From contig SUWG01000002.1 in assembly GCA_015061625.1 (NCBI GenBank), forward strand, positions 1 through 64,000: 64,000 nt of DNA. Reading direction: 5' to 3'. Position numbers and translations under genes: made by a program. Source of the stretch: Lentisphaerota bacterium. GTDB lineage: Bacteria > Verrucomicrobiota > Lentisphaeria > Victivallales > Victivallaceae. Below are positions 1 through 64,000 of the stretch, in pieces (the stretch's first letter is position 1; each line of letters begins with the position of its first letter). The notes under the pieces were generated by a model, which was given only the letters and a program-made list of their open reading frames with translations, searched no databases and was not told the origin of the DNA.

Positions 1-421
1 TTTCATCGAAGTTGAATTTTTGAACTTTGCCTGACATTTGGAAAAAGGAAACATCTTTGAAACGGTAAAAAGATATCATTCTTTTTTGCGGATCAAAGAC
101 CATCAACGGGTGAAATTGCAGTTTTTTAAGTGTGTTCCTGTGCATAACAGATAAGCCGCCGACAAATGCAGATGCGGCTGCGATCCCGAGCAAAAGACAA
201 ATCCACTTGTTGATCGGGATCAGCATTATAAAACCAATGCAAAAGGGAATGATAAAAGCATAAACACAGTACCACCAGGTATTCTTTTTGCATTTGGTCG
301 CAATAAGAAATGTTTTGCCGGACCGCTTGCTTTGGCAAAGGGAATAAGTGGACATAAGTCTTTCCAGTTCATCAAATTCCTCTTCTGCGAAAAGCCTCCG
401 ATTCAATTTTATATCTGTCAT
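1..421 (-). CDS. Partial membrane protein, function unknown (3' end outside window)
   Basis: Reading the minus strand from the ATG at 419-421 gives an open frame of 140 codons that runs off the window edge. The product starts MTDIKLNRRLFAEEEF, then has two adjacent hydrophobic stretches (about residues 52-70 and 74-93) separated by a short polar NKW turn, so it is probably a two-helix membrane hairpin with cytoplasmic ends. The C-terminal part seen here is soluble and rich in Phe and Lys. A well-formed promoter lies upstream. I do not recognise the family; two-helix proteins of this kind are common and carry no specific functional clue. Confidence 0.6.
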   Translation of the reverse strand, partial: MTDIKLNRRLFAEEEFDELERLMSTYSLCQSKRSGKTFLIATKCKKNTWWYCVYAFIIPFCIGFIMLIPINKWICLLLGIAAASAFVGGLSVMHRNTLKKLQFHPLMVFDPQKRMISFYRFKDVSFFQMSGKVQKFNFDE

Positions 422-455
422 GGAATCATATCCCGGATATTTTACTGTTTTATGA

Positions 456-476
456 CTTATTGCCTGTGGCAATAAG
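456..476 (-). promoter_or_regulatory. 9-bp inverted repeat in leader (operator or hairpin)
   Basis: CTTATTGCC and GGCAATAAG form a perfect 9-bp inverted repeat around a 3-base centre. It sits just downstream of the -10 box of the partial membrane protein gene, where a repressor could block the start of transcription, or where a leader hairpin would form. Confidence 0.4.
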
Positions 477-486
477 CAATGACTAT

Positions 487-515
487 ACTATATCACTGTC
501 TGATCGTCATTACAA
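487..515 (-). promoter_or_regulatory. Promoter of the partial membrane protein gene
   Basis: On the minus strand TTGTAA (510-515) and TATAGT (487-492) are 17 bases apart. The start codon lies about 65 bases downstream. Confidence 0.55.
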
Positions 516-603
516 GCCAAGTAAAGGACTTATCAACGGTTTGTGTCATAACCCGGCAGAAAATCATAAAAAACAGAAAGACGGAATTGAAAAAACTATT
601 GTT

Positions 604-1024
604 CATCGGACACCGGCTCGGTTACATACATAGTATGCTCCCTCGCCGTTGCCTCTGTTTGACTTCGACCTTGCCGCATACTGCTTTGTAAAAAATCGAT
701 CAAGCCGTTGCAACGCAACGGCGCGACACCCCGCAAAAGAAAAACCCAGCGGGTGTTACTCCACTGGGCTTTTGCCAAGCTTTTTTCAAAAAGCGTTTTT
801 GCTTTGCATTGCGGGCAATCTCTTGTCAAACTATCGGACACCGGCTCGGTCACATACATAGTATGCTCCCTTGCCGTTGCCTCTGTTTGACTTCGACCTT
901 GCCTCGCACTGCTTCGCAAAAAAATCGATCAAGCCGTTGCAACGCAACGGCGCGACACCCCGTTTTTCTTTTGGTTACTTTTCTTTTTTCGTAAAAAGAA
1001 AAGTGACCGTGAAAAGAAAAGTGA
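604..1024 (-). repeat. Dispersed repeat array, left cluster (two copies, minus orientation)
   Basis: Two copies of a long intergenic repeat read on the minus strand. Each has the blocks GGGGTGTCGCGCCGTTGC, CGGCTTGATCGATTTTTT, GGCAAGGTCGAAGTCAAAC and GAGGGAGCATACTATGTATG. The short palindromic core CATACATAGTATG is at 625-637 and 853-865, 228 bases apart. The array begins right after the stop codon of the serine hydrolase with a T/A-rich hairpin (stem 974-988 with 993-1007) and a second half-copy of it (1012-1024). Four more copies lie at 5607-6500 in the opposite orientation. No gene is supported in this stretch; open frames through it are by-products of the repeat. Confidence 0.85.
740..768 (-). 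terminator. Terminator-like hairpin inside the repeat
   Basis: On the minus strand CCCAG (764-768) pairs with CTGGG (745-749), followed by TTTTT (740-744). The same hairpin recurs in the right-hand array. Confidence 0.5.
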
Positions 1025-2080
1025 CTACCAGAAGCGGGTGGGCAGATCGAGGGCGAGGGAGAGTCGATCACGGATGGGGTGATCGGGGTGGTTGGGAGAA
1101 AGACGGTTTTTAGTGAAAGCGAAGACGATTTTTTCGTCGGGCATATAGAATGCTTCAGATCCTGCGGCTCCGCCATGACCGATGAACATTCTGCGATCGT
1201 GGTCGGGACCGCGTAATACGACACCGAGGGCAAAACGGGTCCACTCGTGATCTTTTACCGGATCATCGGGAGAGCGGAAAAGTTTTCCGGTGGCAAAATC
1301 AAAGGTTTCTTCAGAGACGATATTTCCCGGCAGGTTGCTGTAAAATCCGGCAAGGCCTCTGGCGTTGGCGATGCCGTTGAATGAAGGAATACAGCAAACT
1401 TGAATTGCCGGATCATTCATAGTTGTTGCTTCCCATGCCGGACGATTGGGAATGCGAGAATCATCTATTGGTATAATGCGGTGCATTTGATCCTGGGGGA
1501 TGCCGAAAAATACAGAGTTTTCGACTCCGGCGATCTGGAGAACGTATTTTTTCAGTAAAAAGGGCAGGGGGAACCCGGTGGCCAATTCGAGTGTATGACC
1601 GAGCAACCAGGCAAATGTAAGAGGGTGATAATGGCATTTTTCGCCGGGCAGATTGCGCGGGGGCATGGCGGCGATCAGGCGGCACATATTTTCCCAATCG
1701 GTCAAATCCGGCTTACCGGAAGGAAGCAGATACATCCCGGCCCGGTGGGAAAGCAGATGCTCAATGGTGATCCCGGCTTTATCCGGCGCGGCAAATTCCT
1801 TCCAGTATTTGCCGACCGGATCTTGAAAAGAGATGATATCATTTTCCGCAAGAACCCATGCAAGGGCGGCCAAAAATGGTTTTCCGGAGGAAAATATAGG
1901 CAGGAGGTCATCTGTTGAACACGGGGTGTTGTATTGATCCCGGTAACCGGATGCCAGATCAATGACGATTTTTCCGTGGTCGATGATGCATAATTGACAG
2001 GCATTTTCGTTACCGTTGGCAATTTCGCTGTCGAGAATATGTTGCAATACCGGGCGCAGGGAATTCCAATTTCTATTCAT
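1025..2080 (-). CDS. Serine hydrolase, class C beta-lactamase/esterase family
   Basis: A 351-residue protein of the beta-lactamase/transpeptidase-like fold. The catalytic SxxK is S64-S65-G66-K67, EHLLSHRAGM follows as in family VIII esterases and class C enzymes, and the C-terminal FIGHGGAAG is the HGG version of the KTG box. No signal peptide is visible, so it is probably a cytoplasmic carboxylesterase or D-amino-acid peptidase rather than a periplasmic beta-lactamase; the substrate cannot be read from sequence. It starts 9 bases after rsmA and is the last gene of the zinc-ribbon/rsmA operon. Its stop codon directly abuts the left repeat array. Confidence 0.85.
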   Translation of the reverse strand: MNRNWNSLRPVLQHILDSEIANGNENACQLCIIDHGKIVIDLASGYRDQYNTPCSTDDLLPIFSSGKPFLAALAWVLAENDIISFQDPVGKYWKEFAAPDKAGITIEHLLSHRAGMYLLPSGKPDLTDWENMCRLIAAMPPRNLPGEKCHYHPLTFAWLLGHTLELATGFPLPFLLKKYVLQIAGVENSVFFGIPQDQMHRIIPIDDSRIPNRPAWEATTMNDPAIQVCCIPSFNGIANARGLAGFYSNLPGNIVSEETFDFATGKLFRSPDDPVKDHEWTRFALGVVLRGPDHDRRMFIGHGGAAGSEAFYMPDEKIVFAFTKNRLSPNHPDHPIRDRLSLALDLPTRFW

Positions 2081-2089
2081 AGCAAAACT

Positions 2090-2947
2090 TCAACCTTTGA
2101 TATTGATTATCCCGGCATTTGCAGTGGCAGTTGCCAGTTGTATGAATTCGGCAACGGAGAGTTTGTCCGGGCGCAATTCGGTGGAAAATCCGCATGAATC
2201 CAGAATTTTGGCGGCGGTATCTTTGCTGCCGCAAATCTGTCCGAGAATTTTGCCGATTTGTTTACGGCGTTGATTGAAAAGGTTTCTGACCAACGGAGTG
2301 AAAATCTTTTCCACAGTCTCCGGTAATTCCGGGCGTTGAGAAGCTAATTTGAATGAAACGAGTGCTGAATCGACTTCCGGCGGCGGGCAGAATACCTGTG
2401 GCGGTACGATTTTGTCGATCGCCACATCATAAAGCAGTTGGGTGCGGACTGACAGTGCGCCATAGGCTTTGGTACCGGGGGAGGCGGCGAGCCGTTCCCC
2501 CATCTCTTTTTGCAGCATGAAAAACATACTTGACGGCGGATTATGGCACTCCAGCATTCTGGCAATAAAGACGGAACTTATTGCATAAGGCAGGTTCGCT
2601 ACGGCGCGGTAGGTGGTGCCAGCGGGAAAAAGTTCGTTGAAGTCAACTTTACAGGCATCGGCTTCGATCAATGTGAAATTGGGCGCATCAGCAAATTTTT
2701 TCCGCAGAAATCCAGCCAGCCGGTGATCGAATTCAATAGCAGTTACATTGAATTTGGCGGCAACCATTTTTTCGGTCAATGCGCCGAATCCGGGGCCGAC
2801 TTCCAGAACATTTTCATTTGTTTGCGCACCGCAATTACGGACGATCCATTCCAGCAGATTGGCATCGAGCAAAAAGTTCTGTCCCAATCCCCGGCCGGGG
2901 CGCATACCGAGCGATTCCAGAGCGGAAATAAGTTCTTTTTTATTCAT
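2090..2947 (-). CDS. rsmA: 16S rRNA dimethyladenosine transferase RsmA (KsgA)
   Basis: Dimethylates two adjacent adenines in the 3'-terminal hairpin of 16S rRNA, using S-adenosylmethionine, late in 30S subunit maturation. The SAM-binding loop is LEVGPGFGALT (residues 48-58) and the catalytic NLPY is at 118-121; the N-terminal GLGQNFLLD motif is characteristic. The start at 2947 (MNKKELISAL, 285 residues) is chosen over an upstream ATG because the homologous region starts here and this ATG lies 2 bases after the stop of the zinc-ribbon gene. Translational coupling is likely. Confidence 0.95.
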   Translation of the reverse strand: MNKKELISALESLGMRPGRGLGQNFLLDANLLEWIVRNCGAQTNENVLEVGPGFGALTEKMVAAKFNVTAIEFDHRLAGFLRKKFADAPNFTLIEADACKVDFNELFPAGTTYRAVANLPYAISSVFIARMLECHNPPSSMFFMLQKEMGERLAASPGTKAYGALSVRTQLLYDVAIDKIVPPQVFCPPPEVDSALVSFKLASQRPELPETVEKIFTPLVRNLFNQRRKQIGKILGQICGSKDTAAKILDSCGFSTELRPDKLSVAEFIQLATATANAGIINIKG

Positions 2948-2949
2948 GA

Positions 2950-3183
2950 TCAGTGTTTCCCGCATCCGCAACTGCCGCTGCAGCAGTGACCGGCTGACGG
3001 ACATTGCTCCATCATGCCGCAGTGAGTTTTTGATTTGCCATCAGCGATCGAACCAATCAGACTCGGTTGTTTTTCCAATTCAGTTTCGCCGCATTCAGGA
3101 CATTCGGCCGGTGAATCAAAACGTGACAGGAGCAATTCAAAATCTGCCCCGCAACCGGGACAATGATAACGGAATATCGGCAT
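2950..3183 (-). CDS. FmdB-type zinc-ribbon protein
   Basis: A 77-residue protein starting MPIFRYHCPGCGADFE, the typical FmdB putative regulatory domain: CPGC (about 8-11) and CPEC (about 33-36) make a four-cysteine zinc ribbon. A second cysteine- and histidine-rich tail (CGMMEQC, HCCSGSCGCGKH) may bind metal too. Family members are short zinc-binding proteins of poorly defined role. It is first in the operon with rsmA and the serine hydrolase, and its promoter is divergent from that of the histidine kinase. Confidence 0.85.
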   Translation of the reverse strand: MPIFRYHCPGCGADFELLLSRFDSPAECPECGETELEKQPSLIGSIADGKSKTHCGMMEQCPSAGHCCSGSCGCGKH

Positions 3184-3201
3184 GACAGAAAACCTTTGCA
3201 G

Positions 3202-3230
3202 TTGAAATTTTTCCCAATGTATACTATATT
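3202..3230 (+). promoter_or_regulatory. Promoter of the histidine kinase gene
   Basis: TTGAAA (3202-3207), 17 bases, TATATT (3225-3230), the sequence that recurs as the consensus through this window. Confidence 0.7.
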
Positions 3231-3246
3231 AACTGAACAACAGTAT

Positions 3247-3275
3247 AATATAGCACCAAAAACCGGGGTTGTAAA
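3247..3275 (-). promoter_or_regulatory. Promoter of the zinc-ribbon/rsmA/serine hydrolase operon
   Basis: Minus-strand TTTACA (3270-3275), 17 bases, TATATT (3247-3252). It starts directly at the start codon of the divergent histidine kinase gene, whose leader it occupies. Confidence 0.6.
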
Positions 3276-4430
3276 ATGGCCGGACGTAAAAAATTTTTTG
3301 ACCGTTTGAGTGAACGTTTTGAGTCGTTGGATGCGACCAGCCGCCAGGCAGGTTTGGCGTTGCTGATGAAAGAACGCGGTTTTTTTGAAACGGTTTTCAA
3401 CTGTATTGAGGATGGTATTCTGGTGATCGATCACGAATTACATCTGCGTTATTTCAACCGTGCCGCCAAAGAGTTGCTCGGTCTGCCGGAAAATACCTCA
3501 AATTTGCGGCTCAATCAACTTCTGCCTGATGTCGATTGGCAGCAGATATTACCGGAAGATGCCGGCAGTTGGAATCGCACAACCCGGCAGGAGTTGCAGA
3601 TTTTTTATCCGGAATTGCGTTTTTTGCAATTTTATCTTGCGCCGTTGGGAAATGATGCCGGAGCCACCGTCATTCTGCGTGATGTGACCGAGAGCCGCCG
3701 CCGTGCCACCAGTGATTTGGAGCGGGAAACCGTCAAGGCCGTATCCCATCTGGCTGCCGGAGTCGCTCACGAAATCGGAAATCCTCTGAATTGTCTTTCA
3801 ATGAATCTGCAGTTGCTTGAACGCGGTTTGGATGACCCCGATGAGCCGCTTGCTCCTTTGGAAGCGATCCGGATGATCCGGCGGTGTGAAAGCGAAGTTG
3901 AGCGGCTGGATAGCATCATTCACTCGTTTTTGACTGCTATCCGTCCTGGGAAGGCCGATTTTATGCCGGTCGATTTGCGGGAAACTGTCTTTGATGTACT
4001 TAATTTTATGCGCCCGGAAATCGAAGCAAGGCGGGTGAGCGTCAAATGTCAATGGGATGGCGGAAGTCAACAGATTTCCGGTGATGCCGCTCAACTCAAA
4101 CAGGCATTTTATAATATTATCCGCAATGCGGTTCAGGCGATGAGCAACGGCGGCGTGCTGGAAATTTTCGGCTATTCAACGGCAGAATTCCGCGTATTGG
4201 AGTTTTCGGATTCCGGTCGGGGGATGTCTCCGGATGATTTGCGGGAAATGTTTGTGCCTTTCCGGACTACCAAGGCAGGCGGCAACGGGATCGGTACGAT
4301 GATCATTGAACGCGTGTGCCGTGAACACGGCGCAGAATTCGGAGTCGTTTCCGCCGAAGAAAGAGGAACCGTTTTTCAACTCAAATTTCCCAATGGACGC
4401 CGACGGATGCGGATGCTGCCCGGAAATTGA
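3276..4430 (+). CDS. PAS-domain sensor histidine kinase (NtrB-like)
   Basis: A 384-residue cytoplasmic kinase without membrane segments. A PAS domain covers about residues 36-135 (GILVIDHELHLRYFNRAAKELLG is its start). The dimerisation/phosphoacceptor box AAGVAHEIGNPLN carries H165. The ATPase domain follows with the N box NIIRNAVQAM (N284), the G1 box DSGRGM (312-317), an F-box-like MFVPFRTTK and the G2 box GNGIG (336-340). This order resembles NtrB/AtoS-type kinases, which usually act on sigma54 activators. No response regulator gene lies next to it, so the partner must be encoded elsewhere. Confidence 0.9.
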   Translation: MAGRKKFFDRLSERFESLDATSRQAGLALLMKERGFFETVFNCIEDGILVIDHELHLRYFNRAAKELLGLPENTSNLRLNQLLPDVDWQQILPEDAGSWNRTTRQELQIFYPELRFLQFYLAPLGNDAGATVILRDVTESRRRATSDLERETVKAVSHLAAGVAHEIGNPLNCLSMNLQLLERGLDDPDEPLAPLEAIRMIRRCESEVERLDSIIHSFLTAIRPGKADFMPVDLRETVFDVLNFMRPEIEARRVSVKCQWDGGSQQISGDAAQLKQAFYNIIRNAVQAMSNGGVLEIFGYSTAEFRVLEFSDSGRGMSPDDLREMFVPFRTTKAGGNGIGTMIIERVCREHGAEFGVVSAEERGTVFQLKFPNGRRRMRMLPGN

Positions 4431-4451
4431 CAGATTTAGTCGTAAAGTGAG

Positions 4452-4479
4452 TTGTTTTTATTACTTTGTGTGTTATATT
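4452..4479 (+). promoter_or_regulatory. Promoter of the PfkB kinase gene
   Basis: TTGTTT (4452-4457), 16 bases, TATATT (4474-4479), about 48 bases before the ATG, with AAAAAGGAAAA as ribosome binding site. Confidence 0.6.
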
Positions 4480-4526
4480 ATCAAAGTTGAACCTTGTAAC
4501 AACATTTAACAAAAAGGAAAATCATC

Positions 4527-5606
4527 ATGGCTATTGAACTTAAAAAAGATGCCGCTTACGCATTGCTTGTCCCGACCAGTATGGGGGTCCGTTTGACTCC
4601 GGTCAATGGTCAACCATTTCATTGCAGCGATACTTTTCAAATGCAGGTGACCAGTGCTGAAACCAACGTGGCCAGCATTGCCTCTTATCTCGGTTTGAAA
4701 GTCAAAGTTTTGACTGCTTTCGTTAAAGACAGTCCGGTTGCCCGCATGATCAAAGATAACCTCGCCGGTCGTCATATGGATTATGAAGGCCCGGAAATCG
4801 AGCAGGGCGGCCCCTGGGGCTATCGTCACCAGTTCAACCTCGCCGACAGCGGTTACGGCAGCCGCGGCCCGCGTGTCCAGAATGACCGGGCCGGTGAAGT
4901 CGGTCGTCTGCTCAATGTCAAGTATTTTGATCTCGACCGTATTTTCGGTCAGGAAGGTGTGCAGATCGTCCACCTTTCCGGTTTGATTGCTTCCATGAGT
5001 CCGGATACCAGTAAATTCTGTCTGGAATTAGCGCGCGCAGCCAAAAAATACGGCACCAAAATCAGTTTCGACCTCAACTACCGTGCCTCTTTCTGGAAGG
5101 GCCGCGAAGAAGAATTAAGTGCTATTTTTGCTGAAATCGCTTCTCTTTCCGATATCCTTATCGGTAACGAAGAAGACTTCCAGCTCTGCTTGAAAATTCA
5201 GGGCCCCGAAGCCGGTGGTAAAGGTATCTCCGCCAAAATCGACAGTTTCAAAGAGATGGTTGAACGCGTTAAAGCTGCCTATCCCAACGCTGTTGCTTTC
5301 GCCACCACTCTGCGTCAGGTCATCAATACCAACGCCCACCTCTGGGGAGCTATCACCAATGTCGATGGTGTCTGGCAGGTCGTTGAACCCCGCGAAATCC
5401 ATGTGCTTGACCGTATCGGCGGCGGTGACGGTTTCGTCGGCGGTTTCCTTTACAGCATCCTTCGTGGCTGGGAACCGGAAAAATGGACTCAATTCGGTTG
5501 GGCTACCGGTGCATTGGCCACCACTCATCTCACAGATTACGCCCAGCCCGCTGACGAAGAACAGGTCTGGAGCATCTGGAACGGCAACGCCCGTGTCAAA
5601 CGCTGA
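4527..5606 (+). CDS. PfkB-family sugar kinase, probably 2-keto-3-deoxygluconate kinase type
   Basis: A 359-residue ribokinase-fold kinase that transfers phosphate from ATP to a sugar or sugar acid. The C-terminal PfkB signature DRIGGGDGFVGGF carries the catalytic base D301 and the anion hole GGGD. The sugar-binding half has the NVA segment (47-49) and FDLNYR (181-186), as in KDG kinases and fructokinases. The substrate remains open. Codon use is markedly more C-ending than in neighbouring genes (CTC, GCC, AAC, GTC), which suggests strong expression. The gene has its own promoter and is followed at its stop codon by the right repeat array. Confidence 0.88.
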   Translation: MAIELKKDAAYALLVPTSMGVRLTPVNGQPFHCSDTFQMQVTSAETNVASIASYLGLKVKVLTAFVKDSPVARMIKDNLAGRHMDYEGPEIEQGGPWGYRHQFNLADSGYGSRGPRVQNDRAGEVGRLLNVKYFDLDRIFGQEGVQIVHLSGLIASMSPDTSKFCLELARAAKKYGTKISFDLNYRASFWKGREEELSAIFAEIASLSDILIGNEEDFQLCLKIQGPEAGGKGISAKIDSFKEMVERVKAAYPNAVAFATTLRQVINTNAHLWGAITNVDGVWQVVEPREIHVLDRIGGGDGFVGGFLYSILRGWEPEKWTQFGWATGALATTHLTDYAQPADEEQVWSIWNGNARVKR

Positions 5607-5640
5607 GTTACTTTTCTTTTCACGGGAAAAGAAAAGTAAC
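5607..5640 (+). terminator. Perfect 14-bp hairpin directly after the kinase stop codon
   Basis: GTTACTTTTCTTTT (5607-5620) pairs perfectly with AAAAGAAAAGTAAC (5627-5640) around CACGGG. It starts at the first base after the TGA. There is no U-tract, so it may act as a 3'-end stabiliser or as an end structure of the repeat rather than as a classical terminator. Confidence 0.55.
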
Positions 5641-5846
5641 CAAAAGAAAAGCGGGGTGTCGCGCCGCTCCGTTGTCGCGGCTTGATCGATTTTTTTTGCG
5701 AAGCAGTGTGAGGCAAGGTCGAAGTCAAACAGAGGCAACGGCGAGGGAGCATACTATGTATGTGACCGAGCCGATGTCCGATAGTTTGACAAGAGATTGC
5801 CCACAATGCAAAGCAAAAACGCTTTTTGAGAAAAACTTGGCAAAAG

Positions 5847-5875
5847 CCCAGTGGAGTAACACCCGCTGGGTTTTT
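5847..5875 (+). terminator. Terminator-like hairpin inside the repeat
   Basis: CCCAG (5847-5851) pairs with CTGGG (5866-5870), followed by TTTTTC. This is the plus-strand version of the hairpin at 740-768. Confidence 0.5.
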
Positions 5876-6665
5876 CTTTTGCGGGGTGTCGCGCCGTTGC
5901 GTTGCAGCGGCTTGATCGATTTATTTTTCACAAAGCAGTATGCGGCAAGGAAAGATGTCAAACAGAGGCAACGGCGAGGGAGCATACTATGTATGTAACC
6001 GAGCCGGTGTTCGATAGTTTGGCAAGAAATTGCCCATAATGCAAAGTAAAAAACGGGGTACGGGGGCGCAGCCCCTGTAAAGGGCGACAGCCAGCAAGAG
6101 TCAAAACACACCGCGGCCTTTTTGCGAAGCAGTGCGAGGCAAGGTCGAAGTCAAACAGAGACAACGGCGAGGGAGCATACTATGTATGTAACCGAGCCGG
6201 TGTCCGATAGTTTGGCAAGAGATTGCCCATAATGCAAAGTAAAAAACGGGGTACGGGGGCGCAGCCCCTGTAAAGGGCGACAGCCCGCAAGAGTCAAAAC
6301 ACACAGCGGCCTTTTTGCGAAGCAGTGCGAGGCAAGGTCGAAGTCAAACAGAGGCAACGGCGAGGGAGCATACTATGTATGTAACCGAGCCGGTGTCCGA
6401 TAGTTTGACAAGAGATTGCCCGCAATGCAAAGCAAAAACGCTTTTTGAAAAAAGCTTGGCAAAACTCAGTGGAGTAACACCCTCTGGTTTTCCTTTTTTT
6501 TTAATTCGGATTCGGCTCCGGTATATCGTCACTATTCAGACGGATTTATCTCAATGCTCCTTCGGAAGTAAAAACATCAATGCCCCATTATCTTAAAATA
6601 TAGAACAACAGAAATGTTTTTTTAAATAAAATCAATTTATTTTGCAATTTATTTTTAAAAACATC

Positions 6666-6693
6666 TTGAAAAATAAATATTTCAGTGTATATT
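6666..6693 (+). promoter_or_regulatory. Promoter of a short leader transcript
   Basis: TTGAAA (6666-6671), 16 bases, TATATT (6688-6693). It lies too far upstream to be needed only for lacI, which has its own promoter at 6849, and points at the short ORF and GC hairpin that follow. Confidence 0.55.
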
Positions 6694-6722
6694 GAATCTT
6701 GTAAGCAAGCCGAGGAGTAATT

Positions 6723-6800
6723 GTGAAGAGGCCCGCCCGCATCATCCCCCTTGGGTGCGGGCGGGTCTTCGGCTGCATGATGATATTGTTTTTCTGTTAA
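6723..6800 (+). CDS. Possible 25-residue small or leader peptide
   Basis: A GTG at 6723 is preceded at 5 bases by a strong ribosome binding site GAGGAG (6712-6717) and opens a 25-codon frame ending in TAA at 6798-6800. The product starts MKRPARIIPLGCGR and ends in a hydrophobic MMILFFC, so it could be a tiny membrane peptide. Its codons form a very stable GC hairpin: CCCGCCCGCA (6732-6741) with TGCGGGCGGG (6756-6765), extended by GAAGA/TCTTC. Translation through such a hairpin is typical of leader-peptide control, but the whole element could instead be a structured RNA. No homologue is known to me. Confidence 0.35.
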   Translation: MKRPARIIPLGCGRVFGCMMILFFC

Positions 6801-6848
6801 AATCCCGATTCCCCCGCAAAATATTTACAGATATTTTTTGTTAACAGT

Positions 6849-6877
6849 TTGCATTTTTTCAGATCAAGCATTATTGT
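6849..6877 (+). promoter_or_regulatory. Promoter of the LacI/DUF4434/DUF4838 operon
   Basis: TTGCAT (6849-6854), 17 bases, TATTGT (6872-6877). The operator palindrome begins 11 bases downstream of the -10 box. Confidence 0.6.
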
Positions 6878-6888
6878 AAAATGTAATT

Positions 6889-6918
6889 GAAAACTGGTTC
6901 AACGTTGAATCAGTTTTC
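6889..6918 (+). promoter_or_regulatory. 30-bp palindromic operator, probably for the LacI regulator that follows
   Basis: The arms GAAAACTGGTTCAAC and GTTGAATCAGTTTTC match in 14 of 15 positions, centred on AACGTT. It spans the likely start of transcription and ends 14 bases before the regulator's ATG, the standard place for autorepression by a LacI-type dimer. Confidence 0.7.
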
Positions 6919-6932
6919 CGAATGGGGGTTTT

Positions 6933-7940
6933 ATGGTCACTTTGAAAGATGTTGCCAACCGTTTGGGGGTATCTATCCGTACTGTTTCTCATGCGGTGAA
7001 TAATACCGGTCGTCTTGCTCCGCAGACCCGCAGGGTTATTTTGGAAACAGTTGCGGAAATGGGCTACTTCCCGGATGCGGCGGCCCGTTCTCTGGTAACG
7101 CATAAAAGCAAATTGATCGGAGTCTTGGTTCCGTTTTTATCGGCAAGTTTTTACAGTTTGATCATCAGTGGTCTTGAACGTCTGGTGCGGCAGCATGGCT
7201 ACACGTTGTTGTTGCTCAATCCTCCGGTGGATAGCGGTGATCCGCAGGAAATTTGCCGGCAGATGATGCAGCGCAAAGTTGACGGCATCATATTGTATCC
7301 GTCAAAACATATACAAAAGGCAGCGACATTCATCCGCAAAACCCGGATACCGGTAGTGCAGTTGATGGACTATACTCCGGAAATCAGTGAATATTTTGTG
7401 ACGGTAGCAAATCTTAAAGCTGCTAAAGAAGCGGTTTATGCGTTGTGTGAAAGCGGTTGCAACCATCTTGCGATGATTTCACACAATGCCAATTCACCGG
7501 AAGTTGCCGACCGTTGCCGTGGGTTTATGGAAGCGGTCGCTGAAAAATTGCCGTCACATGAGCCGGTCGTGTTGGAAAGTGATGTGAATATTGCTGATGC
7601 CAGAAAAAAAGCATTGCAACTTTTTTCCCGGCATCCGGAAATTGATGCAGTTTTTGCCGCCAGTGATTTTGCTGCGCTTGGCGTGGCGCAGGCGGCTTTG
7701 GAATTGGGAAAAAGGATTCCGGAAGATGTCTCGATCATCGGATTTGATAATCTGGATATTGCTTCAGAGCAGTTGTTGTATCCGTTGTCTACCGTGGCAC
7801 AGCCCAAAGAGGAGATCGGCCGCCGGGCAGGGGAGATGATAATTGATTTGATCCATGGCCGGAAAACGGCACCGGTGATTTTGGATGCCCCTTTGATTTT
7901 GCGTAACACAACCAGAAAATACGAGGTGAAAAAATGTTGA
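6933..7940 (+). CDS. LacI-family transcriptional regulator
   Basis: A 335-residue repressor. The N-terminal helix-turn-helix is VTLKDVANRLGVSIRTVSHAVNN (residues 2-24), with the hinge region at about 45-58, followed by a periplasmic-binding-protein-like effector domain (KLIGVLVPF onward; DAVFAASDFAALGVAQAALE and PEDVSIIGFDN are typical). It probably senses a sugar released by the encoded enzymes and controls its own operon through the palindrome at 6889-6918. The stop codon overlaps the start of the DUF4434 gene by 7 bases, so both are translated from one message. Confidence 0.92.
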   Translation: MVTLKDVANRLGVSIRTVSHAVNNTGRLAPQTRRVILETVAEMGYFPDAAARSLVTHKSKLIGVLVPFLSASFYSLIISGLERLVRQHGYTLLLLNPPVDSGDPQEICRQMMQRKVDGIILYPSKHIQKAATFIRKTRIPVVQLMDYTPEISEYFVTVANLKAAKEAVYALCESGCNHLAMISHNANSPEVADRCRGFMEAVAEKLPSHEPVVLESDVNIADARKKALQLFSRHPEIDAVFAASDFAALGVAQAALELGKRIPEDVSIIGFDNLDIASEQLLYPLSTVAQPKEEIGRRAGEMIIDLIHGRKTAPVILDAPLILRNTTRKYEVKKC

Positions 7941-8863
7941 AAATCAGTGGAACTTTTCTTGATGAGATCAGTTGGGATATCCCTCATCACAACTGGGGGG
8001 TAAAGGAGTGGGAGCGTGACTTTCAAAGTATGAAAGCCATTGGTATCGACACGGTGATCATGATTCGTTGCGGACTGCGCAAATATCTGACTTATCCGTC
8101 GGAAGTGTTGATGAAACGGGAAAATTGTTTACCTCCTTACAGCGATCTGGTGGATATGTTCCTTACTCTGGCTGAAAAATATGAAATGGATTTCTATTTC
8201 GGCACCTACGATTCCGCCCGTCCGCTGGAGACGGTGGATTTTCAGTGGGAAGTTGACACCAATAAACTGGTCATTGAAGAAGCATGGAAACGTTACGGTC
8301 ACCGCAAGGCATTCAAGGGATGGTATTTGAGTACGGAAATTTCCCACAAAACCGGCAATGTCGCGGAAACTTATGCTGCGATCGGCGGATTTTGCAAAGC
8401 GATCTCCAATGGTTTGCCGGTGTTGATTTCGCCATTCATTCAGGGGGTGAAAGCCAACGCTGATCTCGGAATCAATGCCGGTTCTATCGCTTTGGATGAT
8501 CATGAAAGACAGTGGGATGATATTTTTTCCTGCATTGCCGGATCGGTCGATGCCATCGCATTTCAGGATGGCCATGTGGAATTGCAGGAGTTGGAAGATT
8601 ATTTGCGGATCAATATGCGTCTGGCGCAGAAATACAATATGGCGTGCTGGACGAATTGTGAAACATTTGACCGGGATATGCCGATCCATTTCCTGCCGAT
8701 CAAGTGGGAAAAGATGTGGCACAAACTCCGTGCCGCAGAAAGAGTGGGTATCGAAAAGGCGATCACCTTTGAGTTTTCTCACTTTATGAGTCCGAATTCC
8801 GCATATATTCAGGCGCATGGTCTGTATGACCGTTACCGTGAATATGCCGGATTGTTGAAATAA
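7934..8863 (+). CDS. DUF4434-type TIM-barrel protein, putative glycoside hydrolase
   Basis: A 309-residue protein without signal peptide. The start [20 protein letters not shown], followed by WERDFQSMKAIGIDTVIMIR, fits the DUF4434 family, a TIM-barrel group related to glycoside hydrolases. Acidic residues in FQDGHVEL and [12 protein letters not shown], where the barrel's catalytic residues would lie, are shared with the paralogue at 58468-59403. No activity is established for this group. It overlaps the regulator gene by 7 bases and precedes the DUF4838 gene by 18, so regulator, cytoplasmic enzyme and secreted protein form one unit. Confidence 0.75.
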   Translation: MLKISGTFLDEISWDIPHHNWGVKEWERDFQSMKAIGIDTVIMIRCGLRKYLTYPSEVLMKRENCLPPYSDLVDMFLTLAEKYEMDFYFGTYDSARPLETVDFQWEVDTNKLVIEEAWKRYGHRKAFKGWYLSTEISHKTGNVAETYAAIGGFCKAISNGLPVLISPFIQGVKANADLGINAGSIALDDHERQWDDIFSCIAGSVDAIAFQDGHVELQELEDYLRINMRLAQKYNMACWTNCETFDRDMPIHFLPIKWEKMWHKLRAAERVGIEKAITFEFSHFMSPNSAYIQAHGLYDRYREYAGLLK

Positions 8864-8881
8864 CCGGAAAGGGGAAAGATA

Positions 8882-11299
8882 ATGAAAAAGTTTACAGTAT
8901 TTTTGTTGACAGTTTTGTTTTTTACTGCTGTTGACGCCATGGATCTGCTGAAAGACGGCAAGTGGGCGATCCGGGCCGTGGTTATCCGTCCGGATGCCAG
9001 TCGCAGTGAAATCCATGCCGCCAATGAGTTACGCAATCATCTGGCAAAAGTTGCCGGTATTTCTGCTCCGGAATTGCTCCGGGATAATGGCCAACTGCCT
9101 GACGGCAGTTACATTTTCCTCGGTAACACGGCTTCCACGCAGAGAGTGGTGACTTTACCGCAGGATATGGTGAAAAGTTACGGAGAAATCGTGGTCATCG
9201 GTGACAATGTTTATATTTGCGGTAAAGATGAGGCCGGTAACTGGCAATGGGATATTTCCCAGGGAACGCTTTTTGCGACCTATGAGTTTATTGAAAAGTT
9301 CCTTGGAGTCCGCTGGTTGTGGCCGGGAGATCTGGGAACTTATGCGCCGCGCAAAACTGATATTTCGGTTCCGGAAGGCAAAATCGTGGTTCGGCCCCGT
9401 CTGGCAGCCAGCCGGTGGCGTATCCCCCGTTCCGGAAATGGATGGAAAAGCAAAGATTCAGAATTCCGTTTCCGTGCCAACTGGCAACTGCATTTGAAAC
9501 GTCACCGTTTTTCCTGGGATTTTGCTTATCAGCATGGTCATGCATTTACCGGATTTTATGCTCAATACGGACAGAACCATCCGGAATTCTTTAATTTGTT
9601 GCCGGATGGCAGTCGCCGCCCCAATCCTTTTGGTACGACCAAAGGACTGCCTTCTCTGATTTCCATGTGTCCTACCAGTATGCCGCTGGCGCAGGAGATC
9701 GTGCGGTTGTGGGCAGCCAATCCCAGACGGGGAAGGGTGATCAACGTCAATGAAAATGACACCAATGGGATGTGTGTCTGCGACAACTGTCTGGCGGCGG
9801 ATAATGCCGCGGAATCTCCGGAAGTCCGCCGTCGTGCGGCGGCTGAATTATTTGCCAGAGGAGATACCATGTGGTCTGCTGCGCTGGGTTCGGTCAGTGA
9901 CCGTTATTGCCTTTTTTATTTGAATGTCCAGCGGGAAGCTGCTAAAATCGATCCGCAGGCGATTATTTTCGGTTTGGCTTATGCCAATTACAGTGCGGCC
10001 CCGAGCGGCAGAATCAGACTCAATGACCGGATCGTTTTGCGTTATTGTCCGCAAATCATGTATCCGTGGAGCGACAGTGCAGTAGAGCAGTTCAAAAGAG
10101 AGTGGAAAGGCTGGTCGGATGCCGGAGCCAGATTGCTTTTCCGTCCCAACTTTACCAGTGACGGTCAGGCATTCCCGGTGCAGTATCACCGGGAATATTA
10201 TGAAGTATTCAACTTTGCTGCCGCCAATGGTATGATTGGCAGTGATCTGGATTCCTGCACCGGAAACTGGGCGTCGCAGGCTCTGGTCAACTTTATCATT
10301 GCCCAGATCAACCATGATTCAACGAGTTCAGTCGAAGCTCTGGAAAATGAGTTTTATCAGGCTTTCGGACCGGCAAAAGATCTGGTCAGAGAATATTTTG
10401 AATACATTACTCAAGTGACCATGAGATCCGGTTATAAAAGTCCATTCAAAGGTGACACTATTGAGGGCGGAGTTCTCTTTCTGGATATGTTACTGGTTGC
10501 CGACGGACTTTTTACCGAAGAGGTGTTGAATCATTGTTACAGTCTGCTCCGCCGGGCGCAGCGGGTCGGCGGTTTGAGCCGGGAAGAAAGTTACCGTCTG
10601 GTATTTCTGCTGGCCGGTTTGGATAATGTCAAAATGATGATCGAGGCCCAGAGGGAATTCCGCCGTTATCAGGCCGGTGGAGATGTTGCTCCTTTTGCCC
10701 AGGCGGTGGAAAGACTTGACCGCTTCCGCAATTCGGTGGAGTTTCTTGGCGGTATCAATATCGGCTATCTGCAATATCTGGAAAGCCGTCACTGGCCGTC
10801 ACGCGAAATGCTTAAACTCTATGCCAGAGAAGCGGAGAAACTGGAAAACTGGCAAATCCGTTTTGATCCTTCGGAGATCGGTTTGCGGCAGAATTGGCAG
10901 GCGGTGGATGCCGATTGGAGTGATGCGGCGGCTATCGGCACTGACAGCCACTGGGAGCAGCAGCCATTCGGTCAGCAGTGGAAAGCACAACACGGTCAGG
11001 ACTTCAAAGGTGTCGGCTGGTATCGCACGACCTTTGATGTCAGAGATCCATCCAAACCTCATGAATTTGTTTTTATTGCGGTGGATGGTACGGCGACATT
11101 CTATCTCAATGGCCGTCAGATCGGGATGCGTCCCTATCCGTTTGAGGGAAATCCGCACTCATGGAGAGATTCATTCAAAGTGCAGATCCCTGCCGGTTTG
11201 TTGAAAGATAAAGGAAATGTTTTGACTGTCCGGATTGACAAGCGCATCGGTTTGTGCGGCATTTGGCGACCGGTCTTTATTGTCCCCGTTGAACAATAA
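8882..11299 (+). CDS. Secreted DUF4838 protein, putative polysaccharide-degrading enzyme
   Basis: An 805-residue exported protein with signal peptide [19 protein letters not shown]. Residues about 30-160 look like the alpha-glucuronidase (GH67) N-terminal domain ([38 protein letters not shown]). The DUF4838 core follows, with the family motif [16 protein letters not shown]. The C-terminal about 110 residues ([11 protein letters not shown] ... FYLNGRQIG) form a jelly-roll sugar-binding domain like that of GH2 enzymes. It probably acts on a uronic-acid- or amino-sugar-containing glycan outside the cytoplasm; the substrate is unknown. Confidence 0.85.
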
Positions 11300-11316
11300 T
11301 TAAAAAAAGAAAGGAA

Positions 11317-12072
11317 ATGAAGATGAAAAGCAGTTTTTTACTCTCCCATGGGAGAGTAAACCGGGTACGGTTTACTCTTATTGAGCTCCTCGTGGTCATT
11401 GCGATAATCGCTATTCTGGCGGCGATTTTGCTTCCGGCATTGAATTCTGCCCGTGAACGCGGCCGGACGGCATCGTGTATCAACAACCTTAAACAGTTGG
11501 GTACTGCACAGGAAATGTATCGCAGTGATAATGATGACTATTTTGTGGAGTTCCAACCGAAAATGTATCGTGGAACAACGCTCAACTTTTTGAAGTGGCC
11601 GCATTTGCTCGATGCTTATACTCCGATGATCACGTTTGTCAGTAACAAAGATTATGCCAAATGTCAGGATATTTTGCAGTGCCCCAGTGATCCTGATTTT
11701 AACAGTGCCTATAACGCTGGAGATAAACTGGGCGTGGAAGACAACCCGTCTTATGCGTATAACTTCAAACTTTGTTCGATCGTGGATAATGGAACGATCC
11801 AGACTGTCTGGAAATATCATTCGATCAAGTCTCCGTCACAAAAATTGATGTTTGCCGATGGTTTGCACAAAAATTCCGGTTCGTCCCGTTCTACGACTCC
11901 GGCGTGTAAACTTAACAGTCCGGTGGACTTGGCCGGCCGCCATGCTGACGGCGGCAATATTCTGTTTGTCGCCGGTCATGTATCCAATCTTACCAATAGT
12001 GAATTGGAAGTGATTCGCAACAGCGAAGGCGGCAGTAACAGTGCATACCTTTATCCCGGATTTGATATCTGA
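11317..12072 (+). CDS. Type II secretion-type pseudopilin
   Basis: A 251-residue protein with the prepilin N-terminal segment [16 protein letters not shown] and then [16 protein letters not shown], followed by a globular domain starting with [23 protein letters not shown], as in DUF1559/GspG-like proteins. The segment would be a membrane helix cleaved and methylated by a prepilin peptidase. The residue before Phe is Arg, not the usual Gly. The gene is 17 bases after DUF4838 and shares its operon. It has two paralogues in this window (47788 and 57716) at equivalent places in other sugar loci; no secretion machinery genes are nearby. Confidence 0.88.
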
Positions 12073-12118
12073 TATAGAATAATCACGGAAAATCCCGTCT
12101 GTTTTTGCGGAAAAAGTG

Positions 12119-12147
12119 TTGACAAAAGTGCCGGATAAAGGTATTTT
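12119..12147 (+). promoter_or_regulatory. Promoter of the MBL-fold hydrolase gene
   Basis: TTGACA (12119-12124), 17 bases, TATTTT (12142-12147). Confidence 0.6.
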
Positions 12148-12233
12148 AAGTCGGAATACATTTTTCCGTTGAAAACCGGCGGGATTTTTATGTATTGAGA
12201 TTGATCCAATAATTAAAGAAAGTTTGGTCACTT

Positions 12234-12983
12234 ATGAAAATGTTGTTTCTCGGTTGCGGTGCGGCTGATTATGATTGGTCACGTTACGGTGAAGCGGGGA
12301 TTTTAGGCAGTACCTCCACTTTGCTCAATGATACGATCCTGCTGGATTGCGGGCCGACGGTTACTGCGGCGATGAAGCGTTTTAATGTGCCGTTGGAAAA
12401 TATCACTGATATCGTCAATACCCATAATCACAGTGACCATCTGAATTTTGATGAAGTGCGTAAAATCGCCGCCGTGCGCCGGATAAATTTTTATGGTTCT
12501 CAAGAGGCTTGTGCAGAATTGAGCGACTGCTGTGACGTGCATCCGCTGACATTCGGGGATAAATTCACCGTGCAGGATGTGGAGTTTCTGGCATTGCCTT
12601 CCAATCATGCAGTAACCAATATCCGGGAAGAAACTTTCAATTATCTGATTTCCGGAGATAAGACCTTGCTTTATGCTTTGGATACGGCGTGGATGCTGAC
12701 TAAAGCCAGACTTTTGATCGGCAAATCACATATCGATGCGATCGTGTGGGATGCCACCATGTCAGAACCGGATAACTGGCGTATCTTTGAACACAGTGAT
12801 CCGGTCATGTTTGCCAATATCCGCCGGGTGCTGAAACAGACCGGCAACATTGACGAAAATGTGAAAATATGGTTTGATCACCGGGCGTTGACGTTGTGGC
12901 CGCAGGATATTGAGGCACAGGAAGCAATCGCCCGCCGGGAAGATGTCATGCTTGCCCATGAGGGCGAAACCGTAATCATTTGA
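12234..12983 (+). CDS. Metallo-beta-lactamase-fold hydrolase (PhnP-like)
   Basis: A 249-residue cytoplasmic protein with the metal-binding motif THNHSDH (HxHxDH) at about 63-69 after the beta strand ILLDCGPTV. Later ligands are in SNHAV, ALDTAW and WFDHRALT. It resembles PhnP/RNase Z-type phosphodiesterases, which hydrolyse cyclic phosphates or RNA ends, but no C-P lyase genes are near, so the substrate is unknown. It converges with, and overlaps by 8 bases, the lipoprotein-kinase gene. Confidence 0.82.
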   Translation: MKMLFLGCGAADYDWSRYGEAGILGSTSTLLNDTILLDCGPTVTAAMKRFNVPLENITDIVNTHNHSDHLNFDEVRKIAAVRRINFYGSQEACAELSDCCDVHPLTFGDKFTVQDVEFLALPSNHAVTNIREETFNYLISGDKTLLYALDTAWMLTKARLLIGKSHIDAIVWDATMSEPDNWRIFEHSDPVMFANIRRVLKQTGNIDENVKIWFDHRALTLWPQDIEAQEAIARREDVMLAHEGETVII

Positions 12984-14166
12984 GGATCAGATCAGCCTGT
13001 TCTTTTATTCCGAAATGCCGGATGTAGGTCTCTTCCAGCGGGATCCAGCGGCTCTGGAATATTTGCGCCGCCTGATGGCCGTTACGGGCCGTTATGCGGC
13101 GCATTTGTTCTTCCGGATCGATGTCATAAAAGATGGTCATATCGGCGTAGGTGCCGAATTTCGGATGCATACTGTATGCACCTTCGACGATGCGCCAATC
13201 CGATGACCAGATGATCCGGCTGCCGTAAGTGTTGGTGTGGCAGTCGAAATTTTTATAAGTAAAGGCGTTGCTGCGGTTCAGATGGGGAAGGACTTCCAGC
13301 TTGAATCTTTCGTAGTGGACATTGCCTCCCGGTTCATTGTAACGCAAAGGGTTGCGCATTGCCGGCGGCAGGAAGAAATCATCCATGTGGATCACCTGGG
13401 CATTGAGAATAAGTTTCAACTGCATTGCCAAAGTGGTTTTGCCGGAAGCCGATCGGCCGTCGATGGCGATCACCCGTGGAGTATGAGTGGTGGAATAGAG
13501 CAATCTGGCAGCGGCAAAAAGTACCGGTATGGTGTGCAGGTATCTGGTGTTTATCACCCGGTAAAGCGGAGTATGCTGCCGGTATGAATCACTGTGGGAA
13601 ATTTGCGGTCTGGGGTCAGCGGCCAGATATCCGGCAACAGCCTGTTGGAATTCTTCTGTGGTAAAGTTCACTCCGGCATCCGGTATCATCCGGCAGGCAA
13701 TTTGAGCATATTCCTGCAGCTTTTCATCGCCATCAGAATAGGCTGATTCAATGATGCTCATCCGCAACAGCCATTCCGGGGGCAATGCGGCGCTTTTCCA
13801 TGCACCAAGGCTAACTCTGGCGGTATCCGGTGAGGTCACTTGAATCAGCGGCAGATCCGGAGCCAACGGGGCATCGTCAAAGTCATCACTGAATTGATCT
13901 CTGGCATTTTGCGGCAGATTATCCACGCCGTATGCCGCCTGAATACAGAATTTCAGCAGATCAACACATTCCATTTCCGGGTGGGCATCGAATTCAGCTT
14001 CCAGGAAATCCTCAAATGTCCATGGAGTATTCCCATCGTATAATTCGGTTCGCTCTCCGGTGAAACGTGTGGTAAATTCATCGTAGTCCGGCACTCCGCC
14101 GAACCAGTGGCATCCGGTGATCAGCAACGGCAGTAAAAAAAGTGCTGTAAATATATTTTTTTTCAT
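12976..14166 (-). CDS. Predicted lipoprotein with C-terminal uridine-kinase-like domain
   Basis: A 396-residue protein. The N terminus MKKNIFTALFLLPLLITGC is a lipoprotein signal with lipobox cysteine C19. The middle part (about 50-165, MECVDLLKFCIQAAYG) resembles an uncharacterised domain I associate with Clostridia. The C-terminal about 165 residues are a P-loop kinase of the uridine kinase family: VIAIDGRSASGKTTLA (Walker A 237-244), HMDDFFLPP (260-268) and DIDPEEQMRRITAR. An ATP-using kinase behind a lipoprotein signal is odd, since it would be outside the cytoplasm unless anchored on the inner face. A mis-called start is unlikely because a good ribosome binding site (AGGAG) and a promoter sit right in front of it. 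Confidence 0.75.
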   Translation of the reverse strand: MKKNIFTALFLLPLLITGCHWFGGVPDYDEFTTRFTGERTELYDGNTPWTFEDFLEAEFDAHPEMECVDLLKFCIQAAYGVDNLPQNARDQFSDDFDDAPLAPDLPLIQVTSPDTARVSLGAWKSAALPPEWLLRMSIIESAYSDGDEKLQEYAQIACRMIPDAGVNFTTEEFQQAVAGYLAADPRPQISHSDSYRQHTPLYRVINTRYLHTIPVLFAAARLLYSTTHTPRVIAIDGRSASGKTTLAMQLKLILNAQVIHMDDFFLPPAMRNPLRYNEPGGNVHYERFKLEVLPHLNRSNAFTYKNFDCHTNTYGSRIIWSSDWRIVEGAYSMHPKFGTYADMTIFYDIDPEEQMRRITARNGHQAAQIFQSRWIPLEETYIRHFGIKEQADLILK

Positions 14167-14200
14167 TTGGGAATCTCCTGAATATTGGTGTCAGGCGCAT

Positions 14201-14229
14201 AATATACACCGGATGGCAGAATATTGCAA
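14201..14229 (-). promoter_or_regulatory. Promoter of the lipoprotein-kinase gene
   Basis: Minus-strand TTGCAA (14224-14229), 17 bases, TATATT (14201-14206), just beyond the end of the ZIP transporter gene. Confidence 0.65.
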
Positions 14230-14233
14230 CAAA

Positions 14234-15040
14234 TTACAAAGCCAGTGAAACTGCCATAATCAACATCCCGGAGATCAGACCGAGAATGGAGAGGTGATGT
14301 TCGCCGTATTCTTCTGCCAGCGGGAGCAATTCATCAAAGGAGATGAAAACCATGATCCCGGCAACTCCGGCGAAGATCAGCGGCAAGGTTGCACTTGTAA
14401 TAAATGGTGCGAAAATCAACCATGCAGCTAAAGCACCGAGCGGTTCCGCCACGCCGGAAAGGGTTGACCATAGTAATGCTTTTTTCCGGTTGCCGGTGGC
14501 ATGATAGATCGGCACCGATACAGTGATACCCTCCGGGATGTTGTGTATGGCAATGGCGATGGCAATGGAAATACCGGTTCCGGGATCGGCAAGTGAAGCC
14601 ATAAAAACAGCCATGCCCTCCGGAAAGTTGTGGATGCCGACTGCCAGGGCGAAAAGCAGTCCACTGCGCAATAACCGGTCATTGTGTCTGGGGGAATCCA
14701 TCTCCTCGACTGCCCGGAATTCGTGCGGATTTTCGCCATCTGGAACCAGGCGGTCGATCAGCATCGCCAGAGCAATACCGGTAAAAAATGCTCCGATAGC
14801 AAAAAACGATCCGACACGGTGTCCATAGAGGTCTGTGAGGGATAGTCTTGCTTCCGTGAGCAATTCGGCAAAAGAGATGTAAATCATTACTCCGCCGGAT
14901 AATCCGAGGGCGAAAGATAGAAATTTGCGGTCGGAATGTTTGAAAAAAAAGGCAATGAAACTGCCGACTCCGGTGGCAAGTCCGGCACCGAGAGTCAACA
15001 GCAGACCGGCAATGATTTGTGATGAGGTGATTGAGGTCAT
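14234..15040 (-). CDS. ZIP-family metal transporter (ZupT-like)
   Basis: A 268-residue inner-membrane transporter for zinc and related divalent metals. About eight helices are visible. The metal-binding helices carry HNFPEGMAVF and HNIPEGITVSVPIY, the two HNxPEG motifs that define the family, and SFDELLPLAEEYGEHHLSI lies near the C terminus. It has its own promoter; no metal-responsive site is evident. Confidence 0.92.
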   Translation of the reverse strand: MTSITSSQIIAGLLLTLGAGLATGVGSFIAFFFKHSDRKFLSFALGLSGGVMIYISFAELLTEARLSLTDLYGHRVGSFFAIGAFFTGIALAMLIDRLVPDGENPHEFRAVEEMDSPRHNDRLLRSGLLFALAVGIHNFPEGMAVFMASLADPGTGISIAIAIAIHNIPEGITVSVPIYHATGNRKKALLWSTLSGVAEPLGALAAWLIFAPFITSATLPLIFAGVAGIMVFISFDELLPLAEEYGEHHLSILGLISGMLIMAVSLAL

Positions 15041-15077
15041 TATTACAGTTCCCGAAAACAGTTCAGTATTTATTTAA

Positions 15078-15106
15078 AAAATAAGCCATTTAGTATTTTT
15101 TGTCAA
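15078..15106 (-). promoter_or_regulatory. Promoter of the ZIP transporter gene
   Basis: Minus-strand TTGACA (15101-15106), 17 bases, TATTTT (15078-15083). Confidence 0.6.
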
Positions 15107-15146
15107 GTCTTTTTTTTGAATTAATGTAAATTAATTGAAAATGCTC

Positions 15147-15175
15147 TTGACGTAACGCTCCGTTGCAAGTATATT
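15147..15175 (+). promoter_or_regulatory. Promoter of the ffh operon
   Basis: TTGACG (15147-15152), 17 bases, TATATT (15170-15175). The ffh ATG is about 53 bases downstream. Confidence 0.7.
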
Positions 15176-15227
15176 AAGAGATGATATTGTATTTTTATAT
15201 GGGGTTAATATATAAAGGAAAAGAAAA

Positions 15228-16673
15228 ATGTTTGATTCGTTGAGTGATAAACTCCACGGGATTTTTAAGAAACTCCGTGGAGAGAGCCGCCTTTCGGAAT
15301 CCAATATCGCAGAGGCGATGCGCGATATCCGTCTGGCATTGTTGGAAGCTGATGTAAATGCTGCCATTGCAGATGAATTTATTTCAGCAGTAAAAGAATC
15401 CTGTCTGGGGCAGGAGGTGTTGAAAAGTGTTACTCCGGGGCAGCAGATCGTCCGGATAGTACACGATCAGATGGTCGAATTGCTCGGCGGCGGAGCCGGT
15501 GAGTTGAATTTGAAGAACCGTCCGGCGGTGATCATGCTGGTTGGTCTTCACGGCAGCGGTAAAACCACCACCGCCGGTAAATTGGCCTTGAAATTGCGGC
15601 AGGATGGCCGTAAAGTGATGTTGGTTGCCGGTGACGTTTACCGTCCGGCGGCTATTGACCAGTTGGAAACTTTAGGACAGCAGATCAATGTGCCGGTTCA
15701 TGTCGAGCGCACCAGTGTCAATGTGGCGGCGATCGCCTGTGATGCAGTGGCGGTGGCCAAACGGGAAAACTTTGATTGTGTGATCATCGATACTGCCGGT
15801 CGTTTGCAGATCGATGAAACGATGGTACAGGAACTTATCCGTATCCGTCAGGCAGTCAATCCGGATGAAATCCTGCTGGTTGCCGATGCCGCATTGGGGC
15901 AGGAAGCGGTTTCAGTTGCCGACAACTTCCATAAAGCGTTGGATTTGACCGGTTTCATTCTGACCAAGTTGGATGGTGACGCCCGTGGCGGTGCGGCATT
16001 GACGATACGCAAAGTTACCGGAGTGCCGGTGAAATTTGCCGGTTTCGGTGAAAAACTTGAAGCCCTTGAGGTATTTCATCCCGACCGTATGGCCGGCCGT
16101 ATCCTCGGTATGGGTGACGTGGTTTCACTGGTGGAAAAAGCCGCTGCGGAAATTGATGAAGAAGAAGCGCGGAAACTTCAGGAAAAACTCAAGAAGAACA
16201 AATTTGACTATGATGACTTCCTTTCCCAGCTCAAACAGATCAGTCGTTTGGGTGGTATGGAAGGTATCCTGAAATTTTTGCCCGGCGGCAAACAGATCAG
16301 CAATGCGCTTTCCGGGGTGGATAAGAAACAATTTGCCAGAATGGAAGCGATGGTTTATTCCATGACCAAAGAGGAGCGGGCCAATCCGGATTTGATCGAC
16401 TTTTCCCGGCGCAAACGTATTGCCCGCGGTTGCGGTTTGCCGACAGAAGCGGTCAGTTCATTTGTAAAACAGTTTGAAATGATGCGCAAAATGATGCGTC
16501 CGGGCGGTATGCTTGGTCGTATGGCAGCGACCGGAACCATGCCGGAATTCTCCCCCGGCGGCGGAATCATCGGAGCTCCGGCGGCGATCAGTAAGAAAGC
16601 CCAGGAACATAAGAAAAAATTGGCAAAACTGGCTAAAAAAGAGCGTGCTAAACAGCGCAAACGTAAAAAATGA
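15228..16673 (+). CDS. ffh: Signal recognition particle protein Ffh
   Basis: A 481-residue SRP54 GTPase that binds 4.5S RNA and signal peptides and delivers ribosomes to FtsY. Domains are in the usual order: N-terminal helical bundle (1-90), GTPase G domain with GLHGSGKTTTAGKLA, VAGDVYRPAAIDQL, DTAGRLQ and TKLDGDARGG, then the methionine-rich M domain (MEAMVYSMTKEER, FEMMRKMMRPGGMLGRM). The lysine-rich tail (KKKLAKLAKKERAKQRKRKK) is longer than in most homologues. First gene of an operon reaching to the M16 peptidase. Confidence 0.97.
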   Translation: MFDSLSDKLHGIFKKLRGESRLSESNIAEAMRDIRLALLEADVNAAIADEFISAVKESCLGQEVLKSVTPGQQIVRIVHDQMVELLGGGAGELNLKNRPAVIMLVGLHGSGKTTTAGKLALKLRQDGRKVMLVAGDVYRPAAIDQLETLGQQINVPVHVERTSVNVAAIACDAVAVAKRENFDCVIIDTAGRLQIDETMVQELIRIRQAVNPDEILLVADAALGQEAVSVADNFHKALDLTGFILTKLDGDARGGAALTIRKVTGVPVKFAGFGEKLEALEVFHPDRMAGRILGMGDVVSLVEKAAAEIDEEEARKLQEKLKKNKFDYDDFLSQLKQISRLGGMEGILKFLPGGKQISNALSGVDKKQFARMEAMVYSMTKEERANPDLIDFSRRKRIARGCGLPTEAVSSFVKQFEMMRKMMRPGGMLGRMAATGTMPEFSPGGGIIGAPAAISKKAQEHKKKLAKLAKKERAKQRKRKK

Positions 16674-16689
16674 GATTCGAGGTATAAAA

Positions 16690-17496
16690 ATGTTGGGATT
16701 TGTTTTGGTCATAATTGCCGGTGCGGCAAGTGGATATTTTTCTTATGAAGCGTGGGGCGTTGGTTGGAGTATCGTTTGCACGATCGTTGCCATGATCGTA
16801 TGCTGGTCGGTGATCGGTTTGACCTTGCGCCGTTTTGTCGGTGCCCGGCAGATGAAGATCCAAAGCCTTATGCAGGAGGCTCAAGCCAAAGTAAACCGGC
16901 AATTGGAAATTTTCAACCGCCGTCCACCATCAAGTATGAAAGTTGCCAGAGAAACGTTGGAAAAAATCCAGTTTGATGCTATCCGCAAATCTCTGGTCGA
17001 ACTTGATGGTTACAAAAAGTATTACATTTGGAATGCAATGCTGGCCAAACAGGTCAATGCGATGAAAATCCAACTTTACTATCAGTTGCGTGAGTATGCC
17101 AAAGTGGATGAATTGCTCCCCAAAGCATTGCTTTTTGATCCCCAGAGCATCGGTATCAAAATGGCCCGGATGTATAAGAATGATGATCCGAAACTGGATA
17201 AATTTTACCGGCTTAAATGCTGGAGATTCAAAGGTGAAAGTGGAGCATTCCTCGCTTGCGTTTATGCGTGGATCAAGGTCAGACAGAATAGTGAAGATGT
17301 GCAGTTGGCATTGGAAGCGTTGAAAAATGCGGCAAAATCCAGTGACAATCAGGCGTTGATCGAAAACATCGATCATCTTTCCAATGGCAAAGTCAAACAC
17401 TTCAGCAATTCCGGATTCGGTGACAACTGGTACGCTCTGGCACTTGAAGAGCCGAAAATGAAAAAACAGCGACAACAGCAGGGACGGATGTTTTAA
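16690..17496 (+). CDS. Membrane-anchored protein of unknown function
   Basis: A 268-residue protein. The ATG at 16690 is chosen because it is preceded by GAGGTATAAAA and starts right before two transmembrane helices (MLGFVLVIIAGAASGYFSYEA and the segment around VCTIVAMIVCWSVIGL). The rest is helical, charged and probably cytoplasmic, with a layout reminiscent of TPR-like repeats (REYAKVDELLPKALLFDPQS, VQLALEALKNAAKSSDNQALI). It lies 16 bases after ffh and may help at the membrane in the same process, but no homologue is recognised. Confidence 0.7.
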   Translation: MLGFVLVIIAGAASGYFSYEAWGVGWSIVCTIVAMIVCWSVIGLTLRRFVGARQMKIQSLMQEAQAKVNRQLEIFNRRPPSSMKVARETLEKIQFDAIRKSLVELDGYKKYYIWNAMLAKQVNAMKIQLYYQLREYAKVDELLPKALLFDPQSIGIKMARMYKNDDPKLDKFYRLKCWRFKGESGAFLACVYAWIKVRQNSEDVQLALEALKNAAKSSDNQALIENIDHLSNGKVKHFSNSGFGDNWYALALEEPKMKKQRQQQGRMF

Positions 17497-17502
17497 GTTG
17501 TC

Positions 17503-17510
17503 GGGGGGGG
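17503..17510 (+). promoter_or_regulatory. Run of eight G serving as ribosome binding site
   Basis: G8 at 17503-17510 lies 6 bases before the ATG of the Minf_1886-family gene and is the only Shine-Dalgarno-like sequence there. Changes in run length would alter spacing and could tune translation. Confidence 0.4.
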
Positions 17511-17516
17511 CGAATT

Positions 17517-17918
17517 ATGGAATCTGAATTCACCCGTAAAGTGGCTTTGCTTGAAGCGCAGGATCCCCGTTTTGCCGGAGAAGCCTACAGTTTCATTTCC
17601 GAAGCGGTAACATTTACGGTATCCCGTTTGAGTGCCCATCGGCACGTTTCGGCGGCAGAGTTGCTTGATGGCATCCGGGAGTTTGCAACAGCCCGTTTCG
17701 GAGCAGTGGCATCGGCTGTGTTGTCCAGTTGGGGCATGGAAAAAGAGGATGATGCCGGTGCTGTGGTGTATTTGTTGATCGGGGTCGGTTTGTTGCGGGC
17801 TTCGGAAAATGATTCTCCTGATGATTTCAAAACCGGATTGCCGCTGATGCCTGTTTTATCTCCTATCCGCAGTGTGCGGCGTAAATCAGATAAACTTCCA
17901 TTTATTGACCAGAGGTAA
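17517..17918 (+). CDS. Minf_1886 family protein (PVC-restricted)
   Basis: A 133-residue protein matching the pattern of the Verrucomicrobia/Planctomycetes-restricted Minf_1886 family: AYSFISEAVTFTVSRL, then HVSAAELLDGIREFATARFGA, SSWGMEKEDDAGAVVYLLIGVGLL and DSPDDFKTGL. The function is unknown. It is useful as a taxonomic marker of the PVC superphylum. It is third in the ffh operon, and the next gene starts 5 bases after its stop. Confidence 0.85.
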   Translation: MESEFTRKVALLEAQDPRFAGEAYSFISEAVTFTVSRLSAHRHVSAAELLDGIREFATARFGAVASAVLSSWGMEKEDDAGAVVYLLIGVGLLRASENDSPDDFKTGLPLMPVLSPIRSVRRKSDKLPFIDQR

Positions 17919-17923
17919 ATACA

Positions 17924-20443
17924 GTGGGGATTTTGAGCAGAACGATTACAACAGAGTTGGATAATGGTATCCGGCTCTGTTATTTTCATCAGCCCGGTGC
18001 ATCGGTCGAATTTCAATTTCATGTAACCACCGGCAGTATTCATGAACGGGAATTTCTGGGATGCGGTCTGTCTCATTTTCTGGAGCATATGGCATTTCAG
18101 GGATGTGCCGGATATCCGGCACGCAGTGTGGCCGAGACGGTAAATGCACTCGGCGGCAATGTCAATGCCTATACCAGTTATGATCGTACCTGTTATACGA
18201 TGCAAATACCGGTTGTCCATTGGCGCAAAGCAGTGGATATGCTTTGTGCAATGGTGCGTTATCCGGAATTTCCGGAGGCAAGGTTTGTCGCTGAAAAAGA
18301 GGTTATTTTGCGCGAATGTGAGCGTGGCAATGATGAACCGGACCGCAAAATTTTTCAGCGTTTTCTCCGGACAATGTTTCGTGAACATCCCATGCGCCAC
18401 CCGGTCATCGGTTATCCGGAAATGATCTCATCTGTGACCCGCGATATGATGGTCTCCTACCACCAGGAGCGTTATGCTCCGGAAAATTGTATAATAGTTG
18501 CGGTTGGTGACTTGAATGCGGTAGATTTTTTTGAAGCATTCAACGAAAAACTGGGAGATTGGAAACGTCATTCTCTGATGCCGTATACATTTCCTGATGA
18601 GCCGTTGCCGATATCTGCACGGCGCAGTGAGTTGGAATTTCCGGATTCTGTTGAGCGGATTTTTTGTGGAGTCCGCGGGCCCCGTTTCGGAGCGGCTGAT
18701 GCTCCGGCACTGGAATTGCTTTTCGGTGTGCTTGGCATTGGAGAAGGATCAATACTTAACCGGAAACTGATTTTGGAAAGACCGCTGGCACTTGGCGTTG
18801 GCAGTTTCTGTTATTCATTGTGCGGTTTATCTTTTGCCGGTATTTCTGCGAAGTGTGAGCCGGGGAAGAGGAATAAATTTCAATCGGCTTTGCTCAAAGA
18901 ATTGGAAGCGGTGGCAGAAGGAAAAATTCCTAAAGCTCATGTTGAAAGGGAAAAAGGGCAAGTTTATGCCGATTATTTGCGCAATTTGCGTGATCCGGCC
19001 AATGTTGCCGGAGAAATTGCCGGAGGTATGATCTATGATAATTCACCGGCAACCGGAGATGTTTTTTTGCGGCAGTTGCAGAATATTGGAATTGATGAAG
19101 TGCGTATGGCCGCTGAAAAGTATCTTGATCTGTCACATTGGGTGTGGGTGAATCAAGTCAATAAGAGCGGCAAAACAAAAACTCCGGCATCGTTGGCATC
19201 GGTACCTATTGAAAAAACTTTGACATCTGCCGGAGTTCCGGTGCTTTATGTGCCGGAATCACGGTTGCCGCTATGCAATTGTTTTGTGGTCATTTCCGGT
19301 GGGATCCTTCATGAGCCGGATGGTTGTTGCGGAATTTCCAAATTGTTGGCGGCAGTATTTATGTCGGGTGGCGGAAAATACAATGAAGTCCGGTTACTGG
19401 AAAAATTTGATGAGTGCGGCATGGATTTGGTCGTTTCACCCGGAGCAAACTCCATAACAGTTGGATTTTCTGCGCCGAAGCGTAAAATGAACCGGGCAAT
19501 GGAATTGCTTTGTTCACTTTTCAAAGAACCTCATTTTGCCGCCGATGCAGTGGAAAGAGAGAAAAATCGTTGTCTGGAAAGTGTTTATGAAAGAGCAGCC
19601 GTTCCGGTGCGGGCGGCATTTGACCGGGCATCACGATTGTTGTACGGTTCTCACCCATACGCTTACAGAAAGACCGGCAAGGTTGAGGAAATTGAAAAGA
19701 TCGACCGGCAAATGCTTTTAGAGTATTTCGGTGATTGCTGTGCCGGAAAGAAAGCGTATGGATTCGGCGGAGATTGTTCTGCCGCCGATGTGACCAAATG
19801 GGCAAAAATGCTGGATGATGCATTGGGCGGAAAAGGCGGCAAAGTGTTGAAATCTCCGGCACTTCCGGTTTTTCCGGATAAAGTGCTTTCAGAATCATTT
19901 GTTCTGCCCAGAGAGCAGACCGTGGTTTTGCGGATGTTGCCGGGTATTGCAAGTGCCTGTGATCCGGATATTGATCTTCTGGAAATTTTGCATCATGCGG
20001 AAAATGGTTTAGCTTCCACATTGTTCAAGGTGGTAAGGGAAGAAAATGCATTGAGTTATTCGGTCGGCATGAACTTCATTGCCGGATTTCATCCGGGAGC
20101 GATAACCTTTTATGCAATGACTGCCGCCGGAGCGCAGGATGAGGTAATGGCTCTTTTGGAGAAAGAAATAGAGCGATTGGCAAAATCCGGTTTGAGTGCA
20201 AAGGAGTTTGAAGCCGCTCAACATGGTATGCTTTTTGATTTGGAGCGGATGTTTGATTCTGTTGACACTTTGTTGAGCAATGCAGTTATGGATGCTTATT
20301 ACGGTCGGGAACTGGAAGAATTGCTTGATCGCAAAAAACGTATTGCGGCTTTGGATGTAGACGAATTCAACCGGAGAATACGGAAATTTTTCCAAAAATC
20401 AGCCGGAGTGAAACTGACTGTGTTGCCAGATGGTAAAAATTGA
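17924..20443 (+). CDS. M16-family zinc metallopeptidase (insulinase-like)
   Basis: An 839-residue two-halved peptidase. The first half has the inverted zinc motif HFLEH (in GLSHFLEHMAFQG) and the downstream glutamate region AEKEVILRECERG; the second half (about 430-839) is an M16 domain without the motif, as expected for single-chain pitrilysin-type enzymes. There is no signal peptide, so it probably degrades peptides in the cytoplasm. The start is GTG at 17924, with AGAGG 8 bases upstream overlapping the end of the previous gene. Last gene of the ffh operon. Confidence 0.9.
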   Translation: MGILSRTITTELDNGIRLCYFHQPGASVEFQFHVTTGSIHEREFLGCGLSHFLEHMAFQGCAGYPARSVAETVNALGGNVNAYTSYDRTCYTMQIPVVHWRKAVDMLCAMVRYPEFPEARFVAEKEVILRECERGNDEPDRKIFQRFLRTMFREHPMRHPVIGYPEMISSVTRDMMVSYHQERYAPENCIIVAVGDLNAVDFFEAFNEKLGDWKRHSLMPYTFPDEPLPISARRSELEFPDSVERIFCGVRGPRFGAADAPALELLFGVLGIGEGSILNRKLILERPLALGVGSFCYSLCGLSFAGISAKCEPGKRNKFQSALLKELEAVAEGKIPKAHVEREKGQVYADYLRNLRDPANVAGEIAGGMIYDNSPATGDVFLRQLQNIGIDEVRMAAEKYLDLSHWVWVNQVNKSGKTKTPASLASVPIEKTLTSAGVPVLYVPESRLPLCNCFVVISGGILHEPDGCCGISKLLAAVFMSGGGKYNEVRLLEKFDECGMDLVVSPGANSITVGFSAPKRKMNRAMELLCSLFKEPHFAADAVEREKNRCLESVYERAAVPVRAAFDRASRLLYGSHPYAYRKTGKVEEIEKIDRQMLLEYFGDCCAGKKAYGFGGDCSAADVTKWAKMLDDALGGKGGKVLKSPALPVFPDKVLSESFVLPREQTVVLRMLPGIASACDPDIDLLEILHHAENGLASTLFKVVREENALSYSVGMNFIAGFHPGAITFYAMTAAGAQDEVMALLEKEIERLAKSGLSAKEFEAAQHGMLFDLERMFDSVDTLLSNAVMDAYYGRELEELLDRKKRIAALDVDEFNRRIRKFFQKSAGVKLTVLPDGKN

Positions 20444-20465
20444 TGATAAAAATTTTTACAGCATC

Positions 20466-20494
20466 TTGCAGGCATGGAGTTGAAAAGGTATATT
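20466..20494 (+). promoter_or_regulatory. Promoter of the pyr operon
   Basis: TTGCAG (20466-20471), 17 bases, TATATT (20489-20494). The leader to the pyrR ATG is only about 36 bases, too short for the classical antiterminator/terminator pair. Confidence 0.65.
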
Positions 20495-20536
20495 ATATAC
20501 AGATATAAAATATAAAATTTTCCGGAGAAAAAAAGT

Positions 20537-21079
20537 ATGACTTCATTACAACTTTTTGATGCGGAACAGATGATGGCCGGAGTCCGGGATCTTGCCCGGC
20601 AGATCGCAGATCACTTCGCTGCTTCTGATCGGGACATCGCATTGGTGGGTATCCATCAGTTGGGGGTTCCGTTGGCCCGTCTGCTCCATGAAGAATTGAG
20701 TAAACTCAATTTAAAAACGGAATTCGGGATGTTGGATATTACCATGTACCGCGATGATATCGGCACCCGCAGTATGCTGCCGAGAATTCATGAAACGGTG
20801 ATTCCTTTTGATGTTAATGATAAAGAGATCATATTGGTTGACGATGTGTTGTCTACCGGGCGCACTATCCGGGCGGCACTGGATGCTCTGACTGATTACG
20901 GCCGGCCGGGGTTGATTCGTCTGGCGGTGTTGGTCGACCGTGGAGAGCCGGAATTCCCGATCCGGGCGGATTTTGTCGGTTTTGATGTTCAACTGCCTGC
21001 TGAACGCAAGGTTCTGGTGAATTTTGAAGCTGTTCCCGGTATGGATGCTGGAATTTTTGATGTAAATTGGCAAAAATAA
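20537..21079 (+). CDS. pyrR: Bifunctional pyr operon regulator/uracil phosphoribosyltransferase PyrR
   Basis: A 180-residue PRTase-fold protein. The PRPP-binding loop is IILVDDVLSTGRTIRAALDAL (about 97-117), and LVDRGEPEFPIRADFVG is the conserved C-terminal PyrR segment. PyrR makes UMP from uracil and PRPP and in Firmicutes binds pyr mRNA to cause attenuation. The short leader here leaves no room for that, so it may regulate inside the operon, or only work as an enzyme. Confidence 0.93.
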   Translation: MTSLQLFDAEQMMAGVRDLARQIADHFAASDRDIALVGIHQLGVPLARLLHEELSKLNLKTEFGMLDITMYRDDIGTRSMLPRIHETVIPFDVNDKEIILVDDVLSTGRTIRAALDALTDYGRPGLIRLAVLVDRGEPEFPIRADFVGFDVQLPAERKVLVNFEAVPGMDAGIFDVNWQK

Positions 21080-21100
21080 ATAACAGAAACGGAAATTACG

Positions 21101-22024
21101 ATGCAGTGGAAAAGAAAAGACTTGCTCGGTCTGTATGACTTGAGTGCAGAGGAGATTACATTCATCCTCGATACTGCCGCCGAATTCAAGAAAGTTTCCG
21201 AAAGGCGGGTCAAAAAAGTTCCCGCATTGCGCGGAATGACGGTGGTGAATTTTTTTGTGGAGCCCAGTACCCGTACCAGAGTTTCATTTGAACTTGCTGA
21301 ACAGCGTTTGAGTGCCGATATCGTCAATATGCAGGCGCAGGCCAGCAGTCTGCTTAAAGGTGAAACTTTGTTGGATACGGTGAGAAATATTGAGGCACTT
21401 CAGGTCGATCTGGTCGTTATGCGTCACAGTGCCACCGGAGCGCAGAATTTTATTGCTGACCGGCTTAAATGCGGTGTGATCAATGCCGGTGACGGTGCGC
21501 ATGAACACCCCACTCAAGGATTGCTTGACCTCTTTACCATCCGGGAAAAGAAAGGTGGCTTCAAAGGTTTGAATGTTTCGATCATCGGTGATATCCTTCA
21601 CAGCCGGGTCGCCCGGAGCAACATCTGGGGATTGTTGAAACTCGGTGCCAATGTGACCGTTGCCGGGCCTTCAACGCTGGTGCCCAGAGAGTTTGAGGAG
21701 ATCGGAGTGCGGGTCTGCCACAATCTGAAAGATGCTGTGGTCAATGCTGATGTAGTCAATTTGTTGAGGATCCAGCATGAAAGACAGAATAGCGGATTCT
21801 TCCCAGGTATCGGTGAATATTCCGCCAATTTCGGAGTGAAAGCGGCGACGATGGATTGGATGAAACCGGATACCCTGATTATGCACCCCGGGCCGATTAA
21901 CCGGGATGTGGAGTTGGCCGGAGAAGTCGCAGACGGACCTAATTCAGTGATTCTGGAACAGGTTACCAATGGTCTTGCTGTGCGTATGGCAGTGTTGTTT
22001 TTAGTTGCGGGGTGCCGGAAATGA
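21101..22024 (+). CDS. pyrB: Aspartate carbamoyltransferase catalytic subunit PyrB
   Basis: Joins carbamoyl phosphate and aspartate in the second step of pyrimidine synthesis. The 307-residue protein has the carbamoyl phosphate motif EPSTRTRVSFE, the 80s-loop equivalent QASSLLKGETLLDT, HPTQGLLDLFTIRE and the aspartate loop HPGPINRDVEL. No pyrI regulatory subunit is next to it. Its stop overlaps the pyrC start (ATGA). Confidence 0.96.
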   Translation: MQWKRKDLLGLYDLSAEEITFILDTAAEFKKVSERRVKKVPALRGMTVVNFFVEPSTRTRVSFELAEQRLSADIVNMQAQASSLLKGETLLDTVRNIEALQVDLVVMRHSATGAQNFIADRLKCGVINAGDGAHEHPTQGLLDLFTIREKKGGFKGLNVSIIGDILHSRVARSNIWGLLKLGANVTVAGPSTLVPREFEEIGVRVCHNLKDAVVNADVVNLLRIQHERQNSGFFPGIGEYSANFGVKAATMDWMKPDTLIMHPGPINRDVELAGEVADGPNSVILEQVTNGLAVRMAVLFLVAGCRK

Positions 22025-23295
22025 GTGAATTATTGTTGAAAAATGCCCGGATCGTTGATCCGGTGCGCAATATTGATGAAGTCGGTGATATTGCCATTGC
22101 CGACGGTGTGATCGTGGATGCGGCTGCTTTGAAATCTCCGGAGGTTATTGACTTGACCGGCAAAGTGCTTTCCCCCGGATTTATTGATGTCCATGTCCAT
22201 TTGCGTCAACCGGGGAATACCAATGCTGAAACAATAGCCAGCGGCACTGCGGCTGCGGCGGCAGGCGGTTTTACTTCTATTGTTGCTATGCCCAACACTT
22301 CGCCTTCTGCAGATACTGCCGGAGCGATTGAATATATCCGTCAAATTGCTGATGCGCAGGGCGTGGTCAAAGTTTTGCCCTGCGGCAATATGACCAAAGG
22401 CGGTAAAGGCGAAGAAATGGCGGGAATCGGTTCGCTGAAAAATGCCGGGGTCGTGGCATTGAGTGATGATGGTAAATGTATTCAGGATCATGGATTGATG
22501 CGTCATGTGGTCGAATATGCCAAGAGTTTTGATCTGCCGATCCTTGATCATTGTGAAGAAAGCACTTTGGCGGCGGGCGGCGTGATGAATGAGGGGAAGT
22601 GGTCAGTGTTGCTGGGAATGAATGGCATTCCCGGAGCCTCCGAGGAGTTGATTATTGCCCGCAATATCATTTTTGCCAGAGAGATAAATTGGAAGATCCA
22701 TATGCAGCACGTCAGTACCCGTGACAGTGTGGATATGATCCGCCGGGCGAGAGCCAAAGGAATTCCGGTGACCGGTGAGGCTACTCCGCATCACTTGAGC
22801 CTTACTGACGAATGTGTGAAAAAATTTGATACCAACTACAAAATGAATCCCCCGTTGCGCAGTGAAGATGACCGGCAGGCTTTGATAGAGGGGATTGCTG
22901 ACGGTACGATCACGGTGATCGCTACCGACCATGCACCGCATACCCAGACGGCCAAACTGGTTGAATTTGATCATGCTCCATTTGGTATTATCGGGTTGGA
23001 AACGGCATTGCCGGTTTGCTTTACCCAGTTGGTAGTGCCGGGAATCATTTCGATTCCGCAGTTGATTGCCAAACTTACTGCGGGGCCAGCAGAGGTATTG
23101 GGGGTTAAAGATTATTCTCTTGCCATCGGCAATGCTGCTGATATTACGGTATTTGATCCGGAAGCGGAATATGTGATCGACAAAAATACATTCCGTTCTA
23201 AAGCCCGCAATACGCCTTTTGACGGAATGAAAGTGCGCGGAAAAATCAATCTTACCGTAGTCGACGGCAAAATCGTTTATCGGGAAGGATGCTGA
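22021..23295 (+). CDS. pyrC: Dihydroorotase PyrC (class I)
   Basis: Cyclises carbamoyl aspartate to dihydroorotate. It has the zinc motif DVHVHLRQPG, a GxxxxxMPNTSPS loop, later ligand regions LDHCEES and MQHVSTRDS, and the catalytic TDHAPH. These residues are intact, so it is an active enzyme and not the inactive PyrC-like partner of some PyrB complexes. The start at 22021 is chosen from the ATGA overlap with pyrB and the alignable beginning LLLKNARIVDP (424 residues). Confidence 0.95.
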   Translation: MSELLLKNARIVDPVRNIDEVGDIAIADGVIVDAAALKSPEVIDLTGKVLSPGFIDVHVHLRQPGNTNAETIASGTAAAAAGGFTSIVAMPNTSPSADTAGAIEYIRQIADAQGVVKVLPCGNMTKGGKGEEMAGIGSLKNAGVVALSDDGKCIQDHGLMRHVVEYAKSFDLPILDHCEESTLAAGGVMNEGKWSVLLGMNGIPGASEELIIARNIIFAREINWKIHMQHVSTRDSVDMIRRARAKGIPVTGEATPHHLSLTDECVKKFDTNYKMNPPLRSEDDRQALIEGIADGTITVIATDHAPHTQTAKLVEFDHAPFGIIGLETALPVCFTQLVVPGIISIPQLIAKLTAGPAEVLGVKDYSLAIGNAADITVFDPEAEYVIDKNTFRSKARNTPFDGMKVRGKINLTVVDGKIVYREGC

Positions 23296-23298
23296 ACT

Positions 23299-24450
23299 AT
23301 GGAAATTAATGAGGCACTGCTTGCTGAAATTTCCGCATTTCGTAAGGAACTTCATCAAATCCCGGAAACCAGCGGTGAAGAATTCAAAACCTGCGAAGTT
23401 ATCCGCCGTGAATTGGCAAAAATTCCCGGAGTGAGAGTGTTGCCGCCATTTTTGCAAACAGATACTGTTGCATTTATTGATGGTTGTGCGCCGGGAAAAA
23501 ATGTTACTTTGCGGGCGGATATCGATGCTCTGGCAGTTCCGGAGGAAACCGGCGTGGATTTTGCTTCCAAAACTCCCGGAAAAATGCACGCTTGCGGCCA
23601 TGATGTGCATTGCGCCATTCTTTTGGGTGCGGCGAAAATATTGGCGGCAAAGCGGCATGAATTCAAAGGCTCCATCCGGCTGGTATTTCAACCCGGTGAG
23701 GAAGGTACGGCAATGGCGCGTGACCTGATCGCCGCCGGTGCATTGGAAGGAATCCGACCTGATTTTGTCGCGGCACTCCATGTGGAACCGGGGCTGCCGG
23801 TGGGGACTGTCGGGGTGCGTGAAGGATGTATGGCCAGTTCCTGTTTGCATTATAAGGTGACTTTTACCGGCAAAGGCGGTCACGGCAGTATGCCGCATCT
23901 TTCAAAAAATCCGATATTAGCGGCTGCGGCGGCTGTCAGTGAGTTGCAGTATGTTGTGACCAACCGGATCGATGTTCAGAAACCGGCAGTGATGAGTATT
24001 TGCAACATACTTGGCGGCGCAATGGATAATGTGATTCCGGAAAGTTGCGAATTCGGCGGCACATTGCGCAGTTTGGATAATGAAACTGCCAAAGAACTTT
24101 ATCAGGCATTGCAGGAAATTTGTCAGGGGGTGGCACAGATCCACCGTTGTCAGTGTGAAATCACCATAAGTGGTGATTATCCGGCGGTAATCAATCCGGC
24201 AAGTGGCGTTAATGTGGCACTCAAAGCGGCAGCAAAGGCCGGTCTTGAAGTACGGATGCTGGAATCATCGGCTATGAGTTCGGAAGATTTTGCCTGTTTC
24301 CTTATGGATGCTCCGGATGGGGTATTTGTCCGTCTGGGGGCAGGGGAAAATCTGCCGCCATTGCATAATGTGAAATTCCTGCCTCCGGAAGAGATATTCA
24401 AACCGGGTATCGAATATATGGTTTCTGCCGCATTGACGGTTTTGGAGTGA
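23299..24450 (+). CDS. M20D-family amidohydrolase/peptidase
   Basis: A 383-residue metal-dependent hydrolase that removes acyl groups from N-acyl amino acids or related amides. Features are RKELHQIPETSGEEF at the start, the metal-binding MHACGHDVHCAILLGAAK, FQPGEEGTAMARDLI, the dimerisation domain with GKGGHGSMPHLSKNPI, and SSEDFACFL near the end. The exact substrate (N-acetyl amino acid, indole-acyl amino acid, diaminopimelate) cannot be told. It lies 3 bases after pyrC in the pyr operon. Confidence 0.9.
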   Translation: MEINEALLAEISAFRKELHQIPETSGEEFKTCEVIRRELAKIPGVRVLPPFLQTDTVAFIDGCAPGKNVTLRADIDALAVPEETGVDFASKTPGKMHACGHDVHCAILLGAAKILAAKRHEFKGSIRLVFQPGEEGTAMARDLIAAGALEGIRPDFVAALHVEPGLPVGTVGVREGCMASSCLHYKVTFTGKGGHGSMPHLSKNPILAAAAAVSELQYVVTNRIDVQKPAVMSICNILGGAMDNVIPESCEFGGTLRSLDNETAKELYQALQEICQGVAQIHRCQCEITISGDYPAVINPASGVNVALKAAAKAGLEVRMLESSAMSSEDFACFLMDAPDGVFVRLGAGENLPPLHNVKFLPPEEIFKPGIEYMVSAALTVLE

Positions 24451-24457
24451 TCCGGCG

Positions 24458-25531
24458 GTGAATTGTTATATCCATGTGCCATTTTGTGCATCAAAGTGCG
24501 GGTATTGTGCTTTTTATTCCGAAGCCGGGGTGCAAATGGCGCAAATGGATGCTTATTTGGATCGTCTGGAAAAGGTCATTATTCCGGAAAAATTGACCAC
24601 ACTTTACGTTGGCGGTGGCACTCCGACTTATTTGGACAGCGACAGATTATCAAGGTTGATCGAAATATTACGCAGTAAATTTTCATTTTTTCCGGATGCT
24701 GAAAAATCCATTGAGGCCAATCCGGAAACTTTGACCGGTGAAAAAGTTGCGATCCTGCGCAGTTTTTTTACCAGAATCAGTGTCGGCATCCAGAGTTTTG
24801 ATGCTGTTTTGCGGCAGAAGATCGGCAGACAGTGTTCCAGAGAGGCTTTGGAACGTGCTTTGACGTTGGTGCGTGAAGCAGATTTCAAACATTGGAATTG
24901 CGATTTGATCTATTCTTTGCCGGATGAAAATTTAAGTCAATGGGAAAATGATCTGCATTTGGCCGCCGGTTGCGGAGCAGACCACGTTTCGTGTTACTCG
25001 CTTACTCCGGAACGCAGTGCGTTGCTGGGGCAGGATTTTGACGTGGATGATGAACGGGAAAAGATCATGTTTGACAAGGCACAGGAGGTTTTGTCATCCT
25101 ATGGGATAAACCGTTATGAAGTATCAAATTATGCCAGAGAAGATGCATGGTGTCAGCATAATTTGAATGTGTGGCGCGGTGGTTTACTGCGTGGCTACGG
25201 TCCGGCGGCGGCTGATTTTGATGGTGTGGATCGTCATATTGAGGTCGAGTCGCTGGATAAATGGCTGGCAGGAGTTGCTCCGGAAACAGATGCCATTTCT
25301 CCCGGCAAGCGGTTGAATGAAATATTTGCGGTAAATTTACGGACTTTATCCGGATGGACTCCTGAGTTATGGCAAAAAGTGCCGGGAGCCGACAGTTGGA
25401 AAAAACGTTTGGATGTTGCGCAGAAAAGTGCGATGCGCAATCCGGGATGCTGGCAGATCGGTGCCGAAAGTATCCGGTTGTCAAATCAAGGGCTGTTGTG
25501 GTGGAATGATATTGCATCAGATTTATTATAG
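24458..25531 (+). CDS. hemW: HemW-like radical SAM protein
   Basis: A 357-residue radical SAM protein of the oxygen-independent coproporphyrinogen oxidase-like group, of which HemW is a heme chaperone. The cluster motif is HVPFCASKCGYCAF (CxxxCxxC), followed by YVGGGTPTYL, SIEANPETL, GIQSFD and NCDLIYSLPDE, with SCYSLTPE and YEVSNYARE typical of HemW. It starts with GTG at 24458, 7 bases after the previous stop. No other heme genes are in the window. Confidence 0.88.
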   Translation: MNCYIHVPFCASKCGYCAFYSEAGVQMAQMDAYLDRLEKVIIPEKLTTLYVGGGTPTYLDSDRLSRLIEILRSKFSFFPDAEKSIEANPETLTGEKVAILRSFFTRISVGIQSFDAVLRQKIGRQCSREALERALTLVREADFKHWNCDLIYSLPDENLSQWENDLHLAAGCGADHVSCYSLTPERSALLGQDFDVDDEREKIMFDKAQEVLSSYGINRYEVSNYAREDAWCQHNLNVWRGGLLRGYGPAAADFDGVDRHIEVESLDKWLAGVAPETDAISPGKRLNEIFAVNLRTLSGWTPELWQKVPGADSWKKRLDVAQKSAMRNPGCWQIGAESIRLSNQGLLWWNDIASDLL

Positions 25532-25540
25532 AGGTGAAAA

Positions 25541-25921
25541 ATGAAAAAATCCCAGTTGCCGGAAAAGGCAAAAGAGTTGTTGGAAAACGGTTCAGTTCTG
25601 ATTACCGGAGCGGATATAAGTGATGGTGTCGCTGAAAGGATACAAGTGTATTTCTCCGACGAAGGCGAAGCGGTGATGGATATTATTTCCAAGGATGATC
25701 TGGTGCAGAATTTTCCGGAAGAGGGCGTTTTTGCACTTTACACGGCAGACAACGGTATGACCGGGGAATTTAAGAAAGTAGAGATGTTTGAGGGCGCAGA
25801 GGATATGTATTTCCGCACCGATAGCACCAGAGAGGAAAGTGATGAATTTGCCGGAGTACCGACGGTAAGTTTTATGGAAACAGTTGAAAATATCTGTTCG
25901 CTTAAATTGAAAAAGGCGTAA
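25541..25921 (+). CDS. Acidic protein of unknown function
   Basis: A 126-residue, strongly acidic cytoplasmic protein between hemW and truA. No motif is recognised; it contains VLITGADISDGVAERIQVYF and several D/E-rich stretches. RBS and spacing (9 bases after hemW, 2 before truA) show that it is a real operon member. Confidence 0.65.
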   Translation: MKKSQLPEKAKELLENGSVLITGADISDGVAERIQVYFSDEGEAVMDIISKDDLVQNFPEEGVFALYTADNGMTGEFKKVEMFEGAEDMYFRTDSTREESDEFAGVPTVSFMETVENICSLKLKKA

Positions 25922-25923
25922 TA

Positions 25924-26745
25924 ATGGGCATCGAACCAACCCCCTACATTCCGGTCAAACGGTATTTAATGGAAATTGCATTTGACGGCGGCAATTACAG
26001 CGGATGGCAGATACAGCCGCATTGTTTGGCTGTTCAGCAGGTGATTCAGGAACATCTGACCAAATTGTATGACAAACAGCCTATTCATCTGATTGGCAGC
26101 AGCCGTACCGATGCCGGAGTTCATGCACAGAATTTTGCGGCCAGTTTTTTGGTGCCGGAACAACCGGCGATCACGATGGAACGGCTTTTCAAGGCCTTGA
26201 ACCGCCGTTTGCCGCCGGATATCAAAATCCATACGATCAAAGAGGTTCCGCTGGAGTTTCATTCCCGCTATGATACATTCGGCAAGGCTTATACCTATGT
26301 TTTGAATTTGGGGGATGAGTCACCTTTTGTCGGGCGTTATGCGTGGCATCCGTGGCGTAAAGTCGATGTGGAACGCATCAAACTTGCCGCTGAAAGACTT
26401 GTCGGTACTCACGATTATTCCAGTTTTGTGGTGGAAAGACGGGAAATTGATGATGCAGTGCGCACGATTTACCGGATCGAGGTGCATGAGATCGGTCAAT
26501 TCTGCTGTATTACTTTTGTCGGCAACGGATTTTTATATAAGATGATCCGTTGTTTGATGGGAATGATCGAAGCCGTGGGGGCAGGGGTGGCAACACCGGA
26601 TGATGTGACAAGGATACTGGAGGCCAAAGACCGGACCCTGGCTCCGGAAACAGCGCCGCCCAATGGATTGTTTTTGATGAAAGTCTTTTACAGTGAAGAA
26701 GACCGGGAAAATTTTAAATTTCCCGGCCTGCCGTTTCTGTTTTGA
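25924..26745 (+). CDS. truA: tRNA pseudouridine(38-40) synthase TruA
   Basis: Converts U38-U40 in tRNA anticodon arms to pseudouridine. The 273-residue protein has the catalytic aspartate in SSRTDAGVHAQ, YDTFGKAYTYVL, and the C-terminal FVGNGFLYKMIRCLMG. The first residues MGIEPTPYIPV are longer than usual; a start at MEIAFDGGNYSGWQ is possible. Last gene of the pyr operon. Confidence 0.95.
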   Translation: MGIEPTPYIPVKRYLMEIAFDGGNYSGWQIQPHCLAVQQVIQEHLTKLYDKQPIHLIGSSRTDAGVHAQNFAASFLVPEQPAITMERLFKALNRRLPPDIKIHTIKEVPLEFHSRYDTFGKAYTYVLNLGDESPFVGRYAWHPWRKVDVERIKLAAERLVGTHDYSSFVVERREIDDAVRTIYRIEVHEIGQFCCITFVGNGFLYKMIRCLMGMIEAVGAGVATPDDVTRILEAKDRTLAPETAPPNGLFLMKVFYSEEDRENFKFPGLPFLF

Positions 26746-26772
26746 TTTTTTTGAATTCCGTTGTCCCGGATT

Positions 26773-28791
26773 TTATAACCATTCCGGGATGACAGAATCG
26801 CCCTGCGGTTGATCGCAGAGGGTGAATTGTAACACTCCGCCTTCGTGGAGTCGGGCAATGGGTAAATATGGTTCAGTGAATTTTTCGCCGTTAAATTCAT
26901 AACCTGCCGGATAAATCGCAGACGGACTTTCTTTTCTGACTTTGATTGTCAGAGTTTTGCCGTCAATGTCGATGTTTGCTTCAGTGACACTCGGTGTGGT
27001 CAAGAGGCAATAACGGGTGCCGGTCAAAGGATAAAGACCAAGGCAACTGAATATATACCAAGAACTTAATCCGCCGGAGTCATTGTTCCCCGGACATCCG
27101 CCCGGACCGTCAAAGAACATCCAGCGGCGGATCACGTCATGGATTTTTGCCTGTTTATCAGCTCTGCCGCACCACAAGTACGCAGCCGGTGTTTCCATGT
27201 CGGATTCATTGTTCATTCCCTCAAAACGATCAGGGATGATCGGACGGGGCCGGTCATATTCATCGGTACAACCGAAAGCAAAAAATTTATCGAGCATCGC
27301 TTCAAATTTTTCTTTGCCACCGGCCAGCGCAATTCTTTCATTCATCTGGCAGTGCGGGCGGAATGAGTAGTTCCAGTGAGTTCCTTCATAATACGGAGCA
27401 TCGGCGGTCAGTAAGCCGGTGTTCCGGTCGTAGGCAGTGCGCCAAATCTGACTTTTTTGTTGTAATTCCGCTGCAAATTCATGGTCGTTGCATTCTGCTG
27501 CTACCTGATAAGCCGCATGGGCCGCTCCGGCAAGGTCGAGAATGTGGGTGGGGGATTTGTTTTCTGTGGATGCATGGGCAAATTCCAATAAGAAAACTTC
27601 TTTCAATGCCGGGTAATCCGCTTGGGTCAGTAAATTACGGAAAAAACCATCACACAAAGTGTATACTGCCAATGCCGTTGCTTGCATATCGTGCCGTTTA
27701 TAGTCTCTGCTCATTAAATAAGCGCAGGGGAAAAAGCCGATACGTTTGATCGTTTTGATCATTGAATAGAGCATTTTTTTTGCTTCTGCCGGGGCGATCA
27801 TCATCATCAACGGCAGTTGAGTGCGGTAAATATCCCACATGGTTTGGAAATCGGTGTACTCAATTCCGGCATCAACCGGTTTGAGCAGCGAGTGATAGAG
27901 AGCACTGTAAAAAATGTTCCGTTCCAAATCGGTTGCAAAGCCAGTATCTATTTTGCTGAGAATGTCATTCCAGGCATTTTCGGCCTGTATTCTGGTGTTG
28001 TCAAACCCTGCTTTTACGGTTTCTTCCGCTCTGTGTCTGGCATCTGCAGTGGAAAGCAGAGAAAAGGCAATGATGCTTTCAGCGTTGTCACCATCGATAT
28101 CAAATTCGATAATTCCATTGAATATTGCCTGTTTGCGGATGTCGGCAATCACTTTTAAGGCGAAAAATATTTCAACGCCATTGACCGTGATGAAACCTTC
28201 GGCCCAGCCGTCACCACAATTTACACAGTGGGTGTTGAAAATTTTTTCCTGATAGTGGTTGATCGGTATTTTAAGTCCGGCTTGAGTGGTATCAACGGTG
28301 ATTTTTCCTCCCTTGGCGGCAAATTTACAACGGTGGAAAGCTGCATATTTATTGGCGGTCAATTCAAAATCAACACCATAATCGACCAATTTTCCGGAAT
28401 AATATCCGGGATGGGCACTTTCATCGGTCAATTCAGACAGGTGAGCGGTATTAGTGTTGTGAATGGCAGGTTGAATGAGAAAATAGTTATAAAATTCACC
28501 GAGAAATCCGGTGCCGCTGGTATGAAAATGAGTGAAGCCATAAGCACATTTGCGGTCGGAGATTTGCGGAGTAACTCCCTCACTTGATGGTCCGTTACAG
28601 CCATAGCCGCTGGAATAAGCTCCGCTGAAAGGCAGTACAGATACCCAACCGAAAGGCATCAATGCTCCGGGGTGGGTATTGCCGGTTTGGGCTTTGAGCC
28701 AATTCCAATGCTTTGCCAGATCTTCTCCGGCAGGGGTTGTACAGGGACCATTGCCCCAGAATGGATCGGCAAATTGAGCAAAATTTTTCAT
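26773..28791 (-). CDS. GH92-family alpha-mannosidase-like glycoside hydrolase
   Basis: A 672-residue protein. The start VDPFxGxG-like ADPFWGNGPCTTPAG, the GYGCNGPSSEGVTP region, HFHTSGTGFLGEFYNY and the C-terminal GNNDSGGLSSWYIFSCLGLYPLTGT match GH92, calcium-dependent exo-alpha-mannosidases with an N-terminal beta-sandwich and an (alpha/alpha)6 barrel. It is shorter than most (about 740) and has no signal peptide, so it probably works in the cytoplasm on imported mannosides. It has its own promoter, downstream of the antiporter's terminator. Confidence 0.88.
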   Translation of the reverse strand: MKNFAQFADPFWGNGPCTTPAGEDLAKHWNWLKAQTGNTHPGALMPFGWVSVLPFSGAYSSGYGCNGPSSEGVTPQISDRKCAYGFTHFHTSGTGFLGEFYNYFLIQPAIHNTNTAHLSELTDESAHPGYYSGKLVDYGVDFELTANKYAAFHRCKFAAKGGKITVDTTQAGLKIPINHYQEKIFNTHCVNCGDGWAEGFITVNGVEIFFALKVIADIRKQAIFNGIIEFDIDGDNAESIIAFSLLSTADARHRAEETVKAGFDNTRIQAENAWNDILSKIDTGFATDLERNIFYSALYHSLLKPVDAGIEYTDFQTMWDIYRTQLPLMMMIAPAEAKKMLYSMIKTIKRIGFFPCAYLMSRDYKRHDMQATALAVYTLCDGFFRNLLTQADYPALKEVFLLEFAHASTENKSPTHILDLAGAAHAAYQVAAECNDHEFAAELQQKSQIWRTAYDRNTGLLTADAPYYEGTHWNYSFRPHCQMNERIALAGGKEKFEAMLDKFFAFGCTDEYDRPRPIIPDRFEGMNNESDMETPAAYLWCGRADKQAKIHDVIRRWMFFDGPGGCPGNNDSGGLSSWYIFSCLGLYPLTGTRYCLLTTPSVTEANIDIDGKTLTIKVRKESPSAIYPAGYEFNGEKFTEPYLPIARLHEGGVLQFTLCDQPQGDSVIPEWL

Positions 28792-28829
28792 AAATGCTTT
28801 CCTTTATTTCGCTATTGCAACTGTTGTTT

Positions 28830-28857
28830 AATATATCGCTGGAACAAGTTTTTACAA
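28830..28857 (-). promoter_or_regulatory. Promoter of the GH92-like gene
   Basis: Minus-strand TTGTAA (28852-28857), 16 bases, TATATT (28830-28835), with RBS AAAGGAAA before the ATG. Confidence 0.6.
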
Positions 28858-28877
28858 CATTGGATTTATGGATTTAC

Positions 28878-28919
28878 AAAAAAAACAGACAAATTCTCCA
28901 TGAATGGAGAATTTGTCTG
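28878..28919 (-). terminator. Strong intrinsic terminator of the transporter operon
   Basis: A 16-bp perfect stem (28886-28901 with 28904-28919, only GA between) is followed on the minus strand by T8 (28878-28885). It lies 18 bases after the antiporter stop codon. Confidence 0.9.
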
Positions 28920-28937
28920 AAGTAGACGGTTGTTTTT

Positions 28938-29882
28938 TTATTTTACAAAAAGATAGGCTGTATAGCCGATGTAAAGAAGAAGCAAAAATGCACCTTCTAA
29001 CCGGTTGACTTTCCAACCGGAACGCATTATGGGAACCAGAGAAACTGTAACGAAAAGCATCATTCCCAAGTCAACCAAATCGATTTCCGGGGCGTGGATC
29101 GGGCTGATCAACGGTGCGATACCCAAAATGCAGAGGATATTGAAAATATTGGAACCGACCACATTGCCGATGGCAATATCCTGTTCCCCCTTGATGGCGG
29201 CAACGACACTGGTTGCCAATTCCGGCAGACTGGTTCCCACAGCAACGACGGTCAACCCGATCACAGCATCGGAAATGCCACCGGCTTTAGCAATAAATAT
29301 TGCCGCATTGACAAACAGTTTAGCTCCGGTGATCAAGGCCGCCAGACCACCGATAACAAAGATCAGAGCCAGATAGTAAGGATAAATTTTGCTGGAGGCC
29401 ACCTCATCATCTCCAGTGGAATTTTCTTTTTTACCGGAGTAAATGTTGTAAATAGTATAAGCGATGACACCGAAAAAGAAGATTATTCCCTGCCAGCGGG
29501 TGATGCCTTGGGAAAAGAAACAGAAGACGGTCAATGCCGTTGTGGAAATCAACAGCACCGGCATATCAAACCGCAGAAGTTTTTTCTGCACCGTCAAAGG
29601 TGCGATCACTGCACTCAAACCGAGGATCAGGGCGATATTGCAGATATTGGAACCGATCACATTGCCGATACTGATATCTCCGGAACCTTTCAGGGTCGCA
29701 TCAATACTGACCACCAATTCCGGTGCGCTGGTGCCGAATGCCACCAGGGTAAGACCGATGATCAGTGAAGGAACTTTGAGTTTCAATGCGATACTGACAC
29801 CGCCTTTGATCAAATATTCAGCTCCGTAATAGAGCAGGGCTATACCGGCCACACCGCCGGCAAGTTGTAAAAATGTTTGCAT
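28938..29882 (-). CDS. Calcium/sodium antiporter (CaCA family, YrbG-like)
   Basis: A 314-residue membrane exchanger with two inverted repeats of five helices. The ion-binding alpha repeats are GTSAPELVVSIDATLKGSGD and GTSLPELATSVVAAIKGEQD, both with the signature acidic residue and followed by IGNVVGSNIFNI or IGNVIGSNICNI. It exports calcium in exchange for sodium. Third gene of an operon after two Na/Pi cotransporters, so all three would depend on the sodium gradient. Confidence 0.94.
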   Translation of the reverse strand: MQTFLQLAGGVAGIALLYYGAEYLIKGGVSIALKLKVPSLIIGLTLVAFGTSAPELVVSIDATLKGSGDISIGNVIGSNICNIALILGLSAVIAPLTVQKKLLRFDMPVLLISTTALTVFCFFSQGITRWQGIIFFFGVIAYTIYNIYSGKKENSTGDDEVASSKIYPYYLALIFVIGGLAALITGAKLFVNAAIFIAKAGGISDAVIGLTVVAVGTSLPELATSVVAAIKGEQDIAIGNVVGSNIFNILCILGIAPLISPIHAPEIDLVDLGMMLFVTVSLVPIMRSGWKVNRLEGAFLLLLYIGYTAYLFVK

Positions 29883-29909
29883 GATTTATTTCCTTAAAGA
29901 GCATATTTT

Positions 29910-31598
29910 TTAACGTGGCGCATTGGGCAGTTTGGTATAAAGCATTCCGGCGCGGTCATTGATATTTTCCAGATGTCTGGCAACTTTCCGGATTTCTTCA
30001 AGCAGTTCCAAATAAAGAATCCCTACTTGCGGACGGCACTCGCCGTTGTTGATTCTAGCCAGATGTTCTGCTTCCGAATCATCCAGAATCGTAAAAATCC
30101 GCTTTTGCACCTGTTGAGCCATGGAGATCGCCGCTTCGTTGTTGGCACTGAGTAATCCGACAGACGAGTTGGCCAACTCTTTAAGGATTTGACAGATGGT
30201 TTTGAATTCTTCTTCAGCTTCTGCGCTGAACCGGAGATTTTCCTGATTGAGCTTTTCCGTGATCGCCCGGATGATCGCTGTATGGTCGCCGATACGCTCC
30301 ACATCGTTGGTACAATGCAGTAAAAGCGGGATTTGTTCGGCTTGCCGTTTGGTCAGATCCCGGCGCATCAATTCGGAAAGATAACCGGTTATATCTTTCT
30401 GACGGGTATCGATATCTGCTTCCCGTTTTTCCAACTGTTTTACGATGGATTGATTTTTTTCATCGTTGTTGATGTAGATTTTAAGCGAACAATCGATCAT
30501 TTTCCATGCTTTTTTCAACATTTGCCGTAAACTGCTGGTGGTTTGCGCCAAGGCGATCGGAGGGGAATCCAGCAAGTGCGGTTCCAAACGCTGATACTTG
30601 ACCTTGGCATCTTTTACCGGAATCAACTTTTCACAAACTTTGGCAAAAAGCGGGATAAACGGCAACAAAATCAAGGTGGTGAAAACGTTGAAAATGGTAT
30701 GGGCATTGGCGATCTGTCTCGGCGTTTCTCCTCCCAGCCAATCAATCAGGGCAAAAAATGCCGGTTGAGAACCACATGGGATCAGAAAACTCAAGATGAC
30801 CAGAATTACTCCGATAACATTGAATAACGTATGAGCCAAAGCCGCTTGTTTTGCCACCCGGTTGGCGGTTAGAGCCGCTAATTGTGCGGTTATCGTTGTT
30901 CCGATATTGGAACCGAGAACCAGAGCCACGGCGGTATAGATGTCGATCAAACCGCTGTTGCCCAGCGCAATGATGATACCGGTACACGCCGAACTGCTTT
31001 GAATGACGAATGTTGCCAGCATCCCGATCACAATGGCTCCCAGCAAGGCTCCGACCGGCAAAATATATGATTCTGCCGCCGGTGCGCATTGGAAGAGTTG
31101 AAATGCATGGGCAAATGCCGGATTTGAAGACAATCCTTTGAGGGAATTGCTCATCAGATCCATACCCAGAAAGAGAAATCCGAAGCCAAGAACAGTTTCA
31201 CTCCAGTTGGCGATTGGTCTTCTCGGTATAAAACTTAAGAGCAGTCCGACGACGATCGCCGGCATAATGATCCATGATATTTTGAATGCCACCAATTGGG
31301 CGGTGATGGTCGTTCCGATGTTTGCGCCGAAAATCAATCCGACAGCTTGGGTAAGTGAGAGCAAGCCGGCGTTGATGAAGCCGATTACCATTACCGTACT
31401 GGCACTGGATGACTGAATTACGCAAGTTACTGCTGCTCCTGAAGCCACTGCCATAAAGCGGTTGGCTGAAAAGAGCCGCAGAATGGAGCGCATTCTTTCA
31501 CCGGCAACATGGTGAAGGCCATCGCTCATTATTTTCATGCCGTAAATGAAAATGGCCAAGCCACCCAAAACGGTCATGACTGTTGTCCATAGGTTCAT
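29910..31598 (-). CDS. Na/Pi cotransporter family protein with PhoU-like tail (copy 2)
   Basis: A 562-residue protein. The first about 320 residues are a sodium-phosphate cotransporter domain with two QSSSA motifs (TCVIQSSSASTVMVIGF and ATFVIQSSSACTGIIIALG), typical of NptA/YjbB. The C-terminal about 200 residues are PhoU-like helices (ADIDTRQKDITGYLSELMR, LHCTNDVERIGDHTAIIRA). Start ATG at 31598 with RBS AAAGAAAGGA. It closely resembles the gene just upstream; the two are a tandem duplication. Confidence 0.92.
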   Translation of the reverse strand: MNLWTTVMTVLGGLAIFIYGMKIMSDGLHHVAGERMRSILRLFSANRFMAVASGAAVTCVIQSSSASTVMVIGFINAGLLSLTQAVGLIFGANIGTTITAQLVAFKISWIIMPAIVVGLLLSFIPRRPIANWSETVLGFGFLFLGMDLMSNSLKGLSSNPAFAHAFQLFQCAPAAESYILPVGALLGAIVIGMLATFVIQSSSACTGIIIALGNSGLIDIYTAVALVLGSNIGTTITAQLAALTANRVAKQAALAHTLFNVIGVILVILSFLIPCGSQPAFFALIDWLGGETPRQIANAHTIFNVFTTLILLPFIPLFAKVCEKLIPVKDAKVKYQRLEPHLLDSPPIALAQTTSSLRQMLKKAWKMIDCSLKIYINNDEKNQSIVKQLEKREADIDTRQKDITGYLSELMRRDLTKRQAEQIPLLLHCTNDVERIGDHTAIIRAITEKLNQENLRFSAEAEEEFKTICQILKELANSSVGLLSANNEAAISMAQQVQKRIFTILDDSEAEHLARINNGECRPQVGILYLELLEEIRKVARHLENINDRAGMLYTKLPNAPR

Positions 31599-31632
31599 TT
31601 GTTAAAAAAAATCCTTTCTTTGTTTTTATAAA

Positions 31633-33306
31633 TTACCCTTTTATGGCGTTAGGTAATTTTTCATAAAGCATACCGGCACGGTCATTGATATTTTCCAGAT
31701 GCCGGGCAATTTTGCGCATTTCTTCAATGAGTTCCAAATATAAAATGCCCACTTGCGGGTGGCATTCGCCGTCGTTGATCCGGGCCAGATGCTCTGCTTC
31801 TGAACGGTCAAGCATGGAGAACATATTTTCCTGGATCATTGTCGCCCGGTCATGAGATTCAATATCATTTTTTGCCAGCAGATCAACAGCTGAATCTGCC
31901 AGTGCGGCCAGCGTTTTATGCAGTTTTTTGAATTCTGCTTCCGCTTCCGGACTGAATCGCAATTTTTCCTGATTGAGCTTCTCTGTGATCAGGCGGATTA
32001 TTTCTGTATGATCACCGATGCGCTCCACGTCGTTGGTACAATGCAGAAGCAATGGTATTTGTTCCGCTTCCTGTTTGGTCAGACTGCGGCGCATAAGTTG
32101 CGAGAGATATTCGGTGATATCTTTTTGACGGGCATCGATATCTGCTTCGCGTTTTTCCAATTGCTTGACGATGGATTGATTTTTCTCATCGTTGTTGATG
32201 TATATTTTAAACGAACAATCAATCATTTTCCACGCTTTTTTAAGCATTTGCCGCAAACTGCTGGTCGTCTGTGCTAAAGCAATCGGCGGAGTATCCAGCA
32301 AGTGCGGTTCCAGACGTTGATATTTGATCTTTGTGCTTTTGACCGGAATGATTTTTTCACAAAGTTTGGCTATCCAGGAAATGTATGGCAACAGGAGCAT
32401 GGTGTTCATGACGTTGAAAACGGTATGGGCGTTGGCGATCTGTCTCGGCGTTTCTCCTCCCAGCCAATCGATCAGGGTAAAAAACGCCGGTCGGCCACCA
32501 ACGGGGATCAAAAAACTCAAACACAGAATTGTCACACCGATCACATTGGATAAGGTGTTGGCCAATGCTGCCTGCTTGGCGACCCGGTTGGTGGTCAATG
32601 CCGCAAGTTGTGCGGTAACTGTGGTACCAATATTGGACCCCAGCACCAGAGGTACTGCGGTATATATATCGATCAATCCGCTGGCTCCTAATGCGATGAT
32701 TATACCGGTACACGCCGAACTGCTTTGGATGATCATGGTGGCGATCATGCCGACAGTTATTGCTCCGACTAATGCGAAAACCGGGATCATACCATTGACC
32801 GGAGCGCATTCAAACGTTTGGAAAGCATTGGCAAAAACCTCTCTCGGAATTTCTTTGAGGGCTTTGCTCATAGTTTCCATACCGAGAAAGAGAAATCCGA
32901 AGCCGATCACGGTTTCACTCCAGTTTGCGATTCTTTGCCGTGGAACAAAACTTAACAGCAAGCCGATAATGATCGCCGGCATAATGATCCATGATATTTT
33001 GAATGCCACCAGTTGGGCCGTGATGGTGGTTCCGATATGTGCCCCGAACATCAAGCCGATACCTTGAACCAAGTTAAGCAATCCGGCGTTGATAAAACCG
33101 ACGACCATAACAGTCGTTGCACTGGATGACTGAATTACACAAGTAACCGTTGCTCCGGAAATAACAGCCATAAAACGGTTTGCTGAAAAAATCTGGAGGA
33201 TCGAACGCATTTTTTCGCCAGCAACATGGTGCAAGCCGTCACTCATCATTTTCATGCCGAAAATGAATATTGCCAATCCTCCCAAAACTTGAATCGCTGT
33301 TTGCAT
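31633..33306 (-). CDS. Na/Pi cotransporter family protein with PhoU-like tail (copy 1)
   Basis: A 557-residue paralogue of the next gene with the same layout: cotransporter domain with CVIQSSSATTVMVVGF and MIIQSSSACTGIIIALG, then PhoU-like helices. Identity to the second copy is highest in SSLRQMLKKAWKMID and in LENINDRAGML near the end, suggesting recent duplication or gene conversion. First certain gene of the transporter operon, with RBS GAGGGAG. Confidence 0.92.
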   Translation of the reverse strand: MQTAIQVLGGLAIFIFGMKMMSDGLHHVAGEKMRSILQIFSANRFMAVISGATVTCVIQSSSATTVMVVGFINAGLLNLVQGIGLMFGAHIGTTITAQLVAFKISWIIMPAIIIGLLLSFVPRQRIANWSETVIGFGFLFLGMETMSKALKEIPREVFANAFQTFECAPVNGMIPVFALVGAITVGMIATMIIQSSSACTGIIIALGASGLIDIYTAVPLVLGSNIGTTVTAQLAALTTNRVAKQAALANTLSNVIGVTILCLSFLIPVGGRPAFFTLIDWLGGETPRQIANAHTVFNVMNTMLLLPYISWIAKLCEKIIPVKSTKIKYQRLEPHLLDTPPIALAQTTSSLRQMLKKAWKMIDCSFKIYINNDEKNQSIVKQLEKREADIDARQKDITEYLSQLMRRSLTKQEAEQIPLLLHCTNDVERIGDHTEIIRLITEKLNQEKLRFSPEAEAEFKKLHKTLAALADSAVDLLAKNDIESHDRATMIQENMFSMLDRSEAEHLARINDGECHPQVGILYLELIEEMRKIARHLENINDRAGMLYEKLPNAIKG

Positions 33307-33319
33307 TAAAAACTCCCTC

Positions 33320-33745
33320 TTATCCGATAAAAACTTTTGAAATTATCGAAGCGTTATTTGGTCCTGCTCTTACAAAAATTGCCGGATTTGCCACCGTATG
33401 CGGAGCAGGGGTGATGTATACGGTTTGAACCGTACCGCATCCGGAGGCGTATATTTCAGACCAAACGAATGGCGATTGGCTTTCACAAGCCAAACGCCGG
33501 AACGAAAGCATATTGCAATTTCTGGGGGAAGAAAAAGTTTCGGTGCGGAGCGCTGCAACCGGAATAGCTGCATTGTCTGCAACTGAAACAAAACATTCGA
33601 CAACATCAGTTGACAGCAATGGAAATGCGGGATTATTGGGAGTAACACCGGCAAACGACACAAGCCCCAGTACGGAAATCACAATCGCTATGATTGCGGT
33701 ACTGTGGCCAAAGAACTGTTTTGATATGGTGTTTCTTTGCTTCAA
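33320..33745 (-). CDS. Possible exported protein of unknown function
   Basis: An open frame of 141 codons from a TTG at 33745, with GGGAA about 8 bases upstream. The first 34 residues (basic QRNTISK start, then AIIAIVISVLGLVSFAG) look like a signal peptide. The rest has no recognised motif and is rich in Ala, Val and Thr. A good promoter lies in front, and the stop is 13 bases before the first Na/Pi gene, so it may lead that operon. A longer ORF beginning with ATG at 33811 is unlikely because that codon is inside the -35 box. The protein may also be spurious, with this stretch being only a leader. Confidence 0.4.
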   Translation of the reverse strand: MKQRNTISKQFFGHSTAIIAIVISVLGLVSFAGVTPNNPAFPLLSTDVVECFVSVADNAAIPVAALRTETFSSPRNCNMLSFRRLACESQSPFVWSEIYASGCGTVQTVYITPAPHTVANPAIFVRAGPNNASIISKVFIG

Positions 33746-33782
33746 GTTTTCGGTTCCCGGGAAAAGAAAAAATCTGTTCCAT

Positions 33783-33811
33783 AATATACATCGCGGAACC
33801 TCGAAAATCAA
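33783..33811 (-). promoter_or_regulatory. Promoter of the Na/Pi-antiporter operon
   Basis: Minus-strand TTGATT (33806-33811), 17 bases, TATATT (33783-33788). Confidence 0.6.
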
Positions 33812-33819
33812 GTGCGAAG

Positions 33820-35058
33820 TTACTGTTTTCCGGAACTCGCCGGATAGAAAAGAGCTGAAATCATTCCTGTAACGCCGGATATGGTCAAAAAGATGAAGAT
33901 TCCGCAGTATGCTTCCGGCGGATAACTCTCCACGTCACCTGTTGAATAGTGATGCAGTATTTTGCCGCCGATACTCTGAAATGCCGCAATAAAGACGAAG
34001 CACCAGAAATTGAGCAGAGCAACTGACAAGCCGGTATCTTCCGGCGGATTGAGTTCTTTGGCAACAGCTCCGAAAAACGGGAAAAATCCTGCCGGTATGG
34101 CAATCAGGATAAACGACAGAGTTACCAGCATGGTGGAATCGGTGAAGCAGAAGGCAAAAAATCCGGTTGCCGCTCCTGCCGCAGTGGAAAGAAAAGAAAT
34201 AAATGCCATGACTTTTTTACGTTTCCCAAGCAGGGAAAACAATACGTTGCCGGTAATGTTGTTGGCCGCAACGAGCAAAGTCAGGCCCATAATGATCATT
34301 GAGGCATATCCGGCAGATAAATTGCAATGGTCGATGAGGCTTTTCTGCCCGATTTGGGTGGTGAGAATATAATATGCACCGAAAATCAGCGAGGCAGAAA
34401 AACTGACCAGCCACATGGCACGGTTTTTCAACATATCGGCCAGCGGCTTCAATGCGTTGCCTTTTGCTACCGGTTTGATGGTGCTTTTGCAAAGGAGTAA
34501 AATCAGGATCACGCCCAGAGAAGCCGCAATCCCCGGAGCCATCATTGAGTTGCGCCACCCGATAGCACCGGTCAGCAGTACCATTGGTGTCGTGCCGAAT
34601 GCCGGGCCGAAATAAGAACAGAACATGACAATTCCCAAAGCCATGGCAAATTTGGCCGGAAAGAGATCTTCAAGCAATTTTACCACACCGAGAAAAATAG
34701 TTCCAGCTCCGAAGCCGGCAGCGATCCGGAAAATGATCATCAGGGGGAACATCTCTGTCAAAGGAAATCCTGTCGTGCCGATGGCAAACAATGCGCCACC
34801 GGTAAGCAGTATCCGTACTCCGCCATAGCGGGTGGAAAAGATTCCGGCAAGCAGTTGGCTTGCGGCATAAGCATACATAAATGCTGCAGCCGTATCAGAG
34901 ATCATTTCGGCATTCAATCCGGCATTCAACAAATCGTCATAGATGGTGCCGGGAATGAGAACTTTTGCCATGCAGGAAAGAAAATACAGCAATACTCCGC
35001 AGAGCAGGATCGCAAATTTCTTACGGTAAATGATGTTGTCAGGGGCAGAATGGATCAT
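33820..35058 (-). CDS. Major facilitator superfamily transporter
   Basis: A 412-residue membrane protein with about 12 helices. It has the RYGGVRILLTGG loop 2-3 segment and a start like sugar-phosphate/anion MFS porters (KFAILLCGVLLYFLSCMAKVLIPGTIYDDL). The substrate is unknown. The ATG at 35058 is chosen because the ORF's first ATG (35124) lies between the -35 and -10 boxes of its promoter and cannot be in the transcript. It is divergent from the phosphoesterase-GH36 operon, a hint that it may import a sugar derivative for that operon. Confidence 0.85.
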   Translation of the reverse strand: MIHSAPDNIIYRKKFAILLCGVLLYFLSCMAKVLIPGTIYDDLLNAGLNAEMISDTAAAFMYAYAASQLLAGIFSTRYGGVRILLTGGALFAIGTTGFPLTEMFPLMIIFRIAAGFGAGTIFLGVVKLLEDLFPAKFAMALGIVMFCSYFGPAFGTTPMVLLTGAIGWRNSMMAPGIAASLGVILILLLCKSTIKPVAKGNALKPLADMLKNRAMWLVSFSASLIFGAYYILTTQIGQKSLIDHCNLSAGYASMIIMGLTLLVAANNITGNVLFSLLGKRKKVMAFISFLSTAAGAATGFFAFCFTDSTMLVTLSFILIAIPAGFFPFFGAVAKELNPPEDTGLSVALLNFWCFVFIAAFQSIGGKILHHYSTGDVESYPPEAYCGIFIFLTISGVTGMISALFYPASSGKQ

Positions 35059-35103
35059 GATTGGCACAGTCCGTTTGTTCTTTAATGATGTGACTTTTGT
35101 TTT

Positions 35104-35132
35104 AATATAGCAGTAAAAGGGCATTTTTTCAA
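35104..35132 (-). promoter_or_regulatory. Promoter of the MFS transporter gene
   Basis: Minus-strand TTGAAA (35127-35132), 17 bases, TATATT (35104-35109): an exact copy of the consensus seen at 3202. Confidence 0.75.
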
Positions 35133-35153
35133 TCTTTTTCCTCCGGCAGGTAC

Positions 35154-35181
35154 TTGAATTTATCCTGTGAAGATGTATCTT
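35154..35181 (+). promoter_or_regulatory. Promoter of the phosphoesterase-GH36 operon
   Basis: TTGAAT (35154-35159), 16 bases, TATCTT (35176-35181). It overlaps the first possible ATG of the ORF (35167), which is therefore rejected as start. Confidence 0.55.
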
Positions 35182-35226
35182 ATAGCAAACTTTCTTATTC
35201 AGACAGAAAATTCAAAGAGGCACAAT

Positions 35227-36495
35227 ATGAGTGAACCGTTAAGAGTGGCGATCGTCAGTGATTCCCAGGCGTATCCGTCGATCAATGACTGGGGAATGAG
35301 TAATTTGGATAAGGCATTCAAACTTCTTGCTCCGAAAAAGCCGGAAGTGTTGCTCATGGCGGGAGATTTGGCTGACGGCACCAATTATGCAACATTTGAT
35401 TTTTATAAAAAATTGCTTGATCGGCATTTTCCCGGCGGGATCATTCATGTCGGTTGTGCCGGGAATCATGATTATTGGACACCCCGCGGAGTGGTGCGTG
35501 ATCCGGAAGCGATTTACCGCGAATTCTGTACCCGGATAGGTCAACCGGTCGCCAATCCTCTGCATCAGGTGGTAAAAGGTATCTCATTTATTGCTTTTTC
35601 TGAAGATTTCAGTGGAAGACATTCGCCGGAAATGCTGGATAAACTGGAAACTGAAATTCAAAAAGCCATTGCCCGTGATCCGGTAAAGCCGGTATTTGTA
35701 ATCACTCATTTCCCTCCGGCTGACACCATGTCCGGCAGTTTCAATGAATCCGGCCGTCCGGAGTTGCGGGAGTTATTCGACCGTTATAAACAGGTGGTTT
35801 CCATTTCAGGACACACTCATTATCCATTGGAAGATGAAAGGTGTATCTGGCAGGAAAAATTTACTGCATTTACCACTGATACGCTGGCATATTCCTGTAT
35901 GAGTGATGGTTATTACAATGCTTGTGGCAAGGTGATCGTGCCTTTTGCCAGAGAGGCTGTGCAGGTGTTGTTTATGGAAATATATGACGATCATTTTGAT
36001 ATTCACCGCTATAATGTTGACGATCAGCGTGAAATCAAACCGGATGCCGTTTGGAAAGTTGCCATCCCTTACGATCCGACCCATCCATCTTATGGAGAGG
36101 CCCGCAAGGCGATGCGCCCGGCTCCGCAGTTCCCCGCGGGAGCAAAAGGGATGTTCCGTTATGATTTCGGATATTTTTATTTGCTTTTTGATCCGGCAGA
36201 GCATCCGGATTTTGTGCATTATTACACGATTAGGATCATCGAGTGCGACGGGAACAGTGAAAAAGTGGTTTCCGAGGAAAAGTTTGCTGCCGGATTCTAC
36301 CGTTTGGCCAGATATCAGGGCGGGCGGGAAGTTTTCCGCATACCGAGTGAAGCGATAACGCCGGGGGCGCATTGCCGGTTTGAAATATTTCCGGTGGAAT
36401 CATTCGGTAATGCCGGTGAACCATTGGTGTTTGAAATAGACGTTCCCAATGCCAGTATGTTGCGTTGCGGCCGTCCGGAATGTCCTCAAGAGTAA
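35227..36495 (+). CDS. Calcineurin-like metallophosphoesterase
   Basis: A 422-residue protein. The metal-binding motifs of the family are in order: AIVSDSQAYPS (a variant of DxH with S-D-S-Q), LMAGDLADG (GDxxD-like), CAGNHDYW (GNHD), FVITHFPP and ISGHTHYP (GHxH). The first motif lacks the usual His, so metal site 1 is altered. The C-terminal about 150 residues are beta-rich with no known domain. Start ATG at 35227 has AGAGG upstream. No signal peptide. Its neighbour is a GH36-like enzyme 14 bases on, which suggests a role with phosphorylated or otherwise modified sugars. Confidence 0.82.
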   Translation: MSEPLRVAIVSDSQAYPSINDWGMSNLDKAFKLLAPKKPEVLLMAGDLADGTNYATFDFYKKLLDRHFPGGIIHVGCAGNHDYWTPRGVVRDPEAIYREFCTRIGQPVANPLHQVVKGISFIAFSEDFSGRHSPEMLDKLETEIQKAIARDPVKPVFVITHFPPADTMSGSFNESGRPELRELFDRYKQVVSISGHTHYPLEDERCIWQEKFTAFTTDTLAYSCMSDGYYNACGKVIVPFAREAVQVLFMEIYDDHFDIHRYNVDDQREIKPDAVWKVAIPYDPTHPSYGEARKAMRPAPQFPAGAKGMFRYDFGYFYLLFDPAEHPDFVHYYTIRIIECDGNSEKVVSEEKFAAGFYRLARYQGGREVFRIPSEAITPGAHCRFEIFPVESFGNAGEPLVFEIDVPNASMLRCGRPECPQE

Positions 36496-36509
36496 AGGAA
36501 TATAGTGAA

Positions 36510-38120
36510 ATGAGTAAAAATTTGTGGCAAAAACAACTTCCCGGTTACCGGGCGTATCTGCCGGTGGAGTTGCCGCCGGAAGCATCCTATGTCTACCGTG
36601 GCAACAACACCATGTCCAGTGCTTTGATTGCTCCCAACTTGCAATGGCTTCACGGCAGCGATGAGATGCTGGTCAGTCATGATGTGGTGGTTTTGGGCGA
36701 TCAGGATACATCCAAATATATTCTGGCCGGAGCATTGACTGCCAAACGGTCATTGACCTATTTTACTGTTATCCGACGCGGTCGTTTGCGTGGGGTGGAA
36801 GTTTTCATGCCGCACATCGCCGATGGCGAAAAACCGGAAAAACTGGTGGTTCTGGAAGGAAGCAATCCGGAAGATTTGCTGATCAAATATGCCGAACTTG
36901 CGGCAGAAGCAATGGATGTGCCGCCGATCGATGCCAAAGAGAATATGAGCGGTTATTGCACATGGTACTACTACTATGCCGGAGTTTCCGAGGCAAATCT
37001 GCTGGAAAATGTGGATGCCATTGCTGCAAACCGTTCAGTTTACAATGCGCAGTATATTCAGATCGATGATGGTTATCAGCGGCATCAGGGCGATTGGCTT
37101 GACCAGCGTGATGCGTGGCCGACTCCGTTGCAGACGATTGCCAAAAAGATCATAGATTGCGGCAGTGTACCGGGGATTTGGACGATGCCGATGCTGGCAT
37201 CCACGGCAAGCCGGGTCTATGCTGAACACCCCGATTGGTTTGTTAAAGATGAAAATGGCAACACGATGGTCATTCAGGGATGGTCTCCGGCTCCGGATAA
37301 TCACTGGATCTGTCTGGATGCTTCACAGGATGAGGTTTTGGAGCATTTGGCTCATATTTTCAAGACCTTCCGGTCTTGGGGGTATAAATACTTCAAAATG
37401 GATGGTTTATCCTACGGTTTGATGGAAGGTAGACGCAATGATCCTCATGCCACCCCGGTCAGTGCATTCCGTCGTGCGATCAAGGCTATTCGTGACGCAG
37501 TGCCGGATGCGGTATTGTTGGCCTGTTCTGCGCCTTTCATGCCTTGCATGGGGTTGGTGGATAATTGCCGGGTGAGTTCTGATACCAACAGATATTACAG
37601 TACTCCGTACAAGGGGGTGGCCAATACTGATCTTGATACCGGATGCTCAATCAGCCGTGCTGCACACCAGACTTTGTGTAACTGGTGGAAGTTTGACCGT
37701 TGGTTCCGCTGTGATCCTGATACTCTTATGGCCCGTCAGGATAATGCTTTCTACACTTATGGAGAGGCAAAAATTTCAGTATTGACCGGTATTGTTACCG
37801 GAGTAGTATTGACCAGCGACCATTTGGGGACAATCGCTCCGGAGCGTTTGGAATTGCTTGGGCGTGCGCAGAAATTGCGTATGCGTGATGTTCGTCCGGT
37901 GAATTGGGAAGTGAACCGCTGGCCGCAGGTTTTTTCCGGTACGGTTGACGGCAAAAAAGCATTGGCAATATTCAACGATTCAGAACAGGAGGTTGTCTAT
38001 TGTTTTGCTGATTATGATATGCCGCTTGAGTGTAAAGAATTGCTTGATACACCATCGCTCCGGCATGGTAAAATCATTCTGCCTGCTCATGATGCGGCGT
38101 TGCTGGTGGCTGAAAACTGA
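36510..38120 (+). CDS. GH36-like alpha-galactosidase (clan GH-D)
   Basis: A 536-residue TIM-barrel glycosidase. The nucleophile motif is KYFKMDGLSYG (the KxD of GH36/GH27), and the acid/base region is NCRVSSDTN (RxxxD type). QYIQIDDGYQRHQGDWL is the typical first strand of GH36. It lacks the large N-terminal beta-sandwich of classical GH36, as in the shorter plant raffinose synthase-like branch. No signal peptide. The start at 36510 (MSKNLWQ) has AAAGGAA 9 bases upstream. Confidence 0.85.
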   Translation: MSKNLWQKQLPGYRAYLPVELPPEASYVYRGNNTMSSALIAPNLQWLHGSDEMLVSHDVVVLGDQDTSKYILAGALTAKRSLTYFTVIRRGRLRGVEVFMPHIADGEKPEKLVVLEGSNPEDLLIKYAELAAEAMDVPPIDAKENMSGYCTWYYYYAGVSEANLLENVDAIAANRSVYNAQYIQIDDGYQRHQGDWLDQRDAWPTPLQTIAKKIIDCGSVPGIWTMPMLASTASRVYAEHPDWFVKDENGNTMVIQGWSPAPDNHWICLDASQDEVLEHLAHIFKTFRSWGYKYFKMDGLSYGLMEGRRNDPHATPVSAFRRAIKAIRDAVPDAVLLACSAPFMPCMGLVDNCRVSSDTNRYYSTPYKGVANTDLDTGCSISRAAHQTLCNWWKFDRWFRCDPDTLMARQDNAFYTYGEAKISVLTGIVTGVVLTSDHLGTIAPERLELLGRAQKLRMRDVRPVNWEVNRWPQVFSGTVDGKKALAIFNDSEQEVVYCFADYDMPLECKELLDTPSLRHGKIILPAHDAALLVAEN

Positions 38121-38138
38121 CCGTTGTCTGAATACATT

Positions 38139-38177
38139 CAAGACCATTGGGTGTGTATCCGGTGGTCTTGATTTTTT
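38139..38177 (+). terminator. Terminator of the phosphoesterase-GH36 operon
   Basis: CAAGACCA (38139-38146) pairs with TGGTCTTG (38163-38170), followed by ATTTTTTATT. 18 bases after the GH36 stop. Confidence 0.8.
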
Positions 38178-38245
38178 ATTGCCAACCAAGGAAAAGGCAG
38201 TTGTCGGAGAAAGGTATATTTATTTCATCAGTACAATTTTACAAC

Positions 38246-38294
38246 GGTAAAAAACAACCTCCCGAATGTATTTTTATCTGACAATCGGGAGGTT
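38246..38294 (-). terminator. Terminator of the RRM protein gene
   Basis: AACCTCCCGA (38256-38265) and TCGGGAGGTT (38285-38294) form a 10-bp stem, followed on the minus strand by GTTTTTTACC. Confidence 0.8.
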
Positions 38295-38313
38295 TTGAAT
38301 CTCTGAAACAGGT

Positions 38314-38583
38314 TCAGAAGCGTTTTTGGAACTGACGCGGTTCACGGGGACGCGCTTCATTGACGACTGCTTTGCGACCACCAATATCGTTACCGTTGAG
38401 AGCTTCGATCGCTTTTTTGGCTTCTTCGTCATTGGGCATTTCAACAAAACCGAAACCTTTGGCTCTGCCGGTTTCACGGTCATTGACGATTCTTGCAGCG
38501 GCTACTTCACCGAATGCCGCGAAAACTTCACGCAGATCGTCCGGAGTGGTGCTGTACGGCAGATTACCGACGTAGATATTCAT
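38314..38583 (-). CDS. RNA-binding protein with one RRM domain
   Basis: An 89-residue cytoplasmic protein made of one RNA recognition motif. RNP2 is IYVGNL (residues 3-8) and RNP1 is KGFGFVEM, as in the small cold-inducible RRM proteins of cyanobacteria and of many PVC and Bacteroidetes genomes. The tail ARPREPRQFQKRF is basic. The start at 38583 is chosen because RRM begins there. It probably acts as an RNA chaperone, and the long structured leader suggests post-transcriptional control. Confidence 0.92.
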   Translation of the reverse strand: MNIYVGNLPYSTTPDDLREVFAAFGEVAAARIVNDRETGRAKGFGFVEMPNDEEAKKAIEALNGNDIGGRKAVVNEARPREPRQFQKRF

Positions 38584-38585
38584 TC

Positions 38586-38646
38586 CTAACTTTATCCTTT
38601 TTGTTTTTTGCCTTGAGGTTGCAGGCTCGTCCGGCAACTGCAAGGT
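38586..38646 (-). promoter_or_regulatory. Structured 5' leader of the RRM gene
   Basis: Within the roughly 80-base leader, CCTTG and CAAGG close a hairpin with a second 5-bp stem GTTGC/GCAAC inside a 2x2 internal loop. It could be a regulatory leader as seen for cold-shock genes. Confidence 0.35.
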
Positions 38647-38664
38647 TTTATCAATATGTTTATA

Positions 38665-38692
38665 AGTATATGAAAAATATCATCAATGTCAA
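38665..38692 (-). promoter_or_regulatory. Promoter of the RRM protein gene
   Basis: Minus-strand TTGACA (38687-38692), 16 bases, TATACT (38665-38670). Confidence 0.65.
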
Positions 38693-38731
38693 TAGCAGAA
38701 TGAAAAAATTTTAAAAAATATTCAAAAAAAA

Positions 38732-38760
38732 TTGAAAAATCAGTAATTTCGCACTAAATT
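38732..38760 (+). promoter_or_regulatory. Promoter of the ybaK-DUF1805 operon
   Basis: TTGAAA (38732-38737), 17 bases, TAAATT (38755-38760). Confidence 0.5.
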
Positions 38761-38783
38761 ATCCATTGACAATGGAGTTGTTT

Positions 38784-39269
38784 ATGAATAAAATTATGTC
38801 AAAAACCAATGCTCTGCGTTTGGCAGAAAATGCCGGACTTGATTTTGAAGCATTTGAATACGATACCGGTGATGGTTGTATTGACGGCAGGTCGGTAGCA
38901 AAGAAGATCGGCAGGTCGCCGGATGAAGTTTTCAAAACTCTGGTGGCTCAAGCACCCGGACGGGAATATTTTGTATTTATCGTGCCCTCCGCCGGAGAAC
39001 TTGATCTGAAAAAAGCCGCAAGGGCGGTTTCAAGAAAGAGTATTGAATTGATCGCCTTAAAAGAGTTGTTGCCGCTGACCGGTTATGTGCATGGCGGCTG
39101 TTCTCCTTTGGGGATGAAAAAACTTTTTCCGACTTTTATTGATGAAACCGCGTTATTGTTTGACCGGATATGGGTTTCCGGTGGTAAGGTCGGGTTGAAT
39201 ATTGCAGTTGTTCCGGAAGCATTGGCAAAAGTGGTCAATGCCGGATTTGCAGATATTGTTAAACAGTAA
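38784..39269 (+). CDS. ybaK: YbaK/EbsC-type Cys-tRNA(Pro) deacylase
   Basis: A 161-residue editing enzyme that hydrolyses Cys-tRNA(Pro) made in error by prolyl-tRNA synthetase. The conserved VFKTLVAQ contains the catalytic lysine region, and GYVHGGCSPLGMKK and GLNIAVVPEALAKVVNA are typical YbaK segments. The start at 38784 has GGAG 7 bases upstream and is preferred to an ATG 18 bases before it. Confidence 0.9.
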   Translation: MNKIMSKTNALRLAENAGLDFEAFEYDTGDGCIDGRSVAKKIGRSPDEVFKTLVAQAPGREYFVFIVPSAGELDLKKAARAVSRKSIELIALKELLPLTGYVHGGCSPLGMKKLFPTFIDETALLFDRIWVSGGKVGLNIAVVPEALAKVVNAGFADIVKQ

Positions 39270-39281
39270 GGAATATTTTTT

Positions 39282-39563
39282 ATGGAAAAGATATTGGTTG
39301 AGGACAAGGCCATGATGGCCGGTTCAATGGATATGTACGGGGTGAAAATCCTGCTGATCACATCCGGCAAAGGAGCATTGGGGTGCGGGTACATCAATCT
39401 TGCCGCCGCTGAAAAATTCGGTCATGCTCTGGCGATCGTCAGCGGAGTGAATGATTATGATGATATGCTTGCCGCAGAGGTTAAAGCAGTTTCTTCTGCA
39501 GCCGCTGCGCTTGGAGTTTCTGTTGGCATGAGTGGCAAAGATGCTTTGTTGAAAATGTCCTGA
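39282..39563 (+). CDS. DUF1805 (YunC-like) protein
   Basis: A 93-residue protein with the conserved ITSGKGALGCGYINLAAAEKFG of DUF1805/YunC, whose function is unknown. It follows ybaK by 12 bases in the same operon and converges with the YgiQ gene, 3 bases apart. Confidence 0.8.
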   Translation: MEKILVEDKAMMAGSMDMYGVKILLITSGKGALGCGYINLAAAEKFGHALAIVSGVNDYDDMLAAEVKAVSSAAAALGVSVGMSGKDALLKMS

Positions 39564-39566
39564 ATA

Positions 39567-41279
39567 TCAACGTTTTTTTCGCACTGGAGAACGGCGTTTT
39601 TTCAGTACATGGATTTGGGCCCGTCTTTCCGCAAGTCCCCGGTTGACTTCAATGGGGGTGCCATCCGGAGCTTTGCCGGTGTAGTACATCGCCGCCCCCA
39701 TGGTCATCGGCAAAGGAATATAATCCTGCACCTGTTGTAAACTCCAATGGTGCTTATTCAGAAAATCATCAACGGTTTTCATCTCTTTATCGGTGCATCC
39801 GGGGAAATTGGAAATAAAGAGCGGAATGAGATATTGTTCCAGACCGCACTCTTTACTGATGCGTTCAAATTCCCGCATGAATTCATAAAATTCTTCCGGC
39901 GTACCCTTGCGCATGAGTTTCATAACTTCGGGATGCAGATGTTCCGGAGCAACTTTCATGTGTCCGGAAACATGATGGGCGATCAATTCATAAAGTAACT
40001 CTTTCTGGCGCAGACAAAGGTCAAGGCGGATTCCGGAATTTATATACAAATGACGGATTTTGGGCATTTTGCGCAATGTACGCAAAAGATGTACCATGGC
40101 CTGTCCATCACATTTGTAGGAGGGACACGGTTTGGGGAAAAGACAACTTACCCGGTGACATTTTTTGCATTTTTCTGTGTCGTAGGCACTGCCGAAAATA
40201 TTTCCAGCGGCTCCTCCGATGTCTGAAATCGTTCCTTTAAAAGTCGGGCGGTTGGAAATATATTCCGCTTCCCGGATGATCGATTTTTCACTGCGGCTCA
40301 TTACTGTGCGCCCCTGGTGGGCCACCAAACCGCAAAAAGCGCATCCGCCGGGGCAGCCGCGTACCGCCTGGATGGAGTCGATGATTGCATCAAAAGCCGG
40401 AATCCGTCCCTGGTATTTCGGGTGCGGTTTACGGGCGTAGGGCAATTCATGGACTTTATCCAGCTCATCGCTGGTCAGCGGCTCTGCCGGAGGTTCAATG
40501 ACCAACAGGCGATCGCCGTATTGTTGAATAAGTCCGCAGGCACTGTAATAATTCATATTTGCTTCGACAAGTTTGGTTTCAGTCATCAAAGCATCTTTGT
40601 TGTTGAGTATCTCTTCGTAAGATGGCAATTCCACATACCCGGTACGGTCAAATTCGAGGGCTGCCTTTTTACCGAGCAATCTTGCGGTGCCGCGGATGCC
40701 GGCAAGATCTTTGCCATCCCGCATCCGGTCAAATGCCTCCGGTGTGGGGCGTTCGCCCATGCCGTAGACCATGATATCACATTTCGTATCAAGGAGCATT
40801 GACGGGCGGATTTTATCCTGCCAGTAATCATAGTGAGCGACCCGGCGCAAACTTGCTTCCAAACCGCCGGTCAAAACCGGTTTTCCGGGGAATGCCTGCC
40901 TGGCCAGTTGGGCATAAACAACCAATGCGTGCGGCGGTCTTTTTCCGGTTTGACCATTCTCGCTGAACATATCATCCCGCCGCATACGTCTGCCGGCCGT
41001 GTAGATATTGACCATGGAATCCATATTGCCACTGGTTACACCGATGCCGATACGGGGTGTGCCCATAACTTTCAAACTTTCAGGAGTTTTCCAATCCGGT
41101 TGGGCGATGATACCGACTTTATACCCCCGTTTTTCAAGCAGACGGCCAATGATCGCCGCTCCGAAAGATGGATGATCGACGTAGCAATCGCCGGTTATGA
41201 TGAGGATGTCCAATTCATCCCAACCCAGCTGCTTCATTTCCTGAAGCGACATGGGCAAAAAAGGTGCATGGGAACTCAT
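39567..41279 (-). CDS. YgiQ-family radical SAM protein
   Basis: A 570-residue radical SAM enzyme. N-terminal DUF3490-like region with TGDCYVDHPSFGAAIIGRLL, then the cluster motif RGCPGGCAFCGLVAHQGR (CxxxCxxC), and a cysteine cluster CKKCHRVSCLFPKPC that may bind a second metal or Fe-S site. VAPEHLHPEVMKLMRKG is typical of the family. Substrate unknown. Its start overlaps the stop of the upstream secreted-protein gene (ATGA). Confidence 0.92.
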   Translation of the reverse strand: MSSHAPFLPMSLQEMKQLGWDELDILIITGDCYVDHPSFGAAIIGRLLEKRGYKVGIIAQPDWKTPESLKVMGTPRIGIGVTSGNMDSMVNIYTAGRRMRRDDMFSENGQTGKRPPHALVVYAQLARQAFPGKPVLTGGLEASLRRVAHYDYWQDKIRPSMLLDTKCDIMVYGMGERPTPEAFDRMRDGKDLAGIRGTARLLGKKAALEFDRTGYVELPSYEEILNNKDALMTETKLVEANMNYYSACGLIQQYGDRLLVIEPPAEPLTSDELDKVHELPYARKPHPKYQGRIPAFDAIIDSIQAVRGCPGGCAFCGLVAHQGRTVMSRSEKSIIREAEYISNRPTFKGTISDIGGAAGNIFGSAYDTEKCKKCHRVSCLFPKPCPSYKCDGQAMVHLLRTLRKMPKIRHLYINSGIRLDLCLRQKELLYELIAHHVSGHMKVAPEHLHPEVMKLMRKGTPEEFYEFMREFERISKECGLEQYLIPLFISNFPGCTDKEMKTVDDFLNKHHWSLQQVQDYIPLPMTMGAAMYYTGKAPDGTPIEVNRGLAERRAQIHVLKKRRSPVRKKR

Positions 41280-41800
41280 TCTTCAGAAAGCTCCAGAATG
41301 CCGCGTGCCGGGATCCTGCTGATGGCAGTGGGTGGTTTGTTGCCGATAACAGTGAATGGCACCACGATATCCCATTTGCCGTCAGGGTCATTCAACTTGC
41401 TTTTCAGTGTGATGTCGATGCTTTTGTTGTCGGATATCACTTTGGAATCAATGATAAAAAGCAGTTGTTGAGGTGCGCTGGCTTCTACGCTGTCGGTGAA
41501 ATATTCAAATTTACCGTTGCGCCAAATGGCAACACATGGAAACTCCAGCCCGGCCACTTGCAAAGTATAATCAAAGATACTGAATGAACGTAAATCATCC
41601 GGTTTGATTGAAATGATCGCATAACAACGGTTTATCGGCATTTGCGGGAATCCGAGAGTAGATAAACTGGCTATATTGACATTGGCCATGGTTAATTCTG
41701 CTCCGATGATTATTCCGGAGCGGCATCTCAAAACATCAGCTTGAAGCGGCAGAAAGGTGAATACGGCAAAAGAGAAGATGATAAAAAATTTTTTACTCAT
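41276..41800 (-). CDS. Exported protein of unknown function
   Basis: A 174-residue protein with signal peptide SKKFFIIFSFAVFTFLPLQA. The mature part is beta-rich with no recognised motif. The start at 41800 is used rather than an ATG 15 bases upstream since it directly precedes the signal peptide. Its 4-base overlap with the YgiQ gene indicates an operon. Confidence 0.65.
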   Translation of the reverse strand: MSKKFFIIFSFAVFTFLPLQADVLRCRSGIIIGAELTMANVNIASLSTLGFPQMPINRCYAIISIKPDDLRSFSIFDYTLQVAGLEFPCVAIWRNGKFEYFTDSVEASAPQQLLFIIDSKVISDNKSIDITLKSKLNDPDGKWDIVVPFTVIGNKPPTAISRIPARGILELSEE

Positions 41801-41843
41801 AAAATATACCTGCAAACAGTTGTTTTATAAAAAGCACAGATAT

Positions 41844-41872
41844 ACTATATCTTTACTTGCCGGAAAAGTCAA
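41844..41872 (-). promoter_or_regulatory. Promoter of the exported protein/YgiQ operon
   Basis: Minus-strand TTGACT (41867-41872), 17 bases, TATAGT (41844-41849). It overlaps the 3' end of the HAD gene. Confidence 0.65.
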
Positions 41873-42441
41873 CTTGAAGCCGGAAGTTTTTCCTGTAAAT
41901 CTTGTGCGCCGGTAAAAACTTCGGCATTCCAACCGTGTTTTTTTGCCGCTTCGATCAAGTCCGGGCGGTCGTCCACATAGAGATCCGGAATACCATAGCG
42001 GCTTTCAAATGCGGAAAGCATTTCCGTTGACGGTTTCCAGTTGCCGCATTCAAAACTGAATACTCCGCCGGAAACTGCATTGAATGCTCCGAATATTTCT
42101 TTGGTCCTTTGCAGGTGAAGTGTTGAAATATCCGAGAAAAATACCGCCTGGATATTGCGTGACGGAAATGAGTTGACCAATTCCACCATGCCGGGGACAG
42201 GTTCGATGATGATCGCATTGAATGCTTCTTTGATTTTCTCACAGGTGAATTTTTTATGGAAGATATCTTCGGCCCGTTTCAGAAATTCTTTTTCACCGTC
42301 GAGATGGCCGAACTCAAATTCCCGGAGCAATTCTTTCATGGTTTCGGGAGTCTGTTCAACCCCCAGTTGCTGCGGAAAAAGTCCGTGATCGATTTTTACG
42401 CAGACATTGCCGATATCCATAGCCAGCAGAAATTTTTTCAT
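41869..42441 (-). CDS. HAD-family phosphatase
   Basis: A 190-residue haloacid-dehalogenase-type protein. Motif I is AMDIGNVCV, motif II FFSDISTLH, and motif IV YVDDRPDLIEAAKKHG. Asn replaces the second Asp of DxD in motif I, as in several sugar-phosphatase-like HAD members (YihX type). Cytoplasmic; substrate not predictable. Confidence 0.85.
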   Translation of the reverse strand: MKKFLLAMDIGNVCVKIDHGLFPQQLGVEQTPETMKELLREFEFGHLDGEKEFLKRAEDIFHKKFTCEKIKEAFNAIIIEPVPGMVELVNSFPSRNIQAVFFSDISTLHLQRTKEIFGAFNAVSGGVFSFECGNWKPSTEMLSAFESRYGIPDLYVDDRPDLIEAAKKHGWNAEVFTGAQDLQEKLPASS

Positions 42442-42470
42442 ATAACACTCACTTTATCAAATTTTTTTTT

Positions 42471-42499
42471 AATATAGCACGGGGGCAAGGTAAAAACAA
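42471..42499 (-). promoter_or_regulatory. Promoter of the HAD phosphatase gene
   Basis: Minus-strand TTGTTT (42494-42499), 17 bases, TATATT (42471-42476). Its -35 box is 2 bases from that of the divergent cysK promoter. Confidence 0.55.
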
Positions 42500-42501
42500 G
42501 T

Positions 42502-42530
42502 TTGCATTTTATCAGGTTTAACAGTATGTT
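42502..42530 (+). promoter_or_regulatory. Promoter of the cysK-nadA operon
   Basis: TTGCAT (42502-42507), 17 bases, TATGTT (42525-42530). It overlaps the first ATG of the longer ORF, which is thus not the start. Confidence 0.55.
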
Positions 42531-42561
42531 AAAGCAGAGTGTAGTTTTTTATGGAGTTCGT

Positions 42562-43479
42562 ATGAAAATATCTGAAAATATTTTGGAGCAGATCGGTTCT
42601 ACTCCGTTGGTGAAAATCGGCCGGATGAATGGTTCGGCGGCAACCGTATTGGCCAAGGTAGAGTTTTTCAATCCCGGTGGTTCAGTCAAGGATCGGGTAG
42701 GGGCGGCAATGGTCGATGCTGCAGAAAAAAGCGGAGCATTGCCGCCGGGGGGAGTGATCATTGAACCGACCAGCGGAAACACCGGCATCGGTCTGGCGAT
42801 CGCCGCAGCGGTAAAAGGCTATAAACTGATTCTGGTCATGCCGGATAATATGAGTATTGAAAGGCGCAAACTTGCGGCGGCTTATGGGGCGGATATTGAA
42901 TTGACTCCGGCGGTTGACGGTATGCGCGGCGCGATCGCCAGAGCAGAAGAACTTAACCGGAATATTCCCGGATCGATCATTCCCCAGCAATTTTCCAATC
43001 CGGCCAATCCGCAGGCGCATTACGATTCAACGGCGGTGGAGATTTGGAATGATACCGATGGCAAAATAGATGCTTTTGTTGCCGGGGTGGGAACCGGCGG
43101 CACATTGACCGGAGTGGCACGTTACCTCAAAGAAAAAAATCCGGGAGTGAAAATATTTGCCATTGAGCCGGATACCAGTGCGGTGCTTTCCGGCGGCGAA
43201 GCCGGAGTACACAAGTTGCAGGGGATCGGAGCCGGATTTGTGCCGGATGTGCTGGATCGTTCACTGATCGATGAAGTTGTTTGTGTCAGTGCGGAGAATG
43301 CCGGCAATGCCGCCAGACGGGCGGCAAAAGAGGAGGGAATGCTGATCGGCATTTCCGGTGGAGCGGCTTTGTATGCCGCATTGCAGATTTCCGGCAGAGA
43401 GGAATTTGCCGGAAAAAATATCGTGGTATTATTGCCGGATACCGGTGAGAGATATCTATCCACATGGTTGTTTGATTGA
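42562..43479 (+). CDS. cysK: Cysteine synthase A (O-acetylserine sulfhydrylase)
   Basis: Makes cysteine from O-acetylserine and sulfide with PLP. The 305-residue protein has the PLP lysine motif NPGGSVKDRVG, the phosphate loop TSGNTGIGLA, GTGGTLTGVARYLKE and GISGGAALYAA, in the usual order. Start at 42562 has GGAG upstream and matches the family start (ISENILEQIGSTPLVKI). It is followed 15 bases later by nadA. Confidence 0.95.
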   Translation: MKISENILEQIGSTPLVKIGRMNGSAATVLAKVEFFNPGGSVKDRVGAAMVDAAEKSGALPPGGVIIEPTSGNTGIGLAIAAAVKGYKLILVMPDNMSIERRKLAAAYGADIELTPAVDGMRGAIARAEELNRNIPGSIIPQQFSNPANPQAHYDSTAVEIWNDTDGKIDAFVAGVGTGGTLTGVARYLKEKNPGVKIFAIEPDTSAVLSGGEAGVHKLQGIGAGFVPDVLDRSLIDEVVCVSAENAGNAARRAAKEEGMLIGISGGAALYAALQISGREEFAGKNIVVLLPDTGERYLSTWLFD

Positions 43480-43494
43480 CAGGAGAGACTGAAA

Positions 43495-44400
43495 ATGGAT
43501 ATCATTCAGGAAATTATCCAACTGAAAAAAGAACGTAATGCCGTGATCATGGCGCACAATTATACTTTGGGTGAAGTGCAGGATATTGCCGATTACAGCG
43601 GTGATTCTCTGGAATTGGCAAGGATCGCTGCCGGATGTGATGCCAAAGTGATCGTATTGTGCGGTGTGCGTTTTATGGCGGAAACGGCAAAAATATTGTC
43701 TCCGGATGCCGTGGTTTTGCATCCGGCTCCGGATTCCGGCTGCCCGATGGCGGATATGGCAGATGCTGAAGCCGTAAAGAAATTCCGGGAAGAAAATCCT
43801 GATACTCTGTTGATTGCCTATGTGAATACAACGGCGGCGACAAAGAGTGAGGTCGATATCTGCTGTACCAGCGGCAATGCGGAAAAAATCGTGGCCGCAT
43901 TGCCCAAAGATCAGAAAGTTATGTTTCTGCCGGATGCCAATCTCGGTGGTAATCTGGTGAAATCTCTTGACCGTCCGATGGGGCTGTGGAATGGGTGTTG
44001 TCCGATCCATAACCGGATCACTCCGGAAGATATCCGTCAGGCGCGGGCTGCTCATCCGGAAGCGGTAGTAATGGTACATCCTGAATGTAAGGTGGAAGTT
44101 ACCGCACTGGCAGATTTTGCTTTTAGTACCGGGGGAATGTTGAAATTGGTCAAAGAGAATCCGGCGACAGAATTTGTTGTCGGCACTGAAATCGGTATTC
44201 TTCACCGGATGAAAAAAGAAAATCCCGGAAAGAAGTTTTATCCGTTGGAAAATAATCCGGTTTGTGAAGATATGAAAAAGATCACTTTGGAGAAGATCGC
44301 GGCTGTGTTGCGTGATCTTTCCGGAGAGGTGAAACTGGATGCTCAAACTATTGAAAAAGCCCGCCGTCCGATTGAAAAAATGTTGGAGTTGTCCAAATAA
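43495..44400 (+). CDS. nadA: Quinolinate synthase NadA
   Basis: Condenses iminoaspartate with dihydroxyacetone phosphate to quinolinate for NAD synthesis. The 301-residue protein has MAHNYTLGEVQDIADYSGDS, the cluster cysteine regions VIVLCGVRFMAETAKIL, WNGCCPIHNR and NNPVCEDMKKIT, and HPECK. The three [4Fe-4S] ligands are present. No nadB or nadC is seen in the window. Confidence 0.95.
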   Translation: MDIIQEIIQLKKERNAVIMAHNYTLGEVQDIADYSGDSLELARIAAGCDAKVIVLCGVRFMAETAKILSPDAVVLHPAPDSGCPMADMADAEAVKKFREENPDTLLIAYVNTTAATKSEVDICCTSGNAEKIVAALPKDQKVMFLPDANLGGNLVKSLDRPMGLWNGCCPIHNRITPEDIRQARAAHPEAVVMVHPECKVEVTALADFAFSTGGMLKLVKENPATEFVVGTEIGILHRMKKENPGKKFYPLENNPVCEDMKKITLEKIAAVLRDLSGEVKLDAQTIEKARRPIEKMLELSK

Positions 44401-45524
44401 TGATGTTATATTCTGTGGTGCTGGGGGCGTTGGTCATCTGGCGCGGTATCTGGGTGCAGAAGTTCTCCCGGTTGTGGAAGATCATTCTTTCAGTGTTTGT
44501 GGTGCTGATATCGGCAAAATTTTATATTTTGCGGATGTTTGGCGGGCCATTGGCTTTTGCACCGGATTTGCCGGGATGGATCTTGCTTCCGGTGGCATGG
44601 TTGTTTGCTTCATTGATGTTTTTTTGCGGTTGGATGTTTCTTTATGAAGCAGCTTGGGGGATCGGCAAACTGATTTGCCGGTTCAGAAAAAAGCCGATGC
44701 CCAAATTTTTTACGGAACCGTTATGGCGGTTAAGCGGCTTGATTCCGGTAGTGATAATTGTTTCGATCGGAATGTATGAGGGATTGAAAACTCCGGAAGT
44801 TGTGGAATATACAGTGTATATAGATGACCTGCCGGCAGAATTGGAAAATTTGCGGATCGTTCATTTATCAGATATCCATGCCGATCGTTTATCCGGGCGG
44901 GAAGATGTGCAGGAAATTGTGGATATTGCCAACGCTCAAAATGGTGATTTGATCGTGATTACCGGTGATTTTGTTGACGGCAGAATGTCGGTGCGTGGGG
45001 AGGACGTGTTGCCGTTGAGAGGATTATCTGCACCGCTTGGGGTTTATGGAGTGCCGGGGAATCATGAATATTATTCCGGTTACGATGAATGGGTTGAATT
45101 TTTAAACGCTCATGGAGTGGAGATGCTGGAAAACCGCCATGTGATGCTTGGGGAAAATTTCGCTTTGGGCGGGGTGACTGATCCGGCGGCAAAACATCGG
45201 GGCGGAACGTTGCCCGATATTGATGGAACTTTTGCCGGAGTTCCGGAGGGGGCTTTTAAGTTGTTATTGGCTCATCAACCGAAATTATCCCTTGAGGCGG
45301 CGGAAGCCGGAGTGGATTTGCAGTTGTCCGGCCATACCCACGGCGGAATGGTGTGGGGATTGGATTTGCTGGTGGGGATGTTTAATCATGGACAGGTTTC
45401 CGGAGAATACAGCGTCGGCAGGATGAAATTGTATATTTCCAACGGTACCGGTATCTGGAATGGTTTTCCCATCCGTCTCGGTCATCGATCCGAAATAGTG
45501 GTTTTAACATTGAAAAGACGTTAA
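44400..45524 (+). CDS. Membrane-anchored metallophosphoesterase (YkuE-like)
   Basis: A 374-residue protein. The first about 140 residues carry four membrane helices, the rest is a calcineurin-like phosphoesterase with VHLSDIHADRL (DxH), ITGDFVDG (GDxxD), PGNHEYY, LLAHQPK and LSGHTHGG, all metal ligands intact. Homologues hydrolyse UDP-diacylglucosamine or phospholipid-like substrates, but that is unproven here. The start codon overlaps the nadA stop. Confidence 0.88.
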   Translation: MMLYSVVLGALVIWRGIWVQKFSRLWKIILSVFVVLISAKFYILRMFGGPLAFAPDLPGWILLPVAWLFASLMFFCGWMFLYEAAWGIGKLICRFRKKPMPKFFTEPLWRLSGLIPVVIIVSIGMYEGLKTPEVVEYTVYIDDLPAELENLRIVHLSDIHADRLSGREDVQEIVDIANAQNGDLIVITGDFVDGRMSVRGEDVLPLRGLSAPLGVYGVPGNHEYYSGYDEWVEFLNAHGVEMLENRHVMLGENFALGGVTDPAAKHRGGTLPDIDGTFAGVPEGAFKLLLAHQPKLSLEAAEAGVDLQLSGHTHGGMVWGLDLLVGMFNHGQVSGEYSVGRMKLYISNGTGIWNGFPIRLGHRSEIVVLTLKRR

Positions 45525-45551
45525 AAAAACGCAAAAACTTTTTAACGAGGC

Positions 45552-45580
45552 TTGAAAAAATCCTGTATTCGGGGTATAGT
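45552..45580 (+). promoter_or_regulatory. Promoter of the tRNA gene
   Basis: TTGAAA (45552-45557), 17 bases, TATAGT (45575-45580). The tRNA begins 15 bases further. Confidence 0.7.
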
Positions 45581-45595
45581 ATAGTTTTATAACGT

Positions 45596-45672
45596 GGATC
45601 CATAGCTCAGTCGGTTAGAGCAGGTGACTCATAATCTCCGGGGCGGCGGTTCAAGTCCGTCTGGATCCACCA
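45596..45672 (+). tRNA. tRNA with CAT anticodon (Met, or Ile2 if modified)
   Basis: A 77-base cloverleaf: acceptor GGATCCA/TGGATCC, D arm GCTC...GAGC, anticodon loop CTCATAA, T arm GGCGG TTCAAGT CCGTC, discriminator A and encoded CCA. The anticodon CAT is shared by elongator Met, initiator Met and Ile2 (lysidine-modified C34). The absent GGG/CCC anticodon stem and normal first pair rule out the initiator. GAGCAGGTGACTCATAATC strongly resembles the same stretch of E. coli tRNA-Ile2, so Ile2 is at least as likely as elongator Met. One T-T mismatch is in the middle of the anticodon stem. Confidence 0.9.
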
Positions 45673-45682
45673 TGATTCTTAC

Positions 45683-45708
45683 GCAGCCTTTACCGGCTGC
45701 TTTTTTTT
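45683..45708 (+). terminator. Intrinsic terminator of the tRNA gene
   Basis: GCAGCC (45683-45688), loop TTTACC, GGCTGC (45695-45700), then T8. Confidence 0.9.
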
Positions 45709-45718
45709 ATGCACATTT

Positions 45719-46567
45719 TCAGGAAGATACATCGGAATTGAAACTTTGATACATTTGGGAGCGGTATTGGCTTGGTGAATTGTTGAAGTATCTGTTGAAA
45801 ATACGGATGAAACTTGATGTGCTGTAATAGCCGCATTTTTGGGCGATTTCAGATATGGGCCAATCGGTTTTCAATAACAGATCTTCTGCTTTTTTCATGC
45901 TTTGCTGTTGCAAATATTTCTGTAAAGACACTCCCATATAGGTATGAAACAACCGGGAAAGGTACTCTCTGGAAATGCCGAGTTCTCCGGATAATTCTCC
46001 GATTCTGGGAATTTCCGGCATCTCGCGGATCAGCAAAGTGGTTTCTTTGATTATTTGCGGCATATTTTTATTCAAATTATGGACTTTATGTCTGGATAGA
46101 GCGCCGAGCAATTCATTGACCATAGCGGCACCGTCAAATTCATTGAGAATGATTTTATTTTTATTTTTCAAATCGTTTACTTTTCTGCAAAATGGATCGT
46201 ACTCCGGCAGATGAAAAACTGCTCCGAAACGCTCCACCAGTGCGTGAGTCAGTTCCCGGTAATTGCCGCCTTTGAAGCCGAACCACCAGAAACACCAGGG
46301 TTCTCCGCCGTCTGCCGGATAAAAGTAATCGGCTTCATCTATGGCGCACAAAAAACCGTAACCGGGCAATACATCGCAGGTTTCTCCCCGGTACCTTACC
46401 TGTCCCCGGCCGGAAAGACAATAGTGAAAAATGGCGTGTTCCTGACCTTTACGATTCTCCTTAAATGAATAATATCTCTGATGCTGTTCCTCCCATTGCA
46501 GATAAAACGGTCTGGGCAGATCAAGTCTGTTTTCGTCGGTCATAAAAAGAATATTTGATAAGATCAT
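45719..46567 (-). CDS. AraC-family transcriptional regulator
   Basis: A 282-residue regulator. N-terminal cupin-like effector domain (VRYRGETCDVLPGYGFLCAIDEADYFYP, WCFWWFGFKGGNYREL) and C-terminal pair of helix-turn-helix motifs: IGELSGELGISREYLSRLFHTYMG and SEIAQKCGYYSTSSFIRIFNRYF. Related to regulators of sugar-use genes. It is divergent from the oxidoreductase-pseudopilin-cupin operon with which it shares a promoter element, so it most likely controls that operon. Confidence 0.9.
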   Translation of the reverse strand: MILSNILFMTDENRLDLPRPFYLQWEEQHQRYYSFKENRKGQEHAIFHYCLSGRGQVRYRGETCDVLPGYGFLCAIDEADYFYPADGGEPWCFWWFGFKGGNYRELTHALVERFGAVFHLPEYDPFCRKVNDLKNKNKIILNEFDGAAMVNELLGALSRHKVHNLNKNMPQIIKETTLLIREMPEIPRIGELSGELGISREYLSRLFHTYMGVSLQKYLQQQSMKKAEDLLLKTDWPISEIAQKCGYYSTSSFIRIFNRYFNNSPSQYRSQMYQSFNSDVSS

Positions 46568-46596
46568 ACGGTGAAATCTCCTATGTCACAATATAA

Positions 46597-46625
46597 ACAA
46601 TAACATCACATTTGGCATATTGCAA
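46597..46625 (-). promoter_or_regulatory. Promoter of the AraC regulator gene
   Basis: Minus-strand TTGCAA (46620-46625), 17 bases, TATTGT (46597-46602). The palindromic TTGCAA also serves the divergent promoter. Confidence 0.6.
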
Positions 46626-46648
46626 ATTTTTATCTTAAAAATTATATT
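46620..46648 (+). promoter_or_regulatory. Promoter of the oxidoreductase-pseudopilin-cupin operon
   Basis: TTGCAA (46620-46625), 17 bases, TATATT (46643-46648). Confidence 0.65.
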
Positions 46649-46703
46649 ATTTTTCAGGACACGAAATGTTTAGTCGCACAAACGGAATAACAGGAGAAAT
46701 ATT

Positions 46704-47729
46704 ATGAAAATTCCGGATGAAAAAATTATCAATGTCGGAGTTATCGGATGCGGTTTCGGCTGGTTTCATATCGAAGCGATCAGTGATTATCCGGATCATT
46801 CTGTACGGGTAAAAACGATTTGTGATCAAAGCAGTGAAAAACTTGCCATGGTAAAAGGGTGGCTCGGCAGTAAGGCTGACGGTGTAGTTTTTACTCAAAA
46901 CAGCCGGGAAATCATGGATGATCCGGATATTGATGTGGTTTGCATCTCTTTACCGCACCATCTGCATCTGCCTTTTGTCAAAGAAGCGGCGGCGGCAGGA
47001 AAAAATATCATGCTTGATAAACCCATGGCACGTAATGAATCTGAAGCCGCTGAAATCGTGGAAGCGGTCAATAATGCCGGGATTCAGGCGATGGTGGCAT
47101 TCAATTTCCGTTATCATCCCCAGTATCAGGCGATGCAACAGGCGATCGCTTCCGGCAGGATCGGCAAGGTTCTTTTGTCACAATCCCGCCACTATCAAAG
47201 ATTTTATCCTGCTGAAAACTCCAACTGGCGAAACCGGGAATCCATCGGCGGCGGGGCGATCATGGGCAGCGGGGTGCATAATATTGATTTCATGCGTTTC
47301 TGTCTGGGCGATCCGGAAGAGGTTTACGCTTGTGCTGTAAATGATTATAAAAGGCTGGATGCTGAAGCCGGTGCATCGGTGATTTTCCGTTATGCTTCCG
47401 GTACGGTCGTAAACTTTTTCTGTAACTGGTGCAAATCTTCCACGGCAGTTGATGCGGCAAGGAAATTCGGTGAATGGGAGTTTTTCGGAGATAACGGTGA
47501 ATTGCGTTTGCATGAGGATGGTGTTTTGAGGATCTGCCGTTTGGATAATTCCGCGGAGGAGTTGATCTGCGACAGTACTTCGCAATTTTTACGTCAATGG
47601 GAACACTTTGCCGATTGTTTGCGAAGCGGTAAAACACCGCTTACCAATATGGAGGAATCCTTCAAAACCCAACATCTGATCGCCAAAGTGTATGAATCAA
47701 TGAGATCCGGCCGCCCGGAAAAGGTGTGA
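46704..47729 (+). CDS. Gfo/Idh/MocA-family oxidoreductase
   Basis: A 341-residue NAD(P)-dependent sugar dehydrogenase-like protein. Rossmann motif [16 protein letters not shown], the catalytic-lysine region [13 protein letters not shown] (DKP instead of the common EKP), [20 protein letters not shown]. No signal peptide. Likely oxidises or epimerises a cyclic sugar or inositol; substrate unknown. First gene of an operon with a pseudopilin and a cupin. Confidence 0.9.
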
Positions 47730-47787
47730 TATACGATTTGCGGTCAGAATTTTAATCAAAATACAAAATTTTACAGGAGAGTCTGAA

Positions 47788-48594
47788 ATGAAACAAATTG
47801 TAATGGTTGCTCCGGGAAAAAGTAAAGTTGGCGTGAAAGAGAAAGAGGGGCACTCACACTTATTTACTTTAATAGAATTGCTGGTTGTAATTGCCATCAT
47901 CGCCATTTTAGCGGCTATTTTGCTGCCGGCCCTCAATTCCGCCAGAGAGCGCGGCCGTCAGACCGGTTGTGTTTCCAATCTGAAACAGATGACAAGTGCT
48001 TTCAGCCAATATATTGATGATAATGCTGATTATTTTCCATCAGTTCCGACGACCATGGAACAATCGGATCTTAATACACATTTTGCAGGAAAACTCGGAT
48101 TGGTTGGCTTTTCTCCATACAACGATAAAACCAAACCCCGATATCTCAATCCATATATTGGTTTGCCTTATTCCGGCAATGATTTGACCACGGATATAAA
48201 TCCTGGTGCAACTCTTTGTCCCTCGGATGAACCGACCCACTCATTGACTTCGCCGTATACACCAAATGGCAGTTATACTTACAGTGACGCATGGGGTAAC
48301 AGTTACGTGTATAATGCATCATGCTACTCGATCAATAAAACGGATACGACCTATGCTCTCAACCGTTGCAAAGCATCTGCGGTAACGGCATCGCCCTCAT
48401 TGCTGGCAGTTGTCGGTGACAGAACAATGTTTCTTTACTGGAATTTTGCCAGGGTGCCGGTGGAAAGATATTATACTCATGGCCGGGAGGAAAAATCAAA
48501 TATCGGATTTTTTGACGGACACGTTGCCAATGTTCCCATTGAACCTCAAAAAGTTACTACCGCAAATTATACCTTTAAGAGCAGAGATATCTGA
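47788..48594 (+). CDS. Type II secretion-type pseudopilin
   Basis: A 268-residue protein with the prepilin segment [16 protein letters not shown] (preceded by Leu, not Gly) and then NSARERGR and [21 protein letters not shown], plus a longer C-terminal domain ending in [12 protein letters not shown]. The protein family is the same as at 11317 and 57716, but at DNA level the codons of the conserved helix differ, showing old paralogues under strong selection. It has a ribosome binding site GGAG and lies between the oxidoreductase and the cupin gene. Confidence 0.88.
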
Positions 48595-48633
48595 TCAGTC
48601 ATCAAAAATAAAAACAAAAGGAGTTATTTTACT

Positions 48634-49008
48634 ATGAGTGCCACCCAGTTTTTTAAAAATAAACCGCATATATTCAATGCTGAACCTTGCCATGGCGGCA
48701 AAGGAGCATGGGAATTCAAAAATATGATCGATGGACTTGCTGAAAGGGGGATCATCCGGTTTATACATGATGATATATTGCCGCCGGGATCTGCCTTTGG
48801 AACCCATGAGCACGGCGGGGAAACAATTGATGAGGAATGGTACATCGGTATTTCCGGTCACGGCGTGATGATTCTTGATGGCAAAGAGTATCCGTTTGGT
48901 GAAGGCGATGTGAATGTTTGCCGTAACGGCGGTTCACACGGAATCTACAACAACAGTGATACAGATTTCCGTTTTCTGGTGATCGCCGCCAGATGCAAAG
49001 AATTGTGA
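48634..49008 (+). CDS. Cupin-domain protein
   Basis: A 124-residue beta-barrel protein. Cupin motif 1 is FGTHEHGGETIDEEWYI (metal ligands His, His, Glu); motif 2 is NVCRNGGSHGIYN. Such proteins act as sugar isomerases, dioxygenases or binding proteins; none can be chosen here. Last gene of the operon, ahead of a GC-rich hairpin. Confidence 0.85.
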   Translation: MSATQFFKNKPHIFNAEPCHGGKGAWEFKNMIDGLAERGIIRFIHDDILPPGSAFGTHEHGGETIDEEWYIGISGHGVMILDGKEYPFGEGDVNVCRNGGSHGIYNNSDTDFRFLVIAARCKEL

Positions 49009-49020
49009 GTATGGAAATAA

Positions 49021-49049
49021 GCCCCGTCATTTACAAAAAATGGCGGGGC
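49021..49049 (+). terminator. Terminator-like hairpin after the cupin gene
   Basis: GCCCCGTCATTT (49021-49032) pairs with AAATGGCGGGGC (49038-49049) with one G-T pair; no strong T-run follows. Confidence 0.65.
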
Positions 49050-49223
49050 ATTCTCTTGAAGATATCGTTGTTGAAAGGTAATTTGAGATTACCGTGATCT
49101 TCTGTTGATTTTTGCTTATGATTTTTTTATTTTTATATATGATTTTCTCCTGTTGGTTCTATGCTGTAAATATATCACCAATGGATAATTTTTGCAATGA
49201 TTTACGGAAATAAAAAATGTTTT

Positions 49224-49664
49224 TTATCTGGAATATCCGGCTGATGACCCATCCCGGTTATAGTGATAAGTTGTGCCGCCACTGCTGCGGGAATGTCCTG
49301 CGGATGACCCATCCCGGTTATAGTGATAAGTTGTGCCGCCACTGCTTCGGGAATATCCCGCCGATGACCCATCCCGGTTGTAGTGATAGGTTGTGCCGCC
49401 ACTGCTGCGGGAGTGGCCCGCTGACGACCCATCCCGGTTGTAATAATAGGTCGTTCCGCCGCTGGTTCTGGAATATCCTGCGGATGATCCATCCCGGTTG
49501 TAATAGTAGGTTGTTCCGCCGCTGGTTCTGGAATAGCCATCCGACGATCCATCCCGATTATAATACCGCGCTCCGCCGGGGCGGTGAAAGAAGCGGTTGT
49601 CTCCGGCATTGACAGTAAGAAATGCACCGATGATAACAGAGAGAGCCAAAACAGATTTTTTCAT
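49224..49664 (-). CDS. Secreted protein made of 20-residue tandem repeats
   Basis: A 146-residue protein. Signal peptide MKKSVLALSVIIGAFLTVNA, then about six repeats of a 20-residue unit with the pattern YYNRDGSSAGYSRTSGGTTY. The DNA period is 60 bases and positions differ mainly between Tyr/His and Thr/Ser. The repeats are rich in Gly, Ser, Tyr and Arg and probably disordered or a beta-repeat on the cell surface. It has its own promoter, divergent from the FGE-like gene. Repeat number may vary between strains. Confidence 0.75.
   Translation of the reverse strand: MKKSVLALSVIIGAFLTVNAGDNRFFHRPGGARYYNRDGSSDGYSRTSGGTTYYYNRDGSSAGYSRTSGGTTYYYNRDGSSAGHSRSSGGTTYHYNRDGSSAGYSRSSGGTTYHYNRDGSSAGHSRSSGGTTYHYNRDGSSAGYSR
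49231..49566. repeat. 60-bp tandem repeat array
   Basis: About five and a half near-identical 60-bp units, each containing GGAATATCC or a variant, GATGACCCATCCCGGTT and GTTGTGCCGCCACTGCT, encode the repeats of the secreted protein above. Confidence 0.85.
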
Positions 49665-49707
49665 TTTTCAACTCCTTTATAATGCAAATAATGCACGTCT
49701 GTCAGTG

Positions 49708-49736
49708 AATATAACACCGGTGGAATTTTTTTTCAA
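49708..49736 (-). promoter_or_regulatory. Promoter of the repeat-protein gene
   Basis: Minus-strand TTGAAA (49731-49736), 17 bases, TATATT (49708-49713). Confidence 0.7.
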
Positions 49737-49790
49737 GTTTTCCTGAATAAAAATATTTGTTGTTATTGTCTGGTAATGTCCCATTTTCGC

Positions 49791-49819
49791 TTGACAAATC
49801 GACATTTGTACGGTAATTT
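49791..49819 (+). promoter_or_regulatory. Promoter of the FGE-like gene
   Basis: TTGACA (49791-49796), 17 bases, TAATTT (49814-49819). The upstream ATG at 49776 of the longer ORF lies before it and cannot be used. Confidence 0.55.
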
Positions 49820-49949
49820 TATTGAGTGTCTGATTATTCTTACTGTTTTGTGGTTATTGCAAAATAAAGGTCAGATGTATTTTGGAGTAAATGATTCATT
49901 TTATGATAAAAATCAGGATATCAACAAGATTGAAAGCAAGGCGTGGCGA

Positions 49950-50789
49950 ATGAAAAAGTTTTTATGGATTTTTTGTGCATTTTTCATCATGTTTCAGGCG
50001 GTGGCCGGAGAAAAGCCCACCTCTCTGACTGCATCTTCTTCTTTTACAGTCAGACTTCCGGGCAATGTTACGCTTGAGTTGGTGCGAATTCCCAAAGGTG
50101 AATTTATGATGGGTAGTCCGGCAACTGAAGCCGGGCGGCTTGATGATGAAATCCAACACCGGGTAACTTTAACCAAAGACTTCTTTTTGGGTAAATATGA
50201 GGTGACCCAGGCACAATGGCAGGCGGTAATGGGGAATAATCCATCATATTTCAGAGGTCTGCGCCTCCCGGTGGAGAACGTTAGTTGGCATGATGCGATC
50301 CAATTTTGTGAGACATTGACGGCAACAGGACACCGGGAAGGTTGGCTGCCGGAAAATTGGAAGTTCACTTTGCCGACCGAAGCACAGTGGGAATATGCCT
50401 GTCGTGCCGGTACGGATACACCCTTTTCTTACGGGAGTTCATCAGATGCTTCCAAAATGAATTTTGATGGTAACAATCCGTATGGCGGAGCAAATAGAGG
50501 AGTTGATCGTCAGAGTACTGTTGAAGTTGGTTCTCTTGGCTACCGGAATAATTTCGGCTTGTATGATATGCATGGTAATGTATGGGAATGGTGTCTGGAT
50601 TATTATGGCAGTTTCAGCAGAGGAGCCGTAAGTGATCCGGTGTGTGAAAGCGGCTCTGACCGTGTCTTACGGGGTGGCTGTTGGTTCAGCTACGCGATGG
50701 GCTGCCGCTCGGCGAGCCGGAACTACTACTACCCGGCGCTCAGGCCCATCAGCGTCGGCTTCCGCTTGGCCCTTGTCGAAGTTCAATGA
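49950..50789 (+). CDS. Secreted FGE/SUMF1-fold (C-type lectin fold) protein with DGR-like variable end
   Basis: A 279-residue exported protein with signal peptide MKKFLWIFCAFFIMFQAVAG. The rest is the formylglycine-generating-enzyme-like domain: LVRIPKGEFMMGSP, FFLGKYEVTQAQWQAVMGNNPS, PVENVSWHDAIQFCETL, LPTEAQWEYACRAGT, NNFGLYDMHGNVWEWC. This fold is used as display scaffold in diversity-generating retroelement targets. The C terminus has the expected frame CWFSYAMGCRSASRNYYYP then ALRPISVGFRLA, with C-ending codons at the variable positions. It is therefore more likely a variable binding protein than an enzyme. The start at 49950 fits the signal peptide. Confidence 0.88.
   Translation: MKKFLWIFCAFFIMFQAVAGEKPTSLTASSSFTVRLPGNVTLELVRIPKGEFMMGSPATEAGRLDDEIQHRVTLTKDFFLGKYEVTQAQWQAVMGNNPSYFRGLRLPVENVSWHDAIQFCETLTATGHREGWLPENWKFTLPTEAQWEYACRAGTDTPFSYGSSSDASKMNFDGNNPYGGANRGVDRQSTVEVGSLGYRNNFGLYDMHGNVWEWCLDYYGSFSRGAVSDPVCESGSDRVLRGGCWFSYAMGCRSASRNYYYPALRPISVGFRLALVEVQ
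50676..50777 (+). other. DGR-like variable region (VR) at the 3' end of the FGE-like gene
   Basis: From codon GGC (50676) on, base composition jumps to GC-rich, with almost every codon ending in C or G. Positions where DGR targets carry template AAC codons are here TTC, AGC, TAC, GGC, AGC, AAC, TAC, TAC, TAC, CTC, CCC, ATC, AGC and GTC: all end in C and differ only at the first two bases. Codons between them (TGC CGC TCG GCG, CGG, CCG, AGG, GGC TTC CGC) are free of adenine or conserved. The unchanging GGCTTCCGC end would be the initiation-of-mutagenic-homology side. No template repeat or reverse transcriptase was found in the window. Confidence 0.75.
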
Positions 50790-50902
50790 TTGGCTGTCAC
50801 ATTCATCTCCTTGTGTAGAATGTAATGCGAAGACGGCTGAAAAACTTAAAAACTTTGACGGGAATTGCCGGAAAAATATCCGGCTTGTGAGAGGAATTTG
50901 CT

Positions 50903-51673
50903 ATGAATGGAAAAAATCTGATTTTGCTGGTCGGGCAATCCAATATGTCCGGGCGTGGGTTTCTTACTGAAAATGATATTTATGAAATTCCCGGTTTGAC
51001 TGCCATCCGCCGGGATTTTGAATGGATACCCGCTATTGATCCATTCAATTTTGACCGATTGAATCTGCTGGGCTTGAATGATTCTCAAGATCCTTTTGAA
51101 GTTCGGGGATTGACCATCGGTGATAAACGCCGGTGCGGGGTAGGGCCGGGGCGGACATTCGGGAAATTGTTTCTGGAAAAGTTCTCCGATCATCCGGTCG
51201 GTCTTATTCCCGCTTCGATCGGCGGTACTCCCATTGCCAGTTGGCTGCCCGGTGGTAAAGATCCTCATTCAGAAGCACATCCTTATGATGATGCTCTGGT
51301 TCTTGCCCGCAAAGCAATGGAACAGGGGGAAATTGTGGCGGTATTATGGCATCAGGGGGAATCTGATGCCAACAGCCATACTGAAAACTACAAAGAAAAA
51401 TTACAGACTGTGATCGCTAATTTCCGGAATGATTTGGATTTGCATCATGTCCCCTTTATTCTCGGCGGTCTCGGTGATTTCCTCGATGCCTCATGGAATG
51501 CCGAAACTTATAATCAAATGATCCGGCAAGTCGCCAACGAAACTCCTCTGGCCGGATTCGCTTCTGCTGAAAATCTGGTTGACCGTGGGGATAAATTACA
51601 CTTTGATACCGCCAGTCAGTATATTCTGGGAGCGCGATATTTTGCTGAATATTGCCGGATAACAGGGAAATGA
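50903..51673 (+). CDS. SASA-type carbohydrate esterase (sialate O-acetylesterase-like)
   Basis: A 256-residue SGNH hydrolase. The catalytic serine is in LLVGQSNMSGRG, then PASIGGTPIASWLPGG, the oxyanion motif VLWHQGESDA, and DKLHFDTAS with the catalytic His. There is no signal peptide, so it would deacetylate sugars in the cytoplasm. The start lies 113 bases after the FGE-like gene. Confidence 0.87.
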   Translation: MNGKNLILLVGQSNMSGRGFLTENDIYEIPGLTAIRRDFEWIPAIDPFNFDRLNLLGLNDSQDPFEVRGLTIGDKRRCGVGPGRTFGKLFLEKFSDHPVGLIPASIGGTPIASWLPGGKDPHSEAHPYDDALVLARKAMEQGEIVAVLWHQGESDANSHTENYKEKLQTVIANFRNDLDLHHVPFILGGLGDFLDASWNAETYNQMIRQVANETPLAGFASAENLVDRGDKLHFDTASQYILGARYFAEYCRITGK

Positions 51674-51716
51674 ACTGCCGGATAAGTACAGTTCTCCCTG
51701 ATACCCGGCGGCCGGT

Positions 51717-52643
51717 TCAGCGTTCCTGACACCATTGATATACTTCATCTGCCGGTACACTGGCCACCGAAAGGCATTGATCGCAGCAGCCGTAATAGAT
51801 GATGAATTGTCCATTGAATTCAACGGCACCGCAAGTGTAAATGGCATTGTTGACAAAACCCTCTTTTTCGTAAGGCATTTCACACCGCAGTACCGGTTCT
51901 CCCTGAAATTTGATGATTTTTGCCGGATCATCTTTATCCAGCAGCATAATTCCCAAAGCGTATTCGGCGGCAGTATTTTTGGCATGCCAAAAGAGCAGCC
52001 AGCCATAGCGGGTCAGTATCGGCGGCGCACCGATCCCCAGTTTTTTATCGTACCAGGTGCCGGGTTTGATCCGGAAAATACATTGATAGTCGTGCCAGTT
52101 GATCAGATCTTTGCTGTACGAGAGCCACATATTGGGCATCGGCCGGTGAAAAAGGCAGAATTCACCGTTGATTTTGCCCGGCAGAAAACCGCTGGTGCGC
52201 TGTTCAAATTCCCGCATCAACGGTTGCGGTTCAGTGTAGGTCACAAAGTCTTTGGTCGTGGAATACATCAGCGAATCGCCGAAGTGGCCGAAACGGGACA
52301 TCGCTGTAAAGACGATATAATAGGTGTCGCCGATTTTGGATATGCGCGGATCTTCACAGCCGAAACAACGCCACGGATCAGTTTCCGAACGGTCAAAGAC
52401 CGGCAGTTCATCCCGCTGTGAAATGTCAAAACCGTTTTCCGAAACGGCGTGGCCGAGCCGGGTGATCGGCCAGGAATTCGGTGCGCTGGTGCGTTTATCC
52501 TGACCTTCTGCCCGGTATATGAGATGCACTTTGCCATCGTGGACAACTGCTCCGGCATTGGAAACGTGAGCAGATTCCCAGGAATCTCCTCTGGGAAGCA
52601 TAATTGGATTTTTTTCGCAGCGTTTTAATTTGATCATCTTCAT
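51717..52643 (-). CDS. GH130-like glycoside phosphorylase/hydrolase
   Basis: A 308-residue five-bladed beta-propeller enzyme. CEKNPIMLP, YRAEGQD, FGCEDPRISKIGDTYYIVFTA (the central Asp of GH130), FHRPMPN and FVNNAIYTCGAV...YYGCCDQCLSVA match the GH130 pattern of beta-mannoside phosphorylases. No signal peptide. The 60 codons upstream in frame belong to an intergenic repeat, so the start is set at 52643 (MKMIKLKR). It converges with the esterase; the two may act on the same acetylated mannoside. Confidence 0.83.
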   Translation of the reverse strand: MKMIKLKRCEKNPIMLPRGDSWESAHVSNAGAVVHDGKVHLIYRAEGQDKRTSAPNSWPITRLGHAVSENGFDISQRDELPVFDRSETDPWRCFGCEDPRISKIGDTYYIVFTAMSRFGHFGDSLMYSTTKDFVTYTEPQPLMREFEQRTSGFLPGKINGEFCLFHRPMPNMWLSYSKDLINWHDYQCIFRIKPGTWYDKKLGIGAPPILTRYGWLLFWHAKNTAAEYALGIMLLDKDDPAKIIKFQGEPVLRCEMPYEKEGFVNNAIYTCGAVEFNGQFIIYYGCCDQCLSVASVPADEVYQWCQER

Positions 52644-52654
52644 ATTTCTTGCAG

Positions 52655-52850
52655 TCTCTTTTTTTTGTGGAATATCACACCTGCGGTGGCGCGTCGTGGT
52701 CAATCTCGCGCCTTGCTCTTGCGCCGATGCGGTCGAGTACGTGTGTACACTCCCGCACCGTACTCATCGCAAAACCCGACCTTGCCACACGCTGCATCCA
52801 CCGGTTGGAAACAAGCCGAGATGCCCGGTTGATAAGTTACAACTTTGGTG
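52655..52850 (-). repeat. Intergenic GC-rich element related in layout to the dispersed repeats
   Basis: Read on the minus strand it has GGCAAGGTCG, then GAGTACG...CGTACTC around GCGGGAGTGTACACA, then a GACCG block. The spacing and words echo GGCAAGGTCG...GGGAGCATACTATGTATGTGACCG of the arrays at 604-1024 and 5607-6500, but with a different central palindrome. It fills the gap between the GH130-like gene and the secreted-protein gene; no gene is seen in it. Confidence 0.55.
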
Positions 52851-52869
52851 ATATATTCTTATGCGTTAA

Positions 52870-52913
52870 AAAATATTTAAATCCAATCTTGCAGGTAAAT
52901 CCCGCAAGATTGG
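52870..52913 (-). terminator. Terminator of the second DUF4434 operon
   Basis: CCAATCTTGC (52883-52892) pairs with GCAAGATTGG (52904-52913); minus-strand flank ATTTAAATATTTTTT follows. It lies 19 bases after the last gene. Confidence 0.75.
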
Positions 52914-52931
52914 GGACATTGTCAATTTTTC

Positions 52932-53723
52932 TTACTCAACGATTATTTGGACATCTTTGATCTCTACGGAAAGATTGCGGTCGGCAGATGCCGGGGATAA
53001 GACCAGCAGGATTTTGGCAACCGCGGCATCCTGCCACCATTGATTGTGACCGGCAAGATGGGAAAAACCTTGAACCGTTCCGGAAATTTCCTGCCACTGA
53101 TCGGTCAGTCTGCGGCCTTGCAGCGCGGTATACATACCGGGACCGGCACTGTGGAAACAGACTTTTTCACCGCGGCGGTGCGGTTCACGCAGCGGGGAAG
53201 ACAACGTGATCAGCAGACCGCCGGGGATCTCCTCAAAACTGCGGATCCTGATAACATTCATATTAGGCACATCATCCACTTCGCCGGATGTGTCAAATGC
53301 GATATACCAGCCGTAACGTACTGCATTGTTGTTCCATGCGGCCGGACGCGTGATCTTTATTTGGGTATCACCCTGTGCGGCCGGTTCCAGCAGGGTGCAT
53401 GAAGTTTGCCGGACTACCCGGTAATATTCCGGCAGCAGGAATTTGCTTTGGGCATCAAACTGCTGAAATCCGACATAGGCCATTACTTCCGGAGAACCCG
53501 GTGTGCATCTGATCTGCATTTGCAGGGTGTATCTTTTGTTTTCATCCAATCTGATGACCCGGCGGCTCATAAAGCGGCCGTTGCCGGAAATGGTGAAAAC
53601 TCCATCTGCGAAGGTGATGCGCGGAGAAACAAAACTGTTCTGTTCATTGAAAAGGATTGTTTCTGCATAAGCTGCACTCAAAAAGAGTATTGCGCCAAAC
53701 GAAAGAATAATTTTTCTGATCAT
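52932..53723 (-). CDS. Exported protein, probably carbohydrate-binding
   Basis: A 263-residue protein with signal peptide MIRKIILSFGAILFLSAAYA. The mature part is beta-rich with a jelly-roll look (ITFADGVFTISGNGRFMSRRVIRLDENKRYTLQMQIR, then a C-terminal WQEISGTVQGFS...VEIKDVQIIVE), as in CBM-like domains. No catalytic motif. It lies 22 bases after the large secreted protein and ends the operon. Confidence 0.65.
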   Translation of the reverse strand: MIRKIILSFGAILFLSAAYAETILFNEQNSFVSPRITFADGVFTISGNGRFMSRRVIRLDENKRYTLQMQIRCTPGSPEVMAYVGFQQFDAQSKFLLPEYYRVVRQTSCTLLEPAAQGDTQIKITRPAAWNNNAVRYGWYIAFDTSGEVDDVPNMNVIRIRSFEEIPGGLLITLSSPLREPHRRGEKVCFHSAGPGMYTALQGRRLTDQWQEISGTVQGFSHLAGHNQWWQDAAVAKILLVLSPASADRNLSVEIKDVQIIVE

Positions 53724-53745
53724 TTCATGTCTCCTTTGTTAAATA

Positions 53746-56700
53746 TTATTTGATGATGAATTCATTGTAACGGCCGTTGGTACGGTTGAAACTTCCCAGA
53801 TGCAAAGTGCCGAAAAATGCAGTTTCATTGAATAACCGCTGTACCGGAGCCCAGCAGGATAATTCCCGTTTGCCGCTGATTTTTACCCGACAGAAGTTGA
53901 ATTTGAAACTGATCCCCGGATAGATCTCCGTGAACCCCAGCTGCGCCCATGGCATGACCAGAAAGATCTTGAAGTTTTCGCCGGTTTTATATTGCGAGAA
54001 GCATTGGATGCCATCCAAAGAATAATCTTGTGTCCGGCCGACAAATTTGGCCGTTTTGCCACCGGCATCGGCAATGATCTGGATGAAACTCTGATTTTGC
54101 CGGATTTGAAAATAGAGTTCCACCCGGTCATTGGAGTAAGGTTCACCGGCAAGCTGCAGGGCCTGTCCGGAAGTTTCATCGGCAACGATGACGAAATAGA
54201 GGTTGTCTTCATCGTAAGCACAATATCCGGTGGTCGGCATTCCCAATGTTTCTCCGTATGACGGCAAGGGGAGCAGATTGGTGATTTTGGGCCATTTGAG
54301 ATACTCCTGGGCGGTAAATACAGTTGCCGGCTGAGGCGGTGTGGAAATTTTGCCCAATGCCAGCGGCGGCGGGATCTGCCGGGTCGGGGCTTGGGGGTTC
54401 CGTCCCTGAATTACCGGAATATTGCCCGGATTGCTGCTGCCCAGCAATTCCACGGTCAGACCGCGTGAGGGCAGAATATGATTGCATCCGACGGAAAAGA
54501 ACACCGTGCCATCCCAGTTTTCCGGAGCATATTGCGCCAGATCAAGGATGAATTCGTGAGTCGGCGCCTGATTGATCAGATCACCCAGATCGATGAGCTG
54601 ATCCTGCTTCCGGCTGCATCCCCATTTCGGGTACGGATTGTTGAGCCGGGCATTGTGTATGCCCACCGAAAAATTTACCCGGTGAGTATATCGGCCGTTT
54701 ACCCGGTAATCGACGACCAGACCGGCAAAGTCGAGTGTCGGGATACCGGCGCCGTAGACATGATGGCCCATGCGCGCAGGTGAATATTGTCCGTAGAAGT
54801 GACTGGTCAGTTTCAGATGCAGCGATGTGACGCCATCGATCTCAAAACCGGCATAATGGTTGGAATCTTCACCGGCTTCTTTCCGGGTGGAACGGGAAAC
54901 CAGACGCATATTCTGCGGATCGGCAATGACCAGACTCGGCAGCAGCTCTTCCTGCAAACGGCGGATCGGGCGGGAGTAACTTGCCCATGTTGCATAACGT
55001 TTGATGTGAATGCCGTTGACTGTAACATCGCAATCTGTGACCTGACGGTGTTCCGGGCGGCGGGGATTGGGCTGATAACGGATGGCAGAAGTGCCTCCGC
55101 CGCTTAATGTTACCGGTATTGAAGCACTGTCTGATCCGGCGATGCGCAGCTGATAAACGGCATTTTCATACTGTTCGGGCAGCATCAGCGGTGAAGTGCC
55201 GGTCAGCCGGGTGCGGCCGCGCAATTCCAGAGCCAGTAAAGTTCCTTCCGGGACTCCGGCAGCTTCGATACGGGCAGGATCGGTGCGGAATACCGCCTGA
55301 AGTGTTCCGGCGGTCTGAATCGCAGTTCTCGGAATGCTTTGCCAGTCAAGAGTGTATTCACCCGGTTCAAGCGTGACGATCTGGCACAGCAAGCCGCCGA
55401 CATCGGCCTGACGGATATCCAGTTTCTGTCCGTTGGCTGTGATTTCGGTGAATACCTGTTCCCGGTCGGCAAAGATCAAAGAGCAGCGTTCTGAAGTGGT
55501 CAGCTGTTTCCGGGAAATGGCACTGCGGCGGTTGCCGGTAAAAAAGTAATTGACCGGTACTCCGTCACCGGCATAAAGAGCAACCGGGGAAGCGGTGATG
55601 ACCAGCTGTACCATATCATCTTTTGCCAGATCGCGGAAAGTGTGCTGCAAGGTGCCGGAGGCATTGCCGGAATAGATCAATTCCGGGGTGCTGATCGTGC
55701 CGTCAAGCCAGTTGTAACGGGAATAGTTGGCGGCATATTCATTTTCGCTGAGCAGATAATCCGGATCATCCTGACTGCAATGTTTGGTATGCATCGCCCA
55801 GACATTGATCCGGGTGCCGTCAGCAAATCCGCAAGTTGACAGATCAACGGTGACCGGAATGTCGGCAGCAGATGCCTGCCGGTTGATAAATGAGAGGATG
55901 ACATCATTGAAGTTCCGCCGTCTGACGGAGTAACTTTCCACATCGACCGAGAAGTCTTTTTTCCAGTCCGGGGTGTAACTGACCGGTATCGGCAGAGTTC
56001 TTCCGACTTCGTAAGCGGCCCGCATCGTCAGCAGCGGCTGCGGATAAAGGTTGGTGGGCAGCCAGCCCAGAGCAATGCAGCGGTTGGCATAATCGGTGAC
56101 TGTTTTAGAGTGAGACCATCCGATCAGACAAATACGGGATTCGGGACGGTATTGGGAAAACAATTCCAAACCGAGAGCAACGCCGCAGAAATTGCGCCAG
56201 TTTTCTGATCTCAGCTGATCCAGAGCCTCCATATAATTGACATCGGCAAAAGGCAGGCCTGAACCGTTGAAAAACATCGGGATCTTTTCCCAGATACTGC
56301 GTTGTTTCATCAGCTGCCACAAGGCGATATTATGATCATCACGGATCAATTCGCCGGTTTGCCAGTTGATGGTATTCTGCTGCTGCGCTTCATCCAGATA
56401 GATCATATCCAGGCCGAATTCTCTTGCCATATCAAATATATGATTGGCCATAAAGTAACGGCATGCCGGATTATTCATCATCGTCTGGAAATTCGGGATG
56501 ACTCCAGGGAAAAGCTGATAATCGTTGCCGCGGCGGTCATATCTGCGGAACCATTCCGGGTGTTCTTGCAGGATCGGTGCATCAAAAGTCGCTGCCACCG
56601 TGATCGCATAGTTGAAGTGATGCGCACGCGGTGTGACCGCGGCAAAAGAACGGAAGAAGGTCTGCAGCTCTTCTCTGGTATATTCTCCGCCGTAATAACT

Positions 56701-57696
56701 TCTGATCCGGTCGCCGATCCGGTAATCCGCCCAGCGGAAAAACAGACCGGATGTGACAATAAAGTGACCATTGCGCACCATCTGGTTAAGATAGCGCAAA
56801 TTGTTTTCATCGCTGTAGTTTACGGTGCAGAAAAGGTCATCTGTCCACTCTGCCGGGGAAGGCGGTATCGCCGCCAAAGCCTGCTGCACTTCCTGATCTT
56901 TGCCGTAGACATCGCTGAAAAAATGGAAAATGTCGCCGGTAAAAAAGTTGAATGCATCGGTGATGCGGATATTGCCGCCGTTGGGAGCCATATCCAGTGT
57001 TCCCAGACACATCCGCCAGCCGCGCGGCAGATAGTAAAGGCGGTCGGCGATCTCCCGGTAAGTGCCGATAGTTGATTGCCACCACGGATAGACCACGGTA
57101 TCATTGATCTTGACCCGGTAATTGGTATAAGAACCTTTTGCCGGATCATTGTTGATCAGCACCATCCCCTTGCTGCTCTGTTTCCAGCTTTCCAGCCGCT
57201 GGGGACGGCGGGGGAATACTGCCGGATGATACGGCCCGAGATAGCCGGCACCGAAATAGTAACTGTCGCGCTGAAATGTTCTGGAAAAGTGACTTTCCGT
57301 AAAGGGCATCATATAGCGGATCTCATCGCTGTTGTTGATAAAAGTCAGTTCCCGGCGCAGACCGTCATTTTCGATCCAGTAACGTTTGCGGATGATCAAT
57401 TGCGGCAGATCAGGATTAGTGCATTGATAGATCAATTCTCCCGGTTCGCCGGGAAGTTTTTCTGCCCGGTCACAGGATTCATCGGCGATATAATCCTGAC
57501 TGTCGGATAACAGATTGTAGATAGTCAGGATATCTGTCACCACCATTGTGTTATCCTGTTTACGGTGGATCGAGGAGATTTTGCCGGAATTGTCATCAAT
57601 GGTGATTATGGCTGTTGATGTGTGCAGTTCGGCGGCATGAACCGCCAAAACTGACGCAAGAAGCATTATCAACAGTATCGGGTAGCGTTTCAGCAT
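53746..57696 (-). CDS. Large secreted putative glycoside hydrolase with CBM9-like end
   Basis: A 1316-residue exported protein, signal peptide MLKRYPILLIMLLASVLAVHA. It starts with a beta-rich domain (TAIITIDDNSGKISSIHRKQDNTMVV, as in galactose-mutarotase-like domains), then a TIM-barrel-like part (about 290-620) with possible catalytic acids in FGLDMIYLDEAQQQ and ADVNYMEALDQL; this layout recalls DUF6259 and GH36/GH101-like proteins. After several beta domains, residues about 1170-1300 (YDEDNLYFVIVADE, YSNDRVELYFQ) look like a CBM9-type domain. The substrate is unknown. Part of the second DUF4434 operon. Confidence 0.7.
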   Translation of the reverse strand: MLKRYPILLIMLLASVLAVHAAELHTSTAIITIDDNSGKISSIHRKQDNTMVVTDILTIYNLLSDSQDYIADESCDRAEKLPGEPGELIYQCTNPDLPQLIIRKRYWIENDGLRRELTFINNSDEIRYMMPFTESHFSRTFQRDSYYFGAGYLGPYHPAVFPRRPQRLESWKQSSKGMVLINNDPAKGSYTNYRVKINDTVVYPWWQSTIGTYREIADRLYYLPRGWRMCLGTLDMAPNGGNIRITDAFNFFTGDIFHFFSDVYGKDQEVQQALAAIPPSPAEWTDDLFCTVNYSDENNLRYLNQMVRNGHFIVTSGLFFRWADYRIGDRIRSYYGGEYTREELQTFFRSFAAVTPRAHHFNYAITVAATFDAPILQEHPEWFRRYDRRGNDYQLFPGVIPNFQTMMNNPACRYFMANHIFDMAREFGLDMIYLDEAQQQNTINWQTGELIRDDHNIALWQLMKQRSIWEKIPMFFNGSGLPFADVNYMEALDQLRSENWRNFCGVALGLELFSQYRPESRICLIGWSHSKTVTDYANRCIALGWLPTNLYPQPLLTMRAAYEVGRTLPIPVSYTPDWKKDFSVDVESYSVRRRNFNDVILSFINRQASAADIPVTVDLSTCGFADGTRINVWAMHTKHCSQDDPDYLLSENEYAANYSRYNWLDGTISTPELIYSGNASGTLQHTFRDLAKDDMVQLVITASPVALYAGDGVPVNYFFTGNRRSAISRKQLTTSERCSLIFADREQVFTEITANGQKLDIRQADVGGLLCQIVTLEPGEYTLDWQSIPRTAIQTAGTLQAVFRTDPARIEAAGVPEGTLLALELRGRTRLTGTSPLMLPEQYENAVYQLRIAGSDSASIPVTLSGGGTSAIRYQPNPRRPEHRQVTDCDVTVNGIHIKRYATWASYSRPIRRLQEELLPSLVIADPQNMRLVSRSTRKEAGEDSNHYAGFEIDGVTSLHLKLTSHFYGQYSPARMGHHVYGAGIPTLDFAGLVVDYRVNGRYTHRVNFSVGIHNARLNNPYPKWGCSRKQDQLIDLGDLINQAPTHEFILDLAQYAPENWDGTVFFSVGCNHILPSRGLTVELLGSSNPGNIPVIQGRNPQAPTRQIPPPLALGKISTPPQPATVFTAQEYLKWPKITNLLPLPSYGETLGMPTTGYCAYDEDNLYFVIVADETSGQALQLAGEPYSNDRVELYFQIRQNQSFIQIIADAGGKTAKFVGRTQDYSLDGIQCFSQYKTGENFKIFLVMPWAQLGFTEIYPGISFKFNFCRVKISGKRELSCWAPVQRLFNETAFFGTLHLGSFNRTNGRYNEFIIK

Positions 57697-57715
57697 AAGG
57701 CAATTTCCTCAAATT

Positions 57716-58444
57716 TCAGGGACGGTATTCCGGATTCATATAGAGCAAATTGGCACGGGCGGTGCCTTTGCCGTCAAATCCGGGCAGAATGGTCGCCGCA
57801 TCCTGCATTTGAGAAACGTGACCGTCGATCCAGGCGATATTGGCATTGCCGGCATGGCGGTTTTCCATATTTCCATCGGCGGTGTCGCTGATGCTGGTGA
57901 TGAAATAACGGCCGCGTCTGACATCATAACGGGTTTCGGAAAAAAGGAATGTCTGACTGGGGGCGAGGACTTTGCCGCGCTTGTAAGCGGGACCTTCCAC
58001 TTGACCTTGAGAGATGTAGATTTCAGAACCGACCGCAGCATTGATGCCGTAACTTATCCAGTTGAGCTGATAGGGGGCAGATTTGGAAAAAGTTTGATTG
58101 CGTACTTCCGTATCATACTGGAAATCAGCCATTGACGGGCAGATAAACAGAGATGTGACACCTAAATATCCCTGTTTCCAAAGCAAAGCAGCGTAGCTCC
58201 ATTCTGCGAAGCCGGGAAATTTGGAACGCAGAGGAGTGATGAAATCATCGAAATCGCTGCAGTAGAATTCTTCGGCAGTCGCCAACTGCTTCAGCTGGGA
58301 TTTGCAGTCGGCATCCCGGCCGCGTTCGCGGGCGGAATTGAGGGCAGGGAGCAGGATCGCCGCCAGAATGGCAATAATGGCAATTACGACCAGCAGCTCG
58401 ATCAAGGTGAACATTTTTCTGTTTTGAAAATTGATGTTTTTCAT
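57716..58444 (-). CDS. Type II secretion-type pseudopilin
   Basis: A 242-residue protein with [16 protein letters not shown] after [11 protein letters not shown] (Met before Phe), [33 protein letters not shown] and a globular domain ending [36 protein letters not shown]. Its place between the DUF4434 gene and the large secreted protein mirrors the pseudopilin at 11317 in the first DUF4434 locus. Confidence 0.88.
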
Positions 58445-58467
58445 AAGGAACTCCTTTCTGTAAAAGC

Positions 58468-59403
58468 TTATTTGTTGATATAGTCAAGGTAGCACTCATA
58501 AAGACCGTGAGCACCGGCATAGATGCTGTTCGGGCTCATAAAATGGGAAAATTCGAAAGTCATTGCGTTTTTTATTCCGGCGGCTTCGGCGGCTTTGAGT
58601 TTGTAGAGCATTTTTTCCCATTTGATCGGCAGAAAGCGGATCGGCATATCCCGGTCGAAACTTTCACAGTTGGTCCAGCATTCCATGCCGTATTCTTCAA
58701 TGATCCGGCGGTTGATTTCCAGATAACTCTGCAATTCAAAAATGTCGACGTGTCCATCTTGAAAGGCCACAATATCCACTGCGCCTTTCAGCTGCGAAAG
58801 AATGTTGCGCCACTCTTTTTCGTGATCTTCCGGAGAGATGCTTGCCAGGCCGGTGGCAAGTTCCGGATTCCATTCGTTGCCCTCTTTGATACCTTTGATA
58901 AAGGGGGAGATCATTACCGGCAGTCCGCCGGAGATCTCTTTGCAGTATTTGCCAAGTCCGGCATAAAGTTCAATGATATTTCCGGAATTCACGCTGATTT
59001 CCTGACAGAGATACCAGCCGGCAAATGCTTTCCGGGAGCCGTATTTCTGCCACGCTTCCAGCGCAGTTCCTTTATTGAGATCGATCTCTTTATCCCATCG
59101 ACCGTGGAGCGTGTAATATCTGGAATGATAAAGGCCGAGGAAAAAACGCATTTCATATTTTTCGGCCAGGGTGAGAAACAAATCGAGCAGATCTGTTTCC
59201 GGCATCGCAGTTGCGGCATTTTTATGCAAATACTCACATGGCCAGGCTGTCCAGCGGGCAAGACCGCTGCGGATCATGACAACGGTATTGATGCCGGCCT
59301 TTTTCATGGCGGCAAAATCCTGATCCCATTTGGCCGGGGTCCAATTCTGATGGGGGATATCCCAGCTTATTTCATCGAGAAAGGTTGCAGTTATTTTCAG
59401 CAT
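58468..59403 (-). CDS. DUF4434-type TIM-barrel protein, putative glycoside hydrolase (paralogue)
   Basis: A 311-residue paralogue of the protein at 7934. Start [59 protein letters not shown] and [20 protein letters not shown] are shared almost word for word. No signal peptide. It is first in its operon, divergent from a LacI-like regulator gene. Confidence 0.75.
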
Positions 59404-59448
59404 GACTACTCCGTAAAATGATTGAAAAATATCTCATCTCTGATCTTA

Positions 59449-59477
59449 AATATACCCAAAAGCATAACTGATTGCAA
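59449..59477 (-). promoter_or_regulatory. Promoter of the second DUF4434 operon
   Basis: Minus-strand TTGCAA (59472-59477), 17 bases, TATATT (59449-59454). Confidence 0.65.
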
Positions 59478-59495
59478 CACATTATCTGTTTTTGT

Positions 59496-59517
59496 TGCGC
59501 ACAAAATGCGCACAAAA
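59496..59517. promoter_or_regulatory. Tandem 11-bp operator-like repeat TGCGCACAAAA
   Basis: TGCGCACAAAA occurs twice in direct repeat, one DNA turn apart, right next to the -35 box of the regulator (59520) and 18 bases from that of the DUF4434 operon. Each contains the palindrome TGCGCA. A likely binding site for the LacI-like regulator. Confidence 0.5.
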
Positions 59518-59519
59518 CC

Positions 59520-59548
59520 TTGACAAAATCCGATTCCGGCATTATGTT
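59520..59548 (+). promoter_or_regulatory. Promoter of the LacI-like regulator gene
   Basis: TTGACA (59520-59525), 17 bases, TATGTT (59543-59548). Confidence 0.65.
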
Positions 59549-59574
59549 TATATTGGATATGACGGGAGTTTGCT

Positions 59575-60468
59575 ATGAAAAAAGTTACGATGACAGAATT
59601 GGCGGCGATGGTTGGCTGTTCACATTCCACGGTATCGCGGGCATTGAGCGGCAGCGGCCGGATTTCCGCAGAAACCAGAGAGAAAATTTTAAAATTGGCT
59701 GACCGGCATCATTATCAGCCGCAGCGCGGCTGGCGGGTGGCTGCTGTTATCTGGACGGTAGCTGATTTCGCGCCGGATTACTATATGCTGATGCTTGTTC
59801 AGCATTTGACTTTGGAATTACACCGGCGGAAATTCCGTTTTTTCATCGTTCCGGGATACGATATGTCTTTGCTTGACAATCTTTATATAACCGGGGCAAT
59901 ATCGCTTTCGCCATTCAACCGCATCGCCCGCCGCTGGTCGGCTGTCCGGCCGACGCCGATGGTAACGGTCAACGATTACAGCGAAACGGTCGGCGGTATA
60001 TTTTCAGTTACCAGCAACGAGGAAGATACGGTGGAAACGGTCGTGGATATGCTGATCGCTCACGGCTGCAGCAAGCCGCTGTTTGTTCTGCTGTCAGCCG
60101 ATACATTGTGCAGTAAACTGCGGCTGGAAGCTTACCGGCGGAGTATGGAGCGTTACGGATTGTCAGCGATGGTTGTCAATTACGGCAAAAATATCGATGT
60201 GGAAACCTGGGATTTGCCGGAGTGCGACAGTTTTATTCTTGCCGGTGAAAATCTGGAAAGTATTTCATCAGTTCTGCACCGTCGTTTTCCCGAAAAACGG
60301 ATCGCAGTATGGCGGTTCGGTGATGAGGTCAACCCCGGAGAGATCACGGTGAATCAGGATTTTGCCCGACTTGCGGCCGAGGCGGTGGATCTTTTGGAGT
60401 GCGCCATCAGCAATCCGGCGGCGGCCGGCAACCGCAAAGTACCCAGTGTGATCAAATCCGGTCTTTGA
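59575..60468 (+). CDS. LacI-like transcriptional regulator with short effector domain
   Basis: A 297-residue protein. Helix-turn-helix KVTMTELAAMVGCSHSTVSR, hinge region to about residue 50 (ADRHHYQPQRGWR), then an effector domain about 40 residues shorter than usual for LacI (335 at 6933). The Rossmann-like strands are still recognisable (RVAAVIWTVADFAP, FILAGENLESISSVLHRRFPEKRIAVWRFGDEV). It may have lost part of the sugar-binding cleft. It probably controls the divergent DUF4434 operon. Confidence 0.8.
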   Translation: MKKVTMTELAAMVGCSHSTVSRALSGSGRISAETREKILKLADRHHYQPQRGWRVAAVIWTVADFAPDYYMLMLVQHLTLELHRRKFRFFIVPGYDMSLLDNLYITGAISLSPFNRIARRWSAVRPTPMVTVNDYSETVGGIFSVTSNEEDTVETVVDMLIAHGCSKPLFVLLSADTLCSKLRLEAYRRSMERYGLSAMVVNYGKNIDVETWDLPECDSFILAGENLESISSVLHRRFPEKRIAVWRFGDEVNPGEITVNQDFARLAAEAVDLLECAISNPAAAGNRKVPSVIKSGL

Positions 60469-60471
60469 GAT

Positions 60472-60502
60472 AAAAAAAGCCCCGGAATTTTCATTCCGGG
60501 GC
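60472..60502 (-). terminator. Terminator of the fabG gene
   Basis: On the minus strand GCCCCGGAAT (60493-60502) pairs with ATTCCGGGGC (60479-60488), followed by TTTTTTTATC. It lies 20 bases after the fabG stop. Confidence 0.85.
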
Positions 60503-60522
60503 AATGATCAATGTCGATCAAA

Positions 60523-61269
60523 TTACATCAGCATACCGCCGTCAACATTGATGACCTGACCGGTGACGTAGTCGGAATCCGGTGAGCAGAGGAAGTAGAC
60601 GACATTGGCCACATCTTCCGGTTTGCCGCCGCGTTTGGCGGGGATGATGGTCAGAAACGCATCTCTGGCAGCCTGCGGCAGTTGAGCGGTCATATCGGTT
60701 TCGATATAGCCGGGGGCAACGGCGTTGACCTGAATGTTTCTGGCTCCGAATTCTTTGGCAGTGGTTTTGGCCAGCGCGATCACACCGGCTTTGCTGGCGG
60801 AGTAGTTGGCCTGACCGGCGTTGCCCATGCGGCCGACGACAGAAGCGATATTGACAATCTTGCCGGCACGGGCTTTCATCATCGGGCGGACGGCGGCCTT
60901 GGTGAAGTTGAATGTACCTTTGAGGTTGACGGCGATGACCGCATCCCACTGATCTTCAGTCATTTTGAGCATCAACGTATCTTTGGTGATACCGGCATTG
61001 TTGACCAGAATATCCAATCTGCCGAAATCGTTGACCACTGCGGCCACGGTCGCTTCGGCATCTTCAAATTTTGCCACATTGGCGGCGTATGCTTTCGCTT
61101 CAAAACCGGCGGCTTTGAATTCATCTGCAGTCTGCTGGGCAGTTTCCAGCAGGATATCCACGATTGCCAGTTTGGCTCCTTCAGCGGCGAGACGCGCACT
61201 GATCGCTTTGCCGATTCCACGGGCACCACCGGTAACGATGGCGACTTTTCCTTCAAGTTTTTTGCACAT
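60523..61269 (-). CDS. fabG: 3-oxoacyl-[ACP] reductase FabG
   Basis: Reduces 3-oxoacyl-ACP with NADPH in fatty acid elongation. The 248-residue SDR protein has the cofactor loop GGARGIGKA, NNAGITKD, the catalytic serine in NIASVVG and YSASKAG (Tyr, Lys), with GYIETDMT at the substrate lid. The start at 61269 has AAGGAG 9 bases upstream. It is not next to other fab genes and has a promoter with a palindrome in its spacer. Confidence 0.93.
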   Translation of the reverse strand: MCKKLEGKVAIVTGGARGIGKAISARLAAEGAKLAIVDILLETAQQTADEFKAAGFEAKAYAANVAKFEDAEATVAAVVNDFGRLDILVNNAGITKDTLMLKMTEDQWDAVIAVNLKGTFNFTKAAVRPMMKARAGKIVNIASVVGRMGNAGQANYSASKAGVIALAKTTAKEFGARNIQVNAVAPGYIETDMTAQLPQAARDAFLTIIPAKRGGKPEDVANVVYFLCSPDSDYVTGQVINVDGGMLM

Positions 61270-61305
61270 AAGTTCTATCTCCTTTTTTGAGTTGTTCATC
61301 TATAT

Positions 61306-61334
61306 AAGATAACACACTTTGTGTGTTTTTTCAA
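61306..61334 (-). promoter_or_regulatory. Promoter of fabG with palindrome in the spacer
   Basis: Minus-strand TTGAAA (61329-61334), 17 bases, TATCTT (61306-61311). The 17-bp palindrome AACACACTTTGTGTGTT (61311-61327) fills the spacer, a classical place for a repressor to bar RNA polymerase. Confidence 0.65.
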
Positions 61335-61801
61335 ATATTTAATATATCCCGGTTCTGCCGCATTGCTTCGTAGAGGGTGATACTGACGGCATTGGCCAGA
61401 TTCAAACTGCGGCTGAATTCTCCGGGCATGGGGATTTGCCACATATCATCCATATATTTTTCATAAAATTCTTTGGGCAAACCGGCAGATTCCCGGCCGA
61501 AAACCAGATAATCGCCGATTTCATATTTCGCATCGAAAAAGTTTTTTTCGCCGTGAGTGGAAATAAAGAACATCCGTTGCGGTTTTTCGGCGGCAAGGAA
61601 TGCTTCCCAGTCTTTGTGGATCGCCGGATTGAGATGCTGCCAATAATCCAAGCCGGCCCGTTTGAGATATTTATCTTCCAGAGAAAATCCCAATGGCTCG
61701 ATCAGGTGCAGTTTACAGTTGGTCGAGACTGCCAGACGACCGATAGTGCCGGTGTTTTGCGGTATTTCCGGCTGAAAAAGGACGATGTTGAATGAACTCA
61801 T
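61331..61801 (-). CDS. trmL: tRNA (cytidine(34)-2'-O)-methyltransferase TrmL
   Basis: Methylates the wobble base of leucine tRNAs. The 156-residue SPOUT-fold enzyme has NIVLFQPEIPQNTGTIGRLA, GFSLEDKYLKRAGLDYW, YLVFGRESAGLP and IPMPGEFSRSLNLANAVSI: the knot motifs of the family. It lies 2 bases after the upstream rsmB-like gene. Confidence 0.94.
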   Translation of the reverse strand: MSSFNIVLFQPEIPQNTGTIGRLAVSTNCKLHLIEPLGFSLEDKYLKRAGLDYWQHLNPAIHKDWEAFLAAEKPQRMFFISTHGEKNFFDAKYEIGDYLVFGRESAGLPKEFYEKYMDDMWQIPMPGEFSRSLNLANAVSITLYEAMRQNRDILNI

Positions 61802-61803
61802 TT

Positions 61804-63138
61804 CTATTTTACCTTGCGCATTTTGGCCATGAATAAGGCGTCGCAGTTCCCGTCAGTGCTGTCGATGCGGAGCATTCCCGGTGCGATTTTTCCGGTCAAC
61901 GGATTTTCAAACGGATCAAGTTTATATTCCTCATGTCCGGCAAGAAATTTCTGCACAACTTCGCAGTTTTCTGCATCAAATAGTGAACAGGTGGCATAAA
62001 CCAGCACTCCTCCGGGGCGAACGGCATTGGCGTAGTTTTCCAGAATTTGCTTCTGGGTATTGCTCAATTCAGAAATATCTTCCGGTTTCAGTTTCCACTG
62101 GGCCCCCGGATTGCGCCGCCACACGCCGGAACAACTGCATGGGGCATCGACCAGTACTCCGTCAAAAAGATGTTTGCCTTTCCAAACTCCGCCGTCATGG
62201 GCTTTGGTGACAATATTGGGAAAACCGGCCCGCCGGGCGCGCAGACGCAAGTCGTCAAGTTTCTTTGCCCGGATATCACCGGCCTGCACGGTACCTTTGC
62301 GCTTCATCAGTTGGGCAAGGTGCAGAGTTTTGCCACCGGCACCGGCACAGGGATCGAGCCATCTTTCCCCCGGTTTCGGAGCGGCGACAATGGAAATGCA
62401 CTGGCTGGCCAGATCCTGTATCTCAAAAAGACCGGCTTTGAAACTCTCCAGAGTATAGAGATTGATTTTTGCCCGCACTTCGACGGCATCCGGCAGAGTG
62501 TTGTGCGGGGTGACTTCGGCACCGGAATTTCTCAATTCATCAATGACTTTTTCCGGAGTATCGGTCTGCATCCTTATCCACATCGGGGGGCGGGATGAGA
62601 GCATTTTAAGGAAATTTTCATTATCCAGATTTTCCGGAAGTTTTTCCGATATCCACGCCGGAAGCAGATCCCGGTCTGTTATCCGCAGGTCACAATTGAA
62701 GTAAGTTGCCATCTGATTGGCTCTGGCACAGGGATTATTCAGCGCATGAGGTAATGTCGGCATCGAACAGGCGGAAGCAATGGCTGATGCATTGGCCTGA
62801 TCTCCAGAAACAAATGCTCCGGCCATAAGCAGGGCAGACAGTTCTCTGGCCGTGAGCAGGATGCTGCCGGATTCCAATTCTGCAAGACGGTCAGCCGGGA
62901 GATATTGCCGGATGAAACCCCAGAAGCGCAATGATGCATAGATCGTTTCTGAAATAAATGCCCGGTCACGGGAACCGCATTTGCGGTTTTCCCGGAAATA
63001 GGTTGCCAGAATCCGGTCTGCAGGCATTTGTCTGCCGAAACCGGAGGCCAGAACTTTTCTGGCACAGTCATTGAGCAGATTCAGTTGAGCCCGGAATTTT
63101 TCCGGGGCGATATTATTTTTGTCGTGATGTTCTCTCAT
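61804..63138 (-). CDS. RsmB-like rRNA cytosine-5 methyltransferase
   Basis: A 444-residue RsmB/NOP2-type methyltransferase. An N-terminal NusB-like helical domain (about 20-160), then the SAM site WLDPCAGAGGKTLHLAQLM, catalytic cysteines in VDAPCSCSGVWRRNP (PCS) and YATCSLFDAENCEV (TCS). It makes m5C, probably in 16S rRNA. Its ATG is only about 10 bases from the -10 box, so its message would be nearly leaderless unless a later start is used. Confidence 0.9.
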   Translation of the reverse strand: MREHHDKNNIAPEKFRAQLNLLNDCARKVLASGFGRQMPADRILATYFRENRKCGSRDRAFISETIYASLRFWGFIRQYLPADRLAELESGSILLTARELSALLMAGAFVSGDQANASAIASACSMPTLPHALNNPCARANQMATYFNCDLRITDRDLLPAWISEKLPENLDNENFLKMLSSRPPMWIRMQTDTPEKVIDELRNSGAEVTPHNTLPDAVEVRAKINLYTLESFKAGLFEIQDLASQCISIVAAPKPGERWLDPCAGAGGKTLHLAQLMKRKGTVQAGDIRAKKLDDLRLRARRAGFPNIVTKAHDGGVWKGKHLFDGVLVDAPCSCSGVWRRNPGAQWKLKPEDISELSNTQKQILENYANAVRPGGVLVYATCSLFDAENCEVVQKFLAGHEEYKLDPFENPLTGKIAPGMLRIDSTDGNCDALFMAKMRKVK

Positions 63139-63147
63139 AATGCATTT

Positions 63148-63176
63148 AATATATCCCCAAAACTGTTATTTGTCCA
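63148..63176 (-). promoter_or_regulatory. Promoter of the rsmB-like/trmL operon
   Basis: Minus-strand TGGACA (63171-63176), 17 bases, TATATT (63148-63153). Confidence 0.55.
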
Positions 63177-63205
63177 CAAAAAAACGAAAAAAGTGCATTG
63201 ATTAC

Positions 63206-63234
63206 TTGAAAAAAACTGCTTTTCATGATATTGT
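63206..63234 (+). promoter_or_regulatory. Promoter of the symporter gene
   Basis: TTGAAA (63206-63211), 17 bases, TATTGT (63229-63234). The leader to the ATG is about 175 bases, AT-rich, with G8 at 63326-63333; no known riboswitch is recognised in it. Confidence 0.6.
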
Positions 63235-63415
63235 AAAGCATCCCGGATTTTTATTTCTTTTTTTTAGGAAATCTGAAATAAAAGGTGAATATTTTTCGTT
63301 ACAAAGGTAAATGCCTTATCTTGCAGGGGGGGGTGTTTTATCTTTTTTACCATATAAAATAAAAATTCAAGTCATAATTGAACCAAAAAACTAAAAGAAA
63401 GGAAAGGAAAAAATT

Positions 63416-64000
63416 ATGATGTCACTATTCGGGTCTGCTTTGCGGCAGATCGAAATCAACCACGAAGGAATGCAATCTCTGGACTGGGCAATCGTTATCG
63501 GTTTTATTGTGGTACTCACCGGAGTATTGCTCTATTGCAACCGGTATATGCGTAATGCCGCAGACTTTCTCGCGGCCAACCGCTGTGCCGGCCGGTATGT
63601 GATGAGTATTTCCGAGGGTATTGCCGGATTCGGTCTGATCAGTGCGGTTGCCTCATGGGAAGCTTTTATGAAAAGCGGTTTTGCTTCCACCTGGTGGGGC
63701 ATGATGCAGGCACCGTTTTCACTGGTTCTTGCGTTGGTCGCCTGGGTCACCTACCGTATGCGTGAAACGCGTTGTTTTACGCTGGCACAGTTCTATGAAG
63801 TGCGTTACAGCCGTAAGTTCCGTTTGGGGGCCGGTATCATCACCTTTTTGAGCGGTGTGGTCAATTACGGTATTTTCCCGATGGTTTCGGTGAAGTTCCT
63901 TATGGCTTTCTGTAAGCTCCCGTACAATGTTGAATGGTTGGGAATCAACTGGGATATTTACGGTATTCTGCTGGCTTTTGCGATCGGTATGGGGGTTTTC
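63416..64000 (+). CDS. Sodium:solute symporter (SLC5-like), 5' part only
   Basis: From ATG at 63416 (RBS GGAAAGGAA) 195 codons are open to the window end. The product MMSLFGSALRQIEINHEGMQ has then a first helix DWAIVIGFIVVLTGVLLY, the SSF-typical loop RNAADFLAANRCAGRYVMSISEGIAGFG and further helices with RETRCFTLAQFYEVRYSRKFR. It probably imports a sugar, sialic acid or similar solute with sodium; the substrate is not predictable from this part. Truncated by the window. Confidence 0.88.
   Translation, partial: MMSLFGSALRQIEINHEGMQSLDWAIVIGFIVVLTGVLLYCNRYMRNAADFLAANRCAGRYVMSISEGIAGFGLISAVASWEAFMKSGFASTWWGMMQAPFSLVLALVAWVTYRMRETRCFTLAQFYEVRYSRKFRLGAGIITFLSGVVNYGIFPMVSVKFLMAFCKLPYNVEWLGINWDIYGILLAFAIGMGVF

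Follow-up and report, generated by a model that had tools for sequence, protein, structure and literature searches.

Is the 3' end of the gene at 49950-50789 the variable repeat (VR) of a diversity-generating retroelement (DGR), and, if so, what could rewrite a target that has no DGR-type reverse transcriptase (RT) beside it? The gene lies in a 64,000-nucleotide stretch of a Lentisphaerota bacterium (GCA_015061625.1, contig SUWG01000002.1), here called the window. It very probably encodes a secreted binding protein of the C-type-lectin (FGE) fold, with a DGR variable repeat as its C-terminal patch. Its features are laid out as follows:

49950..50789, + strand: DGR-type target gene; its 279-aa product combines a signal peptide and an FGE/C-type-lectin domain (from the ORF, Pfam and a PDB relative)
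49950..50009, + strand: putative signal peptide MKKFLWIFCAFFIMFQAVAG, read from the sequence by eye
50076..50771, + strand: FGE-sulfatase domain (Pfam)
50679..50753, + strand: variable repeat in which about 15 codons of NNC type have changed within a fixed frame (RGG.W...A..CRSA.R....PA.....), from paralog and known-template comparisons
50754..50774, + strand: GC-rich 3' end of the repeat (GTCGGCTTCCGCTTGGCCCTT), likely IMH-like, with a single difference from the copy on contig C18 of the same genome
50782..50813, + strand: candidate 3' target-site element TTCAATGATTGG-N15-CCTTG, spanning the stop codon

The open reading frame ends at 50789, and ATG 49950, which gives a signal-peptide-like N terminus, is preferred as its start over 49776. 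Pfam matches the product to FGE-sulfatase (E=2.8e-47). Among solved structures the nearest in sequence is 2y3c (E=1.1e-29), which is TvpA, the variable protein of the Treponema denticola DGR, and the alignment extends through the variable end of both. For an AlphaFold2 model (mean pLDDT 79), built with the protein and relatives from its genus, TvpA is again the top structural match (Z 27.9, rmsd 2.6, 222 residues, 38% identity). PvdO and enzymatic FGEs rank below it, and the matches listed include two further DGR proteins, TaqVP and Mtd. The product thus has a C-type-lectin/FGE fold with the VR at its C terminus, the arrangement of a DGR target. The active-site cysteine pair of catalytic FGE is C336/C341 in the human enzyme. 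Judged by eye, the second of these corresponds to the cysteine of CRSA in the window protein, and the first aligns with a variable codon that is Ser in this gene and Cys in the C18 copy. By analogy with known DGR targets, the product may be a secreted binder with a randomised patch, and it may be displayed at the surface and bind a ligand. TvpA is likewise a secreted FGE/C-type-lectin protein with a C-terminal VR, in the frame RVLRGG.W...A..C...R....P..R....GFRLA (PDB 2y3c; PMC4891356), although it has a lipoprotein signal where the window protein has, by eye, a plain signal peptide.

Read in frame, 50676-50777 runs GGC TGT TGG ... CTT GTC, with the coordinates, frame and framework residues that the initial annotation described. 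Codons ending in C are enriched in the VR, where they make up 20 of 33; upstream they make up 33 of 174 (Fisher p=3e-6). That annotation had 14 of 16 variable codons ending in C; the pattern stands, and a recount puts it at 13 of 15. The VR pattern is confirmed to exceed chance on three tests, which draw on a paralog, on real template repeats and on a unique 3' element.

The paralog, at C18:35019-35159 (minus strand), is the only other copy of the repeat in the genome (assembly of 2.7 Mb in 44 contigs, 90.9% complete). It lies at the end of an 867-aa TPR-TIR-membrane-FGE protein (L005:7031-9634, contig C18, minus strand; the membrane segment is putative, by eye) that carries almost the same variable domain, with the same VR and 3' element. 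Inside the VR, the two genes differ over 33 codons at 12, 10 and 3 sites in codon positions 1, 2 and 3, and outside it, over 137 codons, at 9, 13 and 15 sites. Positions 1 and 2 together therefore differ at 22/66 sites (33%) inside against 22/274 (8%) outside (p=7e-7), while third positions show no excess (3/33 against 15/137, p=1.0). The first- and second-position excess that had been proposed as a check is thus present, between paralogs rather than between strains. Third positions of the two VRs are not homogenised relative to their flanks within this genome, which gives no sign that one template recently served to recopy both. The C18 sister places the same domain on a TIR protein, in the manner of the putative antigen sensors of PMC10907252.

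Comparison with real templates gives the second test. A DNA pattern for the inferred template, with asparagine codons at the variable positions, was run against the GTDB genome collection. It matches 19 contigs, with translated frames such as RGGSWNNNARNCRSANRNNNNP.NRNNN.GFRLA, and 12 of the 19 have a DGR-type RT ((I/L)G..SQ motif and YMDD) within the fetched stretch. Many of them have a VR close by whose differences from the template lie almost exclusively at adenines. They include Oligosphaera ethanolica, an isolate, and G070, a Victivallales metagenome-assembled genome of the window's own family. Against the RT-adjacent template L070, from another genome, the window VR mismatches at 20/31 adenines and at 8/68 other sites (p=1.9e-7); counts for the C18 VR are identical. 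Taking as nearest the template with the fewest mismatches outside adenines tends to lower p, and the control was given the same choice: an ordinary FGE gene on contig C34 of the same genome shows no adenine bias against its nearest templates (p=0.28 or 0.2-0.3). The 8/68 non-adenine mismatches reflect templates from other lineages. Changes in the VR therefore fall at template adenines, as in a DGR, with the templates taken from other genomes.

The third test lies past the stop codon. When the window, C18 and G070 VRs are aligned, the last from another genus, identity continues through the stop codon into TTCAATGATTGG, a spacer and CCTTG. This spaced element has four occurrences in 78 family genomes: both VRs here, the G070 VR and, inverted, the G070 template repeat (TR); a reversed-pattern control has zero. 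Three of the four sites were used to build the pattern, and what is independent is its rarity elsewhere and the inverted fourth site. The element ties the window gene to a DGR that has both a template and the C-terminal part of an RT. That DGR (Victivallales MAG Hm464_bin66, JAISIP010000056.1, L065/L078) shares the window's family, the frame and TTCAATGATTGG...CCTTG after the VR; unlike the present case it has a TR and an RT C terminus, and the target there is a short ORF that looks like a truncated kinase fusion. Homing in BPP-1 needs sequence just 3' of the VR (PMC3240598), and a target-site role for the 3' element is plausible on that analogy, as an IMH role is likely for 50754..50774. Single-strand folding of four flanks gave no stable hairpin 3' of the VR of the kind seen in BPP-1.

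Together, these observations suggest a model whereby an error-prone RT would copy a template repeat with AAC-type codons and misread its adenines. The cDNA would then home to the VR and replace it, with the GC-rich 3' end and the 3' element just past the repeat as guides; homing and the binding function are steps that we infer. The missing cassette would hold an AAC-rich template with a 3' end matching GTCGGCTTCCGCTTGGCC and an inverted flank CAAGG...CCAATCATTGAA.

Where, then, is the cassette? Two parts of a complete DGR, a template repeat in the same genome and a DGR-type RT, are absent from this assembly. Searching with each half of the repeat, variable codons set to N and 3 mismatches allowed, returns only the two VRs from the 90.9% of the genome that is assembled, and so does a whole-assembly search for the predicted template 3' flank and the 3' element. 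Pfam RVT_1, one DGR RT and an 11-member DGR RT profile find no DGR-type RT in the assembly. The initial annotation, which took the gene for a secreted FGE-fold protein with a DGR-type VR at its C terminus, is borne out by the adenine-specific mismatches, the position 1 and 2 excess, the 3' element and the TvpA match. It also reported no RT nearby, and no DGR-type enzyme lies near the gene or elsewhere in the assembly. Its expectation of a template repeat and RT elsewhere in the genome finds no support in the assembled part, where template halves, 3' flank and DGR RT are all absent; they may lie in the missing part.

The 33 congeners have no DGR RT or template either, though several carry such VRs (two in G006, and others in G027, G030 and G032). 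Run over the 78 family genomes, the 11-RT profile finds DGR-type enzymes in G055 and, as a C-terminal piece, in G070 only. Viral contigs hold no exact match for the VR frame or its 3' end, and a search with the G070 RT fragment yields no viral relative. Other enzymes were set aside. The RTs of G027 and G013 are not of DGR type, and the one tested, that of G027, scores best as UG26, of the DRT (defence-associated RT) class; those in G009, G031, G066 and others are group II-intron-like by motifs. The G027 and G013 enzymes (L012, L013) are about 450 aa long, with GVPFGAPTACLLAN and YADD. The G055 enzyme (L037, contig C27; GSQVSQ, YMDD) has a different target: it lies near a DUF6273-like protein (by eye) with a TYAVAPACVIC-type ending, and the locus may be a prophage DGR.

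Where other members of the genus carry DGR-like VRs, third positions inside the VR stay conserved and positions 1 and 2 vary. Third positions differ between G027 and G006 at 3/33 in the VR against 86/136 outside (p=9e-9), and between the two G006 genes at 6/33 against 74/115 (p=3e-6); for two ordinary FGE genes taken as a control, the contrast is smaller and not significant (9/33 against 63/150, p=0.17). Such conservation is as expected for recopying from conserved templates, and the shared GC-rich codon use of the VRs may also lower third-position differences.

The window gene is an orphan DGR target, its cassette being unassembled, on another replicon or lost. On balance, the cassette probably acts in trans from DNA outside the assembly. 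Could it instead be gone? The two targets may have been diversified by a DGR since lost from the lineage, leaving frozen repeats, which is a serious possibility though not the probable one. The absence of RT and template from this assembly and from the 33 congeners speaks for such loss, as does the precedent of T. denticola, whose DGR has several remote targets and in which some isolates have target genes with neither RT nor TR (PMC4891356); RT and TR are known in other strains of that species, whereas this assembly has none. The missing fractions of G000 (this genome), G006, G027, G030 and G032 multiply to about 4e-5, a figure taken from completeness values with independence assumed, so random incompleteness alone is a poor account and some systematic cause of the absence is needed. 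Either DGR cassettes systematically drop from assemblies or bins, or they sit on other replicons, or they have been lost repeatedly. Loss fits poorly with the two VRs of this genome, which are both open, with their framework intact and the 3' element retained past the stop codon. Metagenome assemblies may also lose DGR cassettes: the G070 contig JAISIP010000056.1 begins inside the RT gene. Trans action and disrupted DGR loci both have precedent in Thiohalocapsa PB-PSB1 (PMC10907252).

Ordinary fast evolution, or positive selection on FGE-fold binding loops with no retroelement at all, is very improbable. The frame (RGG.W ... CR ... R ... GFR) is largely common to ordinary FGE proteins such as the C34 gene, and control FGE pairs in the genus are also somewhat variable there, yet the position 1 and 2 excess is absent in such ordinary pairs (control 5:9 vs 48:63) and the C34 gene lacks the adenine bias against templates. 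Selection would also leave the switch to NNC codons and the shared 3' element past the stop unexplained. The genome's other FGE genes (a kinase-FGE on C22, and that on C34) are not DGR-like.

That the window and C18 genes are diversified by the retron-like RT at L004:7806-8750 (contig C5, 314 aa) has next to no chance of being right, for although it is the sole RT that Pfam RVT_1 finds in the assembly, its best model is retron type III-A (RT_III-A, E=2.9e-93), GHLPQGAVTSP replaces the DGR (I/L)G..SQ motif, and no template-like repeat of the VR exists anywhere in the genome and hence none beside this enzyme. The enzyme adjoins a gene of unknown function.

An orphan target served in trans has parallels among the DGR-diversified putative antigen sensors of multicellular bacteria (PMC10907252), in which FGE/CLec VR domains are fused to TIR, NTPase or kinase, some targets are secreted, and loci may be trans-acting or incomplete. 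Unlike in those systems, neither target here has an identified NTPase conflict locus beside it, among neighbours that are partly annotated, and the RT is absent from the assembly. The present genome adds two DGR targets, one secreted and one TIR-fused, in a Victivallales genus for which we found no DGR description in the literature. They also show that DGR targets can be recognised with neither template nor RT in the assembly, whereas RT-anchored surveys miss such targets, a limitation stated in PMC8144416. The 3' element offers a concrete handle for locating the missing cassette.

The inverted copy of the element in G070 has counterparts at other DGR loci with both repeats, where the 3' flanks of TR and VR often match each other in reverse complement. 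In L065 the coordinates are 357-386 and 960-988. Among loci with the present framework the match is found in 9 of 13, with shuffle p<0.01 or 0 in 500 for L067, L069, L071, L074, L076, L078, L082 and L084 and p=0.014 for L036; L082 is closely related to L084, and partial self-pairing occurs in some flanks. It is weaker in L075 (p=0.04) and L070 (p=0.06), and L066 and L077 give no signal. Outside this framework, the match is present in L123 and in BPP-1 (L125) and absent from the phage-contig DGRs L119, L120, L121 and L124. The flanks may represent pairing between RNA and target or a shared palindrome. We found no description of such inverted flanks in the DGR literature searched, which was largely open-access; if confirmed, they would bear on how DGR RNA finds its target. 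One idea, which we regard as unlikely, is that this branch of FGE-type DGRs recognises its target via a 3' flank inverted at the template locus. Spacer RNA downstream of the template could then pair with the target sense strand just past the repeat, and orphan targets would be served in trans by any cassette with a matching spacer, perhaps on a mobile element.

Two neighbours in the window complete the picture of the locus. On the minus strand, 49224-49664 encodes a small secreted-looking protein with repeats of about 20 residues (GGTTYYYNRDGSSAGYSRS), for which Pfam gave no match. Directly downstream of the target gene, 50903-51673 is a SASA-type carbohydrate esterase gene (E=2.9e-50).
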